From Nakamurella antarctica (GTDB lineage Bacteria > Actinomycetota > Actinomycetes > Mycobacteriales > Nakamurellaceae), in the NCBI RefSeq assembly GCF_003860405.1, contig NZ_CP034170.1:1-64000 (forward strand): 64,000 bases of DNA, in the 5' to 3' direction. The first letter of the stretch is position 1. The number at the start of each line of letters is the position of its first letter. A program made the position numbers and the translations under genes. Under the pieces are notes generated by a model. The model was not told the origin of the DNA. It worked only from the letters and a program-made list of their open reading frames with translations, and did not search any database. Shown here piece after piece: positions 1-64,000 of the stretch.

Positions 1-46
1 TTAGCGTCCACCGTCGGCCCTGCCTGGACCCGTAGTTATGCACCCC

Positions 47-68
47 TGTGGACAACTACTGTGGACAA
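47..68. promoter_or_regulatory. Two DnaA boxes in the dnaA leader
   Basis: Two identical copies of TGTGGACAA (the reverse complement of the actinobacterial DnaA box TTGTCCACA) lie at 47-55 and 60-68, 13 bases apart and 33 bases before the dnaA start. This arrangement is typical of autoregulation of dnaA by its own product. The role is inferred; the boxes are seen directly. Confidence 0.75.
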
Positions 69-100
69 ATGGGGATCACAGGGTTCAAGGGAGTTTGCGC

Positions 101-1573
101 GTGACTGGACAAGCCGCCGATCTTTCCGCCATGTGGGCCGACATCGTCGCTGAACTATCTCCTGGTCTCACCGGTCAACAGACTGCCTGGCTTTCGTTGG
201 TCCGTCCACTCGGAATGCTGGAGACCACGTGTCTGCTCGCGGTGCCAAACGATTACGTCAAAGAAACCATCGAGCGGACCTTCCGCGATCCGATCACTGC
301 GGCGCTGTCCACCTATCTTCAGTTTCCCGTCACCCTCGCTGTCACTGTCACGCAGGATGAGCCCACCCAACATATGTTCGATGGCCGGGCCGAAACCGGT
401 ACGGCTGCCAAGGGTGCTCCATTGGCCGGCGCTGACGAAGAGGAAGAGGACGAGGAAGCGGAGGCTCTTGCCACTGTCACCGAAATCTGGCCGACTTATG
501 CGGGGCGTAGCAACGCCGCCCCACCCAATCCGGCGCACACGAGGCTGAACGACCGATACACCTTCGACACCTTCGTGATTGGATCTTCAAATCGTTTCGC
601 ACATGCCGCTGCTGTTGCCGTATCCGAAGCGCCTGCCGCCGCCTACAACCCGCTGTTTATCTGGGGAGAATCGGGCTTGGGCAAGACCCATCTACTGCAC
701 GGAATTGGTCACTACGCCCAGCGGTTGTTCCGCGGGATGCGAGTCCGATATGTCTCTTGTGAAGAGTTCACCAACGATTTCATTAATGCCATTCGCGACG
801 ATCGCAAGTCCGCATTCCGCGCCCGCTACCGCGACGTAGACGTGCTGTTGGTCGACGACATCCAATTTCTTGAGGGCAAGGAATCAACTCAGGAGGAGTT
901 CTTTCACACCTTCAACACGCTGTACAACGCGAACAAGCAGATCGTTCTGTCTTCGGACAGGCCACCGAAGCGCCTCGAGACGCTCGAGGACCGGATGCGG
1001 ACCCGCTTCGAGTGGGGTCTCACCACCGATATTCAACCGCCGGAGCTTGAAACTCGTATTGCCATCCTCCGTAAGAAGGCCGCCAACGATCGGATGAGCG
1101 CACCAGACGACGTGCTGGAGTTCATCGCCAGCAAAATCGAGCGCAACATTCGTGAGCTTGAAGGCGCCCTTATCCGGGTAACCGCCTTCGCTTCCTTGAA
1201 CAAACAAGCAGTGGACCTCTCCTTGGCCCAGGTGGTGCTGCGGGATCTCATCAACAACCAAAATTCGAATGACGTCGATGGCGCGACGATCATGGCTGTC
1301 ACCGCCGAGTACTTCGCAGTTTCTCTCGACGAGCTGTGTGGGCCCCTTAAAACCAAGGCGGTTGCTGGCGCTCGTCAGATCGCGATGTACCTATGCCGCG
1401 AACTAACCGATCTAACGCTGCCCAAAATCGGCCAGATATTCGGGAATCGGGACCACACCACGGTCATGCATGCGGCAAAAAAGATCCGGGGCGAGATGGC
1501 TGAGCGCCGCCAGACGTACGACCACGTCCAGGAGCTGACGGCTCGGATCAAAGAGCGATCTCGAGCCAACTAG
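101..1573 (+). CDS. dnaA: Chromosomal replication initiator DnaA
   Basis: DnaA is the ATP-dependent initiator that binds DnaA boxes and opens oriC. I start it at GTG 101, preceded at 87-93 by AAGGGAG. An upstream ATG at 38 has no ribosome site and would run through the DnaA boxes. The 490-residue protein has an N-terminal DnaB-interaction domain, an acidic linker ([11 protein letters not shown]), the AAA+ core with Walker A GESGLGKT near residue 189 and Walker B LLVDDIQF near 248, and the domain IV DNA-binding signature DHTTVMHA near 450. It is followed by the origin and dnaN, as in most actinobacteria. Confidence 0.98.
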
Positions 1574-2137
1574 CTGTTTCTTCGCTGCCCGCACCTGTCA
1601 GTACCCCCAGATCATGTCGTGATCTGCGCTTTTGCCTGCCAGAAACACGTTAGAACTAACGCCAACACACATAGGTGGCGTGGGTCACAGAGGTAGTGCA
1701 CATTATGTGGACAAAATTGGGGACAACTTGGGCTTCGAGGTAGGACAACCCTTTCCCGCGTTGTCCACAGTTTCTAGTTGTTCACACCCCCGCCGATACG
1801 TCCCCGTGTTGTCCCAGATTGGCCTGGGACGGCGCCACGCATGCTGGGCAGGCCGGACGTGGCCAGTCCCCACAATCCACACCACCTACTACTGATGCTG
1901 TTATCTCTACTAAGAATTAAAAACAAAGCACTAGGCATGGGGATAGGTTGGCTGGGACAACTTGCCCTCGCCCAGCCAACGAAAAAACTGGGGGATGACT
2001 CTCGAGCCCAAAGGTCGTACGGTGGAGCGTCCGTGGCCATGTGATTTCGTGCGGCGTCATTTGACGTTGCTAGGCGGGCACGTTAGAAACCACACATCAT
2101 CACGCTGCTTAAACCACGCTCTGAAGGAGACCACAGG
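1574..2137. other. oriC: Replication origin oriC (dnaA-dnaN intergenic region)
   Basis: This 564-base gap has no gene. It carries perfect DnaA boxes TGTGGACAA at 1706-1714 and TTGTCCACA at 1761-1769. One-mismatch copies are TGGGGACAA at 1718-1726 and TTGTTCACA at 1778-1786. Weaker copies lie near 1809 (TTGTCCCAG) and 1952 (CTGGGACAA). An AT-rich stretch at about 1903-1930 (CTACTAAGAATTAAAAAC) is the best candidate for the unwinding element. Box orientation flips between the left and right clusters. The position between dnaA and dnaN is the classic actinobacterial origin. The dnaN leader ends with GAAGGAGA at 2121-2128. Confidence 0.9.
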
Positions 2138-3253
2138 ATGAAGTTTCGCGTCGCTCGCGAGGACCTCGCTGACGCAGTGGCCTGGGTTGCCAAAAGTTTG
2201 CCAGCCCGCCCACCTGTCCCCGTCCTCGGCGGGATTTTGCTCGAGGTTGAGGGCAACACGCTGACCGTTGCGGGGTTCGACTACGAGGTTTCCACCCGGG
2301 CTCAGGTGTCGGTTGATGCTGAAAGCGCTGGCCGCGTGCTGGTTTCCGGACGACTGCTCGCCGAAATCGCGCGAGCGTTGCCCGCGCGACCGGTTGATAT
2401 TTCGGTGGACGGCTCACGAGTAACCATCCTCGGCGGCTCTGCGCGGTTTACCCTCCCCACGATGCCCGTCGAGGATTACCCGTCGTTGCCCGAGATGCCA
2501 AGTGCTTCGGGCACAGTGGATGCCGCGATGCTGGCCGAGGCCGTGAACCAGACTGCCGTAGCGGCGGGGCGCGACGATACTTTGCCGATGTTGACCGGTG
2601 TTCGTATCGAGATCGAGGGGGACAAGCTCACGTTGGCCGCGACCGACCGGTTCCGGCTGGCGGTCCGCGAGGTCAGCTGGACCCCTGACGTACCCGACAT
2701 GTCGACCGCTGTTCTCGTTCCAGCTCGCACTCTGGCTGATGCGGCAAAAACTCTGGGTGGTTCGGAGCCTGTGACGATTGCCTTGGGCGATGGCCTTCTC
2801 GGCTTGCAGTCGGGTGGTCGCCGCACCACGGTGCGGTTGCTTGATGTTGAATTCGTGAAATATCGTTCGCTGCTGCCAACGACTCATACCACCACAGTCG
2901 ACGTTTCAGTTGCGGTGCTGGCCGAAGCTATCAAGCGCGTGGCTCTCGTGACGGATCGCGGTCACCACCTGCGCCTCCAGGTTGCCGAAGGGTCGCTTAC
3001 GTTGACGGCCGGCGGCGATGACGAAGGCCGCGCGGAAGAGAATCTTCCCGTCTCTGCTGACGGCTCCGAGCTGCTGATCGCCTTTAATCCGTCCTACCTT
3101 GTCGATGGCCTGGCGGTACTGCGCAGCGATTATGTTCGCCTAGCTTTCACAACCCCAGCACGCCCCGCCCTGCTTCTACCCGTTGATGCTGAGGGCAACC
3201 TCAACGAATCGGCCTACCGCTACTTGGTGATGCCTGCCCGTTTACCGGGCTGA
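2138..3253 (+). CDS. dnaN: DNA polymerase III sliding clamp, beta subunit
   Basis: The beta clamp encircles DNA and tethers the replicative polymerase and repair factors. The 371-residue length is usual for actinobacteria. The start at ATG 2138 follows GAAGGAGA with good spacing. The three clamp domains can be followed: N-terminal MKFRVAREDLADAVAW, a central domain with the DRFRLAVREV motif near residue 170, and the C-terminal family ending YRYLVMPARLPG. It lies between oriC and gnd, and the expression unit may continue into gnd and recF. Confidence 0.98.
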   Translation: MKFRVAREDLADAVAWVAKSLPARPPVPVLGGILLEVEGNTLTVAGFDYEVSTRAQVSVDAESAGRVLVSGRLLAEIARALPARPVDISVDGSRVTILGGSARFTLPTMPVEDYPSLPEMPSASGTVDAAMLAEAVNQTAVAAGRDDTLPMLTGVRIEIEGDKLTLAATDRFRLAVREVSWTPDVPDMSTAVLVPARTLADAAKTLGGSEPVTIALGDGLLGLQSGGRRTTVRLLDVEFVKYRSLLPTTHTTTVDVSVAVLAEAIKRVALVTDRGHHLRLQVAEGSLTLTAGGDDEGRAEENLPVSADGSELLIAFNPSYLVDGLAVLRSDYVRLAFTTPARPALLLPVDAEGNLNESAYRYLVMPARLPG

Positions 3254-3315
3254 TCCGTAAGGGAAATAGAGCTAGTGGTAAAGCTGGAGGTACACGGAAT
3301 GAAAGAGGGTCTTTG

Positions 3316-4221
3316 ATGCAACTAGGTCTCGTGGGTCTGGGAAAAATGGGCGGCAACATGGCCCAAAGGCTACGCAGCGACGGGCACGAGGTCATCGGGT
3401 ATGACCGCAACCCGGAGTCGAATCGCAGTGCCGCATCGCTGGAGGAGATGGTGGCCGCGTTGTCGGCGCCGCGGGTGGTGTGGGTGATGGTCCCATCCGG
3501 TGCCCCGACGCGTGCGACTATTGCCGACCTGGCAAAGGTTTTAGAAGCTGGAGATCTCATCATCGACGGCGGCAACTCGCGCTACACCGATGATCAAATG
3601 CACGCAAAGGATCTCGTCGAGCAGGGGATCAAGTATGTCGACGCGGGTGTCTCCGGCGGCGTGTGGGGTTTGACCGAAGGATATGCGCTGATGGTTGGCG
3701 GCGATGACGACGCCGTCGCGATGGCGCAACCCATCTTCGACTCCCTCAAGCCAGCGGGGGCCGGTGGATTCGTTCACGCAGGCCCGGTGGGTGCGGGCCA
3801 CTTCACCAAGATGGTTCACAACGGCATCGAATACGGCATGATGCAGGCCTATGCCGAGGGCTATGAGCTGCTGCAGGCCACGGACCTAGTCCCAAGCCCC
3901 GACGCGGTTTTCTCTTCGTGGCAGCAGGGGACCGTCATTAGGTCATGGCTGCTCGACTTGCTGGTGTTGGCCGTCGCCGACGACCCCGGGCTGGAGCAGG
4001 TGCGCGGCTATGCGCAGGATTCCGGTGAGGGTCGCTGGACCATCGAGGCTGCGATTGAGCATGCCGTTCCGATGCCCGTGATTACGGCCGCGCTGTTCGC
4101 TCGATTTGCATCGCGGCAAACCGAATCGCCCGCGATGAAAGTGATTGCGGCCCTTCGTAATCAGTTCGGCGGCCACGCGGTTGGCACCGCTGGCAGCACG
4201 ACGGATGTTCCCGTCAGCTAG
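3316..4221 (+). CDS. gnd: 6-phosphogluconate dehydrogenase, short (NAD-type) form
   Basis: This enzyme oxidatively decarboxylates 6-phosphogluconate to ribulose 5-phosphate. The 301-residue protein is the short bacterial form, which is usually NAD-dependent, not the roughly 470-residue NADP form. The Rossmann motif GLVGLGKMGGNMAQ is at residues 4-17, IIDGGNSRYTDD follows, and catalytic-site motifs DAGVSGGVWGL and HFTKMVHNGIEYG (catalytic Lys) are intact. I prefer ATG 3316 to the in-frame TTG 3313, with AAAGAGG just upstream. Its place between dnaN and recF is a conserved actinobacterial feature. Confidence 0.95.
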   Translation: MQLGLVGLGKMGGNMAQRLRSDGHEVIGYDRNPESNRSAASLEEMVAALSAPRVVWVMVPSGAPTRATIADLAKVLEAGDLIIDGGNSRYTDDQMHAKDLVEQGIKYVDAGVSGGVWGLTEGYALMVGGDDDAVAMAQPIFDSLKPAGAGGFVHAGPVGAGHFTKMVHNGIEYGMMQAYAEGYELLQATDLVPSPDAVFSSWQQGTVIRSWLLDLLVLAVADDPGLEQVRGYAQDSGEGRWTIEAAIEHAVPMPVITAALFARFASRQTESPAMKVIAALRNQFGGHAVGTAGSTTDVPVS

Positions 4222-4240
4222 CCCGTCTTTGGTCGTTGTG

Positions 4241-4303
4241 TGCCGAGTGGTGCGCTATCACCCGGAGACCCCGGGTTTCTGGCGACGAAAACGCCGCTCG
4301 GCA
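4241..4303. repeat. Long hairpin of the GCCGAG family, copy 1
   Basis: In the gnd-recF gap, TGCCGAGTGGTGCGCTAT (4241-4258) is followed about 34 bases later by CGCCGCTCGGCA (4292-4303). The arms pair imperfectly, with a small inner CCCGG palindrome. The left arm matches hairpin arms at 61925 and 63088, so this is a member of an interspersed family. Function unknown. Confidence 0.55.
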
Positions 4304-4335
4304 AATTTTTGCCGATGTGTTCAGGATGGGGAACT

Positions 4336-5562
4336 GTGTACACCCGGCACCTTTCGGTAGCGGACTTCCGGTCGTGGACCATCGCGGAGTTGCCCTTGAC
4401 GCCGGGGATCAATGTGTTGGTGGGGCGTAATGGCGTCGGCAAAACCAATTTGGTCGAGGCGCTCGGATATCTCGCGACACTGTCTTCACATCGAGTCTCC
4501 GGTGATGTGCCATTGATTCGGCGCGGCGCTGAGCGGGCCATTGTCCGGGCCGCGGTGGTGCACGAGAGCCGCGAGCTGATGCTCGAGGTCGAGATAACCG
4601 CGGGCAAGGCTAATCGGGCCAGACTCAACAAATCCCCTCTCACGCGGCCGCGCGACATGCTCGGCATTTTGCGGACGGTATTGTTCGCGCCCGAGGACCT
4701 GGCGCTGGTGCGCGGCGACCCATCGGAGCGCCGCCGGTACCTTGACGAGGTGCTCATCATGCGGGCACCGCGGTTCGCTGGCATCAAGAGTGACTATGAC
4801 CGAGCGTTGAAGCAGCGCAATTCGTTATTGAAATCTGCTGGAGCAGCACGCCGGGCGGGCGGTGGCGACTTGTCCACCTTGGAAGTGTGGGACGAACAGC
4901 TTGCCGGCTATGGTGCAACGCTGTTGGCGGCGCGCCTGGCACTGGTCGATGAGATCCGGCCGCACGTGGCTGCTGCCTATGCCGATCTTGCGCCGACGTC
5001 GGCTCCCGCCGACTTGATGTATCGCTCGTCCTTGGGTGCAGCATTACCGGCTGGCGGAACGGAGGATGATCTCAGGGCCGCCTACCTCGAGGAGATGCAG
5101 CGGCTCCGACGCGCGGAGTTGGAGCGCGGTATTTCGCTCGTGGGTACCCACCGTGACGACGTTGACCTCATTTTAGGCCCTGGGCTCGCGAAAGGCTATG
5201 CCTCCCATGGCGAGTCATGGTCTTTTGCGCTGGCGTTGAAGATGGGCGGATTCGGGTTGCTACGCAGCGACGGTGTTGATCCGGTGCTGATTTTGGACGA
5301 CGTTTTTGCCGAATTGGACTCTTCGAGGCGGTCCAGGCTGGCCTCGCTGGTTGCGGATGCGGACCAAGTGTTGATTACCGCTGCGGTAGGGGCCGACGTT
5401 CCCAGCGAACTTGCTGGTGCGCAGTATCTCATTACCGAGGGCGCCGTGACGGCTGTGATTAAGCATCCCGCACCCGGGGAGATGGAGTCCGACCAGATGA
5501 TGCCTACGCAAATAACGTCTGCGCAAATGACGCCCGCTCACATGATGGAGGATAAGGAATGA
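4336..5562 (+). CDS. recF: DNA replication and repair protein RecF
   Basis: RecF is an SMC-like ATPase that helps load RecA at gaps and stalled forks. I start it at GTG 4336 (MYTRHLSVADFRSW), behind AGGATGGGGA. The longer reading from 4240 would translate the hairpin repeat. Walker A GRNGVGKT is at residues 30-37 and Walker B LILDDVFAELD near 316. The 408 residues are slightly long because of an odd methionine- and glutamine-rich tail after about residue 382, which is not part of the family core. The stop overlaps the next start as ATGA. Confidence 0.95.
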   Translation: MYTRHLSVADFRSWTIAELPLTPGINVLVGRNGVGKTNLVEALGYLATLSSHRVSGDVPLIRRGAERAIVRAAVVHESRELMLEVEITAGKANRARLNKSPLTRPRDMLGILRTVLFAPEDLALVRGDPSERRRYLDEVLIMRAPRFAGIKSDYDRALKQRNSLLKSAGAARRAGGGDLSTLEVWDEQLAGYGATLLAARLALVDEIRPHVAAAYADLAPTSAPADLMYRSSLGAALPAGGTEDDLRAAYLEEMQRLRRAELERGISLVGTHRDDVDLILGPGLAKGYASHGESWSFALALKMGGFGLLRSDGVDPVLILDDVFAELDSSRRSRLASLVADADQVLITAAVGADVPSELAGAQYLITEGAVTAVIKHPAPGEMESDQMMPTQITSAQMTPAHMMEDKE

Positions 5563-6131
5563 CGGACGACCACTTTCCTTCTCTGAACACCTCAACCCCG
5601 AAACCTGATGGTGCACCGACAATCCCGCCGCGGGGAGCCGACCTTGCCCGCGAGGCATTGGCGCAGGCTCGGGCGCGAACAGCAGCAAAGCGCAAGGCCG
5701 CCGGCCGTACCGGAGTGGCCGGTCGTAATGGCGCCGCGGGGCAACGTCGCAGGTGGTCCGGTGCGGGACCGGACCAGCGCGATCCGAAGCCACTGGGTGC
5801 AACGCTCAAGGTGTGGCTGAAGGATTCCAGCGTAGGAGCCGATTTGGACAAGGCGAACTTGTTGGGCCGCTGGCCGGACATTGTGGGTCCAGAAATCGCC
5901 GCGCACTGTGATCCGAGTGATTTGGTCGACGGCGAACTGACGTTGATAGCGGAATCCACCGCATGGGCCACTCAGCTCAGGATGATGTCACCGCAGATTA
6001 TGGGAAAGATTGCGAGCGCCATCGGCCCCAATGTGGTGACGAAGATCCGGGCGCGCGGACCATCAAGCCCTTCTTGGCGCTTTGGCACCCTTCATGTGCC
6101 GGGCCGGGGTCCCCGGGATACCTACGGTTGA
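5559..6131 (+). CDS. DciA-like DUF721 protein, helicase-loading factor
   Basis: DUF721/DciA proteins interact with the replicative helicase DnaB and stand in for DnaC-type loaders in most bacteria. The 190 residues begin with a low-complexity basic Ala/Arg/Gly-rich segment (about 1-75). The conserved domain follows: VWLKDSSVGADLDKANLLGRWPDIVG-type sequence, then ELTLIAESTAWATQLRMM. It overlaps recF by four bases (ATGA), so it is probably translationally coupled. The position between recF and gyrB is conserved in actinobacteria. Confidence 0.88.
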   Translation: MTDDHFPSLNTSTPKPDGAPTIPPRGADLAREALAQARARTAAKRKAAGRTGVAGRNGAAGQRRRWSGAGPDQRDPKPLGATLKVWLKDSSVGADLDKANLLGRWPDIVGPEIAAHCDPSDLVDGELTLIAESTAWATQLRMMSPQIMGKIASAIGPNVVTKIRARGPSSPSWRFGTLHVPGRGPRDTYG

Positions 6132-8372
<2,241 letters not shown>

Positions 8373-8410
8373 GCGCTCAATCCCCATCCCTCAACTAGAC
8401 ATACACACTT

Positions 8411-8430
8411 TCTATCCACATGTGGATAGA
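8411..8430. promoter_or_regulatory. Perfect 20-bp palindrome with two inverted DnaA-like boxes
   Basis: TCTATCCACATGTGGATAGA, midway between gyrB and gyrA, is a perfect palindrome. Each half contains TATCCACA, eight of nine bases of the classical DnaA box TTATCCACA. It could be a DnaA site pair or an operator for gyrA expression. The palindrome is seen; the function is inferred. Confidence 0.6.
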
Positions 8431-8474
8431 TTCCTTACCCGAATGGGTGAGCAACTTATGCGAAGGCCTTGAAC

Positions 8475-11123
8475 GTGGCAGATAGCCCAGATGACAAGAA
8501 CCCCCCAGTAGGCGGAACTGACGGCGCTGGCGCCGAACCGGTGCTGCACGATCGGATTGAACCGATCGAAATCCAGGACGAGATGCAACGCTCGTTCATC
8601 GACTACGCGATGTCCGTCATCGTGTCGCGGGCCCTGCCGGACGTGCGCGATGGGCTCAAGCCGGTTCACCGTCGCGTGCTGTACGGGATGTATGACTCGG
8701 GCTTCCGCCCCGAGCGTTCGCACGTCAAGTGCTCCCGCGTCGTCGGCGACGTGATGGGTAACTACCACCCGCACGGCGACTCATCGATCTACGACACCGT
8801 AGTGCGAATGGCGCAGCCCTGGTCGCTGCGCTACCCGATGATCGACGGCCAAGGTAACTTCGGTTCCCCCGGTAACGACCCGGCGGCCGCCATGCGGTAC
8901 ACCGAGTCGAAGCTGACACATCTTGCGATGCATATGCTCTCGGGTATCGACGAGGACACCGTCGACATGGTCGCCAACTACGACGGCAAGACCACCGAGC
9001 CGACCGTGCTGCCCAGCCGAATCCCGAACCTGTTGATGAACGGCTCGTCCGGCATCGCCGTCGGGATGGCCACCAACATTCCGCCGCACAACCTGCGCGA
9101 GATCGCGGCCGGCGTCATGTGGTCGCTGCAGAATCCGGAAGCCAGCGACACCGAACTTCTCGAGGCTCTGCTCGAGCGTATCCCCGGACCCGACTTCCCC
9201 ACGGGCGCCTTAATTGTCGGTAAGGACGGCATCGAGGACGCCTACCGCACGGGCCGCGGCTCCATCCGGATGCGCGCCGTCGTCGAGATCGAAGAGGACG
9301 CCAAGGGACGCACCATCCTCGTCGTTACCGAACTGCCCTACCAGGTCAACCCCGACAACCTGGTAGAGAACATCGCGCAGCTGCACAAGGACGCCAAACT
9401 TGCCGGTATCGCAGACATTGCGGACGAGTCCAGCGACCGCGTGGGCCGGCGCATCGTCGTCACCCTCAAGCGCGACGCCATCGCCAAGGTGGTGCTGGCC
9501 AACCTTTACAAGCACACCCAGCTGCAGACGTCGTTTGGCGCGAACATGCTGTCGATCGTCGACGGGGTGCCGCGCACGCTGCGCCTCGACCAGATGGTGT
9601 TCTACTACGTCAAGCACCAGATGGAAGTCATCACCCGCCGGACCCAGTTCCGACTGGATGCCGCTGAGCGCCGCGCCCACATTCTGCGCGGCTTGGTCAA
9701 GGCACTCGACGCCCTGGACGAGGTGATCGCCCTCATCCGCGCCGCCGAGACCGTAGACGTCGCGCGCCTCGGGTTGATGGAACTGCTCACGGTTGACGAG
9801 ATCCAGGCCAACGCAATCCTGGAAATGCAGCTGCGCCGGTTGACGGCGTTGAACCGCCAGCAGATTATCGACGAGTTGGCCGCGATCGAAGTCGAGATCG
9901 CCGACCTGCTCGACATTCTCGCTAACGAGGATCGCAAGCGGCAGATCATCATGGATGAGCTGACCGAGATCGTCGACAAGTACGGCAACGACAGGCGCTC
10001 CCGGTTCGTCCCTTACGACGGCGACGTCAACATGGAAGACCTGATCGCGCAGGAGGACGTGGTCGTCACGATCACTCGCACCGGATACGCGAAGCGCACC
10101 AAGACGGACCTGTACCGAGCGCAGAAGCGCGGCGGCAAGGGAGTGCAGGGCGCGGCGCTAAAACAGGACGATATTGTCGCCCACTTCTTCGTGACCTCCA
10201 CGCACGACTGGCTGTTGTTCTTCACGAACAAGGGCCGTGTCTACCGGGCAAAGGCCTACGAACTGCCCGAGGCAAGCCGCACCGCCCGCGGGCAGCACGT
10301 AGCGAACCTGTTGGCATTCCAGCCGGATGAGAAGATCGCCCAGGTCATCCAGATCCGCGACTACGACGTGTCCCCGTACCTGGTGCTCGCCACCAAGGGT
10401 GGTTTGGTGAAGAAGTCCAAGCTGACGGACTTCGACTCGAACCGCAGCGGCGGCATCGTCGCAGTGAACCTGCGCGACGACGACGAACTGGTCGGCGCCG
10501 TGCTGTGTTCCTCCGATGACGACCTCCTGTTGATCTCGGCCGAGGGCCAGAGCATCCGCTTCCACGCCACCGACGAGGCACTTCGGCCAATGGGCCGCGC
10601 CACCTCCGGCGTCCTGGGCATGCGGTTCAACTCCGGTGACGAGCTGCTGAGCATGGACGTGGCGCAGGAAGGCAAGCACGTACTGGTCGCGACCAGTGGC
10701 GGCTACGCCAAGCGCACCGAAATCGACGAGTACCCCGTCCAGGGTCGCGGCGGTAAAGGCGTCCTGACGATCCAGTACGACAAGCGACGCGGCAAACTGG
10801 TGGGCGCTCTGATCGTCGAAATTGACGACGAGGTCTATGCCATCACCTCCGGTGGCGGTGTCATCCGGACCACAGCCAAGTCGGTGCGAAAGGCCAAGCG
10901 CCAGACCATGGGTGTGCGATTGATGAACCTGTCCGATGGCGTCAAGCTGATCGCTATTGCGAAAAACCCGGACGCTGTCGAGGCAGCCGAAGCCGTAGCC
11001 GCGGGCGATGTGCCGGACGTAGATGGTGATACCGATTCGAACATGGCGGACGTCAATGTGATTGATACTGAATCAGACGACGAAACCGAATCCGGCACAG
11101 AAGGGACACAGGTGAGCGAATGA
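8475..11123 (+). CDS. gyrA: DNA gyrase subunit A
   Basis: GyrA is the DNA breakage-reunion subunit of gyrase. I start it at GTG 8475 (MADSPDDKN), because GAAGG at 8462-8466 is correctly spaced for it and too close to the upstream TTG 8469. The 882 residues contain the catalytic tyrosine ([10 protein letters not shown]142) and the quinolone pocket [10 protein letters not shown] with serine at the main resistance position. The C-terminal beta-pinwheel has GyrA-box-like motifs (KRGGKGV, GRGGKGV). An acidic tail closes it. It overlaps the DUF3566 gene by four bases (ATGA). Confidence 0.98.
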
Positions 11124-11674
11124 GCAACCCTGGTTTGCAACCACCTCAACGCGGGGCCGCACCCGCCGCAGCGGTGAATACCGTCAACGATCCCGCATCC
11201 GCAGGGGTCTCTTCGGCGCCTATGGCGGGTCGGGCCCAACCAGCTGCACCTCGAGTGGACAGCAGACCGGTAAACAGCCGTACCACGAGGCCCGCGGCAA
11301 AGAAGGTTCCGCGGATTACCTCATTGCAATTGAAGCGCGTGGACCCCTGGACGGTCCTGAAGGTGTCCCTGATCGTGTCGATCGTGATGTTTTTTGTGTG
11401 GATGATCGCGATCGGTCTGCTCTACCTGCTTTTTGGGTCCCTCGACGTGATTAGCCGAATCAACGACGGGTGGACCACCGTGACCTCCGCGTCGAGCGAA
11501 GGTTCCACACCTAGCGCCCTGATCACCCCGGGCGTGGTGTTCTCGGTGGCGGCCGTGATAGGCGCTATCAACATCGTGCTGACTACCGCGCTGGCCACCA
11601 TCGCAGCGTTCGTGTACAACGCCGCCGCTGGAATGGCCGGTGGTGTTGAGCTCACCCTTGGCGAGCGGGACTAG
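11120..11674 (+). CDS. DUF3566 membrane protein
   Basis: This actinobacterial membrane protein is conserved directly downstream of gyrA. The 184 residues have a Pro/Ala-rich cytosolic N-terminus (about 1-70). Two transmembrane segments follow, [24 protein letters not shown] near 77-100 and [27 protein letters not shown] near 136-162. The family's function is unknown; a link to cell envelope or division has been suggested from neighbourhood only. It is translationally coupled to gyrA. Confidence 0.9.
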
Positions 11675-11683
11675 CGCGCTACT

Positions 11684-11722
11684 GGGGCAGCTCTGACCTG
11701 CTGTTTTGGGTCAAGCTGCCCC
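11684..11722 (+). terminator. Hairpin after the gyrA-DUF3566 unit
   Basis: GGGGCAGCT (11684-11692) pairs with AGCTGCCCC (11714-11722), and inner CTGACC/GGGTCA extends the stem. There is no clear T-run, so it is a probable but imperfect terminator ten bases past the DUF3566 stop. Confidence 0.55.
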
Positions 11723-11782
11723 GGTGCGGTAATCTCGGCACTTGGGCCCGACGGAAGCAATTCCGGAGGGTCCGTAACATGA

Positions 11783-11856
11783 GGGCCTATAGCTCAGACG
11801 GTTAGAGCGCTTCCCTGATAAGGAAGAGGTCGGAGGTTCAAGTCCTCCTAGGCCCA
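11783..11856 (+). tRNA. tRNA-Ile (GAT)
   Basis: This is a complete cloverleaf. The acceptor GGGCCTA pairs with TAGGCCC, the D arm is AGCTCAGACGGTTAGAGC, and the anticodon stem CTTCC/GGAAG holds loop CTGATAA with anticodon GAT. The T arm is GGAGGTTCAAGTCCTCC. CCA is not encoded. The tRNA-Ile/tRNA-Ala pair after gyrA is typical of actinobacteria. Confidence 0.97.
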
Positions 11857-11893
11857 CACAGTGTTTCCCTGCTGAAAATTCAAGGAGAACCAC

Positions 11894-12016
11894 ATGAAGA
11901 AGCTCCTGGTGTTGCTCGGACTGGCTGGTGCGGCTTATGCACTGGTCAATCAACGTAAGAAAGCGGCAGCTGCCGAAGCTGCCCTCTGGGACGAAGCCAC
12001 CGGCGTGTCCCGCTAG
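11894..12016 (+). CDS. DLW-39-type small protein
   Basis: This 40-residue gene sits between the two tRNAs. The ribosome site AAGGAGA is eight bases before ATG 11894. The product MKKLLVLLGLAGAAYALVNQ continues with a Lys/Ala stretch and ALWDEATGVSR. It therefore has one N-terminal hydrophobic helix, a basic turn and a short acidic tail. It matches the actinobacterial DLW-39 family in size, location and layout, although the eponymous DLW reads ALW here. Function unknown; probably membrane-associated. Confidence 0.85.
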   Translation: MKKLLVLLGLAGAAYALVNQRKKAAAAEAALWDEATGVSR

Positions 12017-12048
12017 CAGTATTGGCCGTCGCCCGTCGGCGGCCACGA

Positions 12049-12121
12049 GGGGCCTTAGCTCAATTGGTAGAGCGCCGCTTTTGCAAGGCGGAGGTCAGGA
12101 GTTCGATTCTCCTAGGCTCCA
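12049..12121 (+). tRNA. tRNA-Ala (TGC)
   Basis: The acceptor GGGGCCT pairs with AGGCTCC and includes the G3-U70 wobble pair that identifies alanine tRNAs. The anticodon loop TTTGCAA gives anticodon TGC. The T arm is CAGGAGTTCGATTCTCCTA. CCA is not encoded. Its 3' 15 bases recur at 12220, so it has served as an integration target. Confidence 0.97.
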
Positions 12122-12122
12122 C

Positions 12123-12170
12123 AAAGAAGAGGTCAGACCCAGCGTTCTCGGGTCTGACCTCTTCTTTATT
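12123..12170 (+). terminator. Strong terminator after tRNA-Ala
   Basis: A perfect 18-bp stem, AAAGAAGAGGTCAGACCC (12123-12140) with GGGTCTGACCTCTTCTTT (12150-12167), has a nine-base loop and an AT-rich tail TATTTA. It closes the tRNA unit. Confidence 0.92.
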
Positions 12171-12219
12171 TAGTGCTGTGAATCGAGTGGGCCCACGCCG
12201 AGCGCTAGCGAGGTGGGGA

Positions 12220-12234
12220 TCTCCTAGGCTCCAC
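12220..12234 (+). repeat. Duplicate of the tRNA-Ala 3' end (candidate att site)
   Basis: TCTCCTAGGCTCCAC is an exact copy of 12108-12122, the 3' end of tRNA-Ala plus one base. It lies 112 bases downstream and about 40 bases before an integrase relic whose C-terminus points towards it. That is the layout of an attachment site left by an integrative element. Confidence 0.75.
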
Positions 12235-12269
12235 TAGTGTCATTGCAGTTCAGGGCTGGTTTCCGAACT

Positions 12270-12630
12270 CAGGAGACCGGCCCTGATTCGTCTCCGGTAC
12301 GCAGTGGGTACGCAGCAGTTCGGGCTGCCTCCGCCGCATCGTTCAATTTTTCTGTCACCGGATCAAAGTCGTTGGGGGAAAAGATCTGCTTAGTTCTCCA
12401 GGGTGAGTGCCGCCGACTTGCGGCCCAGCATGGCTAAGACAGCTTTGACATGGGCTCCGGCCTGCATAGCCTAGAGGCGGCTGTGTGCTGCAAGCCGTGC
12501 GGCGTGACGAGCAGAAAATGAGGATCAAGTGCCCTGCAACGCGCGACGGCTTTGGAGTAATGACGCGACCGAAAGGCTGACACCCTCAGTACGTTGCCCT
12601 TTGCTCCAGTGAATGCCCAGCTCTACTGCG
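12270..12630 (-). pseudogene. Tyrosine recombinase (integrase) C-terminal relic
   Basis: Reading the minus strand gives the catalytic half of a phage-type integrase across three frames: FTGAKGNVLRVSAFRS, then HYSKAVARCRALDPHF and TPHGLQHTAAS. Next comes QAGAHVKAVLAMLGRKSA, TLEN-stop-ADLFP, and finally NDFDPVTEKLNDAAEAA. The family motif HDLRHTA reads HGLQHTA, so the arginine is lost. The catalytic tyrosine codon is TAA (12390-12392 on the plus strand, TTA). At least two frameshifts separate the blocks and the N-terminal half is gone. It is clearly dead. Its neighbour is the duplicated tRNA-Ala end, which explains how the element arrived. Confidence 0.85.
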
Positions 12631-12893
12631 ATCCAGGCCTTCGGAACACCATCCGAAATCTACCTTCTGATCAACTCCCAATCTTCTAAAGCGTTCACAC
12701 TTCAATCGTTGAGTGGCCACTTCTCAAGCGTCAACACTGTCCAGTTATCAAGCGCTAACGACAAACCCCAATGGGCGGTCCCAACAGCCGATTCGCTTCC
12801 GGTCTCCTGACAACGGCCGTTCGGACAAGCGTGTCCGGAAGCCAGGTTCGCCTGCCTAAGCGCGGAGTTCGACCCGGATAGATGTTCAAGTTC
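12631..12893. other. No recognisable gene
   Basis: These 263 bases lie upstream of the integrase relic, where its N-terminal half would be expected. I see no conserved reading frame, RNA or repeat. It is probably decayed element DNA. Confidence 0.4.
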
Positions 12894-13282
12894 TCAATGG
12901 ATCGCCCAAGTCGTTAGTCGCGCTTGCGTAGTGGCCTGAGTCGTGCCGCAGGCTGTTCCGTGGGACGCTGGATGGTTTCGACTGGCGGCCCCGCTTCCGC
13001 GTTCCTCATCTGATGATTCCGAGCCGCGATTTTGTCTTGGCCTTGGGCTAGCGCCTTTGCCTCGCGCTAGCTTTCTAGCCAAGCGGGCTTCAAGGACTTC
13101 TTCAGCGTTTCTGATGAAATCAATCGCGCTGCCCGCCTGATATTGCTTCGGAATGTCATCCCTAGTTTCGTTACTTCGATTTCGTCATCGGTCATACCGT
13201 CATGGGCCCTCGCTCGCCATTCCCAGTGTTGAGCGCCATACTCCAGATCGTCGTAAGTCGGTGAGAATTTTGGAGGGTCGCC
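12894..13282 (-). pseudogene. Fragment of an unrecognised gene, frameshifted
   Basis: Directly beside the IS3 relic, one minus-strand frame is open from 13282 to 13067 (YDDLEYGAQHWEWRARAHDG, then MTDDEIEVTKLGMTFRSN, ending AWLES). A second frame continues to 12894 (RDDIPKQYQAGSAIDFIRN, then EEVLEARLARKLARGKG and a low-complexity tail). Both have coding-like composition and overlap, which suggests one gene cut at its 5' end by the insertion sequence and then frameshifted. I do not recognise the family. Confidence 0.35.
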
Positions 13283-13289
13283 CTAGAGT

Positions 13290-13902
13290 TCATAGTCATT
13301 ACCGATCTCAGGCCCGTCTTCTTCGCAAACGCGGAGAAGATGCGTTGCTGACTGCGCAACCGGCCGTCCCGGTTCTCACTGGCCCGATAGCCCAGATCCA
13401 GCAGTTCGTCGGTGATCAGCCGGTACCCGAACTCCCGGTCGTCCTGGTGTACGTACACCGAGGCATTAATCAACTTGGCATCATCCCAGCCCCGTTGCGT
13501 CACAGGATCTTGGCGCCATTTGTAAACGCTTGCTTGGAAAAGCCAAGCACCCGGCAGGTCACCGCGACCGGCACCCGAACGGGTGCATTTGGTGCGGCAG
13601 GTTCAAGGACCAGCGGATACGTCATTTTGGGAAAGTGTCCCTGGACAAATGAGCAACAGCCAGGCGCATCACCTCCGCTTGCTGCTCCAGGAGCCGGATT
13701 CGCTTGCGGGCTTCCCGCAGCTCAGCGGAATCTGTCACTGCTGGCGCGGCCAGGTCGTCGGCGATATCGGCTTTATTCACCCAGTTGTGCGCTGATGCTT
13801 CGGGAATACTGAAGTCCTTCGCAATCTGGTCCACGGGACTGCCCTTTTGCGGGCGAGGGCGACCACATCGTTGCAGAATTTTTCTGGACAGGGTTTTGGC
13901 AT
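13290..13902 (-). mobile_element. IS3-family insertion sequence relic
   Basis: OrfA begins at 13902 (MPKPCPEKFCNDVVALARKR), shifts frame, and continues QIAKDFSIPEASAHNWVNKA to LLEQQAEVMRLAVAHLS. OrfB starts near 13626 (MTYPLVLEPAAPNAPV, VTCRVLGFSKQAF), shifts again at about 13515, and reads KLINASVYVHQDDREFGYRL to RIFSAFAKKTGL. It stops before the DDE integrase core. This is the IS3 OrfA/OrfB layout with at least two frameshifts and a 3' deletion, so transposase activity is lost. No inverted ends are evident. Confidence 0.8.
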
Positions 13903-14095
13903 GAGGTCCATCTTTCCAGCCAGGATTAAATCTTCGCAGGGGCGACGGTCAACCAAACTCTGGGCAGTCCCACATTCAAACACCAGCACTGCTATAGCCA
14001 CACGTTCTCTACCAAAGCCCATCTGACACCCGCAAACTGGACTTCCCACAAACGTTCATTTTACAATCTGCATCAACGACCAGGGTTCAAGCGCC

Positions 14096-14167
14096 AGCGA
14101 CACCATCGAATATCTCGGCCCCATCGACTACAAGATACCGTCAACACAGGCCAACCAGGCCGCCTGA
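14096..14167 (+). mobile_element. Possible C-terminal scrap of an IS3-type transposase
   Basis: The plus strand reads SDTIEYLGPIDYKIPSTQ, ends NQAA and a TGA stop. It resembles the very end of IS3 OrfB proteins (RHSTIGYLSPIDYE-type). Only about 23 codons are recognisable. It is in the opposite orientation to the neighbouring IS3 relic, so it would be a second element. Confidence 0.4.
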
Positions 14168-14407
14168 GACAGTCACTCCCACGGGGAGACTTAGAACCGC
14201 TTAGTGACTTGGGGTATAGTCTGGGTCCGCCAATCCCGCTGCGCGAATGTTGACCACGTGCTCAAGGAATTTGTTGCGAGTGCGGCCCGGCCCTTTAGCA
14301 CAACCGTAGCGATCGAAGTGGTTTCAGATATCGCCTTCGATTCCCCCGATGCCCGATTCAGAAATGGACCCGAAACGCAAATCATGCTCCGAGGCGCGGC
14401 TCTGCAC
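14168..14407. other. No recognisable gene
   Basis: This is the gap downstream of the IspF-like gene. A minus-strand frame stays open through part of it but resembles nothing I know, and I see no hairpin or repeat. Confidence 0.4.
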
Positions 14408-14914
14408 TTACAGCGTGGAACGGAGCAGCACTGTGACTGTTGCACTAGCAGCTTCACCACGGCCCTCTAGTCCGAGCCCGTCGTGCGATCGAGCCTTCAC
14501 AGAGACCTGCTGACGTCGAACACCCAGCGCGGCTGCCAGGTTGTCGGCCATGTTTTCAACATGCGGTCGCAAACGGGTAGTCCCCAGGGTAACAAAGCTG
14601 TCGAGGTTCACCAGTTCATAACCAGCTCGTCGAACGTATTGCCCAAATTCTCGAACGAAATCGAGGCTCCTCGCGTCTTCAGCGTCTGGATCGTTTTCCG
14701 GATAGTGAGTGCCGAGATCCCCATCCGCGATCGCTCCGGCTAGGGCATCTACGACAGCGTGAGACAGGACATCCCCGTCGCTGTGTGTGTCAAAGCCGGC
14801 TTGCGCGTCCTCGATAACAACTCCTCCAAGACAAAGCACCCTGCCTGGTACTAAGGCGTGAACATCGTGGCCGTGGCCGATTCGGTAGGGACCGACATCA
14901 ATGGGATCTGGCAT
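14408..14914 (-). CDS. IspF-like protein (MECDP synthase fold) with altered motif
   Basis: IspF cyclises CDP-methylerythritol 2-phosphate to methylerythritol cyclodiphosphate with release of CMP. The 168 residues align end to end with IspF. Metal ligands D17 and H19 (GHGHDVHAL) and H52 (HSDGDVLSH), plus H44, are present, and so are GDLGTHYPENDP and GRGEA. However, the usual KATTTEGLGF motif, which places the second metal and the nucleotide, reads KARSHDGLGL (140-149), and IIAQAPK reads TLGTTR. It overlaps the end of the CorA-like gene by 17 bases and lies beside relic mobile DNA, without ispD. It is likely a horizontally acquired paralogue with changed chemistry. A genuine but divergent isoprenoid enzyme is the alternative. 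Confidence 0.85.
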   Translation of the reverse strand: MPDPIDVGPYRIGHGHDVHALVPGRVLCLGGVVIEDAQAGFDTHSDGDVLSHAVVDALAGAIADGDLGTHYPENDPDAEDARSLDFVREFGQYVRRAGYELVNLDSFVTLGTTRLRPHVENMADNLAAALGVRRQQVSVKARSHDGLGLEGRGEAASATVTVLLRSTL

Positions 14915-16325
14915 TCGACAAGCGTGTCACGAATTGCAACGTCAGAGCTAACAACACCGCGAGAATTGGGCCTCCGAGTCCGACCAAAACTGCAGCCACC
15001 GGGGACGAGTGCCTCAGCACGACGGCAACCGTCACCAGCAATCCAATTACGCAGGTGGTTCCAGACCACAGGGTGGGCTTGCCGGCTCGCCCCCAAGTAA
15101 GCACACCGATTGAGGACAGAGAGAGTCCGAACATTAAGGCAAAAAGCTCCAGCAGCGAACCCGAAGACCCCGGGCTGAGTTCTCGAACATTGGTTCCGTA
15201 GACGCCGGCTACCAGAGTCGGTACAAATAGGACAGCAGTGACAGCGGTGAGAACCTTGTTGAGTCGCTCCTGACCCTTCTGGGACTCCGCAGCGGCGTAA
15301 GCTTGCGCCCCTTGACTGACGCTGCTCAACAACTCGAACGCTGAGCGGAGGGACTCACGCGCCTGCCGAAGATCAGCACCCAAGTGCTGCTGCACGTCGT
15401 TAAAGAGGTCTTGGAGCCCAGGTACACCGCCCACTACGGCTGATACCTCCGCGCGTCGAAGATAGAAGCGCTGACTCACGCGGACCCGGTCTAAATACCC
15501 TGCCAGCACGCCGATGTCTCGCTGGAGGGTAGGGAGGTTGATGGTCGAGTAGGCCTGCTGACCTCGCGCTAACTGCGCGAAAAGCTGGGACTCCCACACC
15601 TCTAACTCTGTGGTCCAGGTCCCCAAAAAATAGCGTTCGTGGGCCGAAGCCTCCCTGAACCAATCGAGAAGGCGGGCGTCCACTGTTCGTGAATCATCTA
15701 GCATCATGGCCAGCGATTCGCGTTTGCGGGACGGAATAGCATGGTGTGGCCAACGAACATCTATCGCGTTCCAGTAACCATTCGGTGGGGTCCAAACTAC
15801 GAGAAGGCCGACGTTCCACCGAACGACCCTCGCCCAGCGTGTAGCCGAGATAACCGCCAGAGAACCACCTCTCGTGCTGGGCAGGGTGTTCACGGGCACG
15901 TCTATAAATGAAGCTCCGAGGGCTGCCCACGACTCGGGTGCTTCGGTGTCGCGATTGGAATTTACGGTGACCGCTGCGTAGTCCGGAAGATTCGGCAGTT
16001 CGTCCAAAATGCAGGAAGGAACAAACTGCCGAAGCAGTGCATCAATAGTCGGGAGTCCCGGAGTGCCATCCAGGGCGACCTCGATATGGACCAGATCGAA
16101 CTGTCGACCTCCGTCTGTCAGAAGAGTAGAATCACCTACTACTTCAAAGTTCAAATGTTCTATCAAAATCGGAACGTGATGACCCGGAAAGCGATCCTCC
16201 CACTCAAACAGAGAGGCGAACCAACCCGCGCTCGCCAGCGCGGAGCGCGTGTCAAAAGCTGCTGCTAGGAGAATACTGGGCGACAACCACCGCTCCGGAC
16301 TCCCCGATTGCGTTACCAAGTCCAT
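14898..16325 (-). CDS. CorA-like membrane protein
   Basis: The 475-residue protein has a large soluble N-terminal region (about 1-340) not like classical CorA, then helices ending in a CorA-type pore segment FVPTLVAGVYGTN. The CorA signature GMN is GTN here (Y376-N379). Three further membrane helices follow (about 389-408, 422-437, 442-467), more than the usual two. CorA-family channels move Mg2+ and related ions or act as gated effectors. AGGGCAGGG precedes ATG 16325. It is co-transcribed with the IspF-like gene, whose start it overlaps, and is divergent from the glycosyltransferase 32 bases away. Substrate unknown. Confidence 0.7.
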   Translation of the reverse strand: MDLVTQSGSPERWLSPSILLAAAFDTRSALASAGWFASLFEWEDRFPGHHVPILIEHLNFEVVGDSTLLTDGGRQFDLVHIEVALDGTPGLPTIDALLRQFVPSCILDELPNLPDYAAVTVNSNRDTEAPESWAALGASFIDVPVNTLPSTRGGSLAVISATRWARVVRWNVGLLVVWTPPNGYWNAIDVRWPHHAIPSRKRESLAMMLDDSRTVDARLLDWFREASAHERYFLGTWTTELEVWESQLFAQLARGQQAYSTINLPTLQRDIGVLAGYLDRVRVSQRFYLRRAEVSAVVGGVPGLQDLFNDVQQHLGADLRQARESLRSAFELLSSVSQGAQAYAAAESQKGQERLNKVLTAVTAVLFVPTLVAGVYGTNVRELSPGSSGSLLELFALMFGLSLSSIGVLTWGRAGKPTLWSGTTCVIGLLVTVAVVLRHSSPVAAVLVGLGGPILAVLLALTLQFVTRLSNARSH

Positions 16326-16357
16326 TTGTTGCCCTGCCCTTTACTAGATTGAGCTAC

Positions 16358-17149
16358 ATGGTGACATCGAAAATCGTAGGGACCTGCCAATTTAGTGTGC
16401 TGACTGCCTGCCTTCCCGAACGTTCGGTTTATTTGAACGAAGCGGCCGCGAGTGTAGCCCGCGCGCGCGAGCTTGTTTCCCCAAACGAATTGGAATGGAT
16501 CATCGCAGTCGATGGTCCCGGAGACCTACCTGATGTGACTGCTCAGGCAAGAGTCGTCCGCATAGAAAGGCGCAGCGGGATAAGCGCAGCACGAAACGCG
16601 GCACTCGCATTCGCTCGAGGGGACCTCATAGCTCCGCTCGACGCGGATGACACGTTAGTTGCTGACGGGCTTTTAGAAGCGCAAGAGGCGCTTCTCAACG
16701 ATCACTTAGGTTGGATCGCGTGCAACCGAGTCCTGTTGAGCACCCAGGGAAAGACTGGCCATTGGCACGGTAGGCGGACATGGCAGCCAGGGGGACTCGC
16801 AGAGAGTTGGTCCGCCCCCTTCGCTTTCCACCCGAACTCGATCGTGGTGCGTCGAGACCTCATACTTCGATGCGGAGGTTGGCCTGCTCTTGCGACGAAC
16901 GAAGATCTGTTCCTCGCGATGTTGCTGAGCGAGAGAGCAGCAGGGTTAAGCATCGAGGCCGTGCTGACAAGATACAGGGTATGGGATGGGCAGGAAGTTT
17001 CGTCGCCAAGTTACCCCGCGACAAAGAGGATTGCCTTCCGATTCATCGAAGCTTCCCTCAATTCTATTCGCAGGGAGTTTGACAGGGACCCGGTCACGCA
17101 CCCCAGGCCCGGCGGAGCCTACGGCAAACGCGCAACAGGCACCCGTTGA
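16358..17149 (+). CDS. GT2-family glycosyltransferase
   Basis: This GT-A fold transferase (263 residues) uses a nucleotide sugar. Visible motifs are FSVLTACLPERSVYL at the start, EWIIAVDGPGD, SGISAARNAALAFARGD and the DxD-type metal motif PLDADDTL near residue 90. A C-terminal acceptor region has ATNEDLFLAMLLSERAAG. I choose ATG 16358 over TTG 16349. The stop overlaps the start of the phosphatase gene. Codons such as AGA, ATA and CTA are commoner than in the core genes, which suggests transfer. Acceptor unknown; no polysaccharide locus is near. Confidence 0.85.
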   Translation: MVTSKIVGTCQFSVLTACLPERSVYLNEAAASVARARELVSPNELEWIIAVDGPGDLPDVTAQARVVRIERRSGISAARNAALAFARGDLIAPLDADDTLVADGLLEAQEALLNDHLGWIACNRVLLSTQGKTGHWHGRRTWQPGGLAESWSAPFAFHPNSIVVRRDLILRCGGWPALATNEDLFLAMLLSERAAGLSIEAVLTRYRVWDGQEVSSPSYPATKRIAFRFIEASLNSIRREFDRDPVTHPRPGGAYGKRATGTR

Positions 17150-17988
17150 TAAAACGAGCCGTCCTCATCGGAGATACTGGTGGCAACGCCACTGTTCTTC
17201 GAGAATGCCTTGAAGAGGCGGGCGTCGTTTCGGGCAAGGTTCCTGAAAGTCTCATGGTCGTACACGTCGGCGACCTTATCCGGTGCAGTGAGCAGTTCCG
17301 TTTGGGGAACGCGCATTCTGTCGAAGTTATAGTTGGTCTACTTCGCGACAATCCGATCAACTTCGTGCAACTGCTAGGCAACCACGAGTCGGCTGCGCTT
17401 GGTGGGCCTAGACGCAAAGGTTGGGATGTCGAAGCAAGTCTCACTCAGGACACATGTTCTTCGTTGATTGCGCTCTGGAAATCGGGGGCTATTCGCCTCG
17501 CATGCGCCTTGGATACCGTCGACCTAGGATCTGTCCTAGTTAGTCACGCGGGGTTGACGCGCGCAAGATGGCTAGACATAGGGCAACCCGCGAATGCGGC
17601 CAAGGCAGCCGCAGCTGTCAACCGCGACATGCAGCTTCCCATCCGTGACTGGGCTCGACCGGGACGGCTTGTCGGCGATATGGACGCCGCCGCCGACACA
17701 ACCTGGGCAGAAGTCAATCTGGAGCTATACCAGCCCTGGCTTCTAAACGGCGACGCGCCATTCAGCCAAGTTCATGGCCACTCGTCACCTTTCAATTTCC
17801 AGCAGGACAGCTGGTGGCCTGATGCTACCTCACTCGTCCGAGCAGCAACGCGCGTGGACAAGCGCATCCGACGCACGGTTACTTTGCTGACGCCATCGAT
17901 CAAAGCCATCGCGATCGATTGGAATTTAGGTGATGTCCCGATCGATGACGTTCCATCCTGGCCGTTACTGCAGCTTGATTGTCATTAG
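17146..17988 (+). CDS. Metallophosphatase of the calcineurin-like (PPP-type) superfamily
   Basis: The 280-residue protein has the ordered motifs of serine/threonine-phosphatase-like metallophosphoesterases: IGDTGGNATVL (residues 8-18), HVGDLIR, LLGNHESAAL, VSHAGLTRARW and QVHGHSSPF. The first motif is normally GDxHG, and the metal-binding histidine is replaced by glycine (GDTGG), so metal use may differ. The start is TTG 17146, overlapping the GT2 stop (TTGA), so translation is probably coupled. The substrate could be a phosphoprotein, nucleotide or signalling molecule. The pairing with a glycosyltransferase is unexplained. Confidence 0.8.
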   Translation: MIKRAVLIGDTGGNATVLRECLEEAGVVSGKVPESLMVVHVGDLIRCSEQFRLGNAHSVEVIVGLLRDNPINFVQLLGNHESAALGGPRRKGWDVEASLTQDTCSSLIALWKSGAIRLACALDTVDLGSVLVSHAGLTRARWLDIGQPANAAKAAAAVNRDMQLPIRDWARPGRLVGDMDAAADTTWAEVNLELYQPWLLNGDAPFSQVHGHSSPFNFQQDSWWPDATSLVRAATRVDKRIRRTVTLLTPSIKAIAIDWNLGDVPIDDVPSWPLLQLDCH

Positions 17989-18238
17989 TTCTTTATTTTG
18001 GTTATAAACAAACATCTCATTAGTTCGAAGTCTTGGCACTATCAACCCGTGGAAGCGACATTTTCGCGCCTTAGCCTCGATCTTTTAGGGGGTGGTTGAG
18101 GTTTCCTGGTTGAAGTGGTTTTTGGTCGTTTTGCGGACTCGTTTCTGTTGTGTGTGGGCCTTGGGTCGCTGTGTGGGCGCCAGTTCCACGTGCCGGTCAT
18201 GGTTGCTGCGGTTTGCTCGGATTGGTTGTTGTGTCTGG
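17989..18238. other. Intergenic, GT-rich; no gene seen
   Basis: These 250 bases contain an AT-rich segment (about 17990-18045), then a GT-rich stretch leading into the IS1380 relic. Part of it may be the transposon end, but I could not define an inverted repeat. Confidence 0.4.
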
Positions 18239-18837
18239 TCAGGCGAGGTTCGGTGGGTTATAAAGGCGGTCTAGAGCGGCGGCGATCAGTGCCCGGTGGG
18301 GTGCGTGTCCGGAGAGCCGTAGGTGCACGCTTCGGGTTCGTTTGGCGATGTATCCGGCAATCGAGAACAGCAGCAGGCGTAGTCGTTTGGGTTCCCACCC
18401 GCGGGACGCACTGTCTGTGAGGGCCAGCATTTGCGTCCAGGCGGCGATATCGGTGGCTAACGCCACGATGGCGAGCCAGATTTGGTTTTGGTTGAATCCG
18501 TGTAGCGGCAGGTTCCGGAGACCGGTGGGGGTACCGCTCGGCCCTTTGGGGCTGGGGAAGCTTTCGTGGCCCGGATGCGGTCTTCGCAGCGGGCACGGCG
18601 GCGGTGGTGTAGTTCCAGGTCCGCTAGTTGCCCACGGGCGGTGTTGGTGGCGAACGCGGTGAGCCGGTTTCCGTCGATGTCGGTGAACGCAGTTGCGCCC
18701 CTGTCCAGCCCCTGTGCCGGGGCGACGCAGAGTGGGCTGATGCGGCCTCCTGGCCGCCTGCGGGAACTGGGGCCCAGTCTTGATAGGGAATGTGTTTCGA
18801 GGCCCCTTGTCCTAGTGTCTGAACCACGACGACCCAT
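18239..18837 (-). mobile_element. IS1380-family transposase relic
   Basis: The minus strand gives the C-terminal third of an IS1380-type transposase in two frames: TDIDGNRLTAFATNTARGQL and LADLELHHRRRARCEDRIR, a frameshift, then QIWLAIVALATDIAAWTQML and GWEPKRLRLLLFSIAGYIAK. The DDE-bearing N-terminal part is missing. It marks a third insertion event in this accessory stretch. Confidence 0.8.
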
Positions 18838-18992
18838 CTACATCTGACGGAGCACGCTCATCCAGCCACCCAGGTAAGCCACCAGAAGCGGCATCGCAGG
18901 CTTCGCACCCGCACCCGCACTCGCACCCGCAGTCGGCGAGGGGCGCGGGGCGCCACCGCCCGGGGGCCACCTGGCGGAGGCCACCAAGAGCC

Positions 18993-20100
18993 TCATCCTT
19001 GATTTGTAGGGTCCGCGGCCCCGACCTGTGTACTGCGGTCGGACCGGAGTTCGCTCCTCACCAGTGTCCGCTGAAGACCTCGAAGCCGGAAGGCCAATGC
19101 GAGCTCTAGGCGCTGGTCGCCGCGTCGCCACCCCGGGCCGAGAAAGGTATCGACGCTTTTAAGGCGGCTGTAGAGCGTGTTGATATGAATGCGCAGCTCG
19201 TGAGCAGAGCGTGCAAGATGACCGTCGTTGGAGACGAAAGCCTCGACGGAGGGTAGGAGTGGCGCCCCGCCCCCGGCATCGTGATCGTTCAGTGGCCCGA
19301 GTGTGCGCGTCACGAACAGCCCTAGATCTGGTCGGGAGTCGCCGTCAAAGAGTTGCCCGACGAAAAAGCCGAGCTCCTCGGCGCTCGCCGTAATGCCCCT
19401 CCTGCCCAGCGCACGGACGAGTCTGAGCACTCGTCCGCCGCGCCGGACCGAATCGCGGACGCCGGAGGAACCATCCCAGCTGACGGCTGCGCTAATAGTG
19501 GGAGCCTCCTCACCTGGGTGAGACTTGCAGTACCAGGTGTGACATTGATCAGCCGCCCCCTCCGCGTCCTCGCTATTACGATCACCGAGAGGTGCCCGCG
19601 GGTGGTCGCGGCCACGCTTCGCTGCGGTTCCCGCCTGCGGGCGACATCAAGCCATGCCGACCGGGCACGATGTGGGAGTGGCTCCCACACCAGCACCGAG
19701 AAGGGCTCGTTAGGTGAGGCTCCGATGCTCTCGACGAGTCGGCGCTCTTCCCTCGAATCACCATCACCGTCTATGACGCCTTCGATGATATGAGCTCGCC
19801 CAATGAGCTCAGCATCCGATCACGGTTGTTGGCGCAAGAGCACGTTCGCCACGAGACTCGATGTGTAGGAAACGATCTCCTGCTCGGTCCCGTTCGCATC
19901 CTTCAGCAGACCCCGGATCACGCCAAGACGCTCAGAGCCAGCGGAGATGTCAACTTGGAACGCATAGGGAAGCTCGCAGCCTGTGTGCGGCGACGAACGT
20001 AGAAGGCGCCGACCCGCATGAGGCACCTCGGCTTGCATCGATTCGTTCAGGTAGGGCAGGGCTGCGTCGAGGATTTCGGAAACGCCGGCACGTTGAGGGC
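18993..20100 (-). pseudogene. PucR/CdaR-type transcriptional regulator, frameshifted
   Basis: The intact C-terminal block (19430 down to 18993) is the HTH_30 domain of PucR regulators: GLFVTRTLGPLNDHD, LLPSVEAFVSNDGHLARSA and ELRIHINTLYSRLKSVDTFL. Upstream, LVWEPLPHRARSAWLDVARR (about 19690) and a GAF-like piece GVIRGLLKDANGTEQEIVSY (about 19900) lie in other frames. At least two frameshifts therefore break it. It once faced away from the YczE-like gene, perhaps as its regulator. Confidence 0.65.
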
Positions 20101-20246
20101 CGCAGTTGCGAGAAGTCGGCGTCGATGCCCGCGTAGTCAATGTCAATCGTGAGGAAACATCGGTCGATGAGGCAGATGGCGGATCACGGATGCCCAGCGC
20201 TCTTCCGGTAAGAAAAAGGGCCCTGTCCCTACGCCATACTTTGCTC

Positions 20247-20837
20247 ATGGCTTTTCGGATTGTGCAGCTTGTTCTGTCGTGCGTAGTTCTCGGTGTCGGC
20301 GTAGCGCTCCTCTTGGCCCCAGCTCTGGGTTCTGACGGATACTCCACTCTCATCAACGGGCTATCCCTGACCACGGGTTTGCCCTTTGCAGTTATCAATG
20401 TCGTTGTAGGTCTCGTTCTGGTTTTGCTCGCCTGGGCAAAGGGTCGTCGGCCGGCGCTGGGTACCGTTGTGCAGCCGCTGTTGACTGGATACACGGTGAC
20501 TGTTCTACTGACCGTGCTTGACCAGCCAACAACTCTGCTTGGCAGAGCAGCAATGGTCTTGGTCGCCTTCGTGGTGGTGAGCGTTGGTGTTGCTGGCTAC
20601 CTAGGCAGCAACACGGGTGTCGGCCCTTCCGAGGCGGTATCCCTTGCTTGGGATCCGCCGATACCTTTTCGCTGGAGCTACAGCATTTTCCAAGCGGCCT
20701 GTGCGGGAATTGGTTGGTCATTCGGCGCCGCAGTCGGTGCAGGAACACTTCTCGTCATCGTTGCAATGGGCCCTGTTGTCGATCTGTTGGGGAGGAAGAT
20801 TCACGTTTTCAGTATTCGACCGCTGCCCGCTAGCTGA
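20247..20837 (+). CDS. YczE/YitT-family membrane protein
   Basis: This integral membrane protein of about 196 residues has five or six helices and follows the YczE pattern: MAFRIVQLVLSCVVLGVGVA, LNGLS-type GLSLTTGLPFAVINVVVGLV, RPALGTVVQPLLTGYTV, GSNTGVGPSEAVS and VGAGTLLVIVAMGPVVDLL. I start at ATG 20247. Longer in-frame starts at 20106 or 20190 would put a charged leader before the first helix. No strong ribosome site is seen. Function unknown; the family may act as small-molecule exporters. Confidence 0.8.
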   Translation: MAFRIVQLVLSCVVLGVGVALLLAPALGSDGYSTLINGLSLTTGLPFAVINVVVGLVLVLLAWAKGRRPALGTVVQPLLTGYTVTVLLTVLDQPTTLLGRAAMVLVAFVVVSVGVAGYLGSNTGVGPSEAVSLAWDPPIPFRWSYSIFQAACAGIGWSFGAAVGAGTLLVIVAMGPVVDLLGRKIHVFSIRPLPAS

Positions 20838-21000
20838 ATCAGGCTTTTCTGTTGGAGCACAGCCGAGTTCAAGAGCGGCACACTGTGTCTTATTGCCATC
20901 AACGTTGCTCGGTGGGCAGGGCGAAGACGTCGATTCGTAGTTGCCCCCAGCTCCCAGCCCCTTGCCCCCAGCCCCGCGAGGGACATCGGGAACCTCGTCA

Positions 21001-21771
21001 TTAGGTGGGAAACTGCGAAATGAGGGTCCGGGCAGTCCACCTCTCCGGCCAAGGCACGCCTGCGAACGTCCCTGCTAATGGGGACTTCGCACGGCCTACC
21101 CCGCCGAACGATGTCCGCATTGAGTAACCGTGGGCACCCCGCTCGACACGGATCGAGCCGTCGACTACCGACAGCGCCAACGGGTCCATCTCTCTGAGAA
21201 GGTCCGCGGAGCCGTCATCGCACGCGTCGCAATCACAGTGAGGCAACCGCGTCAACGCCACGGCCGGTTTGCCTGCTGCGATCGTGACCGAAACCGGCCG
21301 TTCGTCGGTCTCAGGTGTGTGAATGACAAAGACCAGCGCAACCGCACCGCTGGCGCGGAATTGCAAGACGAGGCAGCGACCGCCTAATGGGAGCGGCGGA
21401 ACGCCCAGGAGGACGGGCACCAGATTTGCCCAGCCGCGGTCGAGGAAGAGCTTCGCCCATGCCCGACCGCGGGCTTGGACTAGTAGATACCTTGCAGAAT
21501 CTTCGCCCCGACTGTATTGCCCTTCCAGCGGCCAAGCGCCCCATCTTCGCGGATTCGCGCACTCGGGCAGTTGTGGCTCATCGGCCGCATCAACGTCGCG
21601 CAGTAAGTCGCAGATCTCTGGCGAAATCAACCCCCGATGTTCCCCGATCCCATCAGGACGCCACTCTAGGACATGTTCGTTGAAGTCCTCCCACCATGGA
21701 ATGGCGGCGCCATGAATCCTCGCCTTGGACTGTGGAGCGGAAAATGCGGCCCAGGTTCCCCCGGTCAGCAC
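21001..21771 (-). CDS. Hypothetical protein with CDCDACD motif (DUF6226-like)
   Basis: The 256-residue soluble protein is Trp- and Pro-rich at the N-terminus. Its central cysteine cluster LPHCDCDACDDGSADLL resembles actinobacterial DUF6226 proteins (PxCGCDACDxGS). The cysteine/aspartate set could bind a metal. The start is uncertain: the open frame begins at GTG 21771, and an internal start is possible. It stands alone, convergent with the YczE-like gene. Function unknown. Confidence 0.55.
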   Translation of the reverse strand: MLTGGTWAAFSAPQSKARIHGAAIPWWEDFNEHVLEWRPDGIGEHRGLISPEICDLLRDVDAADEPQLPECANPRRWGAWPLEGQYSRGEDSARYLLVQARGRAWAKLFLDRGWANLVPVLLGVPPLPLGGRCLVLQFRASGAVALVFVIHTPETDERPVSVTIAAGKPAVALTRLPHCDCDACDDGSADLLREMDPLALSVVDGSIRVERGAHGYSMRTSFGGVGRAKSPLAGTFAGVPWPERWTARTLISQFPT

Positions 21772-22294
21772 GACTGGGGCGTCACCGACGTGCGGTACGA
21801 AGAGCTCGCTGCCCGTCTTAAATCCCCCCTCCCGGGACGACTTTCGGAACGCGAATGGGTCACGAACCGGCTACCAGTACCACGCAGGATCCCACTTCAA
21901 GAGTCCATAGGAGGGGTCGGAAACCGCAGAAATCGGGGACGCCCTGTCGGGCTTTGCAGATCGATCCAGCTAAGCGGAAATTTGTGCATTAGGCGTGAGG
22001 GCCTTTAGTCCCTAGAAAATGGGTAGTTAGACCAGCGAAATAAAACGAATACACCCGTTAGGCGCCAAACTGTACTCAATTCACCCATTTGCCAAAGAAT
22101 GACCGAGCATTAATTCATCCATTCAAAATGTAGGCCGCTGCTACTGTCGAGAGGGATTGCAGCTAGTGCGCCCCACGTAGACGATGACGTTTCCGTGTCC
22201 GGCTGACGAATGCTGCGTTGGCCCTGCACCGACGTTGGGCCTGAACGATGGGTAGGGACATAGCGTCCGCACCTTGTTCAATGGAAGGATTTCC
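21772..22294. other. Long intergenic region before the secreted protein gene
   Basis: Frames on the plus strand here are poor. The part from about 22010 to 22140 is clearly AT-richer than its surroundings (AAATAAAACGAATAC, ATTAATTCATCCATTC) and probably holds the promoter of the next gene. AATGGAAGGA at 22280-22289 is its ribosome site. Confidence 0.5.
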
Positions 22295-23158
22295 ATGTCA
22301 AAGATCTATCGCCTCCTCGCTGCAGCCAGCATCGCCGTCTTAGCTGGTCTGGCCCTCGTGGCGCCGGCAAGTGCCACCGCACCGGGCGACACCATCACCT
22401 ACGAAGCCACTATGAACCCAGTGGAGTTGAACACCCCAGCAGGCGCAGCCTCCGGCAAGGTCACCGTGTCGATTACCGGCGATCAGGTCACAGTGACCGA
22501 GGACGTCAAGGGCTTGGCAGACAAGCTGCCTGCAGACACCGCCGTACTGGCCTCTCTCGGCATCCCGGCGGCCTTCGCCGGCGCGGCCTTCCCGCATTTG
22601 CAGCACATTCACATCGACGGCATGGGTCAGTGCCCCACCGCTGCTGCTGATACGGACAAAAATGGTGTCGTCGACACCGTCGAGGGCCAGCCCTCTTACG
22701 GCAAGATCGGCACCACGCTGTCAATTTCGGGTGCCACTGATGCCTCCACCGCAGCGGACGTGACCTTGGTCCCGGGCGGTGCGAACTACACGTACAAGCG
22801 CACGTTCACCATTAACGCCGAAACGTTGGCGGCCATCAAGGCCAATAAGGCAGTCGTCGTCATGCATGGCTTGAACCCGGCCACCGCGGCCCCTGCCGCG
22901 TTGACCGCCCCCAACTCGTTGGGTGTCACACTGCCGGGCGCCGACAAGAAGGTCGCAATGGTCGCAACCGCTCCGGCTCTCTGTGGTGTTCTGAAGGCTT
23001 CGCAGATGGTTGTGACCCCCGTTGGTGCAGCTGACACCGGCGGCGGCAGCATGGCTGCTCGCTCCGACAACGGACTCTTGTTCGGTCTGGGTGCGGCCCT
23101 GATCGCCGGCGCTGGCGCCATCCTCTACACCCGCAAGCGTTCTGCGCTGCAGAAGTAG
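22295..23158 (+). CDS. Secreted, C-terminally anchored CHRD-like protein
   Basis: I start at ATG 22295 behind GGAAGGA. The 287-residue product has a Sec signal peptide (IYRLLAAASIAVLAGLALVA, cleavage near APASA-TA). An extracellular domain resembling CHRD proteins follows (ATMNPVELNTPAGAASGKV, HLQHIHIDGMGQ, KAVVVMHGLNP). A tail with one membrane helix (GLLFGLGAALIAGAGAILY) and RKR positive stop ends it. The LPxTG sorting motif is absent, so the helix itself anchors it. A strong terminator follows. Role at the cell surface unknown. Confidence 0.75.
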   Translation: MSKIYRLLAAASIAVLAGLALVAPASATAPGDTITYEATMNPVELNTPAGAASGKVTVSITGDQVTVTEDVKGLADKLPADTAVLASLGIPAAFAGAAFPHLQHIHIDGMGQCPTAAADTDKNGVVDTVEGQPSYGKIGTTLSISGATDASTAADVTLVPGGANYTYKRTFTINAETLAAIKANKAVVVMHGLNPATAAPAALTAPNSLGVTLPGADKKVAMVATAPALCGVLKASQMVVTPVGAADTGGGSMAARSDNGLLFGLGAALIAGAGAILYTRKRSALQK

Positions 23159-23201
23159 TTTCTTTGCGCCACTGAGTTCCGGCGCTTTTAACGATGAGGA
23201 A

Positions 23202-23240
23202 ATGCCCCACTCCGATTTTCCGGAGTGGGGCATTTTCGTC
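23202..23240 (+). terminator. Terminator after the CHRD-like gene
   Basis: A perfect 15-bp stem, AAATGCCCCACTCCG (23202-23216) with CGGAGTGGGGCATTT (23223-23237), has a six-base loop and a short T-run. Confidence 0.9.
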
Positions 23241-23273
23241 TGGCTTCTTACGGCTGGCAGGGCAGCCCCGCAT

Positions 23274-23318
23274 CTGGGATCATTAGCCCGCTGTGAGCGG
23301 GTAAATGATCCCAGATCC
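23274..23318. other. Long cruciform-like hairpin
   Basis: ATCTGGGATCATT (23274-23286) pairs perfectly with AATGATCCCAGAT (23306-23318), and inner CCCGC/GCGGG extends it. No T-run follows on either side. It could be a processing site or protein target. Confidence 0.6.
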
Positions 23319-23419
23319 CGCAAGGTGAGCTGGCGCGGAAAGCCTCCCGCGTAGCCTGATGCCAGAGGCTCACGACGAGCCGTCTTCCGCCATTCCACTC
23401 AAGTCTTCGAGGTCATCGA

Positions 23420-24490
23420 GTGCCAATCCTGCTCCTGGTCGGGGCGGGCCATGCCCACCTCTACGTCGTCAAGCGCGCCAAAGAGCTTGCTGGTGCTGGG
23501 TATCAGCTGCACTTGTTGGCCCCCCGATACTTCGATTACAGCGGTGTCGCGTCGGCGACTGCGGCGGGGGCACTTCCGAAAAACACGGGGCGCATCGACG
23601 TGGGTGCGCTGGCGGAACGATCCGGTCTCGCATTTCATGAGGGCACACTCGTGGGTCTGGATCTGCAGAAAAACATAGCGGTGACGTCGACCGGCGGCCG
23701 CGTGTCTTATGACGTCATCTCGCTCAATATCGGCAGTGTGGTTGCTCCGGCGGGGATGCAGGTCGACCCTTCCGTCATGCGAGTCAAGCCATTGAGTGGA
23801 CTTGCGGAACTGGACGATCGGCTCACAACTGCTGGGCCGCAGGCGATTACAGTAATCGGGGGCGGTGCTTCCGGTGTCGAGCTCGCAGCCCATCTGTCCG
23901 TAAGCCCACACGTCACACAGGTCCGGTTGGTCGACTCCGGACCGGCCATCGGGTCGGATTTGCCCCAAGGCGCCCGCAGGCGAATCGATAGGTTCCTTCA
24001 CGCGCGGGGCGTCGACATCCACACCGGATCTGCGGTACGTGAGATCGGCGCACAAAAGTCCATCTGCGAGAACGGTTCTGAGATTCCTCATGACCTTGCC
24101 CTGCTTGCCGTCGGGCTGACGGCGCCCCCGTTACTCGCCGAAATCGGGCTGGGCGACGAGCGCGGGGTGCCGGTGCGGGCGACGCTGCAGCACCAGGCCC
24201 GCGACGAGATCTATGCGGTGGGCGACTGCGCGCGTTTCCTCCCGCAGCCGCTGCCCCGAATTGGGGTTCACGGTGTCCGGCAAGGTCCGGTCCTGTATGA
24301 GAGCCTGCTCGCCCGTGTGGAGCAGCAGCCACTTCCGGTCTACACACCGCAACGATTAGCACTGTCAATTCTTGATCTCGGTGACGGCGTGGGCCTAGCG
24401 GTGTGGGGACGCTTCTGGTGGTTCGGAACATTTGCATTGAGGCTCAAGAGGTATATCGACAGGCGCTGGCTCAAGATGTATCAGCGGTAG
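23420..24490 (+). CDS. FAD-dependent pyridine nucleotide-disulfide oxidoreductase
   Basis: The 356-residue enzyme has two dinucleotide-binding motifs, VGAGHAHLYVV near residue 7 and VIGGGASGVELA near 145, and the FAD motif YAVGDCARF near 268. The GHAHL variant is typical of NDH-2-like oxidoreductases related to the flavoprotein half of SelD fusions. The C-terminus is basic and aromatic (FWWFGTFALRLKRYIDRRW), suggesting peripheral membrane contact. The start is GTG 23420. No redox cysteine pair is evident. Electron donor and acceptor cannot be read from sequence. Confidence 0.85.
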   Translation: MPILLLVGAGHAHLYVVKRAKELAGAGYQLHLLAPRYFDYSGVASATAAGALPKNTGRIDVGALAERSGLAFHEGTLVGLDLQKNIAVTSTGGRVSYDVISLNIGSVVAPAGMQVDPSVMRVKPLSGLAELDDRLTTAGPQAITVIGGGASGVELAAHLSVSPHVTQVRLVDSGPAIGSDLPQGARRRIDRFLHARGVDIHTGSAVREIGAQKSICENGSEIPHDLALLAVGLTAPPLLAEIGLGDERGVPVRATLQHQARDEIYAVGDCARFLPQPLPRIGVHGVRQGPVLYESLLARVEQQPLPVYTPQRLALSILDLGDGVGLAVWGRFWWFGTFALRLKRYIDRRWLKMYQR

Positions 24491-24610
24491 GGCCCGAAAA
24501 CACGTGCCTGCAAGTCGCACTCTCTACTACCCTAGGAGCCATCCGGTGCTGACTCTCGCTTGTGCCCTCATTCAGTTCCGCGCACCGTTGGCGATCAATG
24601 AGAGCGCCAG

Positions 24611-25762
24611 ATGACGGGCCCCGCAAAGCCTCTCGATCGGCGCGCGGTGATTACGGCGTCGGTGACACCATTGGCGTCCATTCTCGGCTCCGGTTTGTTG
24701 ATCATCGTCCCAGTGCTCGAGCGGACTCTGGGCGCTTTCGCGGTATTCGGCGCTTTGGGGGTCTGCGCAATTGCCTGGCTGATCGGAACTTCGATTCGAC
24801 ATAACGTGGTGGTCGTCGAGAAGCGCAAAGCGGCAGGTACTCTCGATTCGCTGACCGCTCGGTGTGAGACGTTGGCAGACCTCGTCATCGTTATCGCGTA
24901 TGTGATTTCGGTGGCGCTGTATCTGCGGATCATGGCCCAGTATCTCGTCGGGTACTTCACCCCTGCCGGGTCGAGGCTTTGGGAACCGATCATTGCTTGC
25001 GCCAGTGTTGCGGTGATTGTGGCGATCGGAGTGGCTAGGGGTTTTCGAGGATTAGACCGACTCGATCGGATTTCCATCGCGGCGGTGCTGCTGCTGACAA
25101 CGGTGCTCGGTGGGGTTCTCTTGTTCCACGGCATCAGCTCCGCGGCATCAGGTTCGTTGACACTTCCACCGATACCGTCGATGCCGCCACTCACAGCGGC
25201 GCTCGTCTTAGGCGGCATCGTCATTACCGTCCAAGGTTTCGAAACCGTTAGGTATCTCGGCGATGAGTTCGATGCGCCCACCCGGGTGTGGGCATCGCGG
25301 GTGGCGCAGTTGGTCGCCACGTCCATCTACATCGGATTCGTCGCCGTCTCAACCCCCGTCATGGGACTCGGGACCTCGGCGGGACTGGACAACACGTTGC
25401 TGGACATCACCTCTCGCATTGCGCCCTGGCTTGCGATACCGCTGGTGCTGTCGGCTGTACTGAGCCAGTTCAGCGCCGCGATCGCCGACACCGCCGCCGC
25501 CGACGGCAACATGCGCGGGTTGAACAGTTGGTTCAAAGGTCCTCGCCCCTACCTGGTCGGAGGAGCGGCCGCGATTGCACTGGCCGCCGTCGTTCCGACC
25601 CTTACGATCGTGGCCGTCGCATCGCGGGCATTCGCCGCGTACTACGCGCTGCAGTCCGTCATCGCGATGCGAACGTCGACCGGGCTACGGCGCAAGGTCG
25701 GATTTGGGGCCCTCGCGCTGCTGATGTTGGCGGTGGCAGTGTTTGCTCAAGCCGCGAGCTGA
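24611..25762 (+). CDS. APC-superfamily-like multi-pass membrane protein
   Basis: The 383 residues form about ten hydrophobic segments. The first (ASVTPLASILGSGLLIIVPV) resembles the unwound first helix of APC transporters (GSGLL). GGIVITVQGFETVRYLGDEF matches the FETV-type helix 6 of amino acid permeases. It is shorter than usual permeases (450-500 residues). The start ATG 24611 follows GAGAGCG. It may be a small amino acid transporter or a diverged relative. Confidence 0.65.
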   Translation: MTGPAKPLDRRAVITASVTPLASILGSGLLIIVPVLERTLGAFAVFGALGVCAIAWLIGTSIRHNVVVVEKRKAAGTLDSLTARCETLADLVIVIAYVISVALYLRIMAQYLVGYFTPAGSRLWEPIIACASVAVIVAIGVARGFRGLDRLDRISIAAVLLLTTVLGGVLLFHGISSAASGSLTLPPIPSMPPLTAALVLGGIVITVQGFETVRYLGDEFDAPTRVWASRVAQLVATSIYIGFVAVSTPVMGLGTSAGLDNTLLDITSRIAPWLAIPLVLSAVLSQFSAAIADTAAADGNMRGLNSWFKGPRPYLVGGAAAIALAAVVPTLTIVAVASRAFAAYYALQSVIAMRTSTGLRRKVGFGALALLMLAVAVFAQAAS

Positions 25763-25772
25763 CGTCCAGCCT

Positions 25773-26331
25773 CTAATACGGATTGAGGGTGTCCAGCCTT
25801 GAGGCGCTCCGCGCAAGGCCGAGGGCCTCGCGCAGGGGAGTCGATAATCGCGGTGACGAGATCACGGCTACCGCCGACCAAGGTGGTGTTGGAGTCGCCG
25901 TCTGTTGCCACGCAGCACTTCTGATCGTCAGGCCAGAAGATGCTGGGCGACTGGCTGATGAACCATTCCGAGGTTGCTCAATCACCGATGCGGGTAGCTG
26001 CTTCGAGGTTGCCGGTGCTGGGGTCCCCGGACGAGTGGTTGCCATGCTCATCCATCGGGACAGCGTTGATGTGATCCCAATTCGCGCATGGATGCATTGT
26101 CCGGCCGTGAATCTCGGCCACATCAGCCCAGAGCTTTGCCCCAGGGGCGCGTGGCCCGGCTGGCCCGTCATCGAGGGGGTGAAAGATTCGGACGTACGCC
26201 TCGAAGTCCGGCCCCACCGTTTTCGGCACCCACGGGTCGGCGAAAATATCGAGGTTCAGAATCGCCCAGGTGGCGGGCGCGGCGGTCGAAGCCACAGAAG
26301 GCGGCGAGAAGGTGGACCGCGAGAAGTCCAT
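25773..26331 (-). pseudogene. Conserved actinobacterial hypothetical gene, broken by TGA and a frameshift
   Basis: Starting at 26331 the frame reads DPWVPKTVGPDFEAYVRIFH, AKLWADVAEIHGRTMHP, then stops at TGA (25978-25980). The same frame continues with family-like sequence SIFWPDDQKCCVATDGDSNT and LVGGSRDLVTAIIDSPA, then shifts frame near 25845 to end LDTLNPY at 25773. I recall this as a conserved actinobacterial family of unknown function (VGPxFEAYxRIxHP, WPxDQ...VGG), without a name. Confidence 0.6.
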
Positions 26332-26548
26332 TCCTGATTGTTGACCCCGCACATTTCGAAGGCAAGAGCGTGTCGGCGCCCCGTTGGTGCCGATGAGGAC
26401 GGCACTCGCTTCACGGCTTGCGCACCGCCATCTGCCCCGTATCTGCCGGGCGATGTGTCGGTGACTTCCGGTGAGTCGCGTCAGGTGCAAATCTGAGTCG
26501 CGGCGATCTGGCATTGCCGAAGCCCCATTCGCCGGGCCACTATGAACG

Positions 26549-27535
26549 ATGTTGCTTTTTGCCCAAGTACCCCAGCAGTACCGGAACTTTGCCGCCCACG
26601 CGGTCAGCTCGCCGTGCTTCGAGCAATGGGCGCTGGCCGTGGCGAATGACCCAGACGTAATCGCCTGGATCGAAACGCTGCCGCAGATCAAGCGGCAACC
26701 CAACCTAGTTTTCGCAGCCGCGCGCTGGCACGGGGTGCTGGCGCCCGGTCCGTATGACGGACTGCGTCAGGCGTTGCTCGATGACGACGGGGCAATCCGA
26801 CAGACCATTCTGGAACGTCGCACTCAAACCAACGAGGTGGGGCGACTGGCGACGCTGATGCCGACCTTCTCCCGGATTGCGGAACAGGCCAAACGCCCCT
26901 TAGCCCTGATCGAAGTGGGTGCCAGCGCGGGCCTTTGCCTGTATCCCGACCGGTACGACTACCTTTGGGAGCCAGCCGGAGAGCTCGTCGGCAGTGGCGG
27001 GCCTAAGCTGCACTGCGCGACGACGGGTCCGGTGCCGATCCCAGCCGGTTACCCGCGAATAGCTTGGCGGGCAGGGATAGACCTGAACCCGCTGGATGCC
27101 ACCGACGCGGACACCGCGGCTTGGTTGGAGATCCTGATTTGGCCCGAGCATGACGAGCGGCGGGCCCGGCTGCGGGCGGCAATTGAGGTGGCCCGAGCCG
27201 AACCGGTCACCTTGATTTGCGGTGACCTGCTCTCGGGGCTGCCGTCATTGATCGATCAAGCATCCGCCTACGGGGAAGTGGTGGTATTTCACAGTGCGGT
27301 GATTGTGTACCTGGAACCACCTGCGCGGCAACAGTTTTCCGAAATGATGCTGGGCCTGGTCGCAGTGGGGAAGTGCCGCTGGATCAGCAACGAGGACCAG
27401 GCAGTGCTGCCAGCCATCACTGCAACAGGGCCAGCAGTTCCGACCGAACTGAACACGTTCGTTCTCGGCCTGGACGGGCAAGCGCAAGCTTGGACCCATG
27501 CCCACGGCAGCGAGATGACTTGGATCAACAGCTAG
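26549..27535 (+). CDS. DUF2332 family protein
   Basis: The 328-residue protein matches DUF2332. It has QYRNFAAHAVSSPCFEQWAL at the start, TNEVGRLATLMPTF, and the nucleotide-binding-like loop LIEVGASAGLCLYPDRY near residue 130. GIDLNPLDATD, TLICGDLL and FHSAVIVYLEP follow. The E-V-G-A-S-A-G-L motif is methyltransferase-like, so SAM-dependent activity is possible, but no member is characterised to my knowledge. It stands alone on the plus strand. Confidence 0.8.
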   Translation: MLLFAQVPQQYRNFAAHAVSSPCFEQWALAVANDPDVIAWIETLPQIKRQPNLVFAAARWHGVLAPGPYDGLRQALLDDDGAIRQTILERRTQTNEVGRLATLMPTFSRIAEQAKRPLALIEVGASAGLCLYPDRYDYLWEPAGELVGSGGPKLHCATTGPVPIPAGYPRIAWRAGIDLNPLDATDADTAAWLEILIWPEHDERRARLRAAIEVARAEPVTLICGDLLSGLPSLIDQASAYGEVVVFHSAVIVYLEPPARQQFSEMMLGLVAVGKCRWISNEDQAVLPAITATGPAVPTELNTFVLGLDGQAQAWTHAHGSEMTWINS

Positions 27536-27591
27536 AGGCTTGGGTGCGCAGCTTGCCGCGTAGAAGGGCGGCTACCGCGACCCGACCCTGA

Positions 27592-27816
27592 TCACCGAGT
27601 CTGATTGCGAGGGTGGTTTTTAGCCGCGCGTTCGTTCCCGTGCTTGTAGTTTCCCGTCACACGAGCCATCAGTTCTTGCTGATCGTCACACTGCATATCC
27701 GACAGAAACCGCTCGGCGGCGGCGCCCCGGAGTGTGGTCCCGCGTCGACCATGGTGGCGGATCACCACGCCGTCACCGGTTACTTCACATTCGAACCCAC
27801 TGGGGCGGTTGACCAT
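27592..27816 (-). CDS. Small conserved actinobacterial hypothetical protein
   Basis: The 74-residue protein starts at ATG 27816 (MVNRPSGFECEVTGDGVVIR) and ends with MARVTGNYKHGNERAAKNH. The pattern GxVIRHHGRRxTTLRGxxAxRFL...ELMARVTGNYKxGNER is one I associate with a small conserved actinobacterial protein of unknown function. It is basic, soluble and intact, and convergent with the DUF2332 gene. Confidence 0.7.
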   Translation of the reverse strand: MVNRPSGFECEVTGDGVVIRHHGRRGTTLRGAAAERFLSDMQCDDQQELMARVTGNYKHGNERAAKNHPRNQTR

Positions 27817-27886
27817 GGGCTAAGAATGCCACGTGACATCGTGTCTGCCTTAGCAAACCCGAATGATGCAGGCGAGAATGCTTGAT

Positions 27887-28437
27887 ATGACAGTGGAGTT
27901 GCCGAAATGGCCGACGATCCCTCCTACCCAGAACGATGTTGTTTTGCGCGAGTTCAGAAGAGCGGACGCGCATCTCGCTGTGGAGATGGGCAGTGATCCC
28001 TACATCCCACTCATCGGAACGTTGCCGGCTTTTCCCACCGAACAGCAAGCTGCGGAGTGGGTTGATCGGCAACGTGGACGGCTCGCGGAGGGCCTGGGAC
28101 TGTCGTTCGCGATCTCGGACTCCCGATCGGGCCGCGCCGTCGGCTCAATTGGACTGTGGCTAAAAACCTTTCGGACGGCCGGGCAACGGTGGGCTACTCG
28201 GTGTCGCCAGTCCACCGGGGTCGAGGGTTTGCAAGCAGCGCGCTGCAGGCGGTGACGGCTTTCGCGTGGACCATCCCAGAACTGCATCGGATCGAGTTGT
28301 ACATCGAAGAATGGAACATCGGATCCCTGCACGTCGCCGAAACGGCGGAATATACACGAGAATGGCTGCTGCGCGGCCATTGTGAGATCGGCGGGACACG
28401 ACGAGACATGCTCCTGTACGCGTCTGTGCGCCCATAG
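27887..28437 (+). pseudogene. GNAT N-acetyltransferase with a one-base deletion
   Basis: The first frame (start ATG 27887) reads PTQNDVVLREFRRADAHLAV, SDPYIPLIGTLPAFPTEQQ and GRAVGSIGLWLK. At a run of five A (about 28163) one base is missing. The next frame continues LSDGRATVGYSVSPVHRGRG (the acetyl-CoA loop), FAWTIPELHRIELYIEEW and a normal end at 28437. Restoring one A would give a full acetyltransferase of the RimJ type, so this may be a recent mutation or a homopolymer sequencing error. Confidence 0.8.
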
Positions 28438-28489
28438 CCGCTGGCCTAAAGTGCCCGCGGTGTGGCGGCGGGCGGATCAGTCAGGATCG

Positions 28490-28925
28490 GTGACGAGGGA
28501 AGTGCATGCGTTCTGGAACGAACACGAACGTCACATCGGCACGTCGCTCTATGGACGCCGCATGTACGGAACGATGCGCGTCTGGGAGGACGACGACTGG
28601 TTGACGGACGGTCCGGCAGTGGGTCGCGAGTACGCCGAGGTCTGGCGCGACGCCGACAAAATCGTCTTCTCCTCGACGCTCGACCGGCCGACGACGGCGC
28701 GAACGAGGATCGAGCGGCAGTTCGAACCAGCAGCGGTGCGACAGCTCAAGGAGATGTCCAGCTCCGACCTGAGCATCGGCGGCGCAAGCCCTGCTGCTGC
28801 GGCGTTTCGGCACGGCTTAGTCGACGAGTGCGTGCTGCTGCTCTACCCCGTTCTCGTGGGCGGCGGTAAGCCAGCGCCACCCCGGAACGGACGACTCGAC
28901 CTGGCTGATTCTTACCCTAGGAAGC
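28490..28925 (+). pseudogene. Dihydrofolate reductase-like (RibD C-terminal fold) gene, truncated
   Basis: From GTG 28490 the frame reads HAFWNEHERHIGTSLYGRRM, ADKIVFSSTLDRPTTARTR, LSIGGASPAAAAFRHGLVDE and YPVLVGGGKPAPP, the core of small RibD-like reductases. The first 25 or so residues, including the substrate loop (MRKxxxxMxVSLDG), are absent. The C-terminal strand is replaced at about 28915 by the neighbouring VOC remnant. It looks like a deletion fused two genes. Confidence 0.7.
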
Positions 28926-28929
28926 GTGT

Positions 28930-29151
28930 AGTTGGAGTTTTTCCCTGCGCCAAAGCTCGATCCGGTGTCGAGCAACTTTATGTGCTGTGTACTGGTGGCC
29001 GACGTCGACGAGCTCTATGACGCCATCCGGCGCGCTGGGGTTCCCGAACAGAGCTCCGGTGTGCCTCGCCTTCAACCCGTCCGCAAGAAGCCGTGCCGGC
29101 GATCTTATCGACCGAGATGGCACCCAGCTGACTCTCATCGAGCAGCGGTAG
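28930..29151 (+). pseudogene. VOC/glyoxalase-bleomycin resistance-type gene, C-terminal remnant
   Basis: The frame reads LEFFPAPKLDPVSSNFMCCV, LVADVDELYDAIRRAGVPE and SGVPRLQPVRKKP, then shifts to AGDLIDRDGTQLTLIEQR and stop (29149-29151). This is the second half of a VOC-superfamily protein. The first half is missing and a frameshift breaks the rest. Confidence 0.7.
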
Positions 29152-29250
29152 CCACGAAGAGTCCAGCTACATGAGCATGTTGGCAACAACTTTCGACACG
29201 GTGCGCTCCCTCAGGTGTTCGGGCGGGGGTGTCCTTCTCAGCCAGCAAAC

Positions 29251-29613
29251 CTAACCAACGGATCCGCTGCCGGGAACGATGGTGCCCTGATGGAAGCGCA
29301 AGCGTGGCTGCTCGCCGCCGATATCCCAAATCGATGAATGCCGACTTTCTACGGCTGCGGTGTGGGCGAGATAGGTGACGACAATAAGTTCTTTGGACAG
29401 ATTCAAAAACGCCCAGTCGCTCAGAACCGGCGTTGCATGATCGACTTCCCGTGCGAGTGACGTCACGATCTCGGCACGATTCCACAGGTGTCCGGACCTG
29501 CCAATTTCTACGAAATCCGGATGGAGCAATTCCGATACGCGCGCGCTGTTGGCTCGTGTGGACGCCGTCAGGAGCTCGAGTTCGGCTGCGGTGATTGTCT
29601 TCTCGTGATCCAC
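29251..29613 (-). CDS. DUF4440 (NTF2-like) protein
   Basis: The 120-residue protein has the SnoaL/NTF2-like fold features of DUF4440: ITAAELELLTASTRANSARV, LLHPDFVEIGRSGHLWNRAE, VVTYLAHTAAVESRHSSIW and LRFHQGTIVP. Such proteins bind or convert small hydrophobic ligands, or have no known role. It starts at ATG 29613 and appears intact amid decaying neighbours. Confidence 0.8.
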   Translation of the reverse strand: MDHEKTITAAELELLTASTRANSARVSELLHPDFVEIGRSGHLWNRAEIVTSLAREVDHATPVLSDWAFLNLSKELIVVTYLAHTAAVESRHSSIWDIGGEQPRLRFHQGTIVPGSGSVG

Positions 29614-29663
29614 GCCAACCAGTCTTCCATCGGTGCCGAATTGACTCAGGTCAGCGCAGCCGG

Positions 29664-30134
29664 TTAGCTGCCCTCGGCCACCGCTGCGAGCCGGTCGAGC
29701 GAGGCCATCAACTTGTCAGCCGTGGTCGCTCTCGCTCGAGCGATGCGGTTTTCGTCCGTCAGTTGGGACCAGTCGTAGGTATGAGTGACGAGGGTCCTCG
29801 CAGCGTCCAGCGGCTCGAGTTCCCACCGCCATAGGTGTCCCGGCTGCTGCTTCCCTGGTTCGGAAGGCCGCCACGCAATGAGTCGACCCTCGTCGAACTC
29901 GACCACATGGTTTTCTCGCACCGCGTTATCGCGCGTGAGGGTCATCGTGAACATTTCGCCGACGTTCCGGACTCGCTGCCCAGGTGCGGCCTCGGCCAGG
30001 TTGGCGTTTCCGTCCCAGCCTGGCTGAAAGGACGGGTCGGCGATCAGTTCAAAGATTCGCTCTGCGCTGGCATGGATCTCGCGGCTGGCAGATGCGACGT
30101 ACTCAAAGCCCTCGTTGTCGGTCATGTCCACCAT
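29664..30134 (-). CDS. SRPBCC-family (START-like) protein
   Basis: The 156 residues show the polyketide cyclase/dehydrase pattern. They have ASASREIHASAERIFELIAD at the start, PSFQPGWDGNANLAEAAPG, GRLIAWRPSEPG and LWRWELEPLDAARTLVTHTY, with a C-terminal long helix (ATTADKLMASLDRLA). The fold makes a hydrophobic ligand pocket. The ligand is unknown. The start could be residue 1 (30134) or M4 (30125). Confidence 0.85.
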   Translation of the reverse strand: MVDMTDNEGFEYVASASREIHASAERIFELIADPSFQPGWDGNANLAEAAPGQRVRNVGEMFTMTLTRDNAVRENHVVEFDEGRLIAWRPSEPGKQQPGHLWRWELEPLDAARTLVTHTYDWSQLTDENRIARARATTADKLMASLDRLAAVAEGS

Positions 30135-30315
30135 TCAACACCGGGGCGCCTCAGGATCCGTGGGGAACGCCATCAATTTCTTGCGGCACCATGAGAGACC
30201 TGCAGCTTCGACAGTGAAGAGGGCGATTTACATTGCGCCACAAAATCATTCTCCCGGCTAGGTGCAGCGAGTGACACAGTGTCGTGATGAAACCTTCCGA
30301 TGCGGCAACGATCGG

Positions 30316-30522
30316 GTGGTCGTTTATTGGCGACCAGGATGCCCGTTCTGTATGTGACTGCGTTTGGTCCTGCGGCTGAAAAGGCTGCGCCCAAAAATGA
30401 TCAATATCTGGAGCGATCCCGACGCCGCCGCTTTCGTGCGGTCGGTGGCCGGCGGCAACGAGACTGTCCCTACCGTAGTGATAGACGGTCGCGCCGTTGT
30501 CAATCCGGCCCCGAGCGCTAAG
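30316..30522 (+). pseudogene. Mycoredoxin/glutaredoxin-like relic
   Basis: The frame reads VVVYWRPGCPFCM, stop (TGA 30355-30357), then LRLVLRLKRLRPKMINIWSD, AAAFVRSVAGGNETVPTVV and GRAVVNPAP. This is Mrx1-like: the CPFC active site, the NIW-DP-AAAFVRS helix and the TVPTV cis-proline loop are all recognisable. The in-frame TGA falls one codon after the active-site cysteine. No usable start codon or ribosome site is evident. It is dead unless the stop is suppressed. Confidence 0.75.
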
Positions 30523-30898
30523 CCGACTCAGTGCGCCGGGCGTGCAACTGCTCAACCAGAATCTCGCCGTGTCCCGCGTGACGAGGCAGCTCCGTCAGCA
30601 AGTGGGCGTAGATGAATCGCAGGCTCGCTGGATTCCCGCGCCAGTCGAAGACCTCGTCGAGGCCATGTTCGGCCGCAATCTCCCGGGAGCGTTCGCACAC
30701 GTCGAGGTAGCGGCGCCGTACATCGGTCACGGTGTCGGCGGGAGCGAGGGAAAAGCTTTCGGCGACCGGCTCCGAAATCCCGATATCTTCGCGTAGCACT
30801 CCCGCTACCCGGTGGTGGATCCAGACCTGCTCGACTAACGCGGCGTGAGTGACCAGCCCCAACACGGTGCGCTCGTCGCCAGTTCCAGGTGTGGTCAT
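30518..30898 (-). CDS. DinB/DUF664-like protein with internal deletion
   Basis: From ATG 30898 (MTTPGTGDERTVLGLVTHAA) the 126-residue product ends IYAHLLTELPRHAGHGEILV. The family usually has about 40 residues between DERT-L and GLVRHLxxVE, and these are missing here, so the first helix of the four-helix bundle is lost. The metal-binding histidines of the DUF664 type are partly kept (THAALVE, HAGHGEIL). It may be non-functional. Confidence 0.6.
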   Translation of the reverse strand: MTTPGTGDERTVLGLVTHAALVEQVWIHHRVAGVLREDIGISEPVAESFSLAPADTVTDVRRRYLDVCERSREIAAEHGLDEVFDWRGNPASLRFIYAHLLTELPRHAGHGEILVEQLHARRTESA

Positions 30899-30921
30899 TG
30901 AAGCACCATAGCGAGAATCCG

Positions 30922-31736
30922 TCACCCAACGCCCGAGGCCCCGGCCTCCCGGCGTGCTTGCTTGACCTTCTTTTGCACCCGCAAGAGCCGGATCGCGGTG
31001 ACCAATGCCAGGCCCCCACCACGTTTCCGAGCGCCGACCACGCGAAGGCACCCAGCCAATCGGCGTAGCCGAACGGCGCCCCGGAGATCAATGCGGCGAA
31101 CATCAGCAGCGAGTCCAACACGCAGTGGAATAGCCCGGCTACGGCCAGCAAAGCACCGAACAGCACGGCCGGAACCAGTTGAACACCAAGGCTTCCGCTG
31201 GCGTGCTGCATCCTCGTCATCAGGGTGATGACGAGGCCGGCCAGCATCGCCAGGGTAAAACTTTGCGCGTTGATGCCTAGCTGCGCGTAATGGGTACCAG
31301 CCTCGATGGCGGTTTCGCGGAGATCGGGCAGCGCCGTCATCAGAAGCAGCATCATTAACCAGCCGCCCGCCAGGTTGGCGGCTAACGAGAATCCCCATAG
31401 GCCAAAAAGTTGGCGCAGGGTCCCGGCTTTCGCAACCACAGCAGTCACCGGCACCAGGAAGTTTTCGGTAAAAAGCTCGCTGCGGGCAAGCAGCAGTGCG
31501 ACGAAGCCGATCGAGAACGCCAAGCCCGATAGCACCGGGTTGTCGGTCTGCTCCCGAACCACCAGGTAGGCCAAAACCCCGGTGCCGATATCGATTCCGC
31601 CCAGGAAGGTGGTGGCGAACTGCGCCAGAAATGGGCGGCTCAGCCGTTCTGTCCCCTCCTTCACCAGTCGATCGAAAGCCTCTTCGACCTCAGGTTCTGG
31701 ACGCCCGTCGTTTGTCGAAACTTCGCCTGCTGCCAT
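30922..31736 (-). pseudogene. Formate/nitrite transporter (FocA/FNT) family gene with a frameshift
   Basis: From ATG 31736 the protein follows the FNT family: LAQFATTFLGGIDIGTGVLA, LLARSELFTENFLVPVTAVV, LWGFSLAANLAGGWLMMLLL and ADWLGAFAWSALGNVVGA. A run of five G at about 31015 seems one base short. Read in the next frame, the expected end GLALVTAIRLLRVQKKVKQ to SGVG and stop at 30922 appears. In the unshifted frame a 394-residue hybrid runs into the downstream gene. With one base restored it would be about 271 residues and six helices. Confidence 0.75.
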
Positions 31737-32005
31737 GCGGTCGCCCTCCAGTTACCGAGTGTCCTTCAATTGTTACAGCCGCAAGCGTCGGCATGTCGGC
31801 GAAGTACGGCCCCTGTTCGACTTCCGTGGGGGCACGGCTGGCGTTGGGTCTGGTCAGAATTGTGGGCAGGTCGCACGGACGCGGAGAGAGCGACCGGTTG
31901 CAAGGACGGGATTTAAAAGTGCTCCTCAAGCTGTCTAGTTCAGCGATATCCGATCCGTGAAGGGATCTGCCCAGGTTTAGGTCCTGAGCCGGTCAAGGCT
32001 CAGTA
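31737..32005. other. Intergenic, no gene seen
   Basis: This 269-base gap lies between the FNT gene start and the EamA gene end. No convincing gene, hairpin or repeat is seen. It should hold the promoter of the FNT gene. Confidence 0.45.
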
Positions 32006-33070
32006 TCAGTGGGCGTGTCGGTGGTGTGAGTCGGGGAAGTGCTGATGTGTGTGGGTCTGCGGCTCATGCGTGTGCAGGTGGCGGTGACCTGGCCCGGATG
32101 CGGGTTCACCCCCGCCGACCCGATGCGGGTGGTCGTGGTGTCCGTCGTCATGGGTGTGGAAGTGCTCATGGACGAGCAACTCGTGGGTGTGCGCGTGCTC
32201 ATGCCGCTCCCTCAGGTGCAGCCAGATCCCGACGGCCATCAGCAATCCTGCAACTAACAGCGGCACGGTGACCTGGTCGCCGAGCAGGACCGCAAGTGCG
32301 GCGCCGAAGAAGGGCGCGATAGAGAAGTATGCGCCGGCTCTGGCGGTGCCGACGTGCCGCAGGCCGACAATGAACAGAACCAGGCTCACTCCGTAGGCAA
32401 GGAAGCCAACGGTCATCGACGCGGCGATGTTGAGCAACGGCGGGAGCCTCGCCCCGAGAACGAACGCCAGGATGAGGTTGGTCGGTCCGGCAATGAGTCC
32501 TTTGACCGCGGCTAACCAGGATGCATCGGTGAGCGCGACCTTGCGGGTGAGATTGTTATCGATTCCCCAAGCCAGGCAGGCCCCCAGAACGGCAATGGAT
32601 GGCCATGGTGATCCGAGCTCGACACCGGCCGGAACGACAAGCACCACCGCACCCGCCACGATCACCAGCATGCCAAGTGCCACCCACCGATCGACGTTCT
32701 CTTTGAACACGACCCAGGCCAACACTGCGGTGAAAACACCTTCGGCATTAAGTAGTAGCGAAGCGCCGGTAGCTGGCAAGTGTGTGAGCCCGATCAGCAA
32801 TAGGACCGGGCCGATGACGCCGCCGAACAGCACCGCGCCCGCCAGGGGCAACCTGTCCGCCTGCGCGAGGTGCGCCTTCGGCTTCCTGCAAACCAACCGC
32901 CACAGGCCAAGACCCACCCCGGATCCGGTGTAGAGCAGACCGGCAAGCAACCAGGGACTCACGTTGTCCAGCAACAGTTTCGCAAGCGGAGTACCGACTC
33001 CGAACAGAACCGCGGCCAGAAGCGCGGCCCGCACACCGGCATCCTTGAGCCCGGCCGCCGGCCCGCTCAT
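32006..33070 (-). CDS. EamA-family exporter with histidine-rich tail
   Basis: The 354-residue protein has ten helices in two EamA repeats (AALLAAVLFGVGTPLAKLLL; GPVLLLIGLTHLPATGASLL; YGVSLVLFIVGLRHVGTARA). After residue about 288 comes a cytosolic tail very rich in His with Asp/Glu (HEHAHTHELLVHEHFHTHDD, then GHHDHPH and more). Such tails bind Ni, Co or Zn. The start overlaps the end of the ArsR-type gene (ATGA), making a metal-sensor/exporter pair. I infer nickel/cobalt (or zinc) efflux under control of that sensor. Confidence 0.85.
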   Translation of the reverse strand: MSGPAAGLKDAGVRAALLAAVLFGVGTPLAKLLLDNVSPWLLAGLLYTGSGVGLGLWRLVCRKPKAHLAQADRLPLAGAVLFGGVIGPVLLLIGLTHLPATGASLLLNAEGVFTAVLAWVVFKENVDRWVALGMLVIVAGAVVLVVPAGVELGSPWPSIAVLGACLAWGIDNNLTRKVALTDASWLAAVKGLIAGPTNLILAFVLGARLPPLLNIAASMTVGFLAYGVSLVLFIVGLRHVGTARAGAYFSIAPFFGAALAVLLGDQVTVPLLVAGLLMAVGIWLHLRERHEHAHTHELLVHEHFHTHDDGHHDHPHRVGGGEPASGPGHRHLHTHEPQTHTHQHFPDSHHRHAH

Positions 33071-33453
33071 ACCGCCCCATCCGGATGATCGGATGAGGAT
33101 GTGGGCGTCGGAAACTGAATTGCCCTGTGGTGAGCCGGGCCCTCATCGACGGCATGCTCGGCCTGGAACACTGCGTCTGCCACCAGTTTCCGAGCGTGCT
33201 CATCAGTGAGCCGATAGAACACTCGGGTTCCGTCTTGGCGGGTGGCAACCATCCGCGCCCACCTCAACTTGGCTAAGTGCTGCGAAACCCCGGCCGGCGT
33301 CTTCCCGACCTTGCCCGCAAGCTCGTTCACCGCCATCTCGCCGGCATGCAGGGCCAGGATGATTCGGATTCGGGTGGCGTCCGCCAGCACACCAAAAACC
33401 TCCGCAGCCAGGTCAACGTACGGATCATTCACACCAACGGCCCGACCATGCAT
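33067..33453 (-). CDS. ArsR-family metal sensor, KmtR-like
   Basis: This winged-helix repressor of about 128 residues starts at ATG 33453 (MHGRAVGVNDPYVDL). A longer frame to 33537 lacks family similarity. AEVFGVLADATRIRIILALH, MAVNELAGKVGKTPAGVSQH (recognition helix) and DGTRVFYRLTDEHARKLV follow mycobacterial KmtR, a Ni/Co sensor. The C-terminal ligands of that family, DEH, AEH and the HH pair (AEHAVDEGPAHHRA), are present. It is expected to release DNA when Ni or Co binds, de-repressing itself and the coupled EamA exporter. Confidence 0.85.
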   Translation of the reverse strand: MHGRAVGVNDPYVDLAAEVFGVLADATRIRIILALHAGEMAVNELAGKVGKTPAGVSQHLAKLRWARMVATRQDGTRVFYRLTDEHARKLVADAVFQAEHAVDEGPAHHRAIQFPTPTSSSDHPDGAV

Positions 33454-33513
33454 ATCTGCGTTCACACGCAGAGACGGTACCGCAGCCTTTAGAGCTCGCG
33501 GCCGTACCTGAAC

Positions 33514-33623
33514 AGGTTTGCGCCCGATGGCTGTCAAGTTCGCGCCCGGTGGCTGTCAAATTTGCGCCCCGTGGCTGTCAAATTTGCGCCCCGTGGCTGT
33601 CAAATTTGCGCCCGGTGGCCGTC
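33514..33623. repeat. Five tandem 22-bp repeats
   Basis: The unit AAATTTGCGCCCCGTGGCTG(TC) occurs five times in a row with 0-4 changes each, followed by a degraded start of a sixth (AGGTTTACG). It sits upstream of the KmtR-like gene, in the gap before the ChaA-type gene. The TGTCAAATTTGCGCCC-type unit resembles the multiple terminal repeats of IS21-type elements, but no transposase is near. It could equally be an operator array. Confidence 0.85.
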
Positions 33624-33823
33624 AGGTTTACGACGGGCAATGCTGGTGTGTCCTGCGATCTGCTGCGCGTTGCGTGGTGCGGAGGTGCGGAGGTGCTGTT
33701 AGTAGCTGCAGCAAACCGTGCCCACCTGATGAGGTTCTGCGGTAGATCTTGGTAGGCGGAGCGTGGGTCTTCAAAAAACTATGAGCGGTTGGTCGTGGGA
33801 CGGGAGGGGGCATACTTTCTCAA

Positions 33824-34990
33824 GTGTCTAGCCCCCGTACGCGCCCCTCACCCCTTGCGGTTTCCACTGCGGTCCTGCCGGTTTTGGGGGTGCTTGTTCT
33901 AGCACTGGCGTGGACAGCGGAATTGGGTGTCGCGGATCAGGTGCTCATCGCAGTGCTGTTGGTGGCCTGCGTGTTGTCGGCAGTTCACCACGCCGAGGTT
34001 GTCGCCCACCGGGTGGGCGAACCGTACGGCTCATTGATTCTGGCCGTAGCCGTCACCATCATCGAGGTGGGGCTGATCATCACCCTGATGCTCTCGGGTA
34101 CTGCTGGCGCCGAATCGTTAGCCCGCGATACTGCTTTCGCGGCATTGATGATCACCATCAACGGTATCGCTGGCCTGGTATTGCTGCTCGGCGCGCTTCG
34201 TGGCCATATCGCGCGCTTCAACGCCGTCGGCACCGCCAGCGCGCTCGCTGTGGCGCTGTCTATCGCGACGTTGACGCTGGTGTTGCCCAAGTTCACCACT
34301 GCTGAACCCGGCCCGATCTTCACTGCCTCACAGTTGACATTCGCAGCTGCGGCGTCGGCGGTGCTGTATTTGACCTTTGTGTTTGTGCAGAACATTCGCC
34401 ACCGCGACTATTTCCTGCCGCCCAAGGTGACCGCCGCAACGCCGGTCGCAGCAGGTGCGAAGCTGCCCGGTGGGGATGAATCGGCAGGTTATCGTGAGCA
34501 AGACGGCGAGGATCAACATTCGGTCTCCCCATCGGATAGGGCGGCGTGGACTAGCGCTGCCTTGCTGCTGCTTTCATTGGTGGCAGTTGTTGGGCTGGCC
34601 AAGATTGAGTCGCCGGCCATTGAGGCGGGGGTGTCCTCAGCCGGTCTACCCGCATCCTTCGTAGGCGTAGTTATTGCGGTGATCGTGCTGTTCCCCGAAG
34701 CGTTGGCCGCGGCCCGCAACGCCGTGCGTGATCGGGTGCAGGTCGGCCTCAACCTCGCCTACGGTTCGGCGGCGGCCAGTATTGGTCTGACCATCCCGAC
34801 TATTGCCGTTGCCTCGATCTGGTTGCCGGGTGAGTTGATTCTGGGTTTGAGCTCCCTGCAGATCACCCTGCTCGCCTTGACCGGGTTGCTGGCCGCATTA
34901 ACCCTGCTGCCTGGACGCGCCACTGTGATGCAGGCAACGATGCACCTGGTCGTTTTTGCCTCGTTCCTGTACTTCGCCGCTGTCCCCTAA
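33824..34990 (+). CDS. ChaA-type cation/proton antiporter
   Basis: The 388-residue membrane protein has the two acidic alpha-repeats of the CaCA superfamily: AVHHAEVVAHRVGEPYGSLI with AVAVTIIEVGLIITLML, and VGVVIAVIVLFPEALAAARN. A hydrophilic loop (about 208-240) separates the halves. ChaA exchanges Ca2+ or Na+/K+ for protons. The start is GTG 33824. The nearest purine-rich site (GGGAGGGGG) is 15 bases away, so initiation is uncertain. Confidence 0.85.
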   Translation: MSSPRTRPSPLAVSTAVLPVLGVLVLALAWTAELGVADQVLIAVLLVACVLSAVHHAEVVAHRVGEPYGSLILAVAVTIIEVGLIITLMLSGTAGAESLARDTAFAALMITINGIAGLVLLLGALRGHIARFNAVGTASALAVALSIATLTLVLPKFTTAEPGPIFTASQLTFAAAASAVLYLTFVFVQNIRHRDYFLPPKVTAATPVAAGAKLPGGDESAGYREQDGEDQHSVSPSDRAAWTSAALLLLSLVAVVGLAKIESPAIEAGVSSAGLPASFVGVVIAVIVLFPEALAAARNAVRDRVQVGLNLAYGSAAASIGLTIPTIAVASIWLPGELILGLSSLQITLLALTGLLAALTLLPGRATVMQATMHLVVFASFLYFAAVP

Positions 34991-35226
34991 TTTCGCGTCA
35001 TGAGACTCGCCCTCGTTGCAAAGATCCGTCAAGTGCGCGTGACATGGGCAACATGGTGCACCCGGCCGACACTATCGAAGCTTGCGCGATGTGGCTCCGG
35101 CAACGACAATCGAAAATCTTACCCGTGAGACCTCCGGAGCCATTCGCGGTTTCCCACAGAGACCTTCCCGCAGAGACCTTCCCGCCGGAGACCCGGACCA
35201 CTTCACCCGTTGGGGGAGAGTCGACG

Positions 35227-35847
35227 GTGGGCCCGCGGACATTACTAGTCATGGGACACAACATGCCGGACTCAGACGCAGAGCTCTGGCGCCGAGCCTG
35301 CAGCCATGACGGCCAAGCGTTCGGCCAGATCTACGATCGCCACCGCCAGGCGGTATTCCGCCACTGCCAACGGCGATTGGAGAGTGTCGCGGCTGCCGAG
35401 GATCTGGTTTCGATGACGTTTTTGGAAGCCTGGCGCAAGCGCGGGCGGGTCGATTTGACCACCGACTCTGTTCTGCCATGGCTGTTGTCGCTCGCCAACT
35501 ACCTGATTGCCAACTACCACCGCGCGGCGCACAGGTATCGGAAGTTTTTGGCCCGGCTGCCTCCGGCCGAGGATGAGCCGTCAGCCGAGGCGGAGGCAGT
35601 TGCGAGCCTGAGCCGAATCGAGAGAGCGTCCGTGGTGAACGGGATTTTGGACGGACTCCCGGTAACGGATCAGCAAGTCTTGCGACTGTGCGATATCGAG
35701 GGTCTCCCGCGGGAGGTAGTTGCCAAGAAGCTCGGGCTCCCGCTCAGCACGGTCAAGTCGCGTCTGGCCAGGGCGAGAGGCCGCGCGCGAATTGCAGTGT
35801 CTGACAGCACCTCCACAGAAGAAGCATCGAAAGGAATGAACCGATGA
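35227..35847 (+). CDS. RNA polymerase sigma factor, ECF/SigE-like
   Basis: This sigma-70 family protein has region 2 (DGQAFGQIYDRHRQAVFRHC, AEDLVSMTFLEAW) and region 4 (LDGLPVTDQQVLRLCDIEGL, PREVVAKKLGLPLSTVKSRL). I choose GTG 35227, six bases after GGGGAGAG, giving 206 residues. ATG 35251 is the alternative. The long frame from 35044 has a Pro-rich leader without similarity. It overlaps the next membrane protein gene (ATGA), the usual arrangement of a sigma factor and its regulator. Confidence 0.88.
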   Translation: MGPRTLLVMGHNMPDSDAELWRRACSHDGQAFGQIYDRHRQAVFRHCQRRLESVAAAEDLVSMTFLEAWRKRGRVDLTTDSVLPWLLSLANYLIANYHRAAHRYRKFLARLPPAEDEPSAEAEAVASLSRIERASVVNGILDGLPVTDQQVLRLCDIEGLPREVVAKKLGLPLSTVKSRLARARGRARIAVSDSTSTEEASKGMNR

Positions 35848-36401
35848 TCGACAACGACTTGGCCCCGGACCCTGAATCAGCACAGTCCAACCTCCTCCAT
35901 GCCAGACGCGTGGCCGCACGTGCCCAGCTGGTTGAAGTCGCTAATCGGCGGCTGGCGCCAGCCTTCATGCCTCAGCAGGCGGTAGCCATCGCGCTAGTAG
36001 CGGTGGCCGCGCTAGGGTTGACCGCCTACGCAATATTCAACGACCCGAAAACAGTGTCCGTAACGAGTCGACTCGAATGCTGGACCAGCGATTCTGCTGA
36101 CTCGCCCATCCTCGGCGTCGCACCCGCTGATGGCTATGTGGACCCAGACGGAAGGACCGTCGACGTTAGCTACAACGGCTACGAGAATGCGATCAGCACC
36201 TGCGGTTCGTTGTGGGCGCAGGGCATTTTGACTCAGGCCGGGATAGTGCCGAAGCCGGGTCGCGAGCTAATAGAAAACGGGGCATTGGTCCCGAAGCTTC
36301 TGGTGTGCGTGGATGACGCAGGTGCGGCAGCCGTGATACCTACGAACGACCAAACGCTGTGTCAGGCAATGGGTTTAGCGCCCGCATTTCCGATGCCGTA
36401 G
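35844..36401 (+). CDS. Single-pass membrane protein, possible anti-sigma factor
   Basis: The 185-residue protein has a cytosolic N-terminus of about 43 residues (PESAQSNLLHARRVAARAQL), one helix (AVAIALVAVAALGLTAYAIF) and an extracytoplasmic domain with four cysteines (LECWTS, STCGSLW, LLVCVDD, TLCQAMG), perhaps two disulfides. It has no HxxxCxxC zinc anti-sigma motif. Translational coupling with the sigma factor suggests it controls or responds to it. It is convergent with the ROK gene. Confidence 0.7.
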   Translation: MIDNDLAPDPESAQSNLLHARRVAARAQLVEVANRRLAPAFMPQQAVAIALVAVAALGLTAYAIFNDPKTVSVTSRLECWTSDSADSPILGVAPADGYVDPDGRTVDVSYNGYENAISTCGSLWAQGILTQAGIVPKPGRELIENGALVPKLLVCVDDAGAAAVIPTNDQTLCQAMGLAPAFPMP

Positions 36402-36419
36402 GGCGAACCGGCCAAGACC

Positions 36420-37586
36420 TTAGGTCTCGACGCGTTCGATCTGCCGACGCAACGCCACCACAGCTGCGCCACGGGCCCACTCGGTACCGTCAAAGGGCGA
36501 AACCTCCACCGGTGCAAGCTCTGTCGCCCAATGCTGTGTCCGACGGGCGTGTTCGAGGACCAGCGGCAGCACCCCTGGTACGACGGTGATGCCTTCGCCG
36601 GAAACGAGCACCTTCTCCGGCCCGACGATGGTGGCCACCGTTCCAATCAGCACTCCGAGGGCCATCCCGGCGGCGTTCACCACCTGGCCAGCAACAGGAT
36701 CGCCCGCCGCTGCGAGCTCGATAACGTCTTCGTAGCTCACATCGGTGTTGCCGGGGGCGGAGGCCACCTGACGGGTGATGGACCCTGACGAGAGGTAGGC
36801 ACGAACGCAACCGCGGTGGCCACGTTCGCAGAACGGACCTGAATCGGTGATCGGTAGATGCCCCACCTGCCCCACAAACCCGGTGCCGTCCAGCAACCGG
36901 TTGTCGACCACCATTCCGCAGCCGACGCCAGCCCCGATGGTGATCAACACGAAGTTGCGCAGGCCGGCGGCGGCGCCAAACCAGTGCTCCGCCGCAGTGA
37001 GGGCACGCACGTCGTTCTCGACCACGATGGTGATTCCGGTCCGCCGCCGCACCAGGTCCACTAACGGCACCTGGCTCCACCCCAAGAACGGAGACGCGGT
37101 GATCACCTCCGAATGCGGGGGTACCGGACCGGCCAAGCTCACGCCTACGGCGAAAACGGAGGGGTCCACGGCAATCTGTTCGGTGGTGACCTGCGCGATC
37201 AGATCCGCCACGCTGGCTGGGTCGTTTGCTCCGATCGGGATCACCTGCTCGAACAGGACGGTCGCGCGCAGGTCAGTGCGGGCCACGCGTAGTTCCGTAG
37301 CGGTGAGGTTGATCCCCACCAGGTGCCCCTTGTCGACGTTGAGTTCGACCGGAGATGCTGGTCGGCCTAAGCCATTTGACGGCGCCGCTTCGGAATCTTT
37401 GAGTAACCCGCGGCTCACCATGCTCCGCGTAATCCGGGTTAGGCTCGCGGGCGAGACCCCCGACTGCCGAGCCAAATCGGCCCGGGAGCTCGATCCGTGC
37501 ACCAACAGGTCAATGAGGACCAGCCGCGACGATTCCGATAGCGCTGGCCACGGTATCTCGGCCAGCGGGTTAGGCAGGGTTCTCAA
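36420..37586 (-). CDS. ROK-family transcriptional regulator
   Basis: The 388 residues comprise an N-terminal winged helix (SRADLARQSGVSPASLTRIT, residues about 33-52) and a ROK sugar-kinase-like domain with the zinc motif CERGHRGCVRAYLS. NDVRALTAAEHW keeps the aspartate region, but the conserved ExGH of active kinases reads QVGH, so it is probably a sensor only. It overlaps the beta-galactosidase stop by 17 bases as the last gene of the galactoside operon. It is the likely repressor of that operon, with a galactoside or galactose as inducer. Confidence 0.88.
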   Translation of the reverse strand: MRTLPNPLAEIPWPALSESSRLVLIDLLVHGSSSRADLARQSGVSPASLTRITRSMVSRGLLKDSEAAPSNGLGRPASPVELNVDKGHLVGINLTATELRVARTDLRATVLFEQVIPIGANDPASVADLIAQVTTEQIAVDPSVFAVGVSLAGPVPPHSEVITASPFLGWSQVPLVDLVRRRTGITIVVENDVRALTAAEHWFGAAAGLRNFVLITIGAGVGCGMVVDNRLLDGTGFVGQVGHLPITDSGPFCERGHRGCVRAYLSSGSITRQVASAPGNTDVSYEDVIELAAAGDPVAGQVVNAAGMALGVLIGTVATIVGPEKVLVSGEGITVVPGVLPLVLEHARRTQHWATELAPVEVSPFDGTEWARGAAVVALRRQIERVET

Positions 37587-39564
37587 GAACGCTCACACCC
37601 CCGGCAGGCACCACGAACGAATCGTGGATGCTTCCGTCGCCGAGCAGGTCGCGTCCGGGCAGGGAAACCTTGGCAGCCGCATCGCTGTGGTTGATGACGA
37701 AGGTCCAGCTGGCCGTCTCGCCGCGACGGACGACAACTTCGACCCCATCGGCAACCTCGGCCGAAACGATGCCAGCCGTGCCAAGGACCCGGTCGAAGAG
37801 TTCACCGCGTCCGGTATCGCCTAATTCGGTCCCGACGTAGTAGGCCTTTCCGGCGCCAAAGCTGTTGCACGTCAACGCTACCGAGCCAGTGACATTGCCG
37901 CCGACGTACTGCGCGAGCACCTCGGCGGAGTCGGCGCGGGCGGTCTCTGACCAGATGGTTCCGGAGCCGAATTCGGTGAGCTCGATCGCGCCGTCGACGG
38001 GCAGCGGGCTGAACTCCTCGACGGTGACTCCGAGGACCTCGCGGAATGCTCCGGGGTAGCCGCCGAGCCAAATGTGGTCGTTTTCGTCGACGGTGCCGGA
38101 GAAGTAGCTCACGAGTACGGTGCCGCCGCCGCGCACGAACTCGGCAACGGCGTCGCTGGTGGCTTGGTCGACCAGGTACAGCCCGGGGATCAGGAGCAGC
38201 TTGTAGCCGGCGAGATCGGCGCCAGGGCCGAGGAAGTCGACTCCGACGTTGCGCCGGTACATCTCGTGATGCCAGCGCTGCACCTGATCCATCACCGAAT
38301 AGTCAACGCTGGGGTGGGCCTTCTGGTTCAGTGCCCACACGGAGTTCCAGTCGTACAGGATTGCTGTTGACGCGGGCGCCACGGTACTGCCGGCGACCGC
38401 GGCTAACGCCTTCAGGTTGGCGCCGAACTCGACCACTTCACGCCACCGCGTACTGTTCGTTCCGGCGTGGGGGAGTAGCGCCGAGTGGTATTTCTCCGCA
38501 CCGGCCTTGGAGGCGCGCCACTGGAAGAACAGCGCGCCATCGGAGCCGCGAGCGATGTGCTGCAACGAGTTCCGGCGCATCTCACCCGGACCCTTGGCCT
38601 GGTTGCGGTTTTGCCAGTTGACCGCTGACGTCGAGTGCTCCATCAATAGCCACGGCTTCCCCTTGGCGAGCGAGCGCATCAAGTCAGCCGTCATTGCCGT
38701 GTAATGGGTCGAGTTGACGTTTTCGGACAGCAGGTAATCGTCGTTGGAGACGATGTCGACGTGCTCGGCGAAAGCAAAGTAGTCGACGTGCTCAAAGAAC
38801 GACATGAAGTTCGTGGTGACAGGCTGCCGCGCATGGGCTCGCAGCTCAGCGGCCTCGCCGAGGTAGCACGCCTCGAATTCGCTTGAGGTGAAACGCTTCC
38901 AGTCCAGTTGCTGGGTCGGGTTGATGAACGAGTTGTACGAGACTGCGCTCGGTGGCAGGATCTGGTCCCACTGGCCGTAGCGTTGGCTCCAGAAGTTTGT
39001 CCCCCAGCAGCGGTTGAGCTCCTCCAGGGTGCCGTACTTTGCCCCCAGCCAGACCCGGAACGACGCCGCCGACTGCGGGCAGAAGCATTCGAAGTTTTGG
39101 CAGCCGTATTCGTTATTGATGTGCCACATGACGACGGCGGGATGGCCCGCGTACCGGCGGACCATCTCGGAGGCCATCGCTACGCTCGCCGCTCGATACT
39201 CCGGTGACGACGGGCAGAATGCCTGCCTGCCGCCGTGTACCCGGACAGACCCGAAGGCATCGACAAGACGTGCCTGCGGATTGTTGATGGTGAACCACGG
39301 CGGCGGCGAAGCCGTGCTGGTCGCGAGATCGACGGCAATGCCATTGGCGTGCAACAGATCTACAATCTCGTCAAGCCAGTCGAACTGGTATACGCCGGCG
39401 CTCGGCTCGAGCAATGCCCACGAGAACACTCCGACGGTGACCAGGTTGACTCCGGCTTCGCGCATCAATGCGACGTCTTCGAGCCACACCTCCCGGTCCC
39501 ACTGCTCGGGGTTGTAATCGCCGCCGTAGGCCAAGCCGCCAATGTGACCGGTAACCGTATTCAC
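37570..39564 (-). CDS. Beta-galactosidase, glycoside hydrolase family 42
   Basis: GH42 enzymes hydrolyse terminal beta-galactosides of oligosaccharides. I start at GTG 39564, seven bases after AAGGAG, giving 664 residues (usual 650-690). The TIM barrel begins GGLAYGGDYNPEQWDREVWL. The acid/base glutamate is E152 (MWHINNEYGC) and the nucleophile E309 (WLLMEHSTSAVNW). Four cysteines near 157-163 fit the GH42 zinc site. There is no signal peptide, so it acts on imported sugar. It lies fifth in the operon. Confidence 0.93.
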   Translation of the reverse strand: MNTVTGHIGGLAYGGDYNPEQWDREVWLEDVALMREAGVNLVTVGVFSWALLEPSAGVYQFDWLDEIVDLLHANGIAVDLATSTASPPPWFTINNPQARLVDAFGSVRVHGGRQAFCPSSPEYRAASVAMASEMVRRYAGHPAVVMWHINNEYGCQNFECFCPQSAASFRVWLGAKYGTLEELNRCWGTNFWSQRYGQWDQILPPSAVSYNSFINPTQQLDWKRFTSSEFEACYLGEAAELRAHARQPVTTNFMSFFEHVDYFAFAEHVDIVSNDDYLLSENVNSTHYTAMTADLMRSLAKGKPWLLMEHSTSAVNWQNRNQAKGPGEMRRNSLQHIARGSDGALFFQWRASKAGAEKYHSALLPHAGTNSTRWREVVEFGANLKALAAVAGSTVAPASTAILYDWNSVWALNQKAHPSVDYSVMDQVQRWHHEMYRRNVGVDFLGPGADLAGYKLLLIPGLYLVDQATSDAVAEFVRGGGTVLVSYFSGTVDENDHIWLGGYPGAFREVLGVTVEEFSPLPVDGAIELTEFGSGTIWSETARADSAEVLAQYVGGNVTGSVALTCNSFGAGKAYYVGTELGDTGRGELFDRVLGTAGIVSAEVADGVEVVVRRGETASWTFVINHSDAAAKVSLPGRDLLGDGSIHDSFVVPAGGVSVLENPA

Positions 39565-39622
39565 GCACACACTCCTTGCCAACCGCACGAAAGAAAGCCG
39601 AACCGTTAAAAAACCGCTGTCC

Positions 39623-40528
39623 CTACTTGACTGCCCCGGCGGACAAACCGGACTGCCAGAACCGTTGCAACAGCAAGAACATTGCCACCAACGGGACAAC
39701 AGCAACCACCGACCCGGTAAGCACCAGCGTCTGCAATTCCGGAACATTCTTTGTCGTACCCTGCCAGGCGAAGAGCCCGAGGGTGACCGGGTACAAATCT
39801 TGGTCACCCAACATGATCAAGGGGAGGAAGAAATTGTTCCAGATCGCGACGAACTGAAACAGGAATATCGTGACCAGTGCTGGTGCCATCAAACGGGTCC
39901 CGATCGTGAAGAAGATTCGGAACTCCCCAGCGCCGTCCAACCGGCCAGCCTCGATCAGCTCGTCCGGAACCGCGGTGGAGGCGAAGATCCGCGCCAGATA
40001 CACACCGAAGGGCGAGACGATCGAGGGGAGCAAAACGGCCCAATAAGTGTTGACGAGTCCGACCTTCGTGAAGATCAGGAACAGGGGCAGGGCCAGCGCC
40101 GTGGCGGGCATCAACACACCGCCGAGGATGATGTTGAACATGCTCTCGCGGCCGCGGAACTTGTATTTTGCCAGCGCGTAACCAGCCAGCGACGCTAGGA
40201 GGGTACCCAGGACGGCGCCGCCAACCGCATAAATCACCGAGTTCAACAGCCACCGGAGGTAAACGCCGTCATCGCGGGCGATTAGATTACCGAAGTTGAT
40301 GAAGAAACTGCTGCTCGGGACCAGGCCGCTGGTGGTGGCCAGCTCGGGCTGCGCCTTGGTGGCGGCCACTACCAGGATGTACACGGGCAGGAGGAAGTAG
40401 AACAGCGCGGCCACCATGAAGACCATGGAAATACCTACGACAACTGGGTTCTCGCGGGGACCGCGGCCAGGCTCGGCGGATTCGGGCTTAGTGATGGCCC
40501 CATCGACGTTGATCAACATATTAGGCAC
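39623..40528 (-). CDS. Sugar ABC transporter permease, MalG-type
   Basis: The 301-residue inner membrane permease has six helices. The EAA loop that contacts the ATPase reads LIEAGRLDGAGEFRIFFTIG. FLLPVYILVVAATKAQPELA at the N-terminus is typical of the MalG class. Its start overlaps the end of the MalF-type gene by eight bases. No ATPase gene is in the operon, so a shared MsiK-type ATPase encoded elsewhere is likely, as in other actinobacteria. Confidence 0.93.
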   Translation of the reverse strand: MPNMLINVDGAITKPESAEPGRGPRENPVVVGISMVFMVAALFYFLLPVYILVVAATKAQPELATTSGLVPSSSFFINFGNLIARDDGVYLRWLLNSVIYAVGGAVLGTLLASLAGYALAKYKFRGRESMFNIILGGVLMPATALALPLFLIFTKVGLVNTYWAVLLPSIVSPFGVYLARIFASTAVPDELIEAGRLDGAGEFRIFFTIGTRLMAPALVTIFLFQFVAIWNNFFLPLIMLGDQDLYPVTLGLFAWQGTTKNVPELQTLVLTGSVVAVVPLVAMFLLLQRFWQSGLSAGAVK

Positions 40529-41459
40529 CGGCCCGTCGGTTGGTGAGCTTGAGGAAGAGGAAGGAAAGGATGAAGGTGCCCACAGCCAACGTCACTGACA
40601 GCGCAGCAGACTGGTTGTAGTTGTTCTGGGCCTTGGCCAACACCACCAGGTTCGGGGTGTAGCTCGAAGTGATGGCGGTAGAGATGTTGGTGAACACCTT
40701 CGCTTCGGTAAACAGCTGCAGCGTTCCGATGATGGAGAAGACGCCGGTGAGCACCAGGGCGGGAGCCACCGAGGGGATCTTGATCCGCCGCGCGATGTCC
40801 CAGTTCGAGGCGCCGTCAAGGCGAGCGGCTTCGAAGATTTCTTGTGGGATGGAGAGCAACGCGGAGTAAATGATCAACATGTTGTAGCCGGCGTACGTCC
40901 ACGTGACGACGTTGGCAATGGACCAGAGCACGACGTGGGTGCCCAAGAAGTCGATGGAGATGTTGAGCTTGTTGAGCAGCGCCACGATAGGCGACAAGTT
41001 GGGGGAGTAGATGAAGCCCCACATGATGGCCGCGATCACACCCGGGACCCCGTACGGCACGAAGAATGAAATCCTCAAGAACCGTTTGAAGTACACCAAG
41101 GTGGAGTCGAGCAGCAGAGCGAGTCCCAGCGAGATGAGTAGCATCACCGGGATCTGGACGATACCGAACACGAGCACCCGCAGGATGCTGGCCCGGAAGT
41201 CTTGGTCGCTGAACACGGAGGCGTATTGGGACAGACCTGCGAAAACCTGGCTCGGTTTACCGAAGATCCCACCGGTGCGCTCGATCTTGAACAAGCTTTG
41301 GTAGAACGCGTAGGCGATGGGGGCTACGTAGAACAGAACGAACGGTATTAAAAATGGGAATAGGAACAACCAGGGCTGCCACTTGCCAGGACCGGATCGC
41401 GACTTGGTAGAGGGGGCCGGCGCAAGGCCGGCGGATACGTCTGCCGCTGTGGTGGTCAT
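40521..41459 (-). CDS. Sugar ABC transporter permease, MalF-type
   Basis: I start at ATG 41459 (MTTTAADVSAGLAPAPSTKS), behind AGGAGCG. The longer frame to 41579 runs through the upstream hairpin. The 312-residue protein has six helices (WLFLFPFLIPFVLFYVAPIA first) and the EAA loop EIFEAARLDGASNWDIARRI. It pairs with the MalG-type permease to import an oligosaccharide delivered by the adjacent binding protein. Confidence 0.92.
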   Translation of the reverse strand: MTTTAADVSAGLAPAPSTKSRSGPGKWQPWLFLFPFLIPFVLFYVAPIAYAFYQSLFKIERTGGIFGKPSQVFAGLSQYASVFSDQDFRASILRVLVFGIVQIPVMLLISLGLALLLDSTLVYFKRFLRISFFVPYGVPGVIAAIMWGFIYSPNLSPIVALLNKLNISIDFLGTHVVLWSIANVVTWTYAGYNMLIIYSALLSIPQEIFEAARLDGASNWDIARRIKIPSVAPALVLTGVFSIIGTLQLFTEAKVFTNISTAITSSYTPNLVVLAKAQNNYNQSAALSVTLAVGTFILSFLFLKLTNRRAGA

Positions 41460-41549
41460 GGGCTGCGCTCCTGGTTGCTGATGATGCGAGGGCATGTGAG
41501 GTCTCGGCACGCCTGTGCAGCGCGACGGGCAAGTTGCGGATAAAGCAAC

Positions 41550-41593
41550 GGCGGGGTCTGTCCGGGGTGATAATTGCACGGACAGACCCCGCC
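41550..41593 (-). terminator. Intercistronic hairpin after the binding-protein gene
   Basis: A perfect 15-bp stem, GGCGGGGTCTGTCCG (41550-41564) with CGGACAGACCCCGCC (41579-41593), lies 65 bases past the binding-protein stop. There is no clear T-run. Such hairpins commonly protect binding-protein mRNA and lower permease expression. I infer this role. Confidence 0.8.
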
Positions 41594-41657
41594 GGTAAAG
41601 CGCTGGGGGTTACTGCGAATGACGAGCAGACGCAGCTACCTCAGGGAGTGCGGGAGA

Positions 41658-43112
41658 TTACTTGACGACCGGGATGGCCTGTGCCTCGAGGGAAGCAACA
41701 GTCTTCTCCTGAGCCAACTTGAAGGCATCCGCGAGGGTGCTGGTGCCACCAAGGGTTGCGGCGACGCCGTCCTTGATCGCGTTGTACGTGTCGGTCATGG
41801 TCGGGCCCCACTGGAAGCTGGCGTCAACGCCCTTGCTGGCCTCGTTGAACACGTCGAAGATCTTCTGGTCGCCGTAGAATGCGACGCCTTCCTTCAGTGC
41901 GGGCAGTTCTGCGCCGGCCACTGCGGCCGGGTACAGGCCACCGAGCTTGTTGCCCATGGTCAGGGCCTCGGGGTCGGTGTTCAGCCAGATCGCGAACTGT
42001 GCAGCTTCAGCAACGTGCTTGGAGCCCTTCAGCACTGCGGTGGAGGATCCACCCCAGTTACCAGCAGCGTTTCCGCCTGCAGTCCACTGCGGCATCGGAG
42101 CAACGGCCCACTTGCCAGCGCCCGCGGGTGCGTTGTCGCGGATGGTGCTGTAGCCCCATGCGGCGCTGATCCAGGTAGCGATGGATCCGTCGTCCCAGGC
42201 CTTGTACAGCTCAGGGGAGAAGCCCTGCAGGTTGGTGGCGACCAGCTTCTTGCTGATCAGGTCCTGCCAGTAGGAGTTGACTTCGGCAGCCTTCGGGTCG
42301 GAATCAAGGTTGACCTTGACGCCGTCGCCACTGTTGTCGAACAACTTCGCGCCTGCCTGCCACAACAAGCCGGTGTACCAGTTGGGGTCGCCCTGCGAGA
42401 AGTGGGTGATGTAGTGGGTCGGGTCTGCAGCGTTGATCTTGGCGGCGGCCTCGGCGTATTCGGCCCAGGTTGTCGGCGGCTTCAGTCCGAGACCATCGAA
42501 GATGTCCTTGCGGTAGAACATGGCCATGGGGCCTGCGTCCTGCGGGATTGCGTACACGCCGCCGGAGCCAGCGAAGTCAACCTGTCCCCAGGTCCACGGG
42601 ATGAAGGAATCTTTGGCTTCCTTGACGCCGGGGACAGCGGAGATGTCTTCCAGGGCGTCCTGGACGCGGAAGTTCGCCAAGGAGTCGTACTCGATCTGGC
42701 CAAGGTCGGGCGCGGTGCCGGCCTTAACACCATTGAGGAAGTTCTGGTAGGTACCGCTACCACCGTTGGGGGTGATGCTGACCTTGACCTGGATCTTCGG
42801 GTTCTTGGCGTTCCAGAGGTCAACGACCTTGTCCATGCCGGGGACCCAGGTGGAGAAGGTCAGGTTGACGGCGTCGCCAGCCGGCGCTGCGGATTCGGCA
42901 GCGGAGGAGGACGTCTCGGCCGGAGCGGCCGAAGACGAGTCAGCCGACGTTGCTGCGGCCGAGGAGGAGGAGGACGCAGCCGGTGCGGCTGACGAGGACG
43001 CGGCCGGGGTGGCCGCGCTGTCCGAGCTGGAGCCACATGCTGCGACGCCAAGCGTCATGGCGCCGATGCCGAGCAATGCAATTGCTCGACGGGAGTGTAA
43101 AGCGATCTTCAT
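41658..43112 (-). CDS. Sugar-binding lipoprotein of ABC importer (SBP family 1)
   Basis: The 484-residue protein has a lipoprotein signal (AIALLGIGAMTLGVAAC; lipobox GVAAC) and then a stalk of about 50 residues made almost only of Ser and Ala (AATPAASSSAAPAASSSSSA). The extracellular solute-binding fold follows (NLTFSTWVPGMDKVVDLWN, AGTAPDLGQIEYDSLANF, GDPNWYTGLLWQAGAKLFD). It captures an oligosaccharide, presumably an alpha- and/or beta-galactoside given its neighbours. GAAAGG precedes ATG 43112. Confidence 0.92.
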   Translation of the reverse strand: MKIALHSRRAIALLGIGAMTLGVAACGSSSDSAATPAASSSAAPAASSSSSAAATSADSSSAAPAETSSSAAESAAPAGDAVNLTFSTWVPGMDKVVDLWNAKNPKIQVKVSITPNGGSGTYQNFLNGVKAGTAPDLGQIEYDSLANFRVQDALEDISAVPGVKEAKDSFIPWTWGQVDFAGSGGVYAIPQDAGPMAMFYRKDIFDGLGLKPPTTWAEYAEAAAKINAADPTHYITHFSQGDPNWYTGLLWQAGAKLFDNSGDGVKVNLDSDPKAAEVNSYWQDLISKKLVATNLQGFSPELYKAWDDGSIATWISAAWGYSTIRDNAPAGAGKWAVAPMPQWTAGGNAAGNWGGSSTAVLKGSKHVAEAAQFAIWLNTDPEALTMGNKLGGLYPAAVAGAELPALKEGVAFYGDQKIFDVFNEASKGVDASFQWGPTMTDTYNAIKDGVAATLGGTSTLADAFKLAQEKTVASLEAQAIPVVK

Positions 43113-43187
43113 GGTGAGCCTTTCTGGTGCTCTGGGGACTACATGGAAAAATGAAGAGACCCGCTCTCACGGAACTCCAGGGAGAAA

Positions 43188-45371
43188 TCAAGTAGGTAAG
43201 GCGTTTTCGGTTCCGACGAGGGGGTCGTCGACGGCGGTGAGGTGAATCAGTTGGGTTCGCTCGGGGAGCAAGGCTGGCAACGCCAGGCCCACTTGAGCAA
43301 GCATGCGGCCGGTCAGGTGCGTTCCCGATCGGAACCAGGCTGGCGTCCACGTGGTCTCGAGGAACTCCGACGTCGCCATCAATGGTTCGATGCGGTACGT
43401 GGTTCCCGGCGATAAGCCCGGCAGCCGGAACCGGCCAGGCGGCCACGTGGTGGACCGCTGAACGGCAGTGATCCCGGCAACCGCTTCGCGCTGATCCTGG
43501 GCAACAACGAGGTGGATCCACATCGCCGGGTCCGCATGGTCGGCGACGACCGCGCGCCCCGTGTGCAGCAGATGGCGGAATTGCTTATGCAGCGCAACCC
43601 ACTGCGTGAGCCGATGTTGTTCCTCGGGTTGAAGCGCGCGAATGTCCCATTCGATCCCCATGTTGCCCCAGAACGCGGTGGCGGCCCGGAAATCCAAGTG
43701 GTGCCTGCGGCCTGTGGTGTGGGACGTCTCCGGCCCCACGTGGGTGCCGATCAGCTCCGGCGGCAGAATGAGCGCGGTCCAGCGCTGAATAGCCTGACGC
43801 TCCAAGGCGTCGTTGCAGTCGCTTGGCCACACCCGATCGGTGAACTCCGCGATGCCCAAGTCGAGGCGACCGCCACCTGCTGAGCAGGACTCGATCTCCA
43901 GACTGGGTTGGTGCGCCTTGAGCGCGGCCATCAATCGGTAGGTCGCCAGAGTCTGCTGCTGGACACCGGGGGCGCCGGTGGGTTGATGGCCCGCTTCAAC
44001 AACAGGACGGTTGTGATCCCACTTGAACGAAGCGATCGGGTACCGATCGAGCAGATCTGTGAGGTGGGTGAGGACGTGCTCAAATGCACCTGGATTGGCT
44101 AGGTCCAGAACGTATTGATTGCGGCTTGGCTGACCCTGCCGGTCACCTGCGCGGAAGAGCCACTCGGGGTGCGCGGCCGCGAGGGCGCTGTTTAGGCTGA
44201 CCATTTCTGGCTCCACCCAGAGGCCGAAGTCCATTCCAAGGCCGTGCACCTTTTCGATCAGCGCGCCGAGACCGTTGGGCCAGACGTCCTCGTCCACCCA
44301 CCAGTCGCCAAGACCACTACGATCGGACCGGCGGCCACTGAACCAGCCGTCATCCAAGACGAACCGCTCGGCTCCCACGGCGGCCGCGGCTTCAGCAAGG
44401 CTGACGAGGTCGTGCTCGTTTTGGTCGAAGTACAGCGCTTCCCAGGTGTTTACCACGACGGGGCGGTCTGCTCGCGGGTGGTTCGAGCGCGCACGCAGGT
44501 GCTGGTGGAAGCGGCCGGCGAGATCGTTGAGGCCGGCGCCGAAGCTGCCATAGACCTTGGGGGCGCAGTAGCTTTCCCCTGGCGCGAGCGTGACCTCGCC
44601 CGCCAGCAGCAGTTCGGCGGCACCGATGAGCCGGCTGCCGTGGAAGGAGCGCTCGGCGGTCAGGTTTTGATTGCCCGACCAGCCAAGATGCACTCCCCAC
44701 ACCTGGCCTGACTCAAAGCTGAAACCGGGCTCGCCAGCGAGCATCACATAACCGGACTCAGGCCCCGGCTTCCCCTTGCGGGAGGCAATTGTATAAGTAC
44801 CGACCTGGAAGGAAGACCGCTGCGGAGTTCGCTCCCGGGAATAGCGACCGGTGAAAGTCAAGAGTTCGTCGGCGCGGTCTGGTACCGGGAGGAAGGGGTT
44901 GATACCTACCAGCTGGTAGTCCCGGTCCGCGCTGGTGTTGGTGAGGGTGACAGTGAGCTCGGCGATGCCGGCGGAGCTGAGGCCCACCTCAATCGTGGCG
45001 TTCAGTTGCGCGTGTGCGTCGCTCGCCGCGTATCTGATCGAGGTGGCTTCCGGACCGTCATGTGCGGTGGTTTCTGTCACTATCAATGCAGGTGAGAAGT
45101 CCTCGCCGGAGCGACTTCCCGCGATACCGGGGGTGCCCGTCCAGCCATCGGCGGCACTGGGGAGAAGGGCGACCCGGCCAGGGGCTTCGATTCGGCTGTC
45201 ACCAAAGGGGCCTGTTACTGCAATCGCGAGCTCGGTCAGCTGATTGTTAGACAGGGGGCCGAGGTCGGCGCCCCAGTGCAGAATTGCTGGCAGTTGGTCG
45301 TTTCGACTGTCGAGCACCATGCTGACACCACCGGCGCGAAGGTGCGCGAGGAAGCCAGGTGATTTCGTCAT
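43188..45371 (-). CDS. Alpha-galactosidase, glycoside hydrolase family 36
   Basis: GH36 enzymes remove alpha-galactosyl residues from raffinose, stachyose or melibiose. The 727-residue length and domain order fit: an N-terminal beta-sandwich, then the barrel with VVVNTWEALYFDQNEHDLVS, FVLDDGWFSGRRSDRSGLGD and MDFGLWVEPEMVSLNS. The nucleophile is Asp in ASFKWDHNRPVVE and the acid/base Asp in WPSDCNDALERQ. It is first in the operon and cytosolic. The promoter TTGACC-17-TAAATT lies just upstream. Confidence 0.93.
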   Translation of the reverse strand: MTKSPGFLAHLRAGGVSMVLDSRNDQLPAILHWGADLGPLSNNQLTELAIAVTGPFGDSRIEAPGRVALLPSAADGWTGTPGIAGSRSGEDFSPALIVTETTAHDGPEATSIRYAASDAHAQLNATIEVGLSSAGIAELTVTLTNTSADRDYQLVGINPFLPVPDRADELLTFTGRYSRERTPQRSSFQVGTYTIASRKGKPGPESGYVMLAGEPGFSFESGQVWGVHLGWSGNQNLTAERSFHGSRLIGAAELLLAGEVTLAPGESYCAPKVYGSFGAGLNDLAGRFHQHLRARSNHPRADRPVVVNTWEALYFDQNEHDLVSLAEAAAAVGAERFVLDDGWFSGRRSDRSGLGDWWVDEDVWPNGLGALIEKVHGLGMDFGLWVEPEMVSLNSALAAAHPEWLFRAGDRQGQPSRNQYVLDLANPGAFEHVLTHLTDLLDRYPIASFKWDHNRPVVEAGHQPTGAPGVQQQTLATYRLMAALKAHQPSLEIESCSAGGGRLDLGIAEFTDRVWPSDCNDALERQAIQRWTALILPPELIGTHVGPETSHTTGRRHHLDFRAATAFWGNMGIEWDIRALQPEEQHRLTQWVALHKQFRHLLHTGRAVVADHADPAMWIHLVVAQDQREAVAGITAVQRSTTWPPGRFRLPGLSPGTTYRIEPLMATSEFLETTWTPAWFRSGTHLTGRMLAQVGLALPALLPERTQLIHLTAVDDPLVGTENALPT

Positions 45372-45423
45372 TGAAACTTTCCGCCAGACAGCCGCTTTTA
45401 TTCAGGGCTGGTATTAAAGATGA

Positions 45424-45452
45424 AATTTAGTGCCGACGATCGCGAGGGTCAA
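45424..45452 (-). promoter_or_regulatory. Promoter of the galactoside operon
   Basis: On the minus strand, TTGACC (45452-45447) and TAAATT (45429-45424) are separated by exactly 17 bases, about 50 bases before the GH36 start. A SigA-type promoter is inferred from the match. Confidence 0.65.
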
Positions 45453-45563
45453 GGGTTCTTTGGTTTCAATTTGGTCTCGGCGTCCCTGCCCCGCGTCTCG
45501 TGGACGCTAGAGCTGGGGTTTTGTGTTTCGAGCCTCGCCCCGCGGGTCCCGTCAGGTTAGAAA

Positions 45564-45591
45564 TGTTTAGATTAGACTCAAAATCTAAACA
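45564..45591. promoter_or_regulatory. Inverted repeat, candidate ROK operator
   Basis: TGTTTAGATT (45564-45573) and AATCTAAACA (45582-45591) form a perfect 10-8-10 inverted repeat. It overlaps the likely -35 of the AAA ATPase gene (-10 TATAAG at 45594-45599). It is also about 110 bases upstream of the galactoside operon promoter, so it could govern either side. Its size and symmetry suit a ROK dimer. Confidence 0.65.
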
Positions 45592-45607
45592 GCTATAAGC
45601 TCGCCTG

Positions 45608-46855
45608 ATGGATAGTCCCTACCGCCCGGGCTTCGGCGCGAAACCCGCCGTCCTCGTTGGCCGCGATCTGCAACTGGCCAGAGCGCAAGCAGCTCTCACC
45701 CGGATCGAAAATTCAGGCCAATCCCGTTCCGCTGCAATGGTTTTCACCGGTTCACGTGGGTTGGGCAAAACCGTCACACTCGGAGTTATCGGCGACCGCG
45801 CGGCCAGTCGCGGCTTTACGGTGGCGGCGGTGTCGATGGACCGTGTGTCGGACAACATCCAAATTATCGTGGCAGCGGTAGCGGAGGCGCTACGCCCGCT
45901 GGAAAGCACGGGGCGCAGCAGGGCGTGGCAGCAGTTCAAAGACCGGATGGCCGCGTTATCCATCGAGTTCTCCGCCGGGATCGTCAAAATCGTTGCCGAC
46001 GCACCGCAGCGATCTGTTCGTGCCGCTGCCACCGTCCAGCGGCAGGTGCTGGCGAGCCTCCTCGTCGATGCGGCGGTGCTGAGCCGCGAACACGACAAGC
46101 CAGGCCTGGTCCTCCTGATCGACGAACTCCAGGAAGCACCCTCCGATCAGTTGGTGGTATTGGCCAATGCCATCCAGGACGCCACCAAGGCCGCACACGC
46201 GCCGCTGGGAATTTTTGCGGCCGGTCTGCCGCAAACTCCGGAACTGGTGATGGCGGCTGCGTCTTTCACTGAACGCTTCGACTTCCGCACGCTGGGCCGC
46301 CTCGATCACATCGCAGCCGAGCGGGCTCTGTTGGAACCAGCGCTGGATCTGGGTGTGCGGTGGGATCCCGCAGCTGCGGCGGCGGCGCTGGACTACGCGG
46401 GCGGTTCGCCGTACCTCATTCAGTACATCGGCGACGAAACGTGGCTACAGGCGGGACCAGCAGCCAGATCCGTGCTCAGCATGGCCCACTTCGCCGCAGC
46501 CATGGTCGAGGTGCGAGAAAGCCTGGACCACGGCATGTTTCGCGGTAGATGGGCGAAGGCGACGCCCGCCGAGCAAGCGGTGATCTCCGCGATCGCACAG
46601 GTGAGCGACGGGCGGGGGGTGGCAGCAACCGCCGCCATCTCTGCGGCGCTGGGAGTGGAATCCAACGCGTGGAGCATGTTCCGACGCTCTTTGATGGACA
46701 AGGGCATCATCGAAGCAGCAGGCCATGGTTTGCTGACCTTCACCATCGCGGGGTTCGCGGAATTTGTCCTGCAACTCGGCGCGGGACCAGACGATGTCCG
46801 GCCCGGGTCCATCATTCAACGTCGTGCCAACCCAGCACTTGAGTCAGGGCAGTAG
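45608..46855 (+). CDS. AAA ATPase, Orc1/STAND-like
   Basis: The 415-residue protein has Walker A TGSRGLGKT near residue 48, Walker B GLVLLIDELQEAP near 163, a sensor-like FAAGLPQTPEL, and a C-terminal winged helix (TAAISAALGVESNAWSMFRR). This matches the ATPases of the Orc1/Cdc6-like group found scattered in actinobacteria. Function unknown; many act as regulators or with partners. ATG 45608 lies nine bases after a TATAAG box, so the mRNA is probably leaderless. It converges with the TraR-like gene, with a 12-base overlap. Confidence 0.8.
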   Translation: MDSPYRPGFGAKPAVLVGRDLQLARAQAALTRIENSGQSRSAAMVFTGSRGLGKTVTLGVIGDRAASRGFTVAAVSMDRVSDNIQIIVAAVAEALRPLESTGRSRAWQQFKDRMAALSIEFSAGIVKIVADAPQRSVRAAATVQRQVLASLLVDAAVLSREHDKPGLVLLIDELQEAPSDQLVVLANAIQDATKAAHAPLGIFAAGLPQTPELVMAAASFTERFDFRTLGRLDHIAAERALLEPALDLGVRWDPAAAAAALDYAGGSPYLIQYIGDETWLQAGPAARSVLSMAHFAAAMVEVRESLDHGMFRGRWAKATPAEQAVISAIAQVSDGRGVAATAAISAALGVESNAWSMFRRSLMDKGIIEAAGHGLLTFTIAGFAEFVLQLGAGPDDVRPGSIIQRRANPALESGQ

Positions 46856-47224
46856 GCGTGCGCAGCTCACGCATGTTCTCGCGGCCGGCCGGATAGCCAG
46901 GCGACCCGGCGCAATGACGGCGCCACACTCTGCGCATACCCCGTAGCGGCCCTGCGTCAGGTTGCCGAGTGCATGGTCGATTTCACTGAGCCTGGCGTCC
47001 TCGTCGCGGATAAGGCCCTCCAGGCGCGATATCTGCAAGGACAGCGGCATTCCGTCCGGGTCGTGCTCGTCATCGTCGGATCCGTCGGCCCGAAGTTGGC
47101 GCAGCTGCTCCAGCGCCGCGGCCCAGGTGCGAACAGCTGCCTGGCATTCCTGTCGCTGCGCGAGCAATGCACCGCGTGAGTTGATCGCGTCGGCGGACGC
47201 ATCCTCTGGCTCCGGTCCAGACAT
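46844..47224 (-). CDS. TraR/DksA-type zinc-finger protein
   Basis: This protein of about 126 residues starts at ATG 47224 (MSGPEPEDASADAINSRGAL); the frame to 47386 is not family-like. A coiled coil (about 15-85) is followed by the zinc finger YGVCAECGAVIAPGRLAIRP with TCVSCA. DksA/TraR proteins reach into the RNA polymerase secondary channel. Here the tip lacks the canonical DxxDxA motif, so activity on polymerase is uncertain. It diverges from the MMPL gene. Confidence 0.85.
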   Translation of the reverse strand: MSGPEPEDASADAINSRGALLAQRQECQAAVRTWAAALEQLRQLRADGSDDDEHDPDGMPLSLQISRLEGLIRDEDARLSEIDHALGNLTQGRYGVCAECGAVIAPGRLAIRPAARTCVSCARLLP

Positions 47225-47376
47225 TGGCCCCGCTCCCCCCAGCGCTTCAGGACGTGAGAGCGCACCGATGTATTCGTGGTTGACCCTCGATTGTGCACGT
47301 GGTCCTCGATGCCGGAACATATGGCTCGGCCCGTACGGCGTCGGCCTCGCGGCCCCCACAATTTCGAGGAGCAGCA

Positions 47377-49659
47377 GTGCGCGCACTAGCCCGTTGGTCG
47401 GTCCATCATCGCGTCGCCGTCGTGCTCCTGTGGTTGGCCGTCATGGCTGGCTCACAGCTGGTCGGCGCCCTCTCCGGTGGTAACGACTTTAAGTCCGACT
47501 TCAACCTGCCGGGAACCGACTCGCAGAAGGTGTTTGACCTCCTCGCTGACGCTCCCACATCCGGCAATGACGGCATCAGTGGCCAAATTGTTCTGTCTAC
47601 TTCGGGGGGCAACCCGATTGCCAGTGCGGGTGCGGGGCTCCAACCGGCGCTGCAGTCGCTCTGCGCTATCGAAGCCGGCGGGGTGAAGAAGATTTACAGC
47701 ATCAACAGCCCGTTCGGTTTCATCGCCTGCAAGGGCGAGGCTCCCGCGAAGGCGCAGCCCGTCATTTCGCCGGACGGCAGCACCGCTATCGCTGAACTTC
47801 GTTGGGACACCAACGATTTGCTCGCACCCGACGTGCTGCCGATCCAAGATGCCCTCGACACCGCGCTGGCTCAAGGCGTGGCCCCCGGGGTGTCGGTGAA
47901 CTTTGGCGGGGACGCCTTCGCATTGCTGTTGCAGCAGGAGGGTTTTCCGCCATTCCTGATCGGATTTCTGGCGGCGCTGCTCATCCTGGTCGTGGTTTTT
48001 CGGAACTGGCTCGCCATACTGCCGATCGCGACGGCGATCGCCGCGCTGGTCTCTACCCTCGGTTTGACGGCAGGGGTTACCCATCTGATGTCGGTGGCCG
48101 AATTTGCGCCGGCGCTAGCCGAGCTGATGGTAATCGGTGTGGGCGTGGACTACGCGCTGTTCATTGTCTCCCGGCACCGACGGAATCTGCGGGCCGGTGT
48201 CGGTGTCACCGAGTCGATCCTGAAGGCTATCGACACCTCCGGTAGGGCAGTGATTTTCGCAGGCCTCACTGTCTGCGTGGCGCTGCTCGGTCTGTGCTTG
48301 CTGGGAGTCAAGTTTCTCTACGGACCCGCGGTGGTGTCATCGATGGGCGTGGTGCTCACCATGGCAGCTTCGGTGACATTGCTGCCGGCGTTACTGAGCT
48401 TCTTCGGCCTGAAGGCGCTGACTGCAAAAGACCGGAAAGCGCTGGCGGCAGGCGGTTTCGAGGCACTGCCAACGTCCGGGTTTTGGACTCGCTGGTCCGC
48501 TTACATCCAACGCAGCTCGCTGCTACCGGCGCTGGCGTCGGTAATCGTCCTGGTGCTGCTCGCGTTGCCATTCTTCGGCATGCGCCTAGGGCATGCTGAC
48601 CAAGGGAACGATCTGCCCAGCTCGACGACACGGCAGGCGTACGACACGGTGGCGAACAAGTTCGGCGCCGGTTACAACAACCAGATGCAATTGGTGGTGC
48701 GGGCGTCCGGAGCCGACACCGCGAAGATCGCCGCTGCGTTGCCCGCGGCGGTGCAGCTCGCCGACCCGGGTGCGGTGTTGATCGTGCCACCGGCTCCGGC
48801 GATGCAAGGCGGATTGACCTTTCTGCCCCTGATTCCCACCATGGCGCCGCAATCCGAGGCGACCGACCAGTTGATCTCCACGCTTCGGGGGAGAATCCTG
48901 CCCGCGGTTATGGCTGAAACCGGCGCCACCGGTGAGGTTCTCGTCTTTGGTAACGCTCCGGTCAACACCGACTTTGCCGCGGTGCTGACCCAACGGATGC
49001 CGCTGTTCTTCGCCGCCATCATCGGGCTTTCGTTTCTCCTGCTGATGATTGCGTTCCGGTCGTTGCTGGTGCCGGCGGTAGCCGCCTTGATGAACCTAGT
49101 GGCCGCCGCCGCGTCATTTGGGGTAGTAGTCGCGATCTTTCAAAACGGTTTCATGGCCGAAACTCTCGGGATCGGCAAGGGGCCGATAGAGGCATTTATT
49201 CCGGTGATGATGTTTGCCATCCTGTTCGGCCTATCGATGGATTACCAGGTGTTCCTCGTATCGTCCATGCACGAGGAGTTCCTGCGCTCCGGCGATAACG
49301 GTAAAGCAGTCCGGGAGGGCCAAGCACGCACCGGCGGGATCATCACCGCCGCCGCGTTGATCATGGTGATGGTCTTCTTAGGATTCACCCTCGACCCCAA
49401 CCGTTTTCTAAAGATGTTCGGAATCGGTTTGGCCACAGCGGTTTTCCTGGACGCCTTCATCCTCCGAACCGTCTTGGTACCCGCCGTCATGCACCTGTTG
49501 GGCAGACGCAACTGGTACTTTCCGCAATGGCTGGAATGGGTGCCCAAGGTGTCGATCGAGGGTGGCGATGATGGTGGCGATGATGGCGCCGAAGGGAAAG
49601 CCGCCGCGCTGGTTGCCGGAGATAGCGACACAACTGGCCGGGCACGGACGGGCGGGTAG
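47377..49659 (+). CDS. MMPL/RND-family transporter
   Basis: I start at GTG 47377 (MRALARWSVHHRVAVVLLW), five bases after GAGGAG. The 760-residue protein has two RND repeats, each with a large periplasmic loop. Helix motifs ALAELMVIGVGVDYALFIVS and VMMFAILFGLSMDYQVFLVS carry the proton-relay DY pair of MMPL proteins. These export lipids or drugs. The C-terminus is Gly/Asp-rich (EGGDDGGDDGAEGK). No biosynthetic partner is adjacent, so the substrate is open. Confidence 0.9.
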   Translation: MRALARWSVHHRVAVVLLWLAVMAGSQLVGALSGGNDFKSDFNLPGTDSQKVFDLLADAPTSGNDGISGQIVLSTSGGNPIASAGAGLQPALQSLCAIEAGGVKKIYSINSPFGFIACKGEAPAKAQPVISPDGSTAIAELRWDTNDLLAPDVLPIQDALDTALAQGVAPGVSVNFGGDAFALLLQQEGFPPFLIGFLAALLILVVVFRNWLAILPIATAIAALVSTLGLTAGVTHLMSVAEFAPALAELMVIGVGVDYALFIVSRHRRNLRAGVGVTESILKAIDTSGRAVIFAGLTVCVALLGLCLLGVKFLYGPAVVSSMGVVLTMAASVTLLPALLSFFGLKALTAKDRKALAAGGFEALPTSGFWTRWSAYIQRSSLLPALASVIVLVLLALPFFGMRLGHADQGNDLPSSTTRQAYDTVANKFGAGYNNQMQLVVRASGADTAKIAAALPAAVQLADPGAVLIVPPAPAMQGGLTFLPLIPTMAPQSEATDQLISTLRGRILPAVMAETGATGEVLVFGNAPVNTDFAAVLTQRMPLFFAAIIGLSFLLLMIAFRSLLVPAVAALMNLVAAAASFGVVVAIFQNGFMAETLGIGKGPIEAFIPVMMFAILFGLSMDYQVFLVSSMHEEFLRSGDNGKAVREGQARTGGIITAAALIMVMVFLGFTLDPNRFLKMFGIGLATAVFLDAFILRTVLVPAVMHLLGRRNWYFPQWLEWVPKVSIEGGDDGGDDGAEGKAAALVAGDSDTTGRARTGG

Positions 49660-49718
49660 GCAGCGTCAGGCCGTGCACGCGCACGGTCTGCGGGTGGTTC
49701 TTCTCGCTTGCTGGCGTG

Positions 49719-51077
49719 TCAGCCCTGCTGTTCATTGGCCGCCGGCTGCGCCGTGCTGGATCCGTTGTCGTTGTTGGTGCTAAACCTTCTGACGAGAAAA
49801 AATAGCGCAAGGCCAATAGCAAGCAGCACACCGGCCCTGAGCCAGATAGCGCCTCCCTGCTGGGTCAGCAAAAGGACGCAGGAAGCCAGCGCAAGATAGG
49901 GGATGACCGTCGGGGCGCGGAAGTGCTGGTGCTCGACTTTGTCCTTCCGCAACACCAGCACCGCCACGTTCGTACTGATGAATACGAAAAGCAGGAGCAA
50001 CACAACAGTTTCGGCAAGTGACTGAAGATCGCCGGTGAGGGTGAGAGCCATCGCCGCCACGGTGGTGACGATAATCGCTACCCACGGCGTTTTGCGGTGG
50101 GGCAGAACCTTGCCGAGCGTTCGCGGTAATAACGATTGTTCGGCCATGCCGAATGTCAATCGACTGGCCATGATCATTGTCAGGAGCGCGCCATTGGCAA
50201 CAGCAATCAACGCCACTAAACCGAAGAGCCAATCTGGCACGCCAAAGCCCGTGGCTTGCACTACTTGTAGCAATGGCCCGGATGAGGCATTGAGTTCTTT
50301 CGGAGACAGCGCAATGGAAGACGCGATACCGATGAGCACATAGATAACGCCGGCGGTCAACAATGAACCGAAAAGGGCTTTGGGATAGACACGGTGAACA
50401 TCGTGGACTTCCTCTGCAACGTTGGCGGAGGTTTCAAAACCGACAAAGGAGTAATAGGCAAGGAGAGAGGCAGCCAAGATTCCGGCAGCAGGGGAAACGT
50501 CCGGGTTAAATTCCACGATGCGGGATACGTCGCCGTTGCCTTGGCCCAGCATGAGTCCCACGAGAACGATGACCAGAACCAGCCCCGATACCTCTACGAC
50601 GGTCATGATCACATTCGCGCGGACAGACTCCTTGACCCCGCGTGCATTGATCAATGCGACAAGCACCAGGAAGACGAGAGCTGCAGGAACTGCGGGAACG
50701 TTGAGGAACGGCTTGAGGTAATCACCGGCAAAAGCCAGGCTGAGCCCGGCAGCGCTGGTCACACCCGCAGCGAGCATGCAAAAGCCGACCAGAAATGAGA
50801 GCCACGGCAGCTTGAACGCTCGCTCGGCGAATAGAGCAGCTCCGCCGGCTTTAGGGTATTTGGTGACGAGCTCGGCGTAGGACGCCGCTGTCAGCATGGC
50901 CAGGAACAACGCCACGAGTAGCGGCACCCAAATAGCGCCTCCCACCTCGCCGGCAACCTTGCCCACCAATGCGTATATTCCCGCGCCGAGAACATCCCCG
51001 AGGATGAACAGATAGAGCAGCGGTCCGCTAATTGCCTTCTTGAGTTTGGACTCTTGTTGCGGCTTTGGTGTGGTCAT
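49719..51077 (-). CDS. APC-family amino acid permease
   Basis: I start at ATG 51077 (MTTPKPQQESKLKKAISGPL), giving 452 residues and 12 helices. The substrate helix GDVLGAGIYALVGKVAGEVG carries the GAGIY form of the APC motif, and helix 6 reads YYSFVGFETSANVAEEV. It imports or exchanges an amino acid or related amine. Being on the same strand as the downstream catabolic cluster, it may take beta-alanine or a related compound, but a terminator lies between them. Confidence 0.88.
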   Translation of the reverse strand: MTTPKPQQESKLKKAISGPLLYLFILGDVLGAGIYALVGKVAGEVGGAIWVPLLVALFLAMLTAASYAELVTKYPKAGGAALFAERAFKLPWLSFLVGFCMLAAGVTSAAGLSLAFAGDYLKPFLNVPAVPAALVFLVLVALINARGVKESVRANVIMTVVEVSGLVLVIVLVGLMLGQGNGDVSRIVEFNPDVSPAAGILAASLLAYYSFVGFETSANVAEEVHDVHRVYPKALFGSLLTAGVIYVLIGIASSIALSPKELNASSGPLLQVVQATGFGVPDWLFGLVALIAVANGALLTMIMASRLTFGMAEQSLLPRTLGKVLPHRKTPWVAIIVTTVAAMALTLTGDLQSLAETVVLLLLFVFISTNVAVLVLRKDKVEHQHFRAPTVIPYLALASCVLLLTQQGGAIWLRAGVLLAIGLALFFLVRRFSTNNDNGSSTAQPAANEQQG

Positions 51078-51118
51078 CGAATGAGTGTAAACGGGGAGGT
51101 TTTCGGGTCCTATCCCGC

Positions 51119-51295
51119 CTACCACGGGTCCTGGCTCAACGACCATTCCTGAACTTGTTTGGCGTAGGCACTAAAGGTCTGGAACTGCGGGATTCGCGCC
51201 GCCTGCACGACACACTTCAGCAGAGGCAGTTCTTGGTGCTTGCCGTGCACCCGCAAGGTGACTTTCCAATCCATCCCGTCGGGGGTGACGTCCAC
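51119..51295 (-). CDS. Possible small protein (58 residues)
   Basis: From GTG 51295 the frame reads VTPDGMDWKVTLRVHGKHQ, then ELPLLKCVVQAARIPQFQTF and ends EWSLSQDPW (stop 51119-51121). The amino acid content looks like a real protein, but no ribosome site is visible and I know no family. It lies between the APC permease and another small frame on the same strand. Confidence 0.35.
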   Translation of the reverse strand: MDVTPDGMDWKVTLRVHGKHQELPLLKCVVQAARIPQFQTFSAYAKQVQEWSLSQDPW

Positions 51296-51326
51296 CCGCA
51301 GTAGTTTTCAGGTGACAGAACTGTGT

Positions 51327-51428
51327 CTAGATGCTGAGCGCAGCGCAGACAACGATAAGCAGCTCACCGTCAATGATCAGCATTGAGTCTTCGTCGACGC
51401 GGAAGCGGAGGCGGTTCGGAGACGTCAT
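51327..51428 (-). CDS. Small protein (33 residues) with good ribosome site
   Basis: ATG 51428 is preceded by GAAGGA at suitable spacing. The product begins MTSPNRLRFRVDEDSMLIID and continues GELLIVVCAALSI, so a basic/acidic head is followed by a hydrophobic end that could insert in the membrane. Unknown family. It lies after the terminator of the catabolic cluster, so it would have its own promoter. Confidence 0.45.
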   Translation of the reverse strand: MTSPNRLRFRVDEDSMLIIDGELLIVVCAALSI

Positions 51429-51514
51429 GGGGGTGATCCTTCGGGGGCAGGCATGGTGGCTGCAGGGCATGCGGTGGTAGAACAAGCACGGGCAGAACCG
51501 GGCCGAACAAAGAA

Positions 51515-51556
51515 GCCGGTCGAGCTTGCCTCAAATTTCAGACTAGCCCGACCGGC
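51515..51556 (-). terminator. Terminator of the pyrimidine/ureide operon
   Basis: GCCGGTCGAGCT (51515-51526) pairs with AGCCCGACCGGC (51545-51556) with one wobble. On the minus strand it is followed by TTCTTTGTT. It sits 20 bases past the aminotransferase stop. Confidence 0.8.
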
Positions 51557-51575
51557 GGTGGAACTTTCATAAAAA

Positions 51576-52931
51576 CTACAGCGAGCTGAGCGCCTCGTCG
51601 TAGATCGCCAGCGCCTGCTCTACTTCGGCGTCGGTGACAATGCACGGCGGCACCACGTGCACACGGTTCTCCTGAACGAACGGCAGCATGCCCAGGGAGA
51701 GCAACTTGGCCTTCAACTCGGCCATCTTCGCAGCGGGCAGCGGGGTCCGGGTCTCGCGGTCGCTGACCAAGTCCATGGCCCAGAACACACCGAGACCGCG
51801 GACGTCGCCGATCACTTCGTGGCGCGCAGCCAGCTTTTCCAAACCAGGCCCGAGCACGTCTTCGCCGATCCGCTTGGCGTTGTCGACGATTCCTTCGTCC
51901 TGCATCGCGGTCAGCGCTCCGATGATGGACGCCATCGCCAGCGGGTGACCGGAGTAGGTGAGACCGCCGGGGAAAACGGCTTCGTCGAAAGCCGCGGAGA
52001 TTTCGGGCGAGATCACCACACCGCCGACGGGGATGTAACCGGAGTTGACGCCCTTAGCGAAGGTGATCAGGTCGGGGGTTGTAACGACGCCGTCCTCGGC
52101 CAGGCTTTGGAAGGCGAACCAACCGCCGGTGCGGCCGAAGCCAGCCATCACCTCATCGAAAATAAGCTTGATGCCGTACTTGTCGGCGAGGGCGCGCACG
52201 CCAGCGAGATAGCCACGCGGCGGCACCATGATGCCGGCGGTGCCGGGGACGGTTTCCATCAGGAGGGCTGCGATGGTGTGGCTGCCCTCGCTCTGGATGA
52301 CGCGCTCGAGGTGGTGCAGTGCGCGTTCGCATTCCTGCTCCTCGCTGGTGGACCAGAACTCGCTGCGGTAGGCGTAAGGGCCGAAAAAGTGCACGTGGCC
52401 GGTGGCGTATTCGTTGGGCATGCGGCGCCAGTCGCCGGTGGCGACGATAGCCGATCCGGTGTTGCCGTGGTAGCTGCGGTAGGTCGAAAGCACCTTATCG
52501 CGGCCGGTGACCAGACGCGCCATCCGGATGGCGTTTTCGTTGGCGTCGGCGCCGCCGTTGGTGAAGAACACCTTCTGGAAGTGGGTCTTTTCGCTGCCTT
52601 GGTTTGCTTTGTCCAGGATCAGGTCGGCGGCGCGGCCGCGTGTCAAGTTGCCGAACGCGGGTCCGACCGTGGTGAGGATGTCCAACTGCGCCTTGATGGC
52701 GTCGAGGACACCCTGGTGCTGGTGACCGATGTTGACGTTCACCAACTGGCTGGAGAAGTCGAGAAGCTCCTTGCCATCGAAATCCCAGACCTTGCACCCT
52801 GATCCGCCGGCGATCACCATCGGTTTCAAAGCGCCTTGGGCCGACCACGAGTGAAAGACGTGGGCGCGATCTAATTCAAGGGTGAGTTGTCCGTCGTTGG
52901 TCTTGACGGGGGCCTCGGGGGTAGCGGTCAC
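51576..52931 (-). CDS. Class III aminotransferase (omega-amino acid type)
   Basis: The PLP enzyme (about 451 residues from GTG 52931) has FFTNGGADANENAIRMAR, YRSYHGNTGSAIVATGDW, LIFDEVMAGFGRTG and the PLP lysine in LITFAKGVNSGYIPVGGV. Class III enzymes of this type transfer amino groups from beta-alanine, GABA or similar. As last gene of the dihydropyrimidinase cluster it most plausibly converts beta-alanine (from uracil) or 3-aminoisobutyrate (from thymine) to the semialdehyde. The start is not certain, as no strong ribosome site is visible. Confidence 0.85.
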   Translation of the reverse strand: MTATPEAPVKTNDGQLTLELDRAHVFHSWSAQGALKPMVIAGGSGCKVWDFDGKELLDFSSQLVNVNIGHQHQGVLDAIKAQLDILTTVGPAFGNLTRGRAADLILDKANQGSEKTHFQKVFFTNGGADANENAIRMARLVTGRDKVLSTYRSYHGNTGSAIVATGDWRRMPNEYATGHVHFFGPYAYRSEFWSTSEEQECERALHHLERVIQSEGSHTIAALLMETVPGTAGIMVPPRGYLAGVRALADKYGIKLIFDEVMAGFGRTGGWFAFQSLAEDGVVTTPDLITFAKGVNSGYIPVGGVVISPEISAAFDEAVFPGGLTYSGHPLAMASIIGALTAMQDEGIVDNAKRIGEDVLGPGLEKLAARHEVIGDVRGLGVFWAMDLVSDRETRTPLPAAKMAELKAKLLSLGMLPFVQENRVHVVPPCIVTDAEVEQALAIYDEALSSL

Positions 52932-53016
52932 AGCTGAGCCTGGCTTTCTAAAGAGAAATGAGGTGGGGCCGGTGGTGGCCAGTGCGGGCACTGGCCACCA
53001 CCGGATATATCAAGTG

Positions 53017-54291
53017 TTACTTGCCGCCCTCGTTGAGGGTGACGGTGATCGGCTTGTACGACTCGCCGGTGACGTCAATGCCTTCCGCCTTGAGGGCGTC
53101 GAGCGCCTTCATGACGTAATCGTTGGTGTACGCCAACCCTTCCGGTGCCTTGGTGATGACGGTGCTGCCTTCGAGGTTCTTCGCCGACATAGCGACATCG
53201 ACCGTCTGCTTCCATGCTGCATCGTTGATGACGCCGATGCCGTCCTTGGACGGCCAGATCAGCTTGTTAACTTCGTTGGTCTGCCATAGCTGGTGGCTGG
53301 CGCCGAGCTGAGATCCGGCAGCCACAACGACGCTCGCGGTCTTCTCCGCGTTATCGCGTGCATAGATCCAGCCCTTCAACGCACCCTTGAGGAACTTGAC
53401 AGTCGTTTCCTGGTAGGTGGTGTCGTTCTGAAGCTTGTCCGTGTTGGCCCAGATGGCATCCTGCAACATCGCGGTGCCTTCGTCGTTCCAGTTGATCGCG
53501 TTAAGGTCGGATGGCTGGAAAAGCTTGCCGGTGGCCGGATTCTTGGTCTCCAGAACCTGTGCGTACTCGTTGTACGTCATTGCTTGAGCGGCATCGATCG
53601 AACCGTCGAGCAGTGCGTTCATGTCGAAGTTTTGTTGCACCAGCGTGACGTCGGCCGCCGGGTCTAGGCCTGCCTTGGTGATGCCGGCGAACAGTTCGAA
53701 CTCGTTACCGAAGCCCCAGTTTCCGACATTCTTGCCCTTGAGGTCGGCGGCCTTCTTGAGGTTCTTGTCAGCCATTGATACCTGCAGCGTGCCGGACTTT
53801 TGATAGATCTGCGCGACGTCGGTGATACCGGCGCCTTGCTCGCGGGAGGCCAGTGCCTTCGGTACCCACGCGATGGCGTAGTCGACCGAGCCGTTGGCCA
53901 GCTGGGTCTGCGGGACGATGTCAACGCCACCCTCGACGATTTGGACGTCGAGGCCTTCGTCCTTCCAGTAGCCCTGCTCGGCCGCCGCGTAGTAGCCAGC
54001 GAACTGAGCCTGAGCAAACCACTGCAGCTGGAGCTTGACCGGGATGAGCGGGCCGGTCGGGGCTTCGCTGCTGGACGCGGCCGGGGCTGCAGAGCTGGAC
54101 GCCGCTGCGGAGCTGGACGTCGCTGGGGATTCACTGCTGGACGCTGCGGGGGCAGCTGAGCTCGACGCCGCAGGCGCCGCCGAGCTGGAGCTGGTGGCGG
54201 CGTTATCGCTCGAAGAGCAACCCGCCAGGACGAGCGCGGCCGAGGTGGCCAGGGCCACCGCGCTGAGAGATCGGCGCATTGTGAGCTTCAT
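53017..54291 (-). CDS. NMT1/ThiY-type substrate-binding lipoprotein
   Basis: I start at ATG 54291, behind AAGGAGA. The 424-residue protein has a lipobox (ALVLAGCSSSD) and a Ser/Ala-rich stalk to about residue 79. The NMT1 fold follows: KLQLQWFAQAQFAGYYAAAE, GYWKDEGLDVQIVEGG and NWGFGNEFELFAGITKAGLD. Proteins of this class bind pyrimidines, riboflavin precursors or thiamine precursors. The cluster suggests a pyrimidine, hydantoin or ureide. It works with the two permeases and the ATPase upstream. Confidence 0.9.
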   Translation of the reverse strand: MKLTMRRSLSAVALATSAALVLAGCSSSDNAATSSSSAAPAASSSAAPAASSSESPATSSSAAASSSAAPAASSSEAPTGPLIPVKLQLQWFAQAQFAGYYAAAEQGYWKDEGLDVQIVEGGVDIVPQTQLANGSVDYAIAWVPKALASREQGAGITDVAQIYQKSGTLQVSMADKNLKKAADLKGKNVGNWGFGNEFELFAGITKAGLDPAADVTLVQQNFDMNALLDGSIDAAQAMTYNEYAQVLETKNPATGKLFQPSDLNAINWNDEGTAMLQDAIWANTDKLQNDTTYQETTVKFLKGALKGWIYARDNAEKTASVVVAAGSQLGASHQLWQTNEVNKLIWPSKDGIGVINDAAWKQTVDVAMSAKNLEGSTVITKAPEGLAYTNDYVMKALDALKAEGIDVTGESYKPITVTLNEGGK

Positions 54292-54356
54292 GTGTCTCCT
54301 TGTGTACGTGCGTGGGTGTGTATGCCGGACGGTGAGTGCGGTGACAACTATTTTTG

Positions 54357-55199
54357 CTACGCCTCCTTCTTCGGCGCCAGCTTGCGCTGGGCGATCCGCT
54401 CCAGAAGCAGTGTGACCCCATAAAAGATGAGACCAAGAACAATGGCGCCGAGCACGTAGCTCCACGCGCGCGGGTTATTGCCGCCACCCGCGGCGGATGC
54501 GATTCGTCCGCCGAGGCCGTTTTGCAGGCCGCCGAAATACTCCGCGACCACGGCTGCAATGACGGCCAGGGACGAAGCAATCCGGAGTCCGGTGAAAACG
54601 AACGGAAGCGCTCCGGGGATGGTGACATTTTTCGTCAGCTGGCGCCTCGATGCGGCGTAGGCATGCATCAAGTCACGGTGAACCGGTAGGACCTGCCGTA
54701 GGCCCCGCAGGGTGTTGATAAAGATAGGCGCAAAAATGGTGATGGAGACGATGACGCGGCGCGGGGTTTCCGAGGTGGCGCCGAGCATCGAGAAAAGTAC
54801 GGGGGCCAGGGCGACAATCGGAACCACCGCAAGAGCGGACACGATGGGAACCAGCATTTTGTTGATCACCACGACTTGGGACGCCACGATCGCGGCCCCT
54901 ATCGCAATGATCGCGCCGACAACAAAGCCCACGAGAGCGTTCCAGCCGGTAGCGGTGGTGGCTTTGATTAACTGAGGAAACATCTTGCCGGTTTCTGCCA
55001 CGATGCCCGAGGGGCTGGGCAGCAAATACGGCTTAATGTCCTTGATATCCACCAACAACTGCCAGCCCACGATGACAAGGACGCCTAGAAGTATGGGAGG
55101 AAGTACGGCGCGTAACGCGTTCCTGGAGCCGTTGCCCCCCGCAGAATCAGATTTCGGCGGCGCTGTGGTGGTGATGTCAGACGGGATGAACGTCGTCAT
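54357..55199 (-). CDS. ABC transporter permease (SsuC/ThiX type), second
   Basis: The 280-residue permease has six helices and the EAA-like loop LMHAYAASRRQLTKNVTIPG. Its N-terminus is a hydrophilic 25-residue leader, then AVLPPILLGVLVIVGWQLLV. The start overlaps the ATPase stop (ATGA). With the other permease at 56011 it forms a heterodimeric importer channel. Confidence 0.92.
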   Translation of the reverse strand: MTTFIPSDITTTAPPKSDSAGGNGSRNALRAVLPPILLGVLVIVGWQLLVDIKDIKPYLLPSPSGIVAETGKMFPQLIKATTATGWNALVGFVVGAIIAIGAAIVASQVVVINKMLVPIVSALAVVPIVALAPVLFSMLGATSETPRRVIVSITIFAPIFINTLRGLRQVLPVHRDLMHAYAASRRQLTKNVTIPGALPFVFTGLRIASSLAVIAAVVAEYFGGLQNGLGGRIASAAGGGNNPRAWSYVLGAIVLGLIFYGVTLLLERIAQRKLAPKKEA

Positions 55200-56014
55200 C
55201 GAAGGTCAACCCCCAACTTCGATAGCGACGGGGCGCCGTGGAGCGCCTCGCGAACCTCGGTGACCCCGCTGAAGAATCCGGAGTCCTCGCGCAGGTCGTC
55301 GCCGCGGTCGATGCCGCGACCCAAGTCGATCGAGACAATGTCCCGGATCTCGCCGGGGCGAGGGGACATCACGACTACGCGGTCGGACAGGAATACTGCC
55401 TCGGGGATGGAGTGGGTGACAAACACGACGGCAGCGCCGGTCTCGGAACAGATCTTGACGAGTTCGGATTGCATTCGCTCGCGCGTCATCTCATCCAGCG
55501 CGCCGAAAGGCTCGTCCATCAGCAGTAGTTGTGGCTTCTCGGCCAATGACCGGGCGATGGCGACTCGCTGCTGCATGCCGCCGGAAAGTTGATCCGGGAA
55601 GCGGGTTCGGAAGTCAGTCAGACCCACGAGCTCGATGAGCTCACTGGCCCTGGCCTGCCTTTCGGCCTTTCCGACGCCGTGCAATTCGAGGGGGAGTTCA
55701 ATATTGGCCTGCACGCTGCGCCACGGCAGTAGGCCGGCGCTTTGGAACGCGATGCCGTAATCCTGATCCAGCCGGGCCTGTTTGGCAGATTTGCCAAACA
55801 CGGTGATCTCGCCCGATGTGGGGGTATCCAAGTCGGCGATCAGCCGCATCAGCGTGGACTTACCGCAACCGGACGGCCCGATCAGTGAGACGAATTCGCC
55901 AGCAGCGATTTCCAGATTAATGTCCGAGAGTGCCTGCACGCTGGCGCCTTTGGCCACGGAGAAAATTTTGTTGACCCCGGCGACTGTGACCGCGGGGGAA
56001 GTGAGCTCGCTCAT
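55196..56014 (-). CDS. ABC transporter ATP-binding protein (SsuB/TauB type)
   Basis: The 272-residue ATPase has Walker A IGPSGCGKSTLMRLIAD, signature QLSGGMQQRVAIARSLA and Walker B LLLMDEPFGALDEMTRERM, with the TauB/SsuB-type spacing. It overlaps both flanking permease genes by four bases, so all three are translationally coupled. It energises uptake of the substrate bound by the lipoprotein at 53017. Confidence 0.95.
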   Translation of the reverse strand: MSELTSPAVTVAGVNKIFSVAKGASVQALSDINLEIAAGEFVSLIGPSGCGKSTLMRLIADLDTPTSGEITVFGKSAKQARLDQDYGIAFQSAGLLPWRSVQANIELPLELHGVGKAERQARASELIELVGLTDFRTRFPDQLSGGMQQRVAIARSLAEKPQLLLMDEPFGALDEMTRERMQSELVKICSETGAAVVFVTHSIPEAVFLSDRVVVMSPRPGEIRDIVSIDLGRGIDRGDDLREDSGFFSGVTEVREALHGAPSLSKLGVDLR

Positions 56015-56880
56015 GTACTACTCTCCTGTCGGCGGTACCGGGATAGCCCCAGCCCTATCAGTGCGACGAGTCCGGCCGCGGTCAGTCCCATCAAGACGGC
56101 CCCCGCGATGGGTGCGTACGGCTTGTTGGGATCGGAACTGGTGGACTGCGCGAACGCGATGATCATTCTGCCAATCCCGCCCGAATAGCCGACGGACACC
56201 TCGCCCACCACGGTGCCCACAATGGCGCTCACGGCGCCCAAAGCCAGACCAGGCAACAGATACGGCACGCTGGCGGGCAGGCGCAGCTTGAGCAGCGTCT
56301 TCCACCATCCGATTCCGTAGGTGCGCATCAACTCCAAGTGGATGACGGTAGGCGAGGAAAGACCGCGAAGGGCGCCCACTGCCACGGGGAAGAAGGCGAG
56401 GAACGAGGCCACTACCGCGACCGACATCCACTTCTCCCACTCAAAAGCTCCGATCTGGATCTTGCCGCCCAAGGTCACGATCACCGGCGCGAGTGCGATC
56501 AACGGCACGGTTTGGCTCAGGATCAGCCATGGCAGCACCGCGCGTTCGGCGACAGCAAACCGCTGCATCAGCAGTGCGAGCAAGAAACCAATCAACGATC
56601 CGAACAGCCACCCAGCAGCAGCAACCCCGAGGCTATTGAGGCTGGCTTTGACCACTGCCAACCACAGGACCTCCGAACCCTGCGTCGAGTTCACCGATTC
56701 GAACGCCCGAGTCACCATGCTCCACAAGTGCGGCATCGCCCGGTCGTCGGACTTCGGCAGAATGCCAGCCACGCCATTGGTGGGACCCAACCACTTGTAC
56801 AGCTCCCAAATAGCGGCAAGGACAAGCACTCCGAGGATGCCGAAGACGATCCCCGAGAGCTTGTTCCGCGTCCTGGTCAC
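56011..56880 (-). CDS. ABC transporter permease (SsuC/ThiX type), first
   Basis: The 289-residue permease has the LMRTYGIGWWKTLLKLRLPA coupling loop. Its first helix (LSGIVFGILGVLVLAAIWEL) is followed by a long periplasmic segment. Overlaps of four bases on both sides place it between the LLM oxidoreductase and the ATPase in one operon. Confidence 0.92.
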   Translation of the reverse strand: MTRTRNKLSGIVFGILGVLVLAAIWELYKWLGPTNGVAGILPKSDDRAMPHLWSMVTRAFESVNSTQGSEVLWLAVVKASLNSLGVAAAGWLFGSLIGFLLALLMQRFAVAERAVLPWLILSQTVPLIALAPVIVTLGGKIQIGAFEWEKWMSVAVVASFLAFFPVAVGALRGLSSPTVIHLELMRTYGIGWWKTLLKLRLPASVPYLLPGLALGAVSAIVGTVVGEVSVGYSGGIGRMIIAFAQSTSSDPNKPYAPIAGAVLMGLTAAGLVALIGLGLSRYRRQESST

Positions 56881-57902
56881 TCGCCGCTTGCCTTCGCTGT
56901 GATCTGATCGCGCAGCGCGGGGATGACGGTCTCGCCGTACGCCAGCATGGTCGCTTCCTTATTGTCGTGCTGCAAGTAACCGGCAAACTGGTGCACGCCC
57001 AACGCTTTGAGCTTCTCCAGCTTCTCGATGTGCTCCTGCGCCGTACCGAGAATGCAGAAGCGGTCGATGATCTCGTCCGGAACGAAGTCGGCGTGGGTGT
57101 TGCCTGCCCGGCCGTGCTGGTTGTAGTCGTAGCCTTCGCGGCCAGCGATGTAGTCGGTGAGCGCCTGCGGGATGTTGGCGTCATTGCCGTACTTCTTGAC
57201 GATGTCGGCGACGTGGTTGCCGACCATCCCGCCGAACCAGCGACACTGGTTGCGCATGTGCTCGATATCGGTGCCGATGTACATCGGAGCGGCCACGCAG
57301 AACTTGATCGCATCGGGGTCGCGCCCCACGTTTTCTGCGGCTGCGCGGACCGTCTTGATCATCCATTCGGCAATGTCGAGGTCAGCGAGCTGCAGGATAA
57401 AGCCGTCGGCGACCTCTCCCGTGAGTTTCAGAGCCAGTGGTCCGTAGGCCGCGACCCACACCTCCAGTTCGGAGCCGACGCTCCACGGGAACCGCAGTTC
57501 CGCACCGTTATGTTGAACGGATCGGGAGTTGCCGAGCTCGCGAATTACGTGGATCGCTTCGCGCAACGTCTTGAGAGTGGTGGGTGCGCCATTTTGAACG
57601 CGGACCGCCGAGTCGCCGCGACCAATGCCGCAGACGGTCCGGTTGCCGTACATCTCGTTCAGCGTGGCGTACGTCGAAGCAGTGACCGTCCAGTCGCGGG
57701 TGGCCGGGTTGGTAACCATGGGGCCAACCTTGATCCGGTTCGTTTCGGCCAGAATCTTGCTGTAGATCACGTACGGCTCTTGCCAGAGAACGTGCGAATC
57801 GAACGTCCACACGTAATCGAAGCCGTGTTCCTCGGCCCGTTTTGCCAGCGCAACCGTGCGCGCTGACGGTGGGTTGGTCTGTAATACCGCTCCGAATTCC
57901 AT
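56877..57902 (-). CDS. LLM-class flavin/F420-dependent oxidoreductase (TIGR03842-like)
   Basis: The 341-residue TIM-barrel protein starts MEFGAVLQTNPPSARTVALA and has KRAEEHGFDYVWTFDSHVLW, IKVGPMVTNPATRDWTVTAS and GIGRGDSAVRVQNGAP. It matches the luciferase-like subfamily that co-occurs with dihydropyrimidinase genes. It could supply the redox step on a cyclic ureide with F420 or FMN; no substrate has been shown, to my knowledge. It overlaps the permease gene by four bases. Confidence 0.88.
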   Translation of the reverse strand: MEFGAVLQTNPPSARTVALAKRAEEHGFDYVWTFDSHVLWQEPYVIYSKILAETNRIKVGPMVTNPATRDWTVTASTYATLNEMYGNRTVCGIGRGDSAVRVQNGAPTTLKTLREAIHVIRELGNSRSVQHNGAELRFPWSVGSELEVWVAAYGPLALKLTGEVADGFILQLADLDIAEWMIKTVRAAAENVGRDPDAIKFCVAAPMYIGTDIEHMRNQCRWFGGMVGNHVADIVKKYGNDANIPQALTDYIAGREGYDYNQHGRAGNTHADFVPDEIIDRFCILGTAQEHIEKLEKLKALGVHQFAGYLQHDNKEATMLAYGETVIPALRDQITAKASGE

Positions 57903-57949
57903 GGATCTCTTATCTCGATAGTGAGTGGCTTGCCTGGGCTTTGAGGTTT

Positions 57950-59371
57950 TTAGATCAGGTACTGGCTGAGCCCGCGGCGGACGTACTGGCCGTCGCCCTT
58001 GGTGCCGACGTAGGCGTTGTCGTCGACAATCACCTTTCCGCGGGACAAAACCGTATCAACGTGGCCGTCGATTTCGTAACCCTCCCAGGCGGAATGGTCC
58101 ATGTTCATGTGGTGCGTCTTCTCGTACCCGATGGAGGTGTGACCGTTCGGGTTATAAATGAGGATGTCCCCATCGGCGCCCGGCGCGATGACACCCTTTT
58201 TGCCGTACATGCCGAACATGCGAGCTGGTGTGGTGGAGGTGATCTCAACCCAACGCTCGAGCGTGATGTGACCATTGACGACGCCCTGGTACAGCAGGTC
58301 CATGCGGTGCTCGACGGAGCCGATGCCGTTGGGGATCTTGCTGAAGTTGCCGATGCCCAGCTCTTTTTGGTCCTTCATGCAGAACGGGCAATGGTCGGTC
58401 GAGACCATCTGAATATCGTTGGTGCGCAACGCTTGCCACATCTGCTGCTGGTGGCCCTCCTCCTTCGAGCGCAGCGGTGTCGAGCAGACCCACTTGGCGC
58501 CTTCGAACCCGGGCGCACCCAGGTTGTCCTCGAGCGAGAGGTAGAGGTACTGCGGGCACGTCTCGCCGTAGACGTTCTGGCCGGCATCACGCGCGGTGGC
58601 GATCTGGGCGACGGCCTGCTTGGCCGATACGTGCACCACGTACAGCGGTGCGCCGGTTACGTTAGCCAACATGATGGCGCGGTGGGTGGCTTCCTCTTCC
58701 ATCTGCCAGGCCCGCGCGATGCCGTGGTAGTACGGGTCGGTCTTGCCGTCGGCGATCAACTGCTGGGCGAGAATGTCGATGGCGCTGCCGTTTTCGGCAT
58801 GCATCATCGTCAAAAGGCCGGTGGAAGCCGACTTCTGCATGGCTTTGAGGATTTGCCCGTCATCGGAGAGGAACACCCCGGGGTAGGCCATAAATAGCTT
58901 GAAGCTGGAGACGCCCTCGTCCAGGAGCCCGTCGATCGCCTTCAACGAGGCTTCGTTGACGTCGCCGATGATCTGGTGGAACCCGTAGTCGATAGCGCAG
59001 TTACCGGCGGCCTTTTCGTGCCAGGCGGCGAGACCGTCCTCGACGCGCTCGCCATACGACTGGATCGCGAAATCGACGATCGTAGTCGTCCCACCCCACG
59101 CGGCTGCGCGGGTACCGGTCTCGAAGGTATCGCTCGCTTCGGTGCCGCCGAAGGGCATTTGCATGTGCGTGTGAGCGTCGATACCACCTGGTACGACATA
59201 CTTCCCGGTGGCGTCGATGACCTTATCGACGCTTGTCTTGAGATCGTTGCCCAACAGTGTGGAGCCTGGTGCCAGGACCGCAGCGATGGTCTCGCCGTCA
59301 ATCAGCACGTCGGCAAGCGCGCGTCCGGTGGCCGATACAACCATCCCGCCGGTGATGAGAGTTGTTGTCAT
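57950..59371 (-). CDS. Dihydropyrimidinase (D-hydantoinase)
   Basis: This enzyme opens dihydrouracil, dihydrothymine or hydantoin rings to N-carbamoyl acids. The 473-residue amidohydrolase has the metal site GGIDAHTHMQMPFGG (HxH) and the carboxylated-lysine motif EGVSSFKLFMAYPG. Further ligands are LYVVHVSAKQA, MMHAENG and STDHCPFCMKDQ. It lies between the beta-ureidopropionase-type gene and the LLM gene, 47-64 bases from each. Confidence 0.93.
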   Translation of the reverse strand: MTTTLITGGMVVSATGRALADVLIDGETIAAVLAPGSTLLGNDLKTSVDKVIDATGKYVVPGGIDAHTHMQMPFGGTEASDTFETGTRAAAWGGTTTIVDFAIQSYGERVEDGLAAWHEKAAGNCAIDYGFHQIIGDVNEASLKAIDGLLDEGVSSFKLFMAYPGVFLSDDGQILKAMQKSASTGLLTMMHAENGSAIDILAQQLIADGKTDPYYHGIARAWQMEEEATHRAIMLANVTGAPLYVVHVSAKQAVAQIATARDAGQNVYGETCPQYLYLSLEDNLGAPGFEGAKWVCSTPLRSKEEGHQQQMWQALRTNDIQMVSTDHCPFCMKDQKELGIGNFSKIPNGIGSVEHRMDLLYQGVVNGHITLERWVEITSTTPARMFGMYGKKGVIAPGADGDILIYNPNGHTSIGYEKTHHMNMDHSAWEGYEIDGHVDTVLSRGKVIVDDNAYVGTKGDGQYVRRGLSQYLI

Positions 59372-59435
59372 TCGCGAAGTTTCCTAATTTTCTTAATCGG
59401 GTTCGGGGTAGGTGACTGGCGTTTGCCAGGGGTCC

Positions 59436-60284
59436 TTACGGCGCAGTGATGGCGGTGTAGGAATCCGGGCGGCGGTCACGGTAGAACTGCCAAGAGTTGC
59501 GAACTTCGCGGATAAGGCCCAAGTCCAAGTCGCGAATGACGATCTCCTCGGTGTCGGTCGAGGCGACGTCTCCGACGTAGTTGCCACGCGGATCGACGAA
59601 GTAGGACCGGCCGTAGAACGTCACAGCGTCGTCGCCGAACTCTTCTGTTTCTGTCCCGATCCGGTTATTCGCAGCCACGAAATACTGGTTGGCGGCGGCC
59701 GCGGCGGGCTGCTCCAGTTCCCAGAGTCGGTTCGACAAACCTGGCTTGGTCGCTGACGGGTTGAACACGATCTCCGCGCCGGCCAGCCCGAATTCGCGCC
59801 ATCCCTCCGGGAAGTGCCGGTCGTAACAGATGTACACGCCCACCTTGCCGACCGCGGTCTGGAAAACGGGGTAGCCCGCGTTGCCCGGACGGAAATAGAA
59901 CTTCTCCCAGAACCGGTCGACGTTCGGGATGTGGTGCTTGCGGTACTTGCCGAGGTAGGTGCCGTCGGCGTCGATGACGGCGGCCGTGTTGTAGAGAACT
60001 CCCGGCTGCTCTTCTTCATAGACCGGGAGGACGATGACCATGTGGAACTCCTTGGCCAGGGCCTGGAATCGCTCCACCGTGGGGCCGGGAACACTTTCGG
60101 CGTAGTCGTAGTATTTCGCGTCCTGGGTGATGCCGAAATAGGGTCCGTAGAACAATTCCTGGAAGCAGATGATCTGCACGTTCTGGGCGGCGGCGTCGCG
60201 CACAAACTGTTCATGTTTGGCGATCATCGACTCCTTGTCGCCGGTCCATGTTGCCTGGGTAATGGCCGAGCGCACTACGGTCAT
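59436..60284 (-). CDS. Nitrilase-superfamily beta-ureidopropionase-type amidohydrolase
   Basis: I start at ATG 60284 (MTVVRSAITQATWTGDKES), behind AGAGGAT. The 282 residues carry the nitrilase triad: Glu in VIVLPVYEEEQ, Lys in GKYRKHHIPNV and Cys in VGVYICYDRHFPEGWREF. CYDRHFPE is typical of N-carbamoyl-beta-alanine amidohydrolases. It would release CO2, ammonia and a beta-amino acid from the product of the dihydropyrimidinase. First gene of the operon. Confidence 0.9.
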   Translation of the reverse strand: MTVVRSAITQATWTGDKESMIAKHEQFVRDAAAQNVQIICFQELFYGPYFGITQDAKYYDYAESVPGPTVERFQALAKEFHMVIVLPVYEEEQPGVLYNTAAVIDADGTYLGKYRKHHIPNVDRFWEKFYFRPGNAGYPVFQTAVGKVGVYICYDRHFPEGWREFGLAGAEIVFNPSATKPGLSNRLWELEQPAAAAANQYFVAANNRIGTETEEFGDDAVTFYGRSYFVDPRGNYVGDVASTDTEEIVIRDLDLGLIREVRNSWQFYRDRRPDSYTAITAP

Positions 60285-60440
60285 GTGCAGATCCTCTCGA
60301 GGTGCTTTTCGCAAGACCAGCCGGAGTAGAACTCGCGTCCCACTGGCGCCGCTGGTGTTGTTCTGGTCCCTTCCAGTTACCTGGTTAAGACTCGATGACG
60401 ACACCCACGCTGCTGCCGGATCGGTATTGTTATTCTGGGC

Positions 60441-60466
60441 GGTGAACATTTCACCTGGGTTTCACC
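60441..60466. promoter_or_regulatory. Candidate MocR operator
   Basis: GGTGAACATTTCACC (60441-60455) is a near-perfect palindrome (GGTGAA-CAT-TTCACC), and TTTCACC repeats directly 11 bases on (60460-60466). It lies in the 235-base gap between the divergent MocR and ureidopropionase genes, where a MocR regulator normally binds repeated half-sites. Confidence 0.6.
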
Positions 60467-60519
60467 CTGTGTCGCCGGTGTTAATAAGTCAAGAGCAAAT
60501 CTCAAATCGTTAGGGACTG

Positions 60520-61851
60520 ATGCTCAACCAGATCACGACAGCGATCGAGGCGCGGACGCCCGAGGGTATCGCCGCGACTGTGTCGCGTCTGATCCGCGGC
60601 GGTGATGTGGCTCCGGGCGATAGATTGCCGACGGTCCGAGAGTTGGCAACCGAGCTGGGGGTAAGCCCGGCGACGGTGAGCAACGCCTTCAAAGCCTTGT
60701 CCGGGGTGGGGCTCATTCGCTCCCGTGGGCGGGCGGGCAGCTTCGTGCTCGACCCGGTGCCCCAGTGGATGCCCTCACACTTCGGCAAGCTCGCCGGTAG
60801 CGCCCTGCCAGCCCGGCTCGACCTCTCCACGGGCACCCCGGATCCGCTGTTACTCCCGGAACTTGGTCCCGCCCTGAGCAAGGTGCCCGCCCGCGCCCAA
60901 ACCGATAGCTACCTCGATGCCCGGGTGCTCCCCGAACTTGAACTCTGCCTGCGGGCCACCTGGCCATTTGAGCCCGGCACCCTCACCATCACCGACGGCG
61001 CGTTGGACGCGATTAGCCGGTGCCTGGAAGCAGTGGCCCGATTCGGCGACCGCATTGTGGTGGAGGAGCCGACTTTTCCGCCGTTCCTGGACATGCTCGA
61101 ACAGCTGGGTCTGCACGGTATCGGCGTGCGGATGGACGCGGAGGGCATGGTGCCAGCAGAGCTGTCGGCGGCGCTGGACTTGCACCCGAGCGCCATCTTG
61201 CTGCAGCCGCGCGCCCAAAACCCGACGGGTTGTGGATTAACCCAGTCGCGCGCCCAAGAACTTGCCCGCATCATCAAATCGAAAACTTGCGACCCCGTCA
61301 TCATCGAGGACGACCATTCCGGCGAAATCACCACGAGCGGCACTATCAGCCTGGGTAAATGGTTGCCGCACAGAACATTGCACGTGCGTAGCTACGCGAA
61401 ATCACACGGCCCCGACCTACGAGTGGGGGCGCTCGCAGGTCCGACCGAGATGCTGGACCGCATCGTTGCCCGCCGCATGCTGGGCCCCGGTTGGACATCG
61501 CGAATGATGCAGACCGTTCTCTACGAGCTGCTGACGGCCGCGGACTCGGTCACGCAGATTTCCGAAGCACGCATGGTGTACCACGCGCGGCAGCGAGCCT
61601 TGGCAGAAGCTATTGTGACGCACGGTGTTTCGCACACACCATCGGACGGGATCAACACCTGGCTACGGGTGCGGAGTGAACGGGCGGCGATGCTGCACCT
61701 CGCCGCGAGCGGCGTGAAGGTGGCGGCCGGCCGGCCCTTCTACGCGAAACCTGTTGAAACGGAACAGTTCGTGCGCATTAGCCTGTCGCGGCTCTCGCAA
61801 GATTTCGACCAGATCGGCGCCCTGCTGGCCGCAGCATCCCGCGCGGAGTAG
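60520..61851 (+). CDS. MocR-type regulator (GntR helix-turn-helix plus aminotransferase-like domain)
   Basis: The 443-residue protein has a GntR winged helix (residues about 12-78: LPTVRELATELGVSPATVSN) and a fold-type-I aminotransferase-like domain. The latter keeps the PLP lysine (RSYAKSHGPDLRVGAL, K294) and the cofactor aspartate region IIEDDHSGEI. MocR proteins sense an amine or amino acid through PLP. Divergent from the ureide operon, it is the obvious regulator, perhaps sensing beta-alanine or a carbamoyl amino acid. Confidence 0.9.
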   Translation: MLNQITTAIEARTPEGIAATVSRLIRGGDVAPGDRLPTVRELATELGVSPATVSNAFKALSGVGLIRSRGRAGSFVLDPVPQWMPSHFGKLAGSALPARLDLSTGTPDPLLLPELGPALSKVPARAQTDSYLDARVLPELELCLRATWPFEPGTLTITDGALDAISRCLEAVARFGDRIVVEEPTFPPFLDMLEQLGLHGIGVRMDAEGMVPAELSAALDLHPSAILLQPRAQNPTGCGLTQSRAQELARIIKSKTCDPVIIEDDHSGEITTSGTISLGKWLPHRTLHVRSYAKSHGPDLRVGALAGPTEMLDRIVARRMLGPGWTSRMMQTVLYELLTAADSVTQISEARMVYHARQRALAEAIVTHGVSHTPSDGINTWLRVRSERAAMLHLAASGVKVAAGRPFYAKPVETEQFVRISLSRLSQDFDQIGALLAAASRAE

Positions 61852-61856
61852 GGGAG

Positions 61857-61937
61857 GCGCCGAGGGGTGTGCGCCGAGGGGTGTGCGCCGAGGGTGTGCG
61901 CCAGCGGTGTGCGCCAGCGGTGTGCGCCGAGCGGTGG
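61857..61937. repeat. Six tandem 13-14 bp repeats
   Basis: Units GCGCCGAGGGGTGT (two copies), GCGCCGAGGGTGT, GCGCCAGCGGTGT (two copies) and GCGCCGAGCGGTGG stand in a row directly after the MocR stop. The last unit is the left arm of the hairpin at 61925, so the array seems to have grown from the hairpin arm. Confidence 0.85.
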
Positions 61938-61987
61938 GCTATGGCGAGTTTGGGGCGGCGTTTTGCGTCATAGGGCACCGCTCGGCG
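61925..61987. repeat. Long hairpin of the GCCGAG family, copy 2
   Basis: CGCCGAGCGGTGGGCTATG (61925-61943) and CATAGGGCACCGCTCGGCG (61969-61987) pair at 17 of 19 positions with a 25-base loop. It lies between the convergent MocR and oxidoreductase genes, so it may work as a two-way terminator. The arms match copies at 4241 and 63088. Confidence 0.8.
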
Positions 61988-62032
61988 AAGGATTTCGGCC
62001 CGGGCTAGCAATACGCGAGCCACCTTCTGCGC

Positions 62033-63001
62033 TCAGGCGCGTGCGGCTGCTCGGATCAGATCCAGGGCCTGCGCATTGCCAAGTGCAGTCTGCGACGCCA
62101 GCCACTGCGCGTCATGACCGCGGCTGACCTGCTGCACGTGCTCGATCATGTGTTGGAAGGCTGATTTCGGATCGGCAGTCCACGTATTTTTCAGTGAACC
62201 ATCACGCCAGAGCTCCACTGTATCAACAGGTTTCGGGTGAAACGGGTTGCTAACGCTGAGTTCGGCCGATGATCCCATAATGCGAGTGAAAGTCGAGACG
62301 GGGCGACGCATGCCGGCAGATAAAATCAACCGCTGACCGGAAGCAAAGTTGGCGATTGCAGCTGTTTCAATGTCCACCCCGGAGCCCGCAGCAGCACTAC
62401 TGGCCACGGCGGTCTCCACTTCCGAACCGAAGAGCATGCGAGCGAGTCGAATGGGGTAGCAGCCCACGTCGTAGAGGGCGCCACCGCCGAGTTGCGGAAC
62501 GAGCCGGATGTTCTCCGTCGTTGCTAAATTGAAGTGGAATTCGGAAATTATCTCTCGCAGTTCTCCCAGCTCGCCATCGTCGATGAGCTGACGCAGCAGC
62601 CCGGTCTGCGGGTGGAACGGAAACGCGAAAGCCTCCCAAAGCGGTGCATCGACAGAAACTGTCGACAGCAAATCAGCGACCTGAGCAGCGTCCAGCCCCA
62701 AGGGCTTCTCGCAGATCACCGGCTTACCAGCAGCACTCGCCGCTTTCGCCCACTGAATGTGCTGATCATTAGGGAGGGCGATGTAGATCGCATCGACGTC
62801 CGGATGGGCGATTGCGGCGGCGTAATCCGCAGTGGACTCGACGTGATTCTGCGCAGCCCATTCCCGGGCCTGCTCGGGTCGACGGCTCCCCACCACGACC
62901 GCCCTCCCGCCCGCTGCGCGCATAGCTGGAAGAAAAACCTTGGCAGCAATGTTGGCCGAGCCGAGAACGGCCCATCGGACAGGTGATGAAGACATGGTCA
63001 T
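62033..63001 (-). CDS. Gfo/Idh/MocA-family NAD(P)-dependent oxidoreductase
   Basis: From ATG 63001 (or the ATG at 62995) the protein of about 322 residues has the Rossmann motif WAVLGSANIAAKVFLPAMR, the family triad region KPVICEKPLGL (catalytic Lys), and HxxxxYDxG-type LGGGALYDVGCYPI. It oxidises or reduces a sugar or polyol; the substrate cannot be inferred here. The longer frame to 63211 runs through the hairpin repeat and is not family-like. Confidence 0.88.
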   Translation of the reverse strand: MTMSSSPVRWAVLGSANIAAKVFLPAMRAAGGRAVVVGSRRPEQAREWAAQNHVESTADYAAAIAHPDVDAIYIALPNDQHIQWAKAASAAGKPVICEKPLGLDAAQVADLLSTVSVDAPLWEAFAFPFHPQTGLLRQLIDDGELGELREIISEFHFNLATTENIRLVPQLGGGALYDVGCYPIRLARMLFGSEVETAVASSAAAGSGVDIETAAIANFASGQRLILSAGMRRPVSTFTRIMGSSAELSVSNPFHPKPVDTVELWRDGSLKNTWTADPKSAFQHMIEHVQQVSRGHDAQWLASQTALGNAQALDLIRAAARA

Positions 63002-63087
63002 TCCCGACTTGTAGCTCAAACTCTGACGTTGACAAGTAGAACCTAAGGCGGTGCCGGCCGAGCGGTGGGCCTGGAGTCCGCGAACCT

Positions 63088-63150
63088 CGCCGAGCGGTGC
63101 GCTAAAGCGCGCGACGAGCCCGATTTCGCCTCGTAGGGCACCGCTCGGCG
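63088..63150. repeat. Long hairpin of the GCCGAG family, copy 3
   Basis: CGCCGAGCGGTGCGCTA (63088-63104) pairs with TAGGGCACCGCTCGGCG (63134-63150) at 16 of 17 positions with a 29-base loop, followed by seven A. A loose extra arm GGCCGAGCGGTGGG lies at 63056-63069. It sits between two minus-strand genes. The third member of the interspersed hairpin family. Confidence 0.8.
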
Positions 63151-63168
63151 AAAAAAAGAGGGTGCGGG

Positions 63169-64000
63169 TCAGGCGGGGGTGAGCGTGATCAGTCGCCCGC
63201 CGATGAGCCACTCCGTGACGTGAACGGCTCCGGCAGCATCAACCGCAATCCCATGCGGGCTCCGGAACGTCCCCGGAACCAACGTGGGTCGCACCAAAAC
63301 CCCGTCAACCCGCTCGTTCGGCCAGTCCGCGGATCGCGGTAGCGTCGGGTCGCCGTATCTCGCAGTGCACACGTCGTTCTCGTCGAAGGTGACGAGTCCG
63401 CCGCCCAGTTCGGTCACCCACAGGGTGTTGCCCTCAAAAGCGAAACCCGATGGGCTGGTGAGGATGTCGCCGCCAAACGAACCCAGTTCGTCGCCACCGG
63501 AAGAGAGGCGAAGGATGCGCCGGTTGCCCCTGTCGGCCACCAAAATCTGCACGTCCTCGCTCCGAGGATCCACCGCGATGGCGTGCGGTTGGTGCAACCT
63601 GATGCCGTCCGTGGTTGTCGTCTTGGACCAGAGAAGCTCGCCCGCTCGGGTGAAGCAGTGCACGGCGCTCTGGCCGTAGCCATCTGCAACCCAGATGCGG
63701 TCGTCCGTCACCGCAATACTGGTGGGCCGCCATGCTTGGAGTTCTGGCGCAACCGCAGCGGCGGAGATCTCCTGCAGCACAACGCCATCCATGCCCAAAC
63801 GGACGACGCGTCCGGGGGTGTCGACGATGGGCTCGTTTTCCTCGCCGGTGGGCATCGGCTTAAAGCCGTTGTCCGCGACCCAGAGCGAAGGCGCGCCCTC
63901 GCTCGGAACGTTGTCGAGCCACATATCGTGGCATTCGGTGATTTCCAGTTCGGCCGACAGCATCGGAGCGGGGGAGGCACCGACGAGCACCAGGTGGTTT
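63169..64000 (-). CDS. NHL/SMP-30-like beta-propeller protein, 5' end outside the window
   Basis: The C-terminal 273 or more residues show repeated propeller blades: APSLWVADNGFKPMPTG, TSIAVTDDRIWVADGYGQSA, HAIAVDPRSEDVQILVADRG and SPHGIAVDAAGAVHVTEWL. Such proteins are lactonases or scaffold-like sensors. The frame stays open to base 64000 (NHLVLVGAS), so the true start probably lies further upstream. Confidence 0.7.
   Translation of the reverse strand, partial: NHLVLVGASPAPMLSAELEITECHDMWLDNVPSEGAPSLWVADNGFKPMPTGEENEPIVDTPGRVVRLGMDGVVLQEISAAAVAPELQAWRPTSIAVTDDRIWVADGYGQSAVHCFTRAGELLWSKTTTTDGIRLHQPHAIAVDPRSEDVQILVADRGNRRILRLSSGGDELGSFGGDILTSPSGFAFEGNTLWVTELGGGLVTFDENDVCTARYGDPTLPRSADWPNERVDGVLVRPTLVPGTFRSPHGIAVDAAGAVHVTEWLIGGRLITLTPA

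Follow-up and report, generated by a model that had tools for sequence, protein, structure and literature searches.

The window analyzed here, a stretch of 64,000 nucleotides from Nakamurella antarctica, contains four intact genes that form two divergently read pairs (Table 1). All four open reading frames (ORFs) are uninterrupted and lie where a first-pass annotation of the sequence had placed them. The two overlaps that it had described are likewise present: the 3' end of the CorA-like gene and the start of the ispF-like gene share 17 nucleotides, and the stop codon of the GT2 gene and the start codon of the phosphatase gene overlap by four nucleotides (TTGA). By eye, AGGGCAGGG upstream of the ATG of the CorA-like gene could be a ribosome-binding site. 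A promoter scan returned 1 site (1.5 expected) and a terminator scan returned 6 (3.6 expected). As a general caution about coupling, shuffling of DNA can join overlapping genes by chance.

Table 1. Features of the cassette and its flanks (positions in the window)
Feature	Position	Strand	Description and basis
Possible integration site, tRNA-Ala(TGC) gene	12049..12122	+	ARAGORN, Rfam
Perfect 15-bp repeat of the tRNA-Ala 3' end	12220..12234	+	Repeat search of the window
Weak remnants of transposases, left flank	13195..13948	-	HTH_21 19.2 bits, HTH_Tnp_1 15.1 bits, both below cut-off
IspF-like protein	14408..14914	-	168 aa; accessory paralogue of MEcPP synthase; PF02542 and TIGR00151
CorA-like membrane protein	14898..16325	-	475 aa; YGTN; about four hydrophobic C-terminal segments; PF01544
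Gap of 23 nt separating the divergent pairs	16326..16348	.	By-eye reading
GT2-type glycosyltransferase	16349..17149	+	266 aa; start TTG 16349 or ATG 16358; PF00535
PPP-like metallophosphoesterase	17146..17988	+	280 aa; TTG start within the GT2 stop; motifs and Foldseek
DDE transposase remnant (truncated), right flank	18242..18811	-	PF13701 63.8 bits

The surroundings had been described as decayed mobile DNA, which agrees with the truncated DDE transposase on the right (the match spans positions 344 to 431 of the 435 of the PF13701 profile; cut-off, 34.7 bits) and with the transposase pieces of subthreshold score on the left. The six lowest GC3 values of the 70 ORFs include those of all four genes, for which we calculate a chance of 15 in 916,895. 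Judged from its sequence, the stretch looks mobile and its DNA looks foreign in this soil bacterium. The 15-bp repeat of the tRNA-Ala 3' end suggested an integrative element; when as many as 2 mismatches are allowed, 0.06 matches are expected in the window, and at least two arose in 1 of 100 shuffles. A by-eye reading of positions 12437 to 12622 as a tyrosine recombinase was discarded, there being no Pfam or phage match. Past the tRNA-Ala gene, no gene order in common with the window was found in four relatives (about 15 kb after the tRNA) or in a fifth (less than 1 kb).

The IspF-like protein exceeds the cut-offs of both the Pfam family PF02542 (YgbB/IspF; 170.6 bits, cut-off 26.7) and the NCBIfam equivalog TIGR00151 (155.2 bits, cut-off 116.45). 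Residues D17, H19, H52, D56, and D66 align with D8, H10, H42, D46, and D56 of Escherichia coli IspF, and HSDxD is kept; the alignment thus confirms the earlier claim that the metal ligands (D17, H19, and H52) are retained. We take D8, H10, and H42 to be the zinc ligands of the E. coli enzyme, alongside conserved acidic residues. The positions that presumably line its nucleotide (CDP-binding) pocket (A100, P103, K104, and T132 to E135) are altered: two swaps are conservative (T133 to S143 and E135 to D145), and five positions are not kept (A100 to L110, P103 to T113, K104 to R114, T132 to R142, and T134 to H144). Proline occupies the P103 position in all 45 relatives and in all 10 other rows of the residue alignment, one row being common to both sets. 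In the native IspDF protein of this genome, the K104 position is likewise R and the E135 position D, so the changes at these two positions tell little. The motif KARSHD, said to replace KATTTE, does stand at residues 140 to 145, but the replacement is less radical than it had been made to appear: Cupriavidus IspF has KAKTNE at this place, and IspDF shares the D. When genomes were scanned for an IspF pattern with H at the KAxxH position, a single match was obtained, L106, whose ORFs are by eye not readable as IspF; the scan is weak evidence, since even the KAxxx[DE]...GRGE skeleton is missing from all 45 comparison IspFs.

In the IspF tree, for which the program warned of long-branch effects, 44 rows of its own class form a group to which the protein does not belong; it stands on an end branch of 3.87 (median, 0.44). 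Identity is at most 43% among the class-search matches listed, and the best matches are 43% identical in phage records and 47% identical in plasmid records; a scan of viral contigs gave no match. In PHROG, no match was found for the IspF-like, CorA-like, or phosphatase protein. Instead of a new substrate, relaxed selection could be the cause of divergence as extreme as that of the IspF-like protein. Because the genome encodes another IspF elsewhere, within an IspDF fusion, the copy in the window is an accessory paralogue, as had been proposed. IspF matches occur in 15 of the 17 genomes of the genus, with two matches in this genome only; across the class, 4 of 394 genomes have two.

The CorA-like protein matches PF01544 over residues 223 to 411 (47.6 bits, cut-off 27) and scores 24.4 bits against the corA equivalog, far below its cut-off of 200.75. 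As the first-pass annotation had noticed, GTN stands in place of GMN and additional hydrophobic segments are present: the protein has YGTN where all 45 comparison CorA rows have YGMN (L014 read from its sequence), and its tail past this motif is 96 residues long (37 in 43 of the 45 rows). Hydrophobic regions lie at about residues 355 to 376, 391 to 412, and 419 to 461, the last of which forms two helices in a low-confidence predicted model; these three regions and the long tail do not match the layout of CorA transporters, which have two transmembrane helices, with the proviso that model confidence is low there. No recognized domain was found in the N-terminal half. The predicted structure is poor (mean pLDDT 58, pTM 0.37), so that no ligand site can be named, and a fold assignment from it was dropped. 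Since the genome has two other CorA matches with higher scores (204.9 and 155.1 bits), the protein is probably not the housekeeping transporter. Plasmids, genome contigs, viral contigs, and PDB sequences yielded no orthologue, and the phage search gave two matches (E values of 0.08 and 0.7). One candidate relative, L005, which matched query residues 345 to 466, looks by eye like an MFS transporter and was rejected.

The GT2 protein matches PF00535 (Glycos_transf_2; 46.9 bits, cut-off 23.3), has a DADD motif of the DXD type by eye, and gave two weak PHROG glycosyltransferase matches (19.0 and 17.3 bits). Twenty plasmid records of actinobacteria contain relatives with 25 to 34% identity. For the phosphatase, neither Pfam nor NCBIfam gave a match at E values up to 1, and the protein was recognized by its motifs (GD-GG, GDL, GNHE, HAG, and GH). 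Of the full PPP motif set (GDxHG, GDxxDRG, and GNHE), the first two have GDTGG and GDLIRCS in their place, whereas GNHE, HAG, and GH are present. The four aligned relatives, too, all have GDxGG for GDxHG, and in the window protein the second motif lacks its DRG-type end. Foldseek returned 53 matches with E values of 0.001 or below, with PP5, lambda phosphatase, and ApaH among the leaders; the fold match is partial, with TM-scores of about 0.3 to 0.4 for a model with a pLDDT of 67 in which most of residues 175 to 272 score below 50. Homologues with 33 to 37% identity exist in 6 of the 16 other genomes of the genus, so the phosphatase gene need not be foreign to it.

Co-occurrence of the four families in other genomes had been set beforehand as a test. 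Neighborhoods were surveyed for 22 of 25 phosphatase matches (G053, G541, and G630 were left out), and none of the 22 contained an IspF-like, CorA-like, or GT2 match; as far as this search reached, the test fails, no co-occurrence having been seen elsewhere. No second genome showed the CorA-IspF pair, the collections searched having yielded no orthologue of the CorA-like protein, and its coupling is known from one locus. A literature search limited to titles and the beginnings of abstracts revealed no description of such a pair. In the one genome in which it is seen, the pairing looks deliberate.

We tentatively favor the explanation that the cassette is a cargo block gained by horizontal transfer and made up of two gene pairs, each coupled in translation, in which an IspF-like protein with a probably altered substrate works with the CorA-like protein. 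It is supported by the intact genes, their overlaps, the odd codon use, the existence of IspDF, the retained metal-site residues, and the altered pocket positions. The IspF-like protein would keep the reaction type of IspF, in which zinc helps a phosphate to attack a nucleotidyl diphosphate so that a cyclic diphosphate is closed and a nucleoside monophosphate leaves, but its nucleotide substrate would be changed or less strictly recognized. The CorA-like protein, translated together with the enzyme, may deal with the product at the membrane and would pass or sense it. The GT2 and phosphatase genes would be a second unit, distinct from the first pair though acquired together with it, whose substrate would be a glycan or a phosphorylated metabolite. 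Provided that the coupling is real, a strongly diverged second IspF tied to a CorA-like protein would suggest that cyclization chemistry has been recruited for another job. A bolder version, in which an IspF with a rebuilt pocket makes a new cyclic diphosphate to which a co-translated CorA-type channel with extra membrane helices responds, a new enzyme-channel signaling device and possibly mobile defense or competition cargo, appears quite improbable.

Somewhat unlikely, yet a serious alternative, is that mobile DNA merged two unrelated pairs; the IspF-like protein would then be a spare MEcPP synthase undergoing drift, and the CorA-like protein an ion channel with no connection to it. The very long IspF-like branch and the phosphatase survey fit this, as do the annotations around GT2 relatives in eight plasmid contexts: neither IspF nor CorA genes appear in them, GntR precedes GT2 in five, and a metallophosphoesterase beside GT2 in a Miltoncostaea plasmid, the only one, was rejected as kin of the window phosphatase for want of a significant match. 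Against it, four ORFs have stayed intact amid decayed DNA, share a low GC3, and are joined by overlaps.

An envelope or glycan modification, in which GT2 would move a sugar, the phosphatase would free phosphate, and the other pair would supply a lipid carrier precursor or ions, is an unlikely reading. GT2 does have low-score matches to polysaccharide and mycofactocin glycosyltransferases in NCBIfam (TuaG, 24.8 bits; MftF, 37.7 bits), both far below the cut-offs. However, it lacks a hydrophobic segment, genes for transfer, replication, repair, or regulators are found close to several of its plasmid relatives, and by eye the ORF list shows no flippase, polymerase, or nucleotide-sugar gene adjoining the cassette.

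The first-pass annotation had also drawn, as speculation, a parallel with signal-gated phage defense. In such a system, upon infection, the IspF-like protein would make a cyclic diphosphate, the CorA-like protein would open and harm the membrane, and the phosphatase would clear the signal. Two reports describe a precedent in some type III CRISPR systems, with a SAM-AMP signal, a CorA effector, and the phosphodiesterase NrN (PMC10600005, PMC11229360), and the block does combine an enzyme, a CorA-like protein, and a phosphoesterase in mobile-looking DNA. PADLOC gave weak CorA matches (17.9 and 14.3 bits), limited to the membrane part of the CorA-like protein, and no match among the seven other window proteins tested. 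Cas10 had no match in the genome at an E value of 0.001 (one model, PF22335; control matches in 5 of 14 genomes). No NrN, DEDD, or SAM-AMP lyase gene lies next to the CorA-like gene, whose neighbors are the IspF-like and GT2 genes, and no sensor component was identified. With the phosphatase family apart from the other three in 22 of 22 neighborhoods, we regard defense as quite unlikely; of the overall reading offered earlier, the accessory IspF, its overlap with the CorA-like gene, and the mobile-looking setting stand, whereas the link to signal-gated defense is not supported.

It is very unlikely that the extra IspF raises MEcPP levels and the CorA-like protein exports MEcPP or balances charge, for example under oxidative stress, given that CorA-type proteins carry, to our knowledge, cations and that the pocket positions differ from both IspF types compared. 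This idea draws on the weak IspD part of the native IspDF (67 bits, cut-off 181.3), although a separate IspD exists (161 bits, likewise below the cut-off), and on MEcPP efflux from engineered E. coli, for which preliminary data reportedly raise suspicion of the fsr pump (PMC3487848).

Returning to the coupled cargo block, we compared its parts with known systems. The IspF-like protein resembles 2-C-methyl-D-erythritol 2,4-cyclodiphosphate synthase in its equivalog score, zinc ligands, and conserved acidic residues but differs in its low identity, the lack of an adjoining IspD or IspE gene in the ORF list, and the changed A100, P103, T132, and T134 positions. With the CorA magnesium channel, the CorA-like protein shares the Pfam domain, a long helical stalk, and the Y-G-x-N motif, whereas GTN instead of GMN, the 96-residue tail with extra hydrophobic segments, and the domainless N-terminal half set it apart. 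As in the type III CRISPR CorA/NrN (SAM-AMP) system, a CorA-type membrane protein lies near a phosphate-chemistry enzyme and a phosphoesterase; here, however, the genome gave no Cas10 match, the PPP-like phosphoesterase is on the opposite strand, and the enzyme is an IspF. GT2 is similar in length to, and 25 to 34% identical with, that of the plasmid-borne actinobacterial GntR-GT2 pair, but no GntR gene was seen beside it, a phosphatase gene being joined to it instead. Finally, although the phosphatase differs from the PPP phosphoesterases ApaH, lambda phosphatase, and PP5 in its lack of a Pfam match, in GDxGG for GDxHG, and at the end of the second motif, it is like them in several motifs and in predicted fold.

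The cassette at window positions 14408-17988, in the opening 64 kb of one contig of 3,377,955 bp, comprises four genes whose reading frames are all unbroken. They form two joined pairs, as the first-pass annotation had described: the CorA-like gene runs into the IspF-like gene with a 17-nt overlap, and TTGA joins the GT2 gene to the phosphatase gene. The gap between these divergent pairs is 23 nt, given a GT2 start at its TTG. What is of most interest in the cassette is the overlap between the CorA-like and IspF-like genes; an IspF paralogue with an intact metal site and an altered pocket would be produced jointly with an unusual CorA-type membrane protein.

Coordinates of the cassette genes and of other features (window positions unless a genome, G000, or a retrieved stretch, L, is named)
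Feature	Position	Strand
IspF-like gene	14408-14914	minus
CorA-like gene	14898-16325	minus
GT2 gene	16349-17149	plus
Phosphatase gene	17146-17988	plus
IspDF fusion and separate IspD	G000:C1:2516070-2516747 (L183:6023-6772) and L029:9817-11181	
Decayed recombinase-like piece	12437-12622	
Membrane-protein-like ORF	20106-20837	
DUF6226 ORF	21001-21771	
Phosphatase relative on viral contig	L187:1960-2841	

The IspF-like protein scores above the cut-offs of both PF02542 and the IspF equivalog model, and a search of the genome for a second ispF located one at 2.71 Mb, as the latter half of an IspDF fusion near CarD, RadA, and DisA (ORFs read by eye). An IspF match is present in 15 of 17 genus genomes and 386 of 394 class genomes, whereas two matches occur only in this genome within the genus and in 4 of the 394 class genomes, this one included. 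Identity of the IspF-like protein is at most 43% among the class matches listed (38% to its own genome's IspDF) and at most 47% to the plasmid-record matches listed; IspFs in the PDB score up to 124 bits against it. In a 56-row tree, for which the program warned of long-branch effects, its end branch measures 3.87 changes per column versus a median of 0.44, and the 44 rows of its own class form a group (support 100/99) that excludes it; it lies on the side of the 11 rows drawn from other classes and phyla. In the fusion, the IspD half gives a weak match (67 bits versus a cut-off of 181.3), and a stronger, separate IspD (161 bits) sits, by our own reading, close to purine genes; the IspD function may have shifted.

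Alignment with E. coli IspF bears out the earlier statement that the metal ligands are kept: the counterparts of the zinc ligands D8, H10, and H42 are all retained, as are D46, D56, and HSDxD. Two conservative changes are T133 to S and E135 to D, and the others are A100 to L, P103 to T, T132 to R, and T134 to H, together with K104 to R, a position at which the native IspDF also has R. The P103 position is P in all 45 IspF relatives and in the 10 other rows of the E. coli alignment. Positions A100, P103, K104, T132, and T134 presumably line the cytidine pocket. The simplest reading of these residues is that metal and diphosphate chemistry would be retained and the nucleotide pocket altered. A scan of 84,980 species genomes for an IspF with H in KAxxH produced a single match, which could not be read as IspF; the pattern requires KA and GRGE, a skeleton found in none of 45 comparison proteins, and the scan therefore shows no more than the rarity of close relatives of the window motif.

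The CorA-like protein is an unusual CorA-type membrane protein. Its CorA domain spans residues 223-411 (47.6 bits), and its motif is YGTN, followed by 96 residues, versus YGMN in 45/45 comparison rows, so that the reported replacement of GMN by GTN holds; the tail is 37 residues in 43 of the 45 rows and 46 in another (L051), while L014 is outside the tail count because the script took an earlier motif. Hydrophobic regions at about 355-376, 391-412, and 419-461, the last split into two helices in the structure model, agree with the extra helices proposed earlier, but the model is poor overall (mean pLDDT 58, pTM 0.37), with a confident helical stalk at about 212-350. In the fold comparison, Thermotoga CorA ranks first (E 0.0022), and no match reaches 0.001. 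No orthologue was found in 101 relatives, 394 class genomes, or 328 order genomes (the last at E 1e-6; the sets overlap), nor in plasmids, phages, genome_contigs, and viral contigs; the other matches listed from the relatives and the class are partial, mostly to the C-terminal part of CorA. Elsewhere, the genome has two CorA matches that score higher (204.9 and 155.1 bits).

The cassette is taken as co-acquired cargo. Window G+C is 61.3%, and the four genes (GC3 of 0.533 for IspF-like, 0.616 for CorA-like, 0.607 for GT2, and 0.584 for the phosphatase) are among the six lowest of 70 coding-like ORFs (median, 0.718; 74 before filtering) taken from the window plus two further stretches of the genome. 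By our own arithmetic, the chance that four given genes all rank among the lowest six is 15 in 916,895; this is a rough figure because a simple rule produced the ORF list and neighboring genes are not independent. The remaining two are a gene in L183 and the membrane-protein-like ORF, which looks intact, is equally low (0.570), has no Pfam match within 20247-20834, and possibly belongs to the same foreign block. The DUF6226 domain of the ORF at 21001-21771 scores 112 bits. A truncated DDE transposase on the right and weak transposase pieces on the left support the earlier placement among decayed mobile DNA. The 3' end of a tRNA-Ala upstream of the cassette recurs 112 bp downstream as a perfect 15-bp repeat (window 12049-12622); the decayed piece there resembles a tyrosine recombinase by eye but matched neither profiles nor phages. 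In four relatives that extend about 15 kb past the tRNA, no gene order is shared with the window beyond it, and the spot therefore seems variable; the comparison did not locate the edges of the island.

The GT2/phosphatase pair may be independent of the CorA-like/IspF-like pair. GT2 relatives (25-34% identity) were found in 20 actinobacterial plasmid records and none in phages, and a GntR gene directly precedes the relative in 5 of 8 plasmid contexts viewed. This GntR-then-GT2 order recurs on actinobacterial plasmids (L072, L073, L074, L188, L189), in several near transfer or replication genes, and one narrow literature search found no description of it. The phosphatase is PPP-like by part of its motifs and by fold; for the fold, the model is partial and TM-scores are about 0.3 to 0.4. 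Members of its family are present in 23 other genomes of the 328 in the order (6 in the genus, 33-37% identity) and 3 others of the 394 in the class, 25 different genomes overall, and on a viral contig (30% identity). Two genes from that viral relative, an ORF reads by eye as a CCA-adding nucleotidyltransferase; in L026, L167, and L168, the phosphatase adjoins an ORF resembling by eye a DUF294-like nucleotidyltransferase with sensor domains. Co-occurrence of the four families elsewhere was not borne out: none of 22 phosphatase neighborhoods (4 to 20 kb, E 0.001; 22 of the 25 genomes) contains an IspF-like, CorA-like, or GT2 match.

From their overlap in this one genome, we infer that the CorA-like and IspF-like proteins act together. 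The first-pass annotation had speculatively likened the cassette to signal-gated phage-defense effectors, and the searches did not uphold this: the genome has no Cas10 match (one model), PADLOC gave no match for seven other window proteins and only weak CorA matches to the membrane part of the CorA-like protein, and the phosphatase family occurs apart from the others. The comparison was reasonable because a CorA effector is paired with the NrN phosphodiesterase in the published SAM-AMP system (PMC10600005, PMC11229360); the likeness of the cassette to that system remains an analogy of layout.
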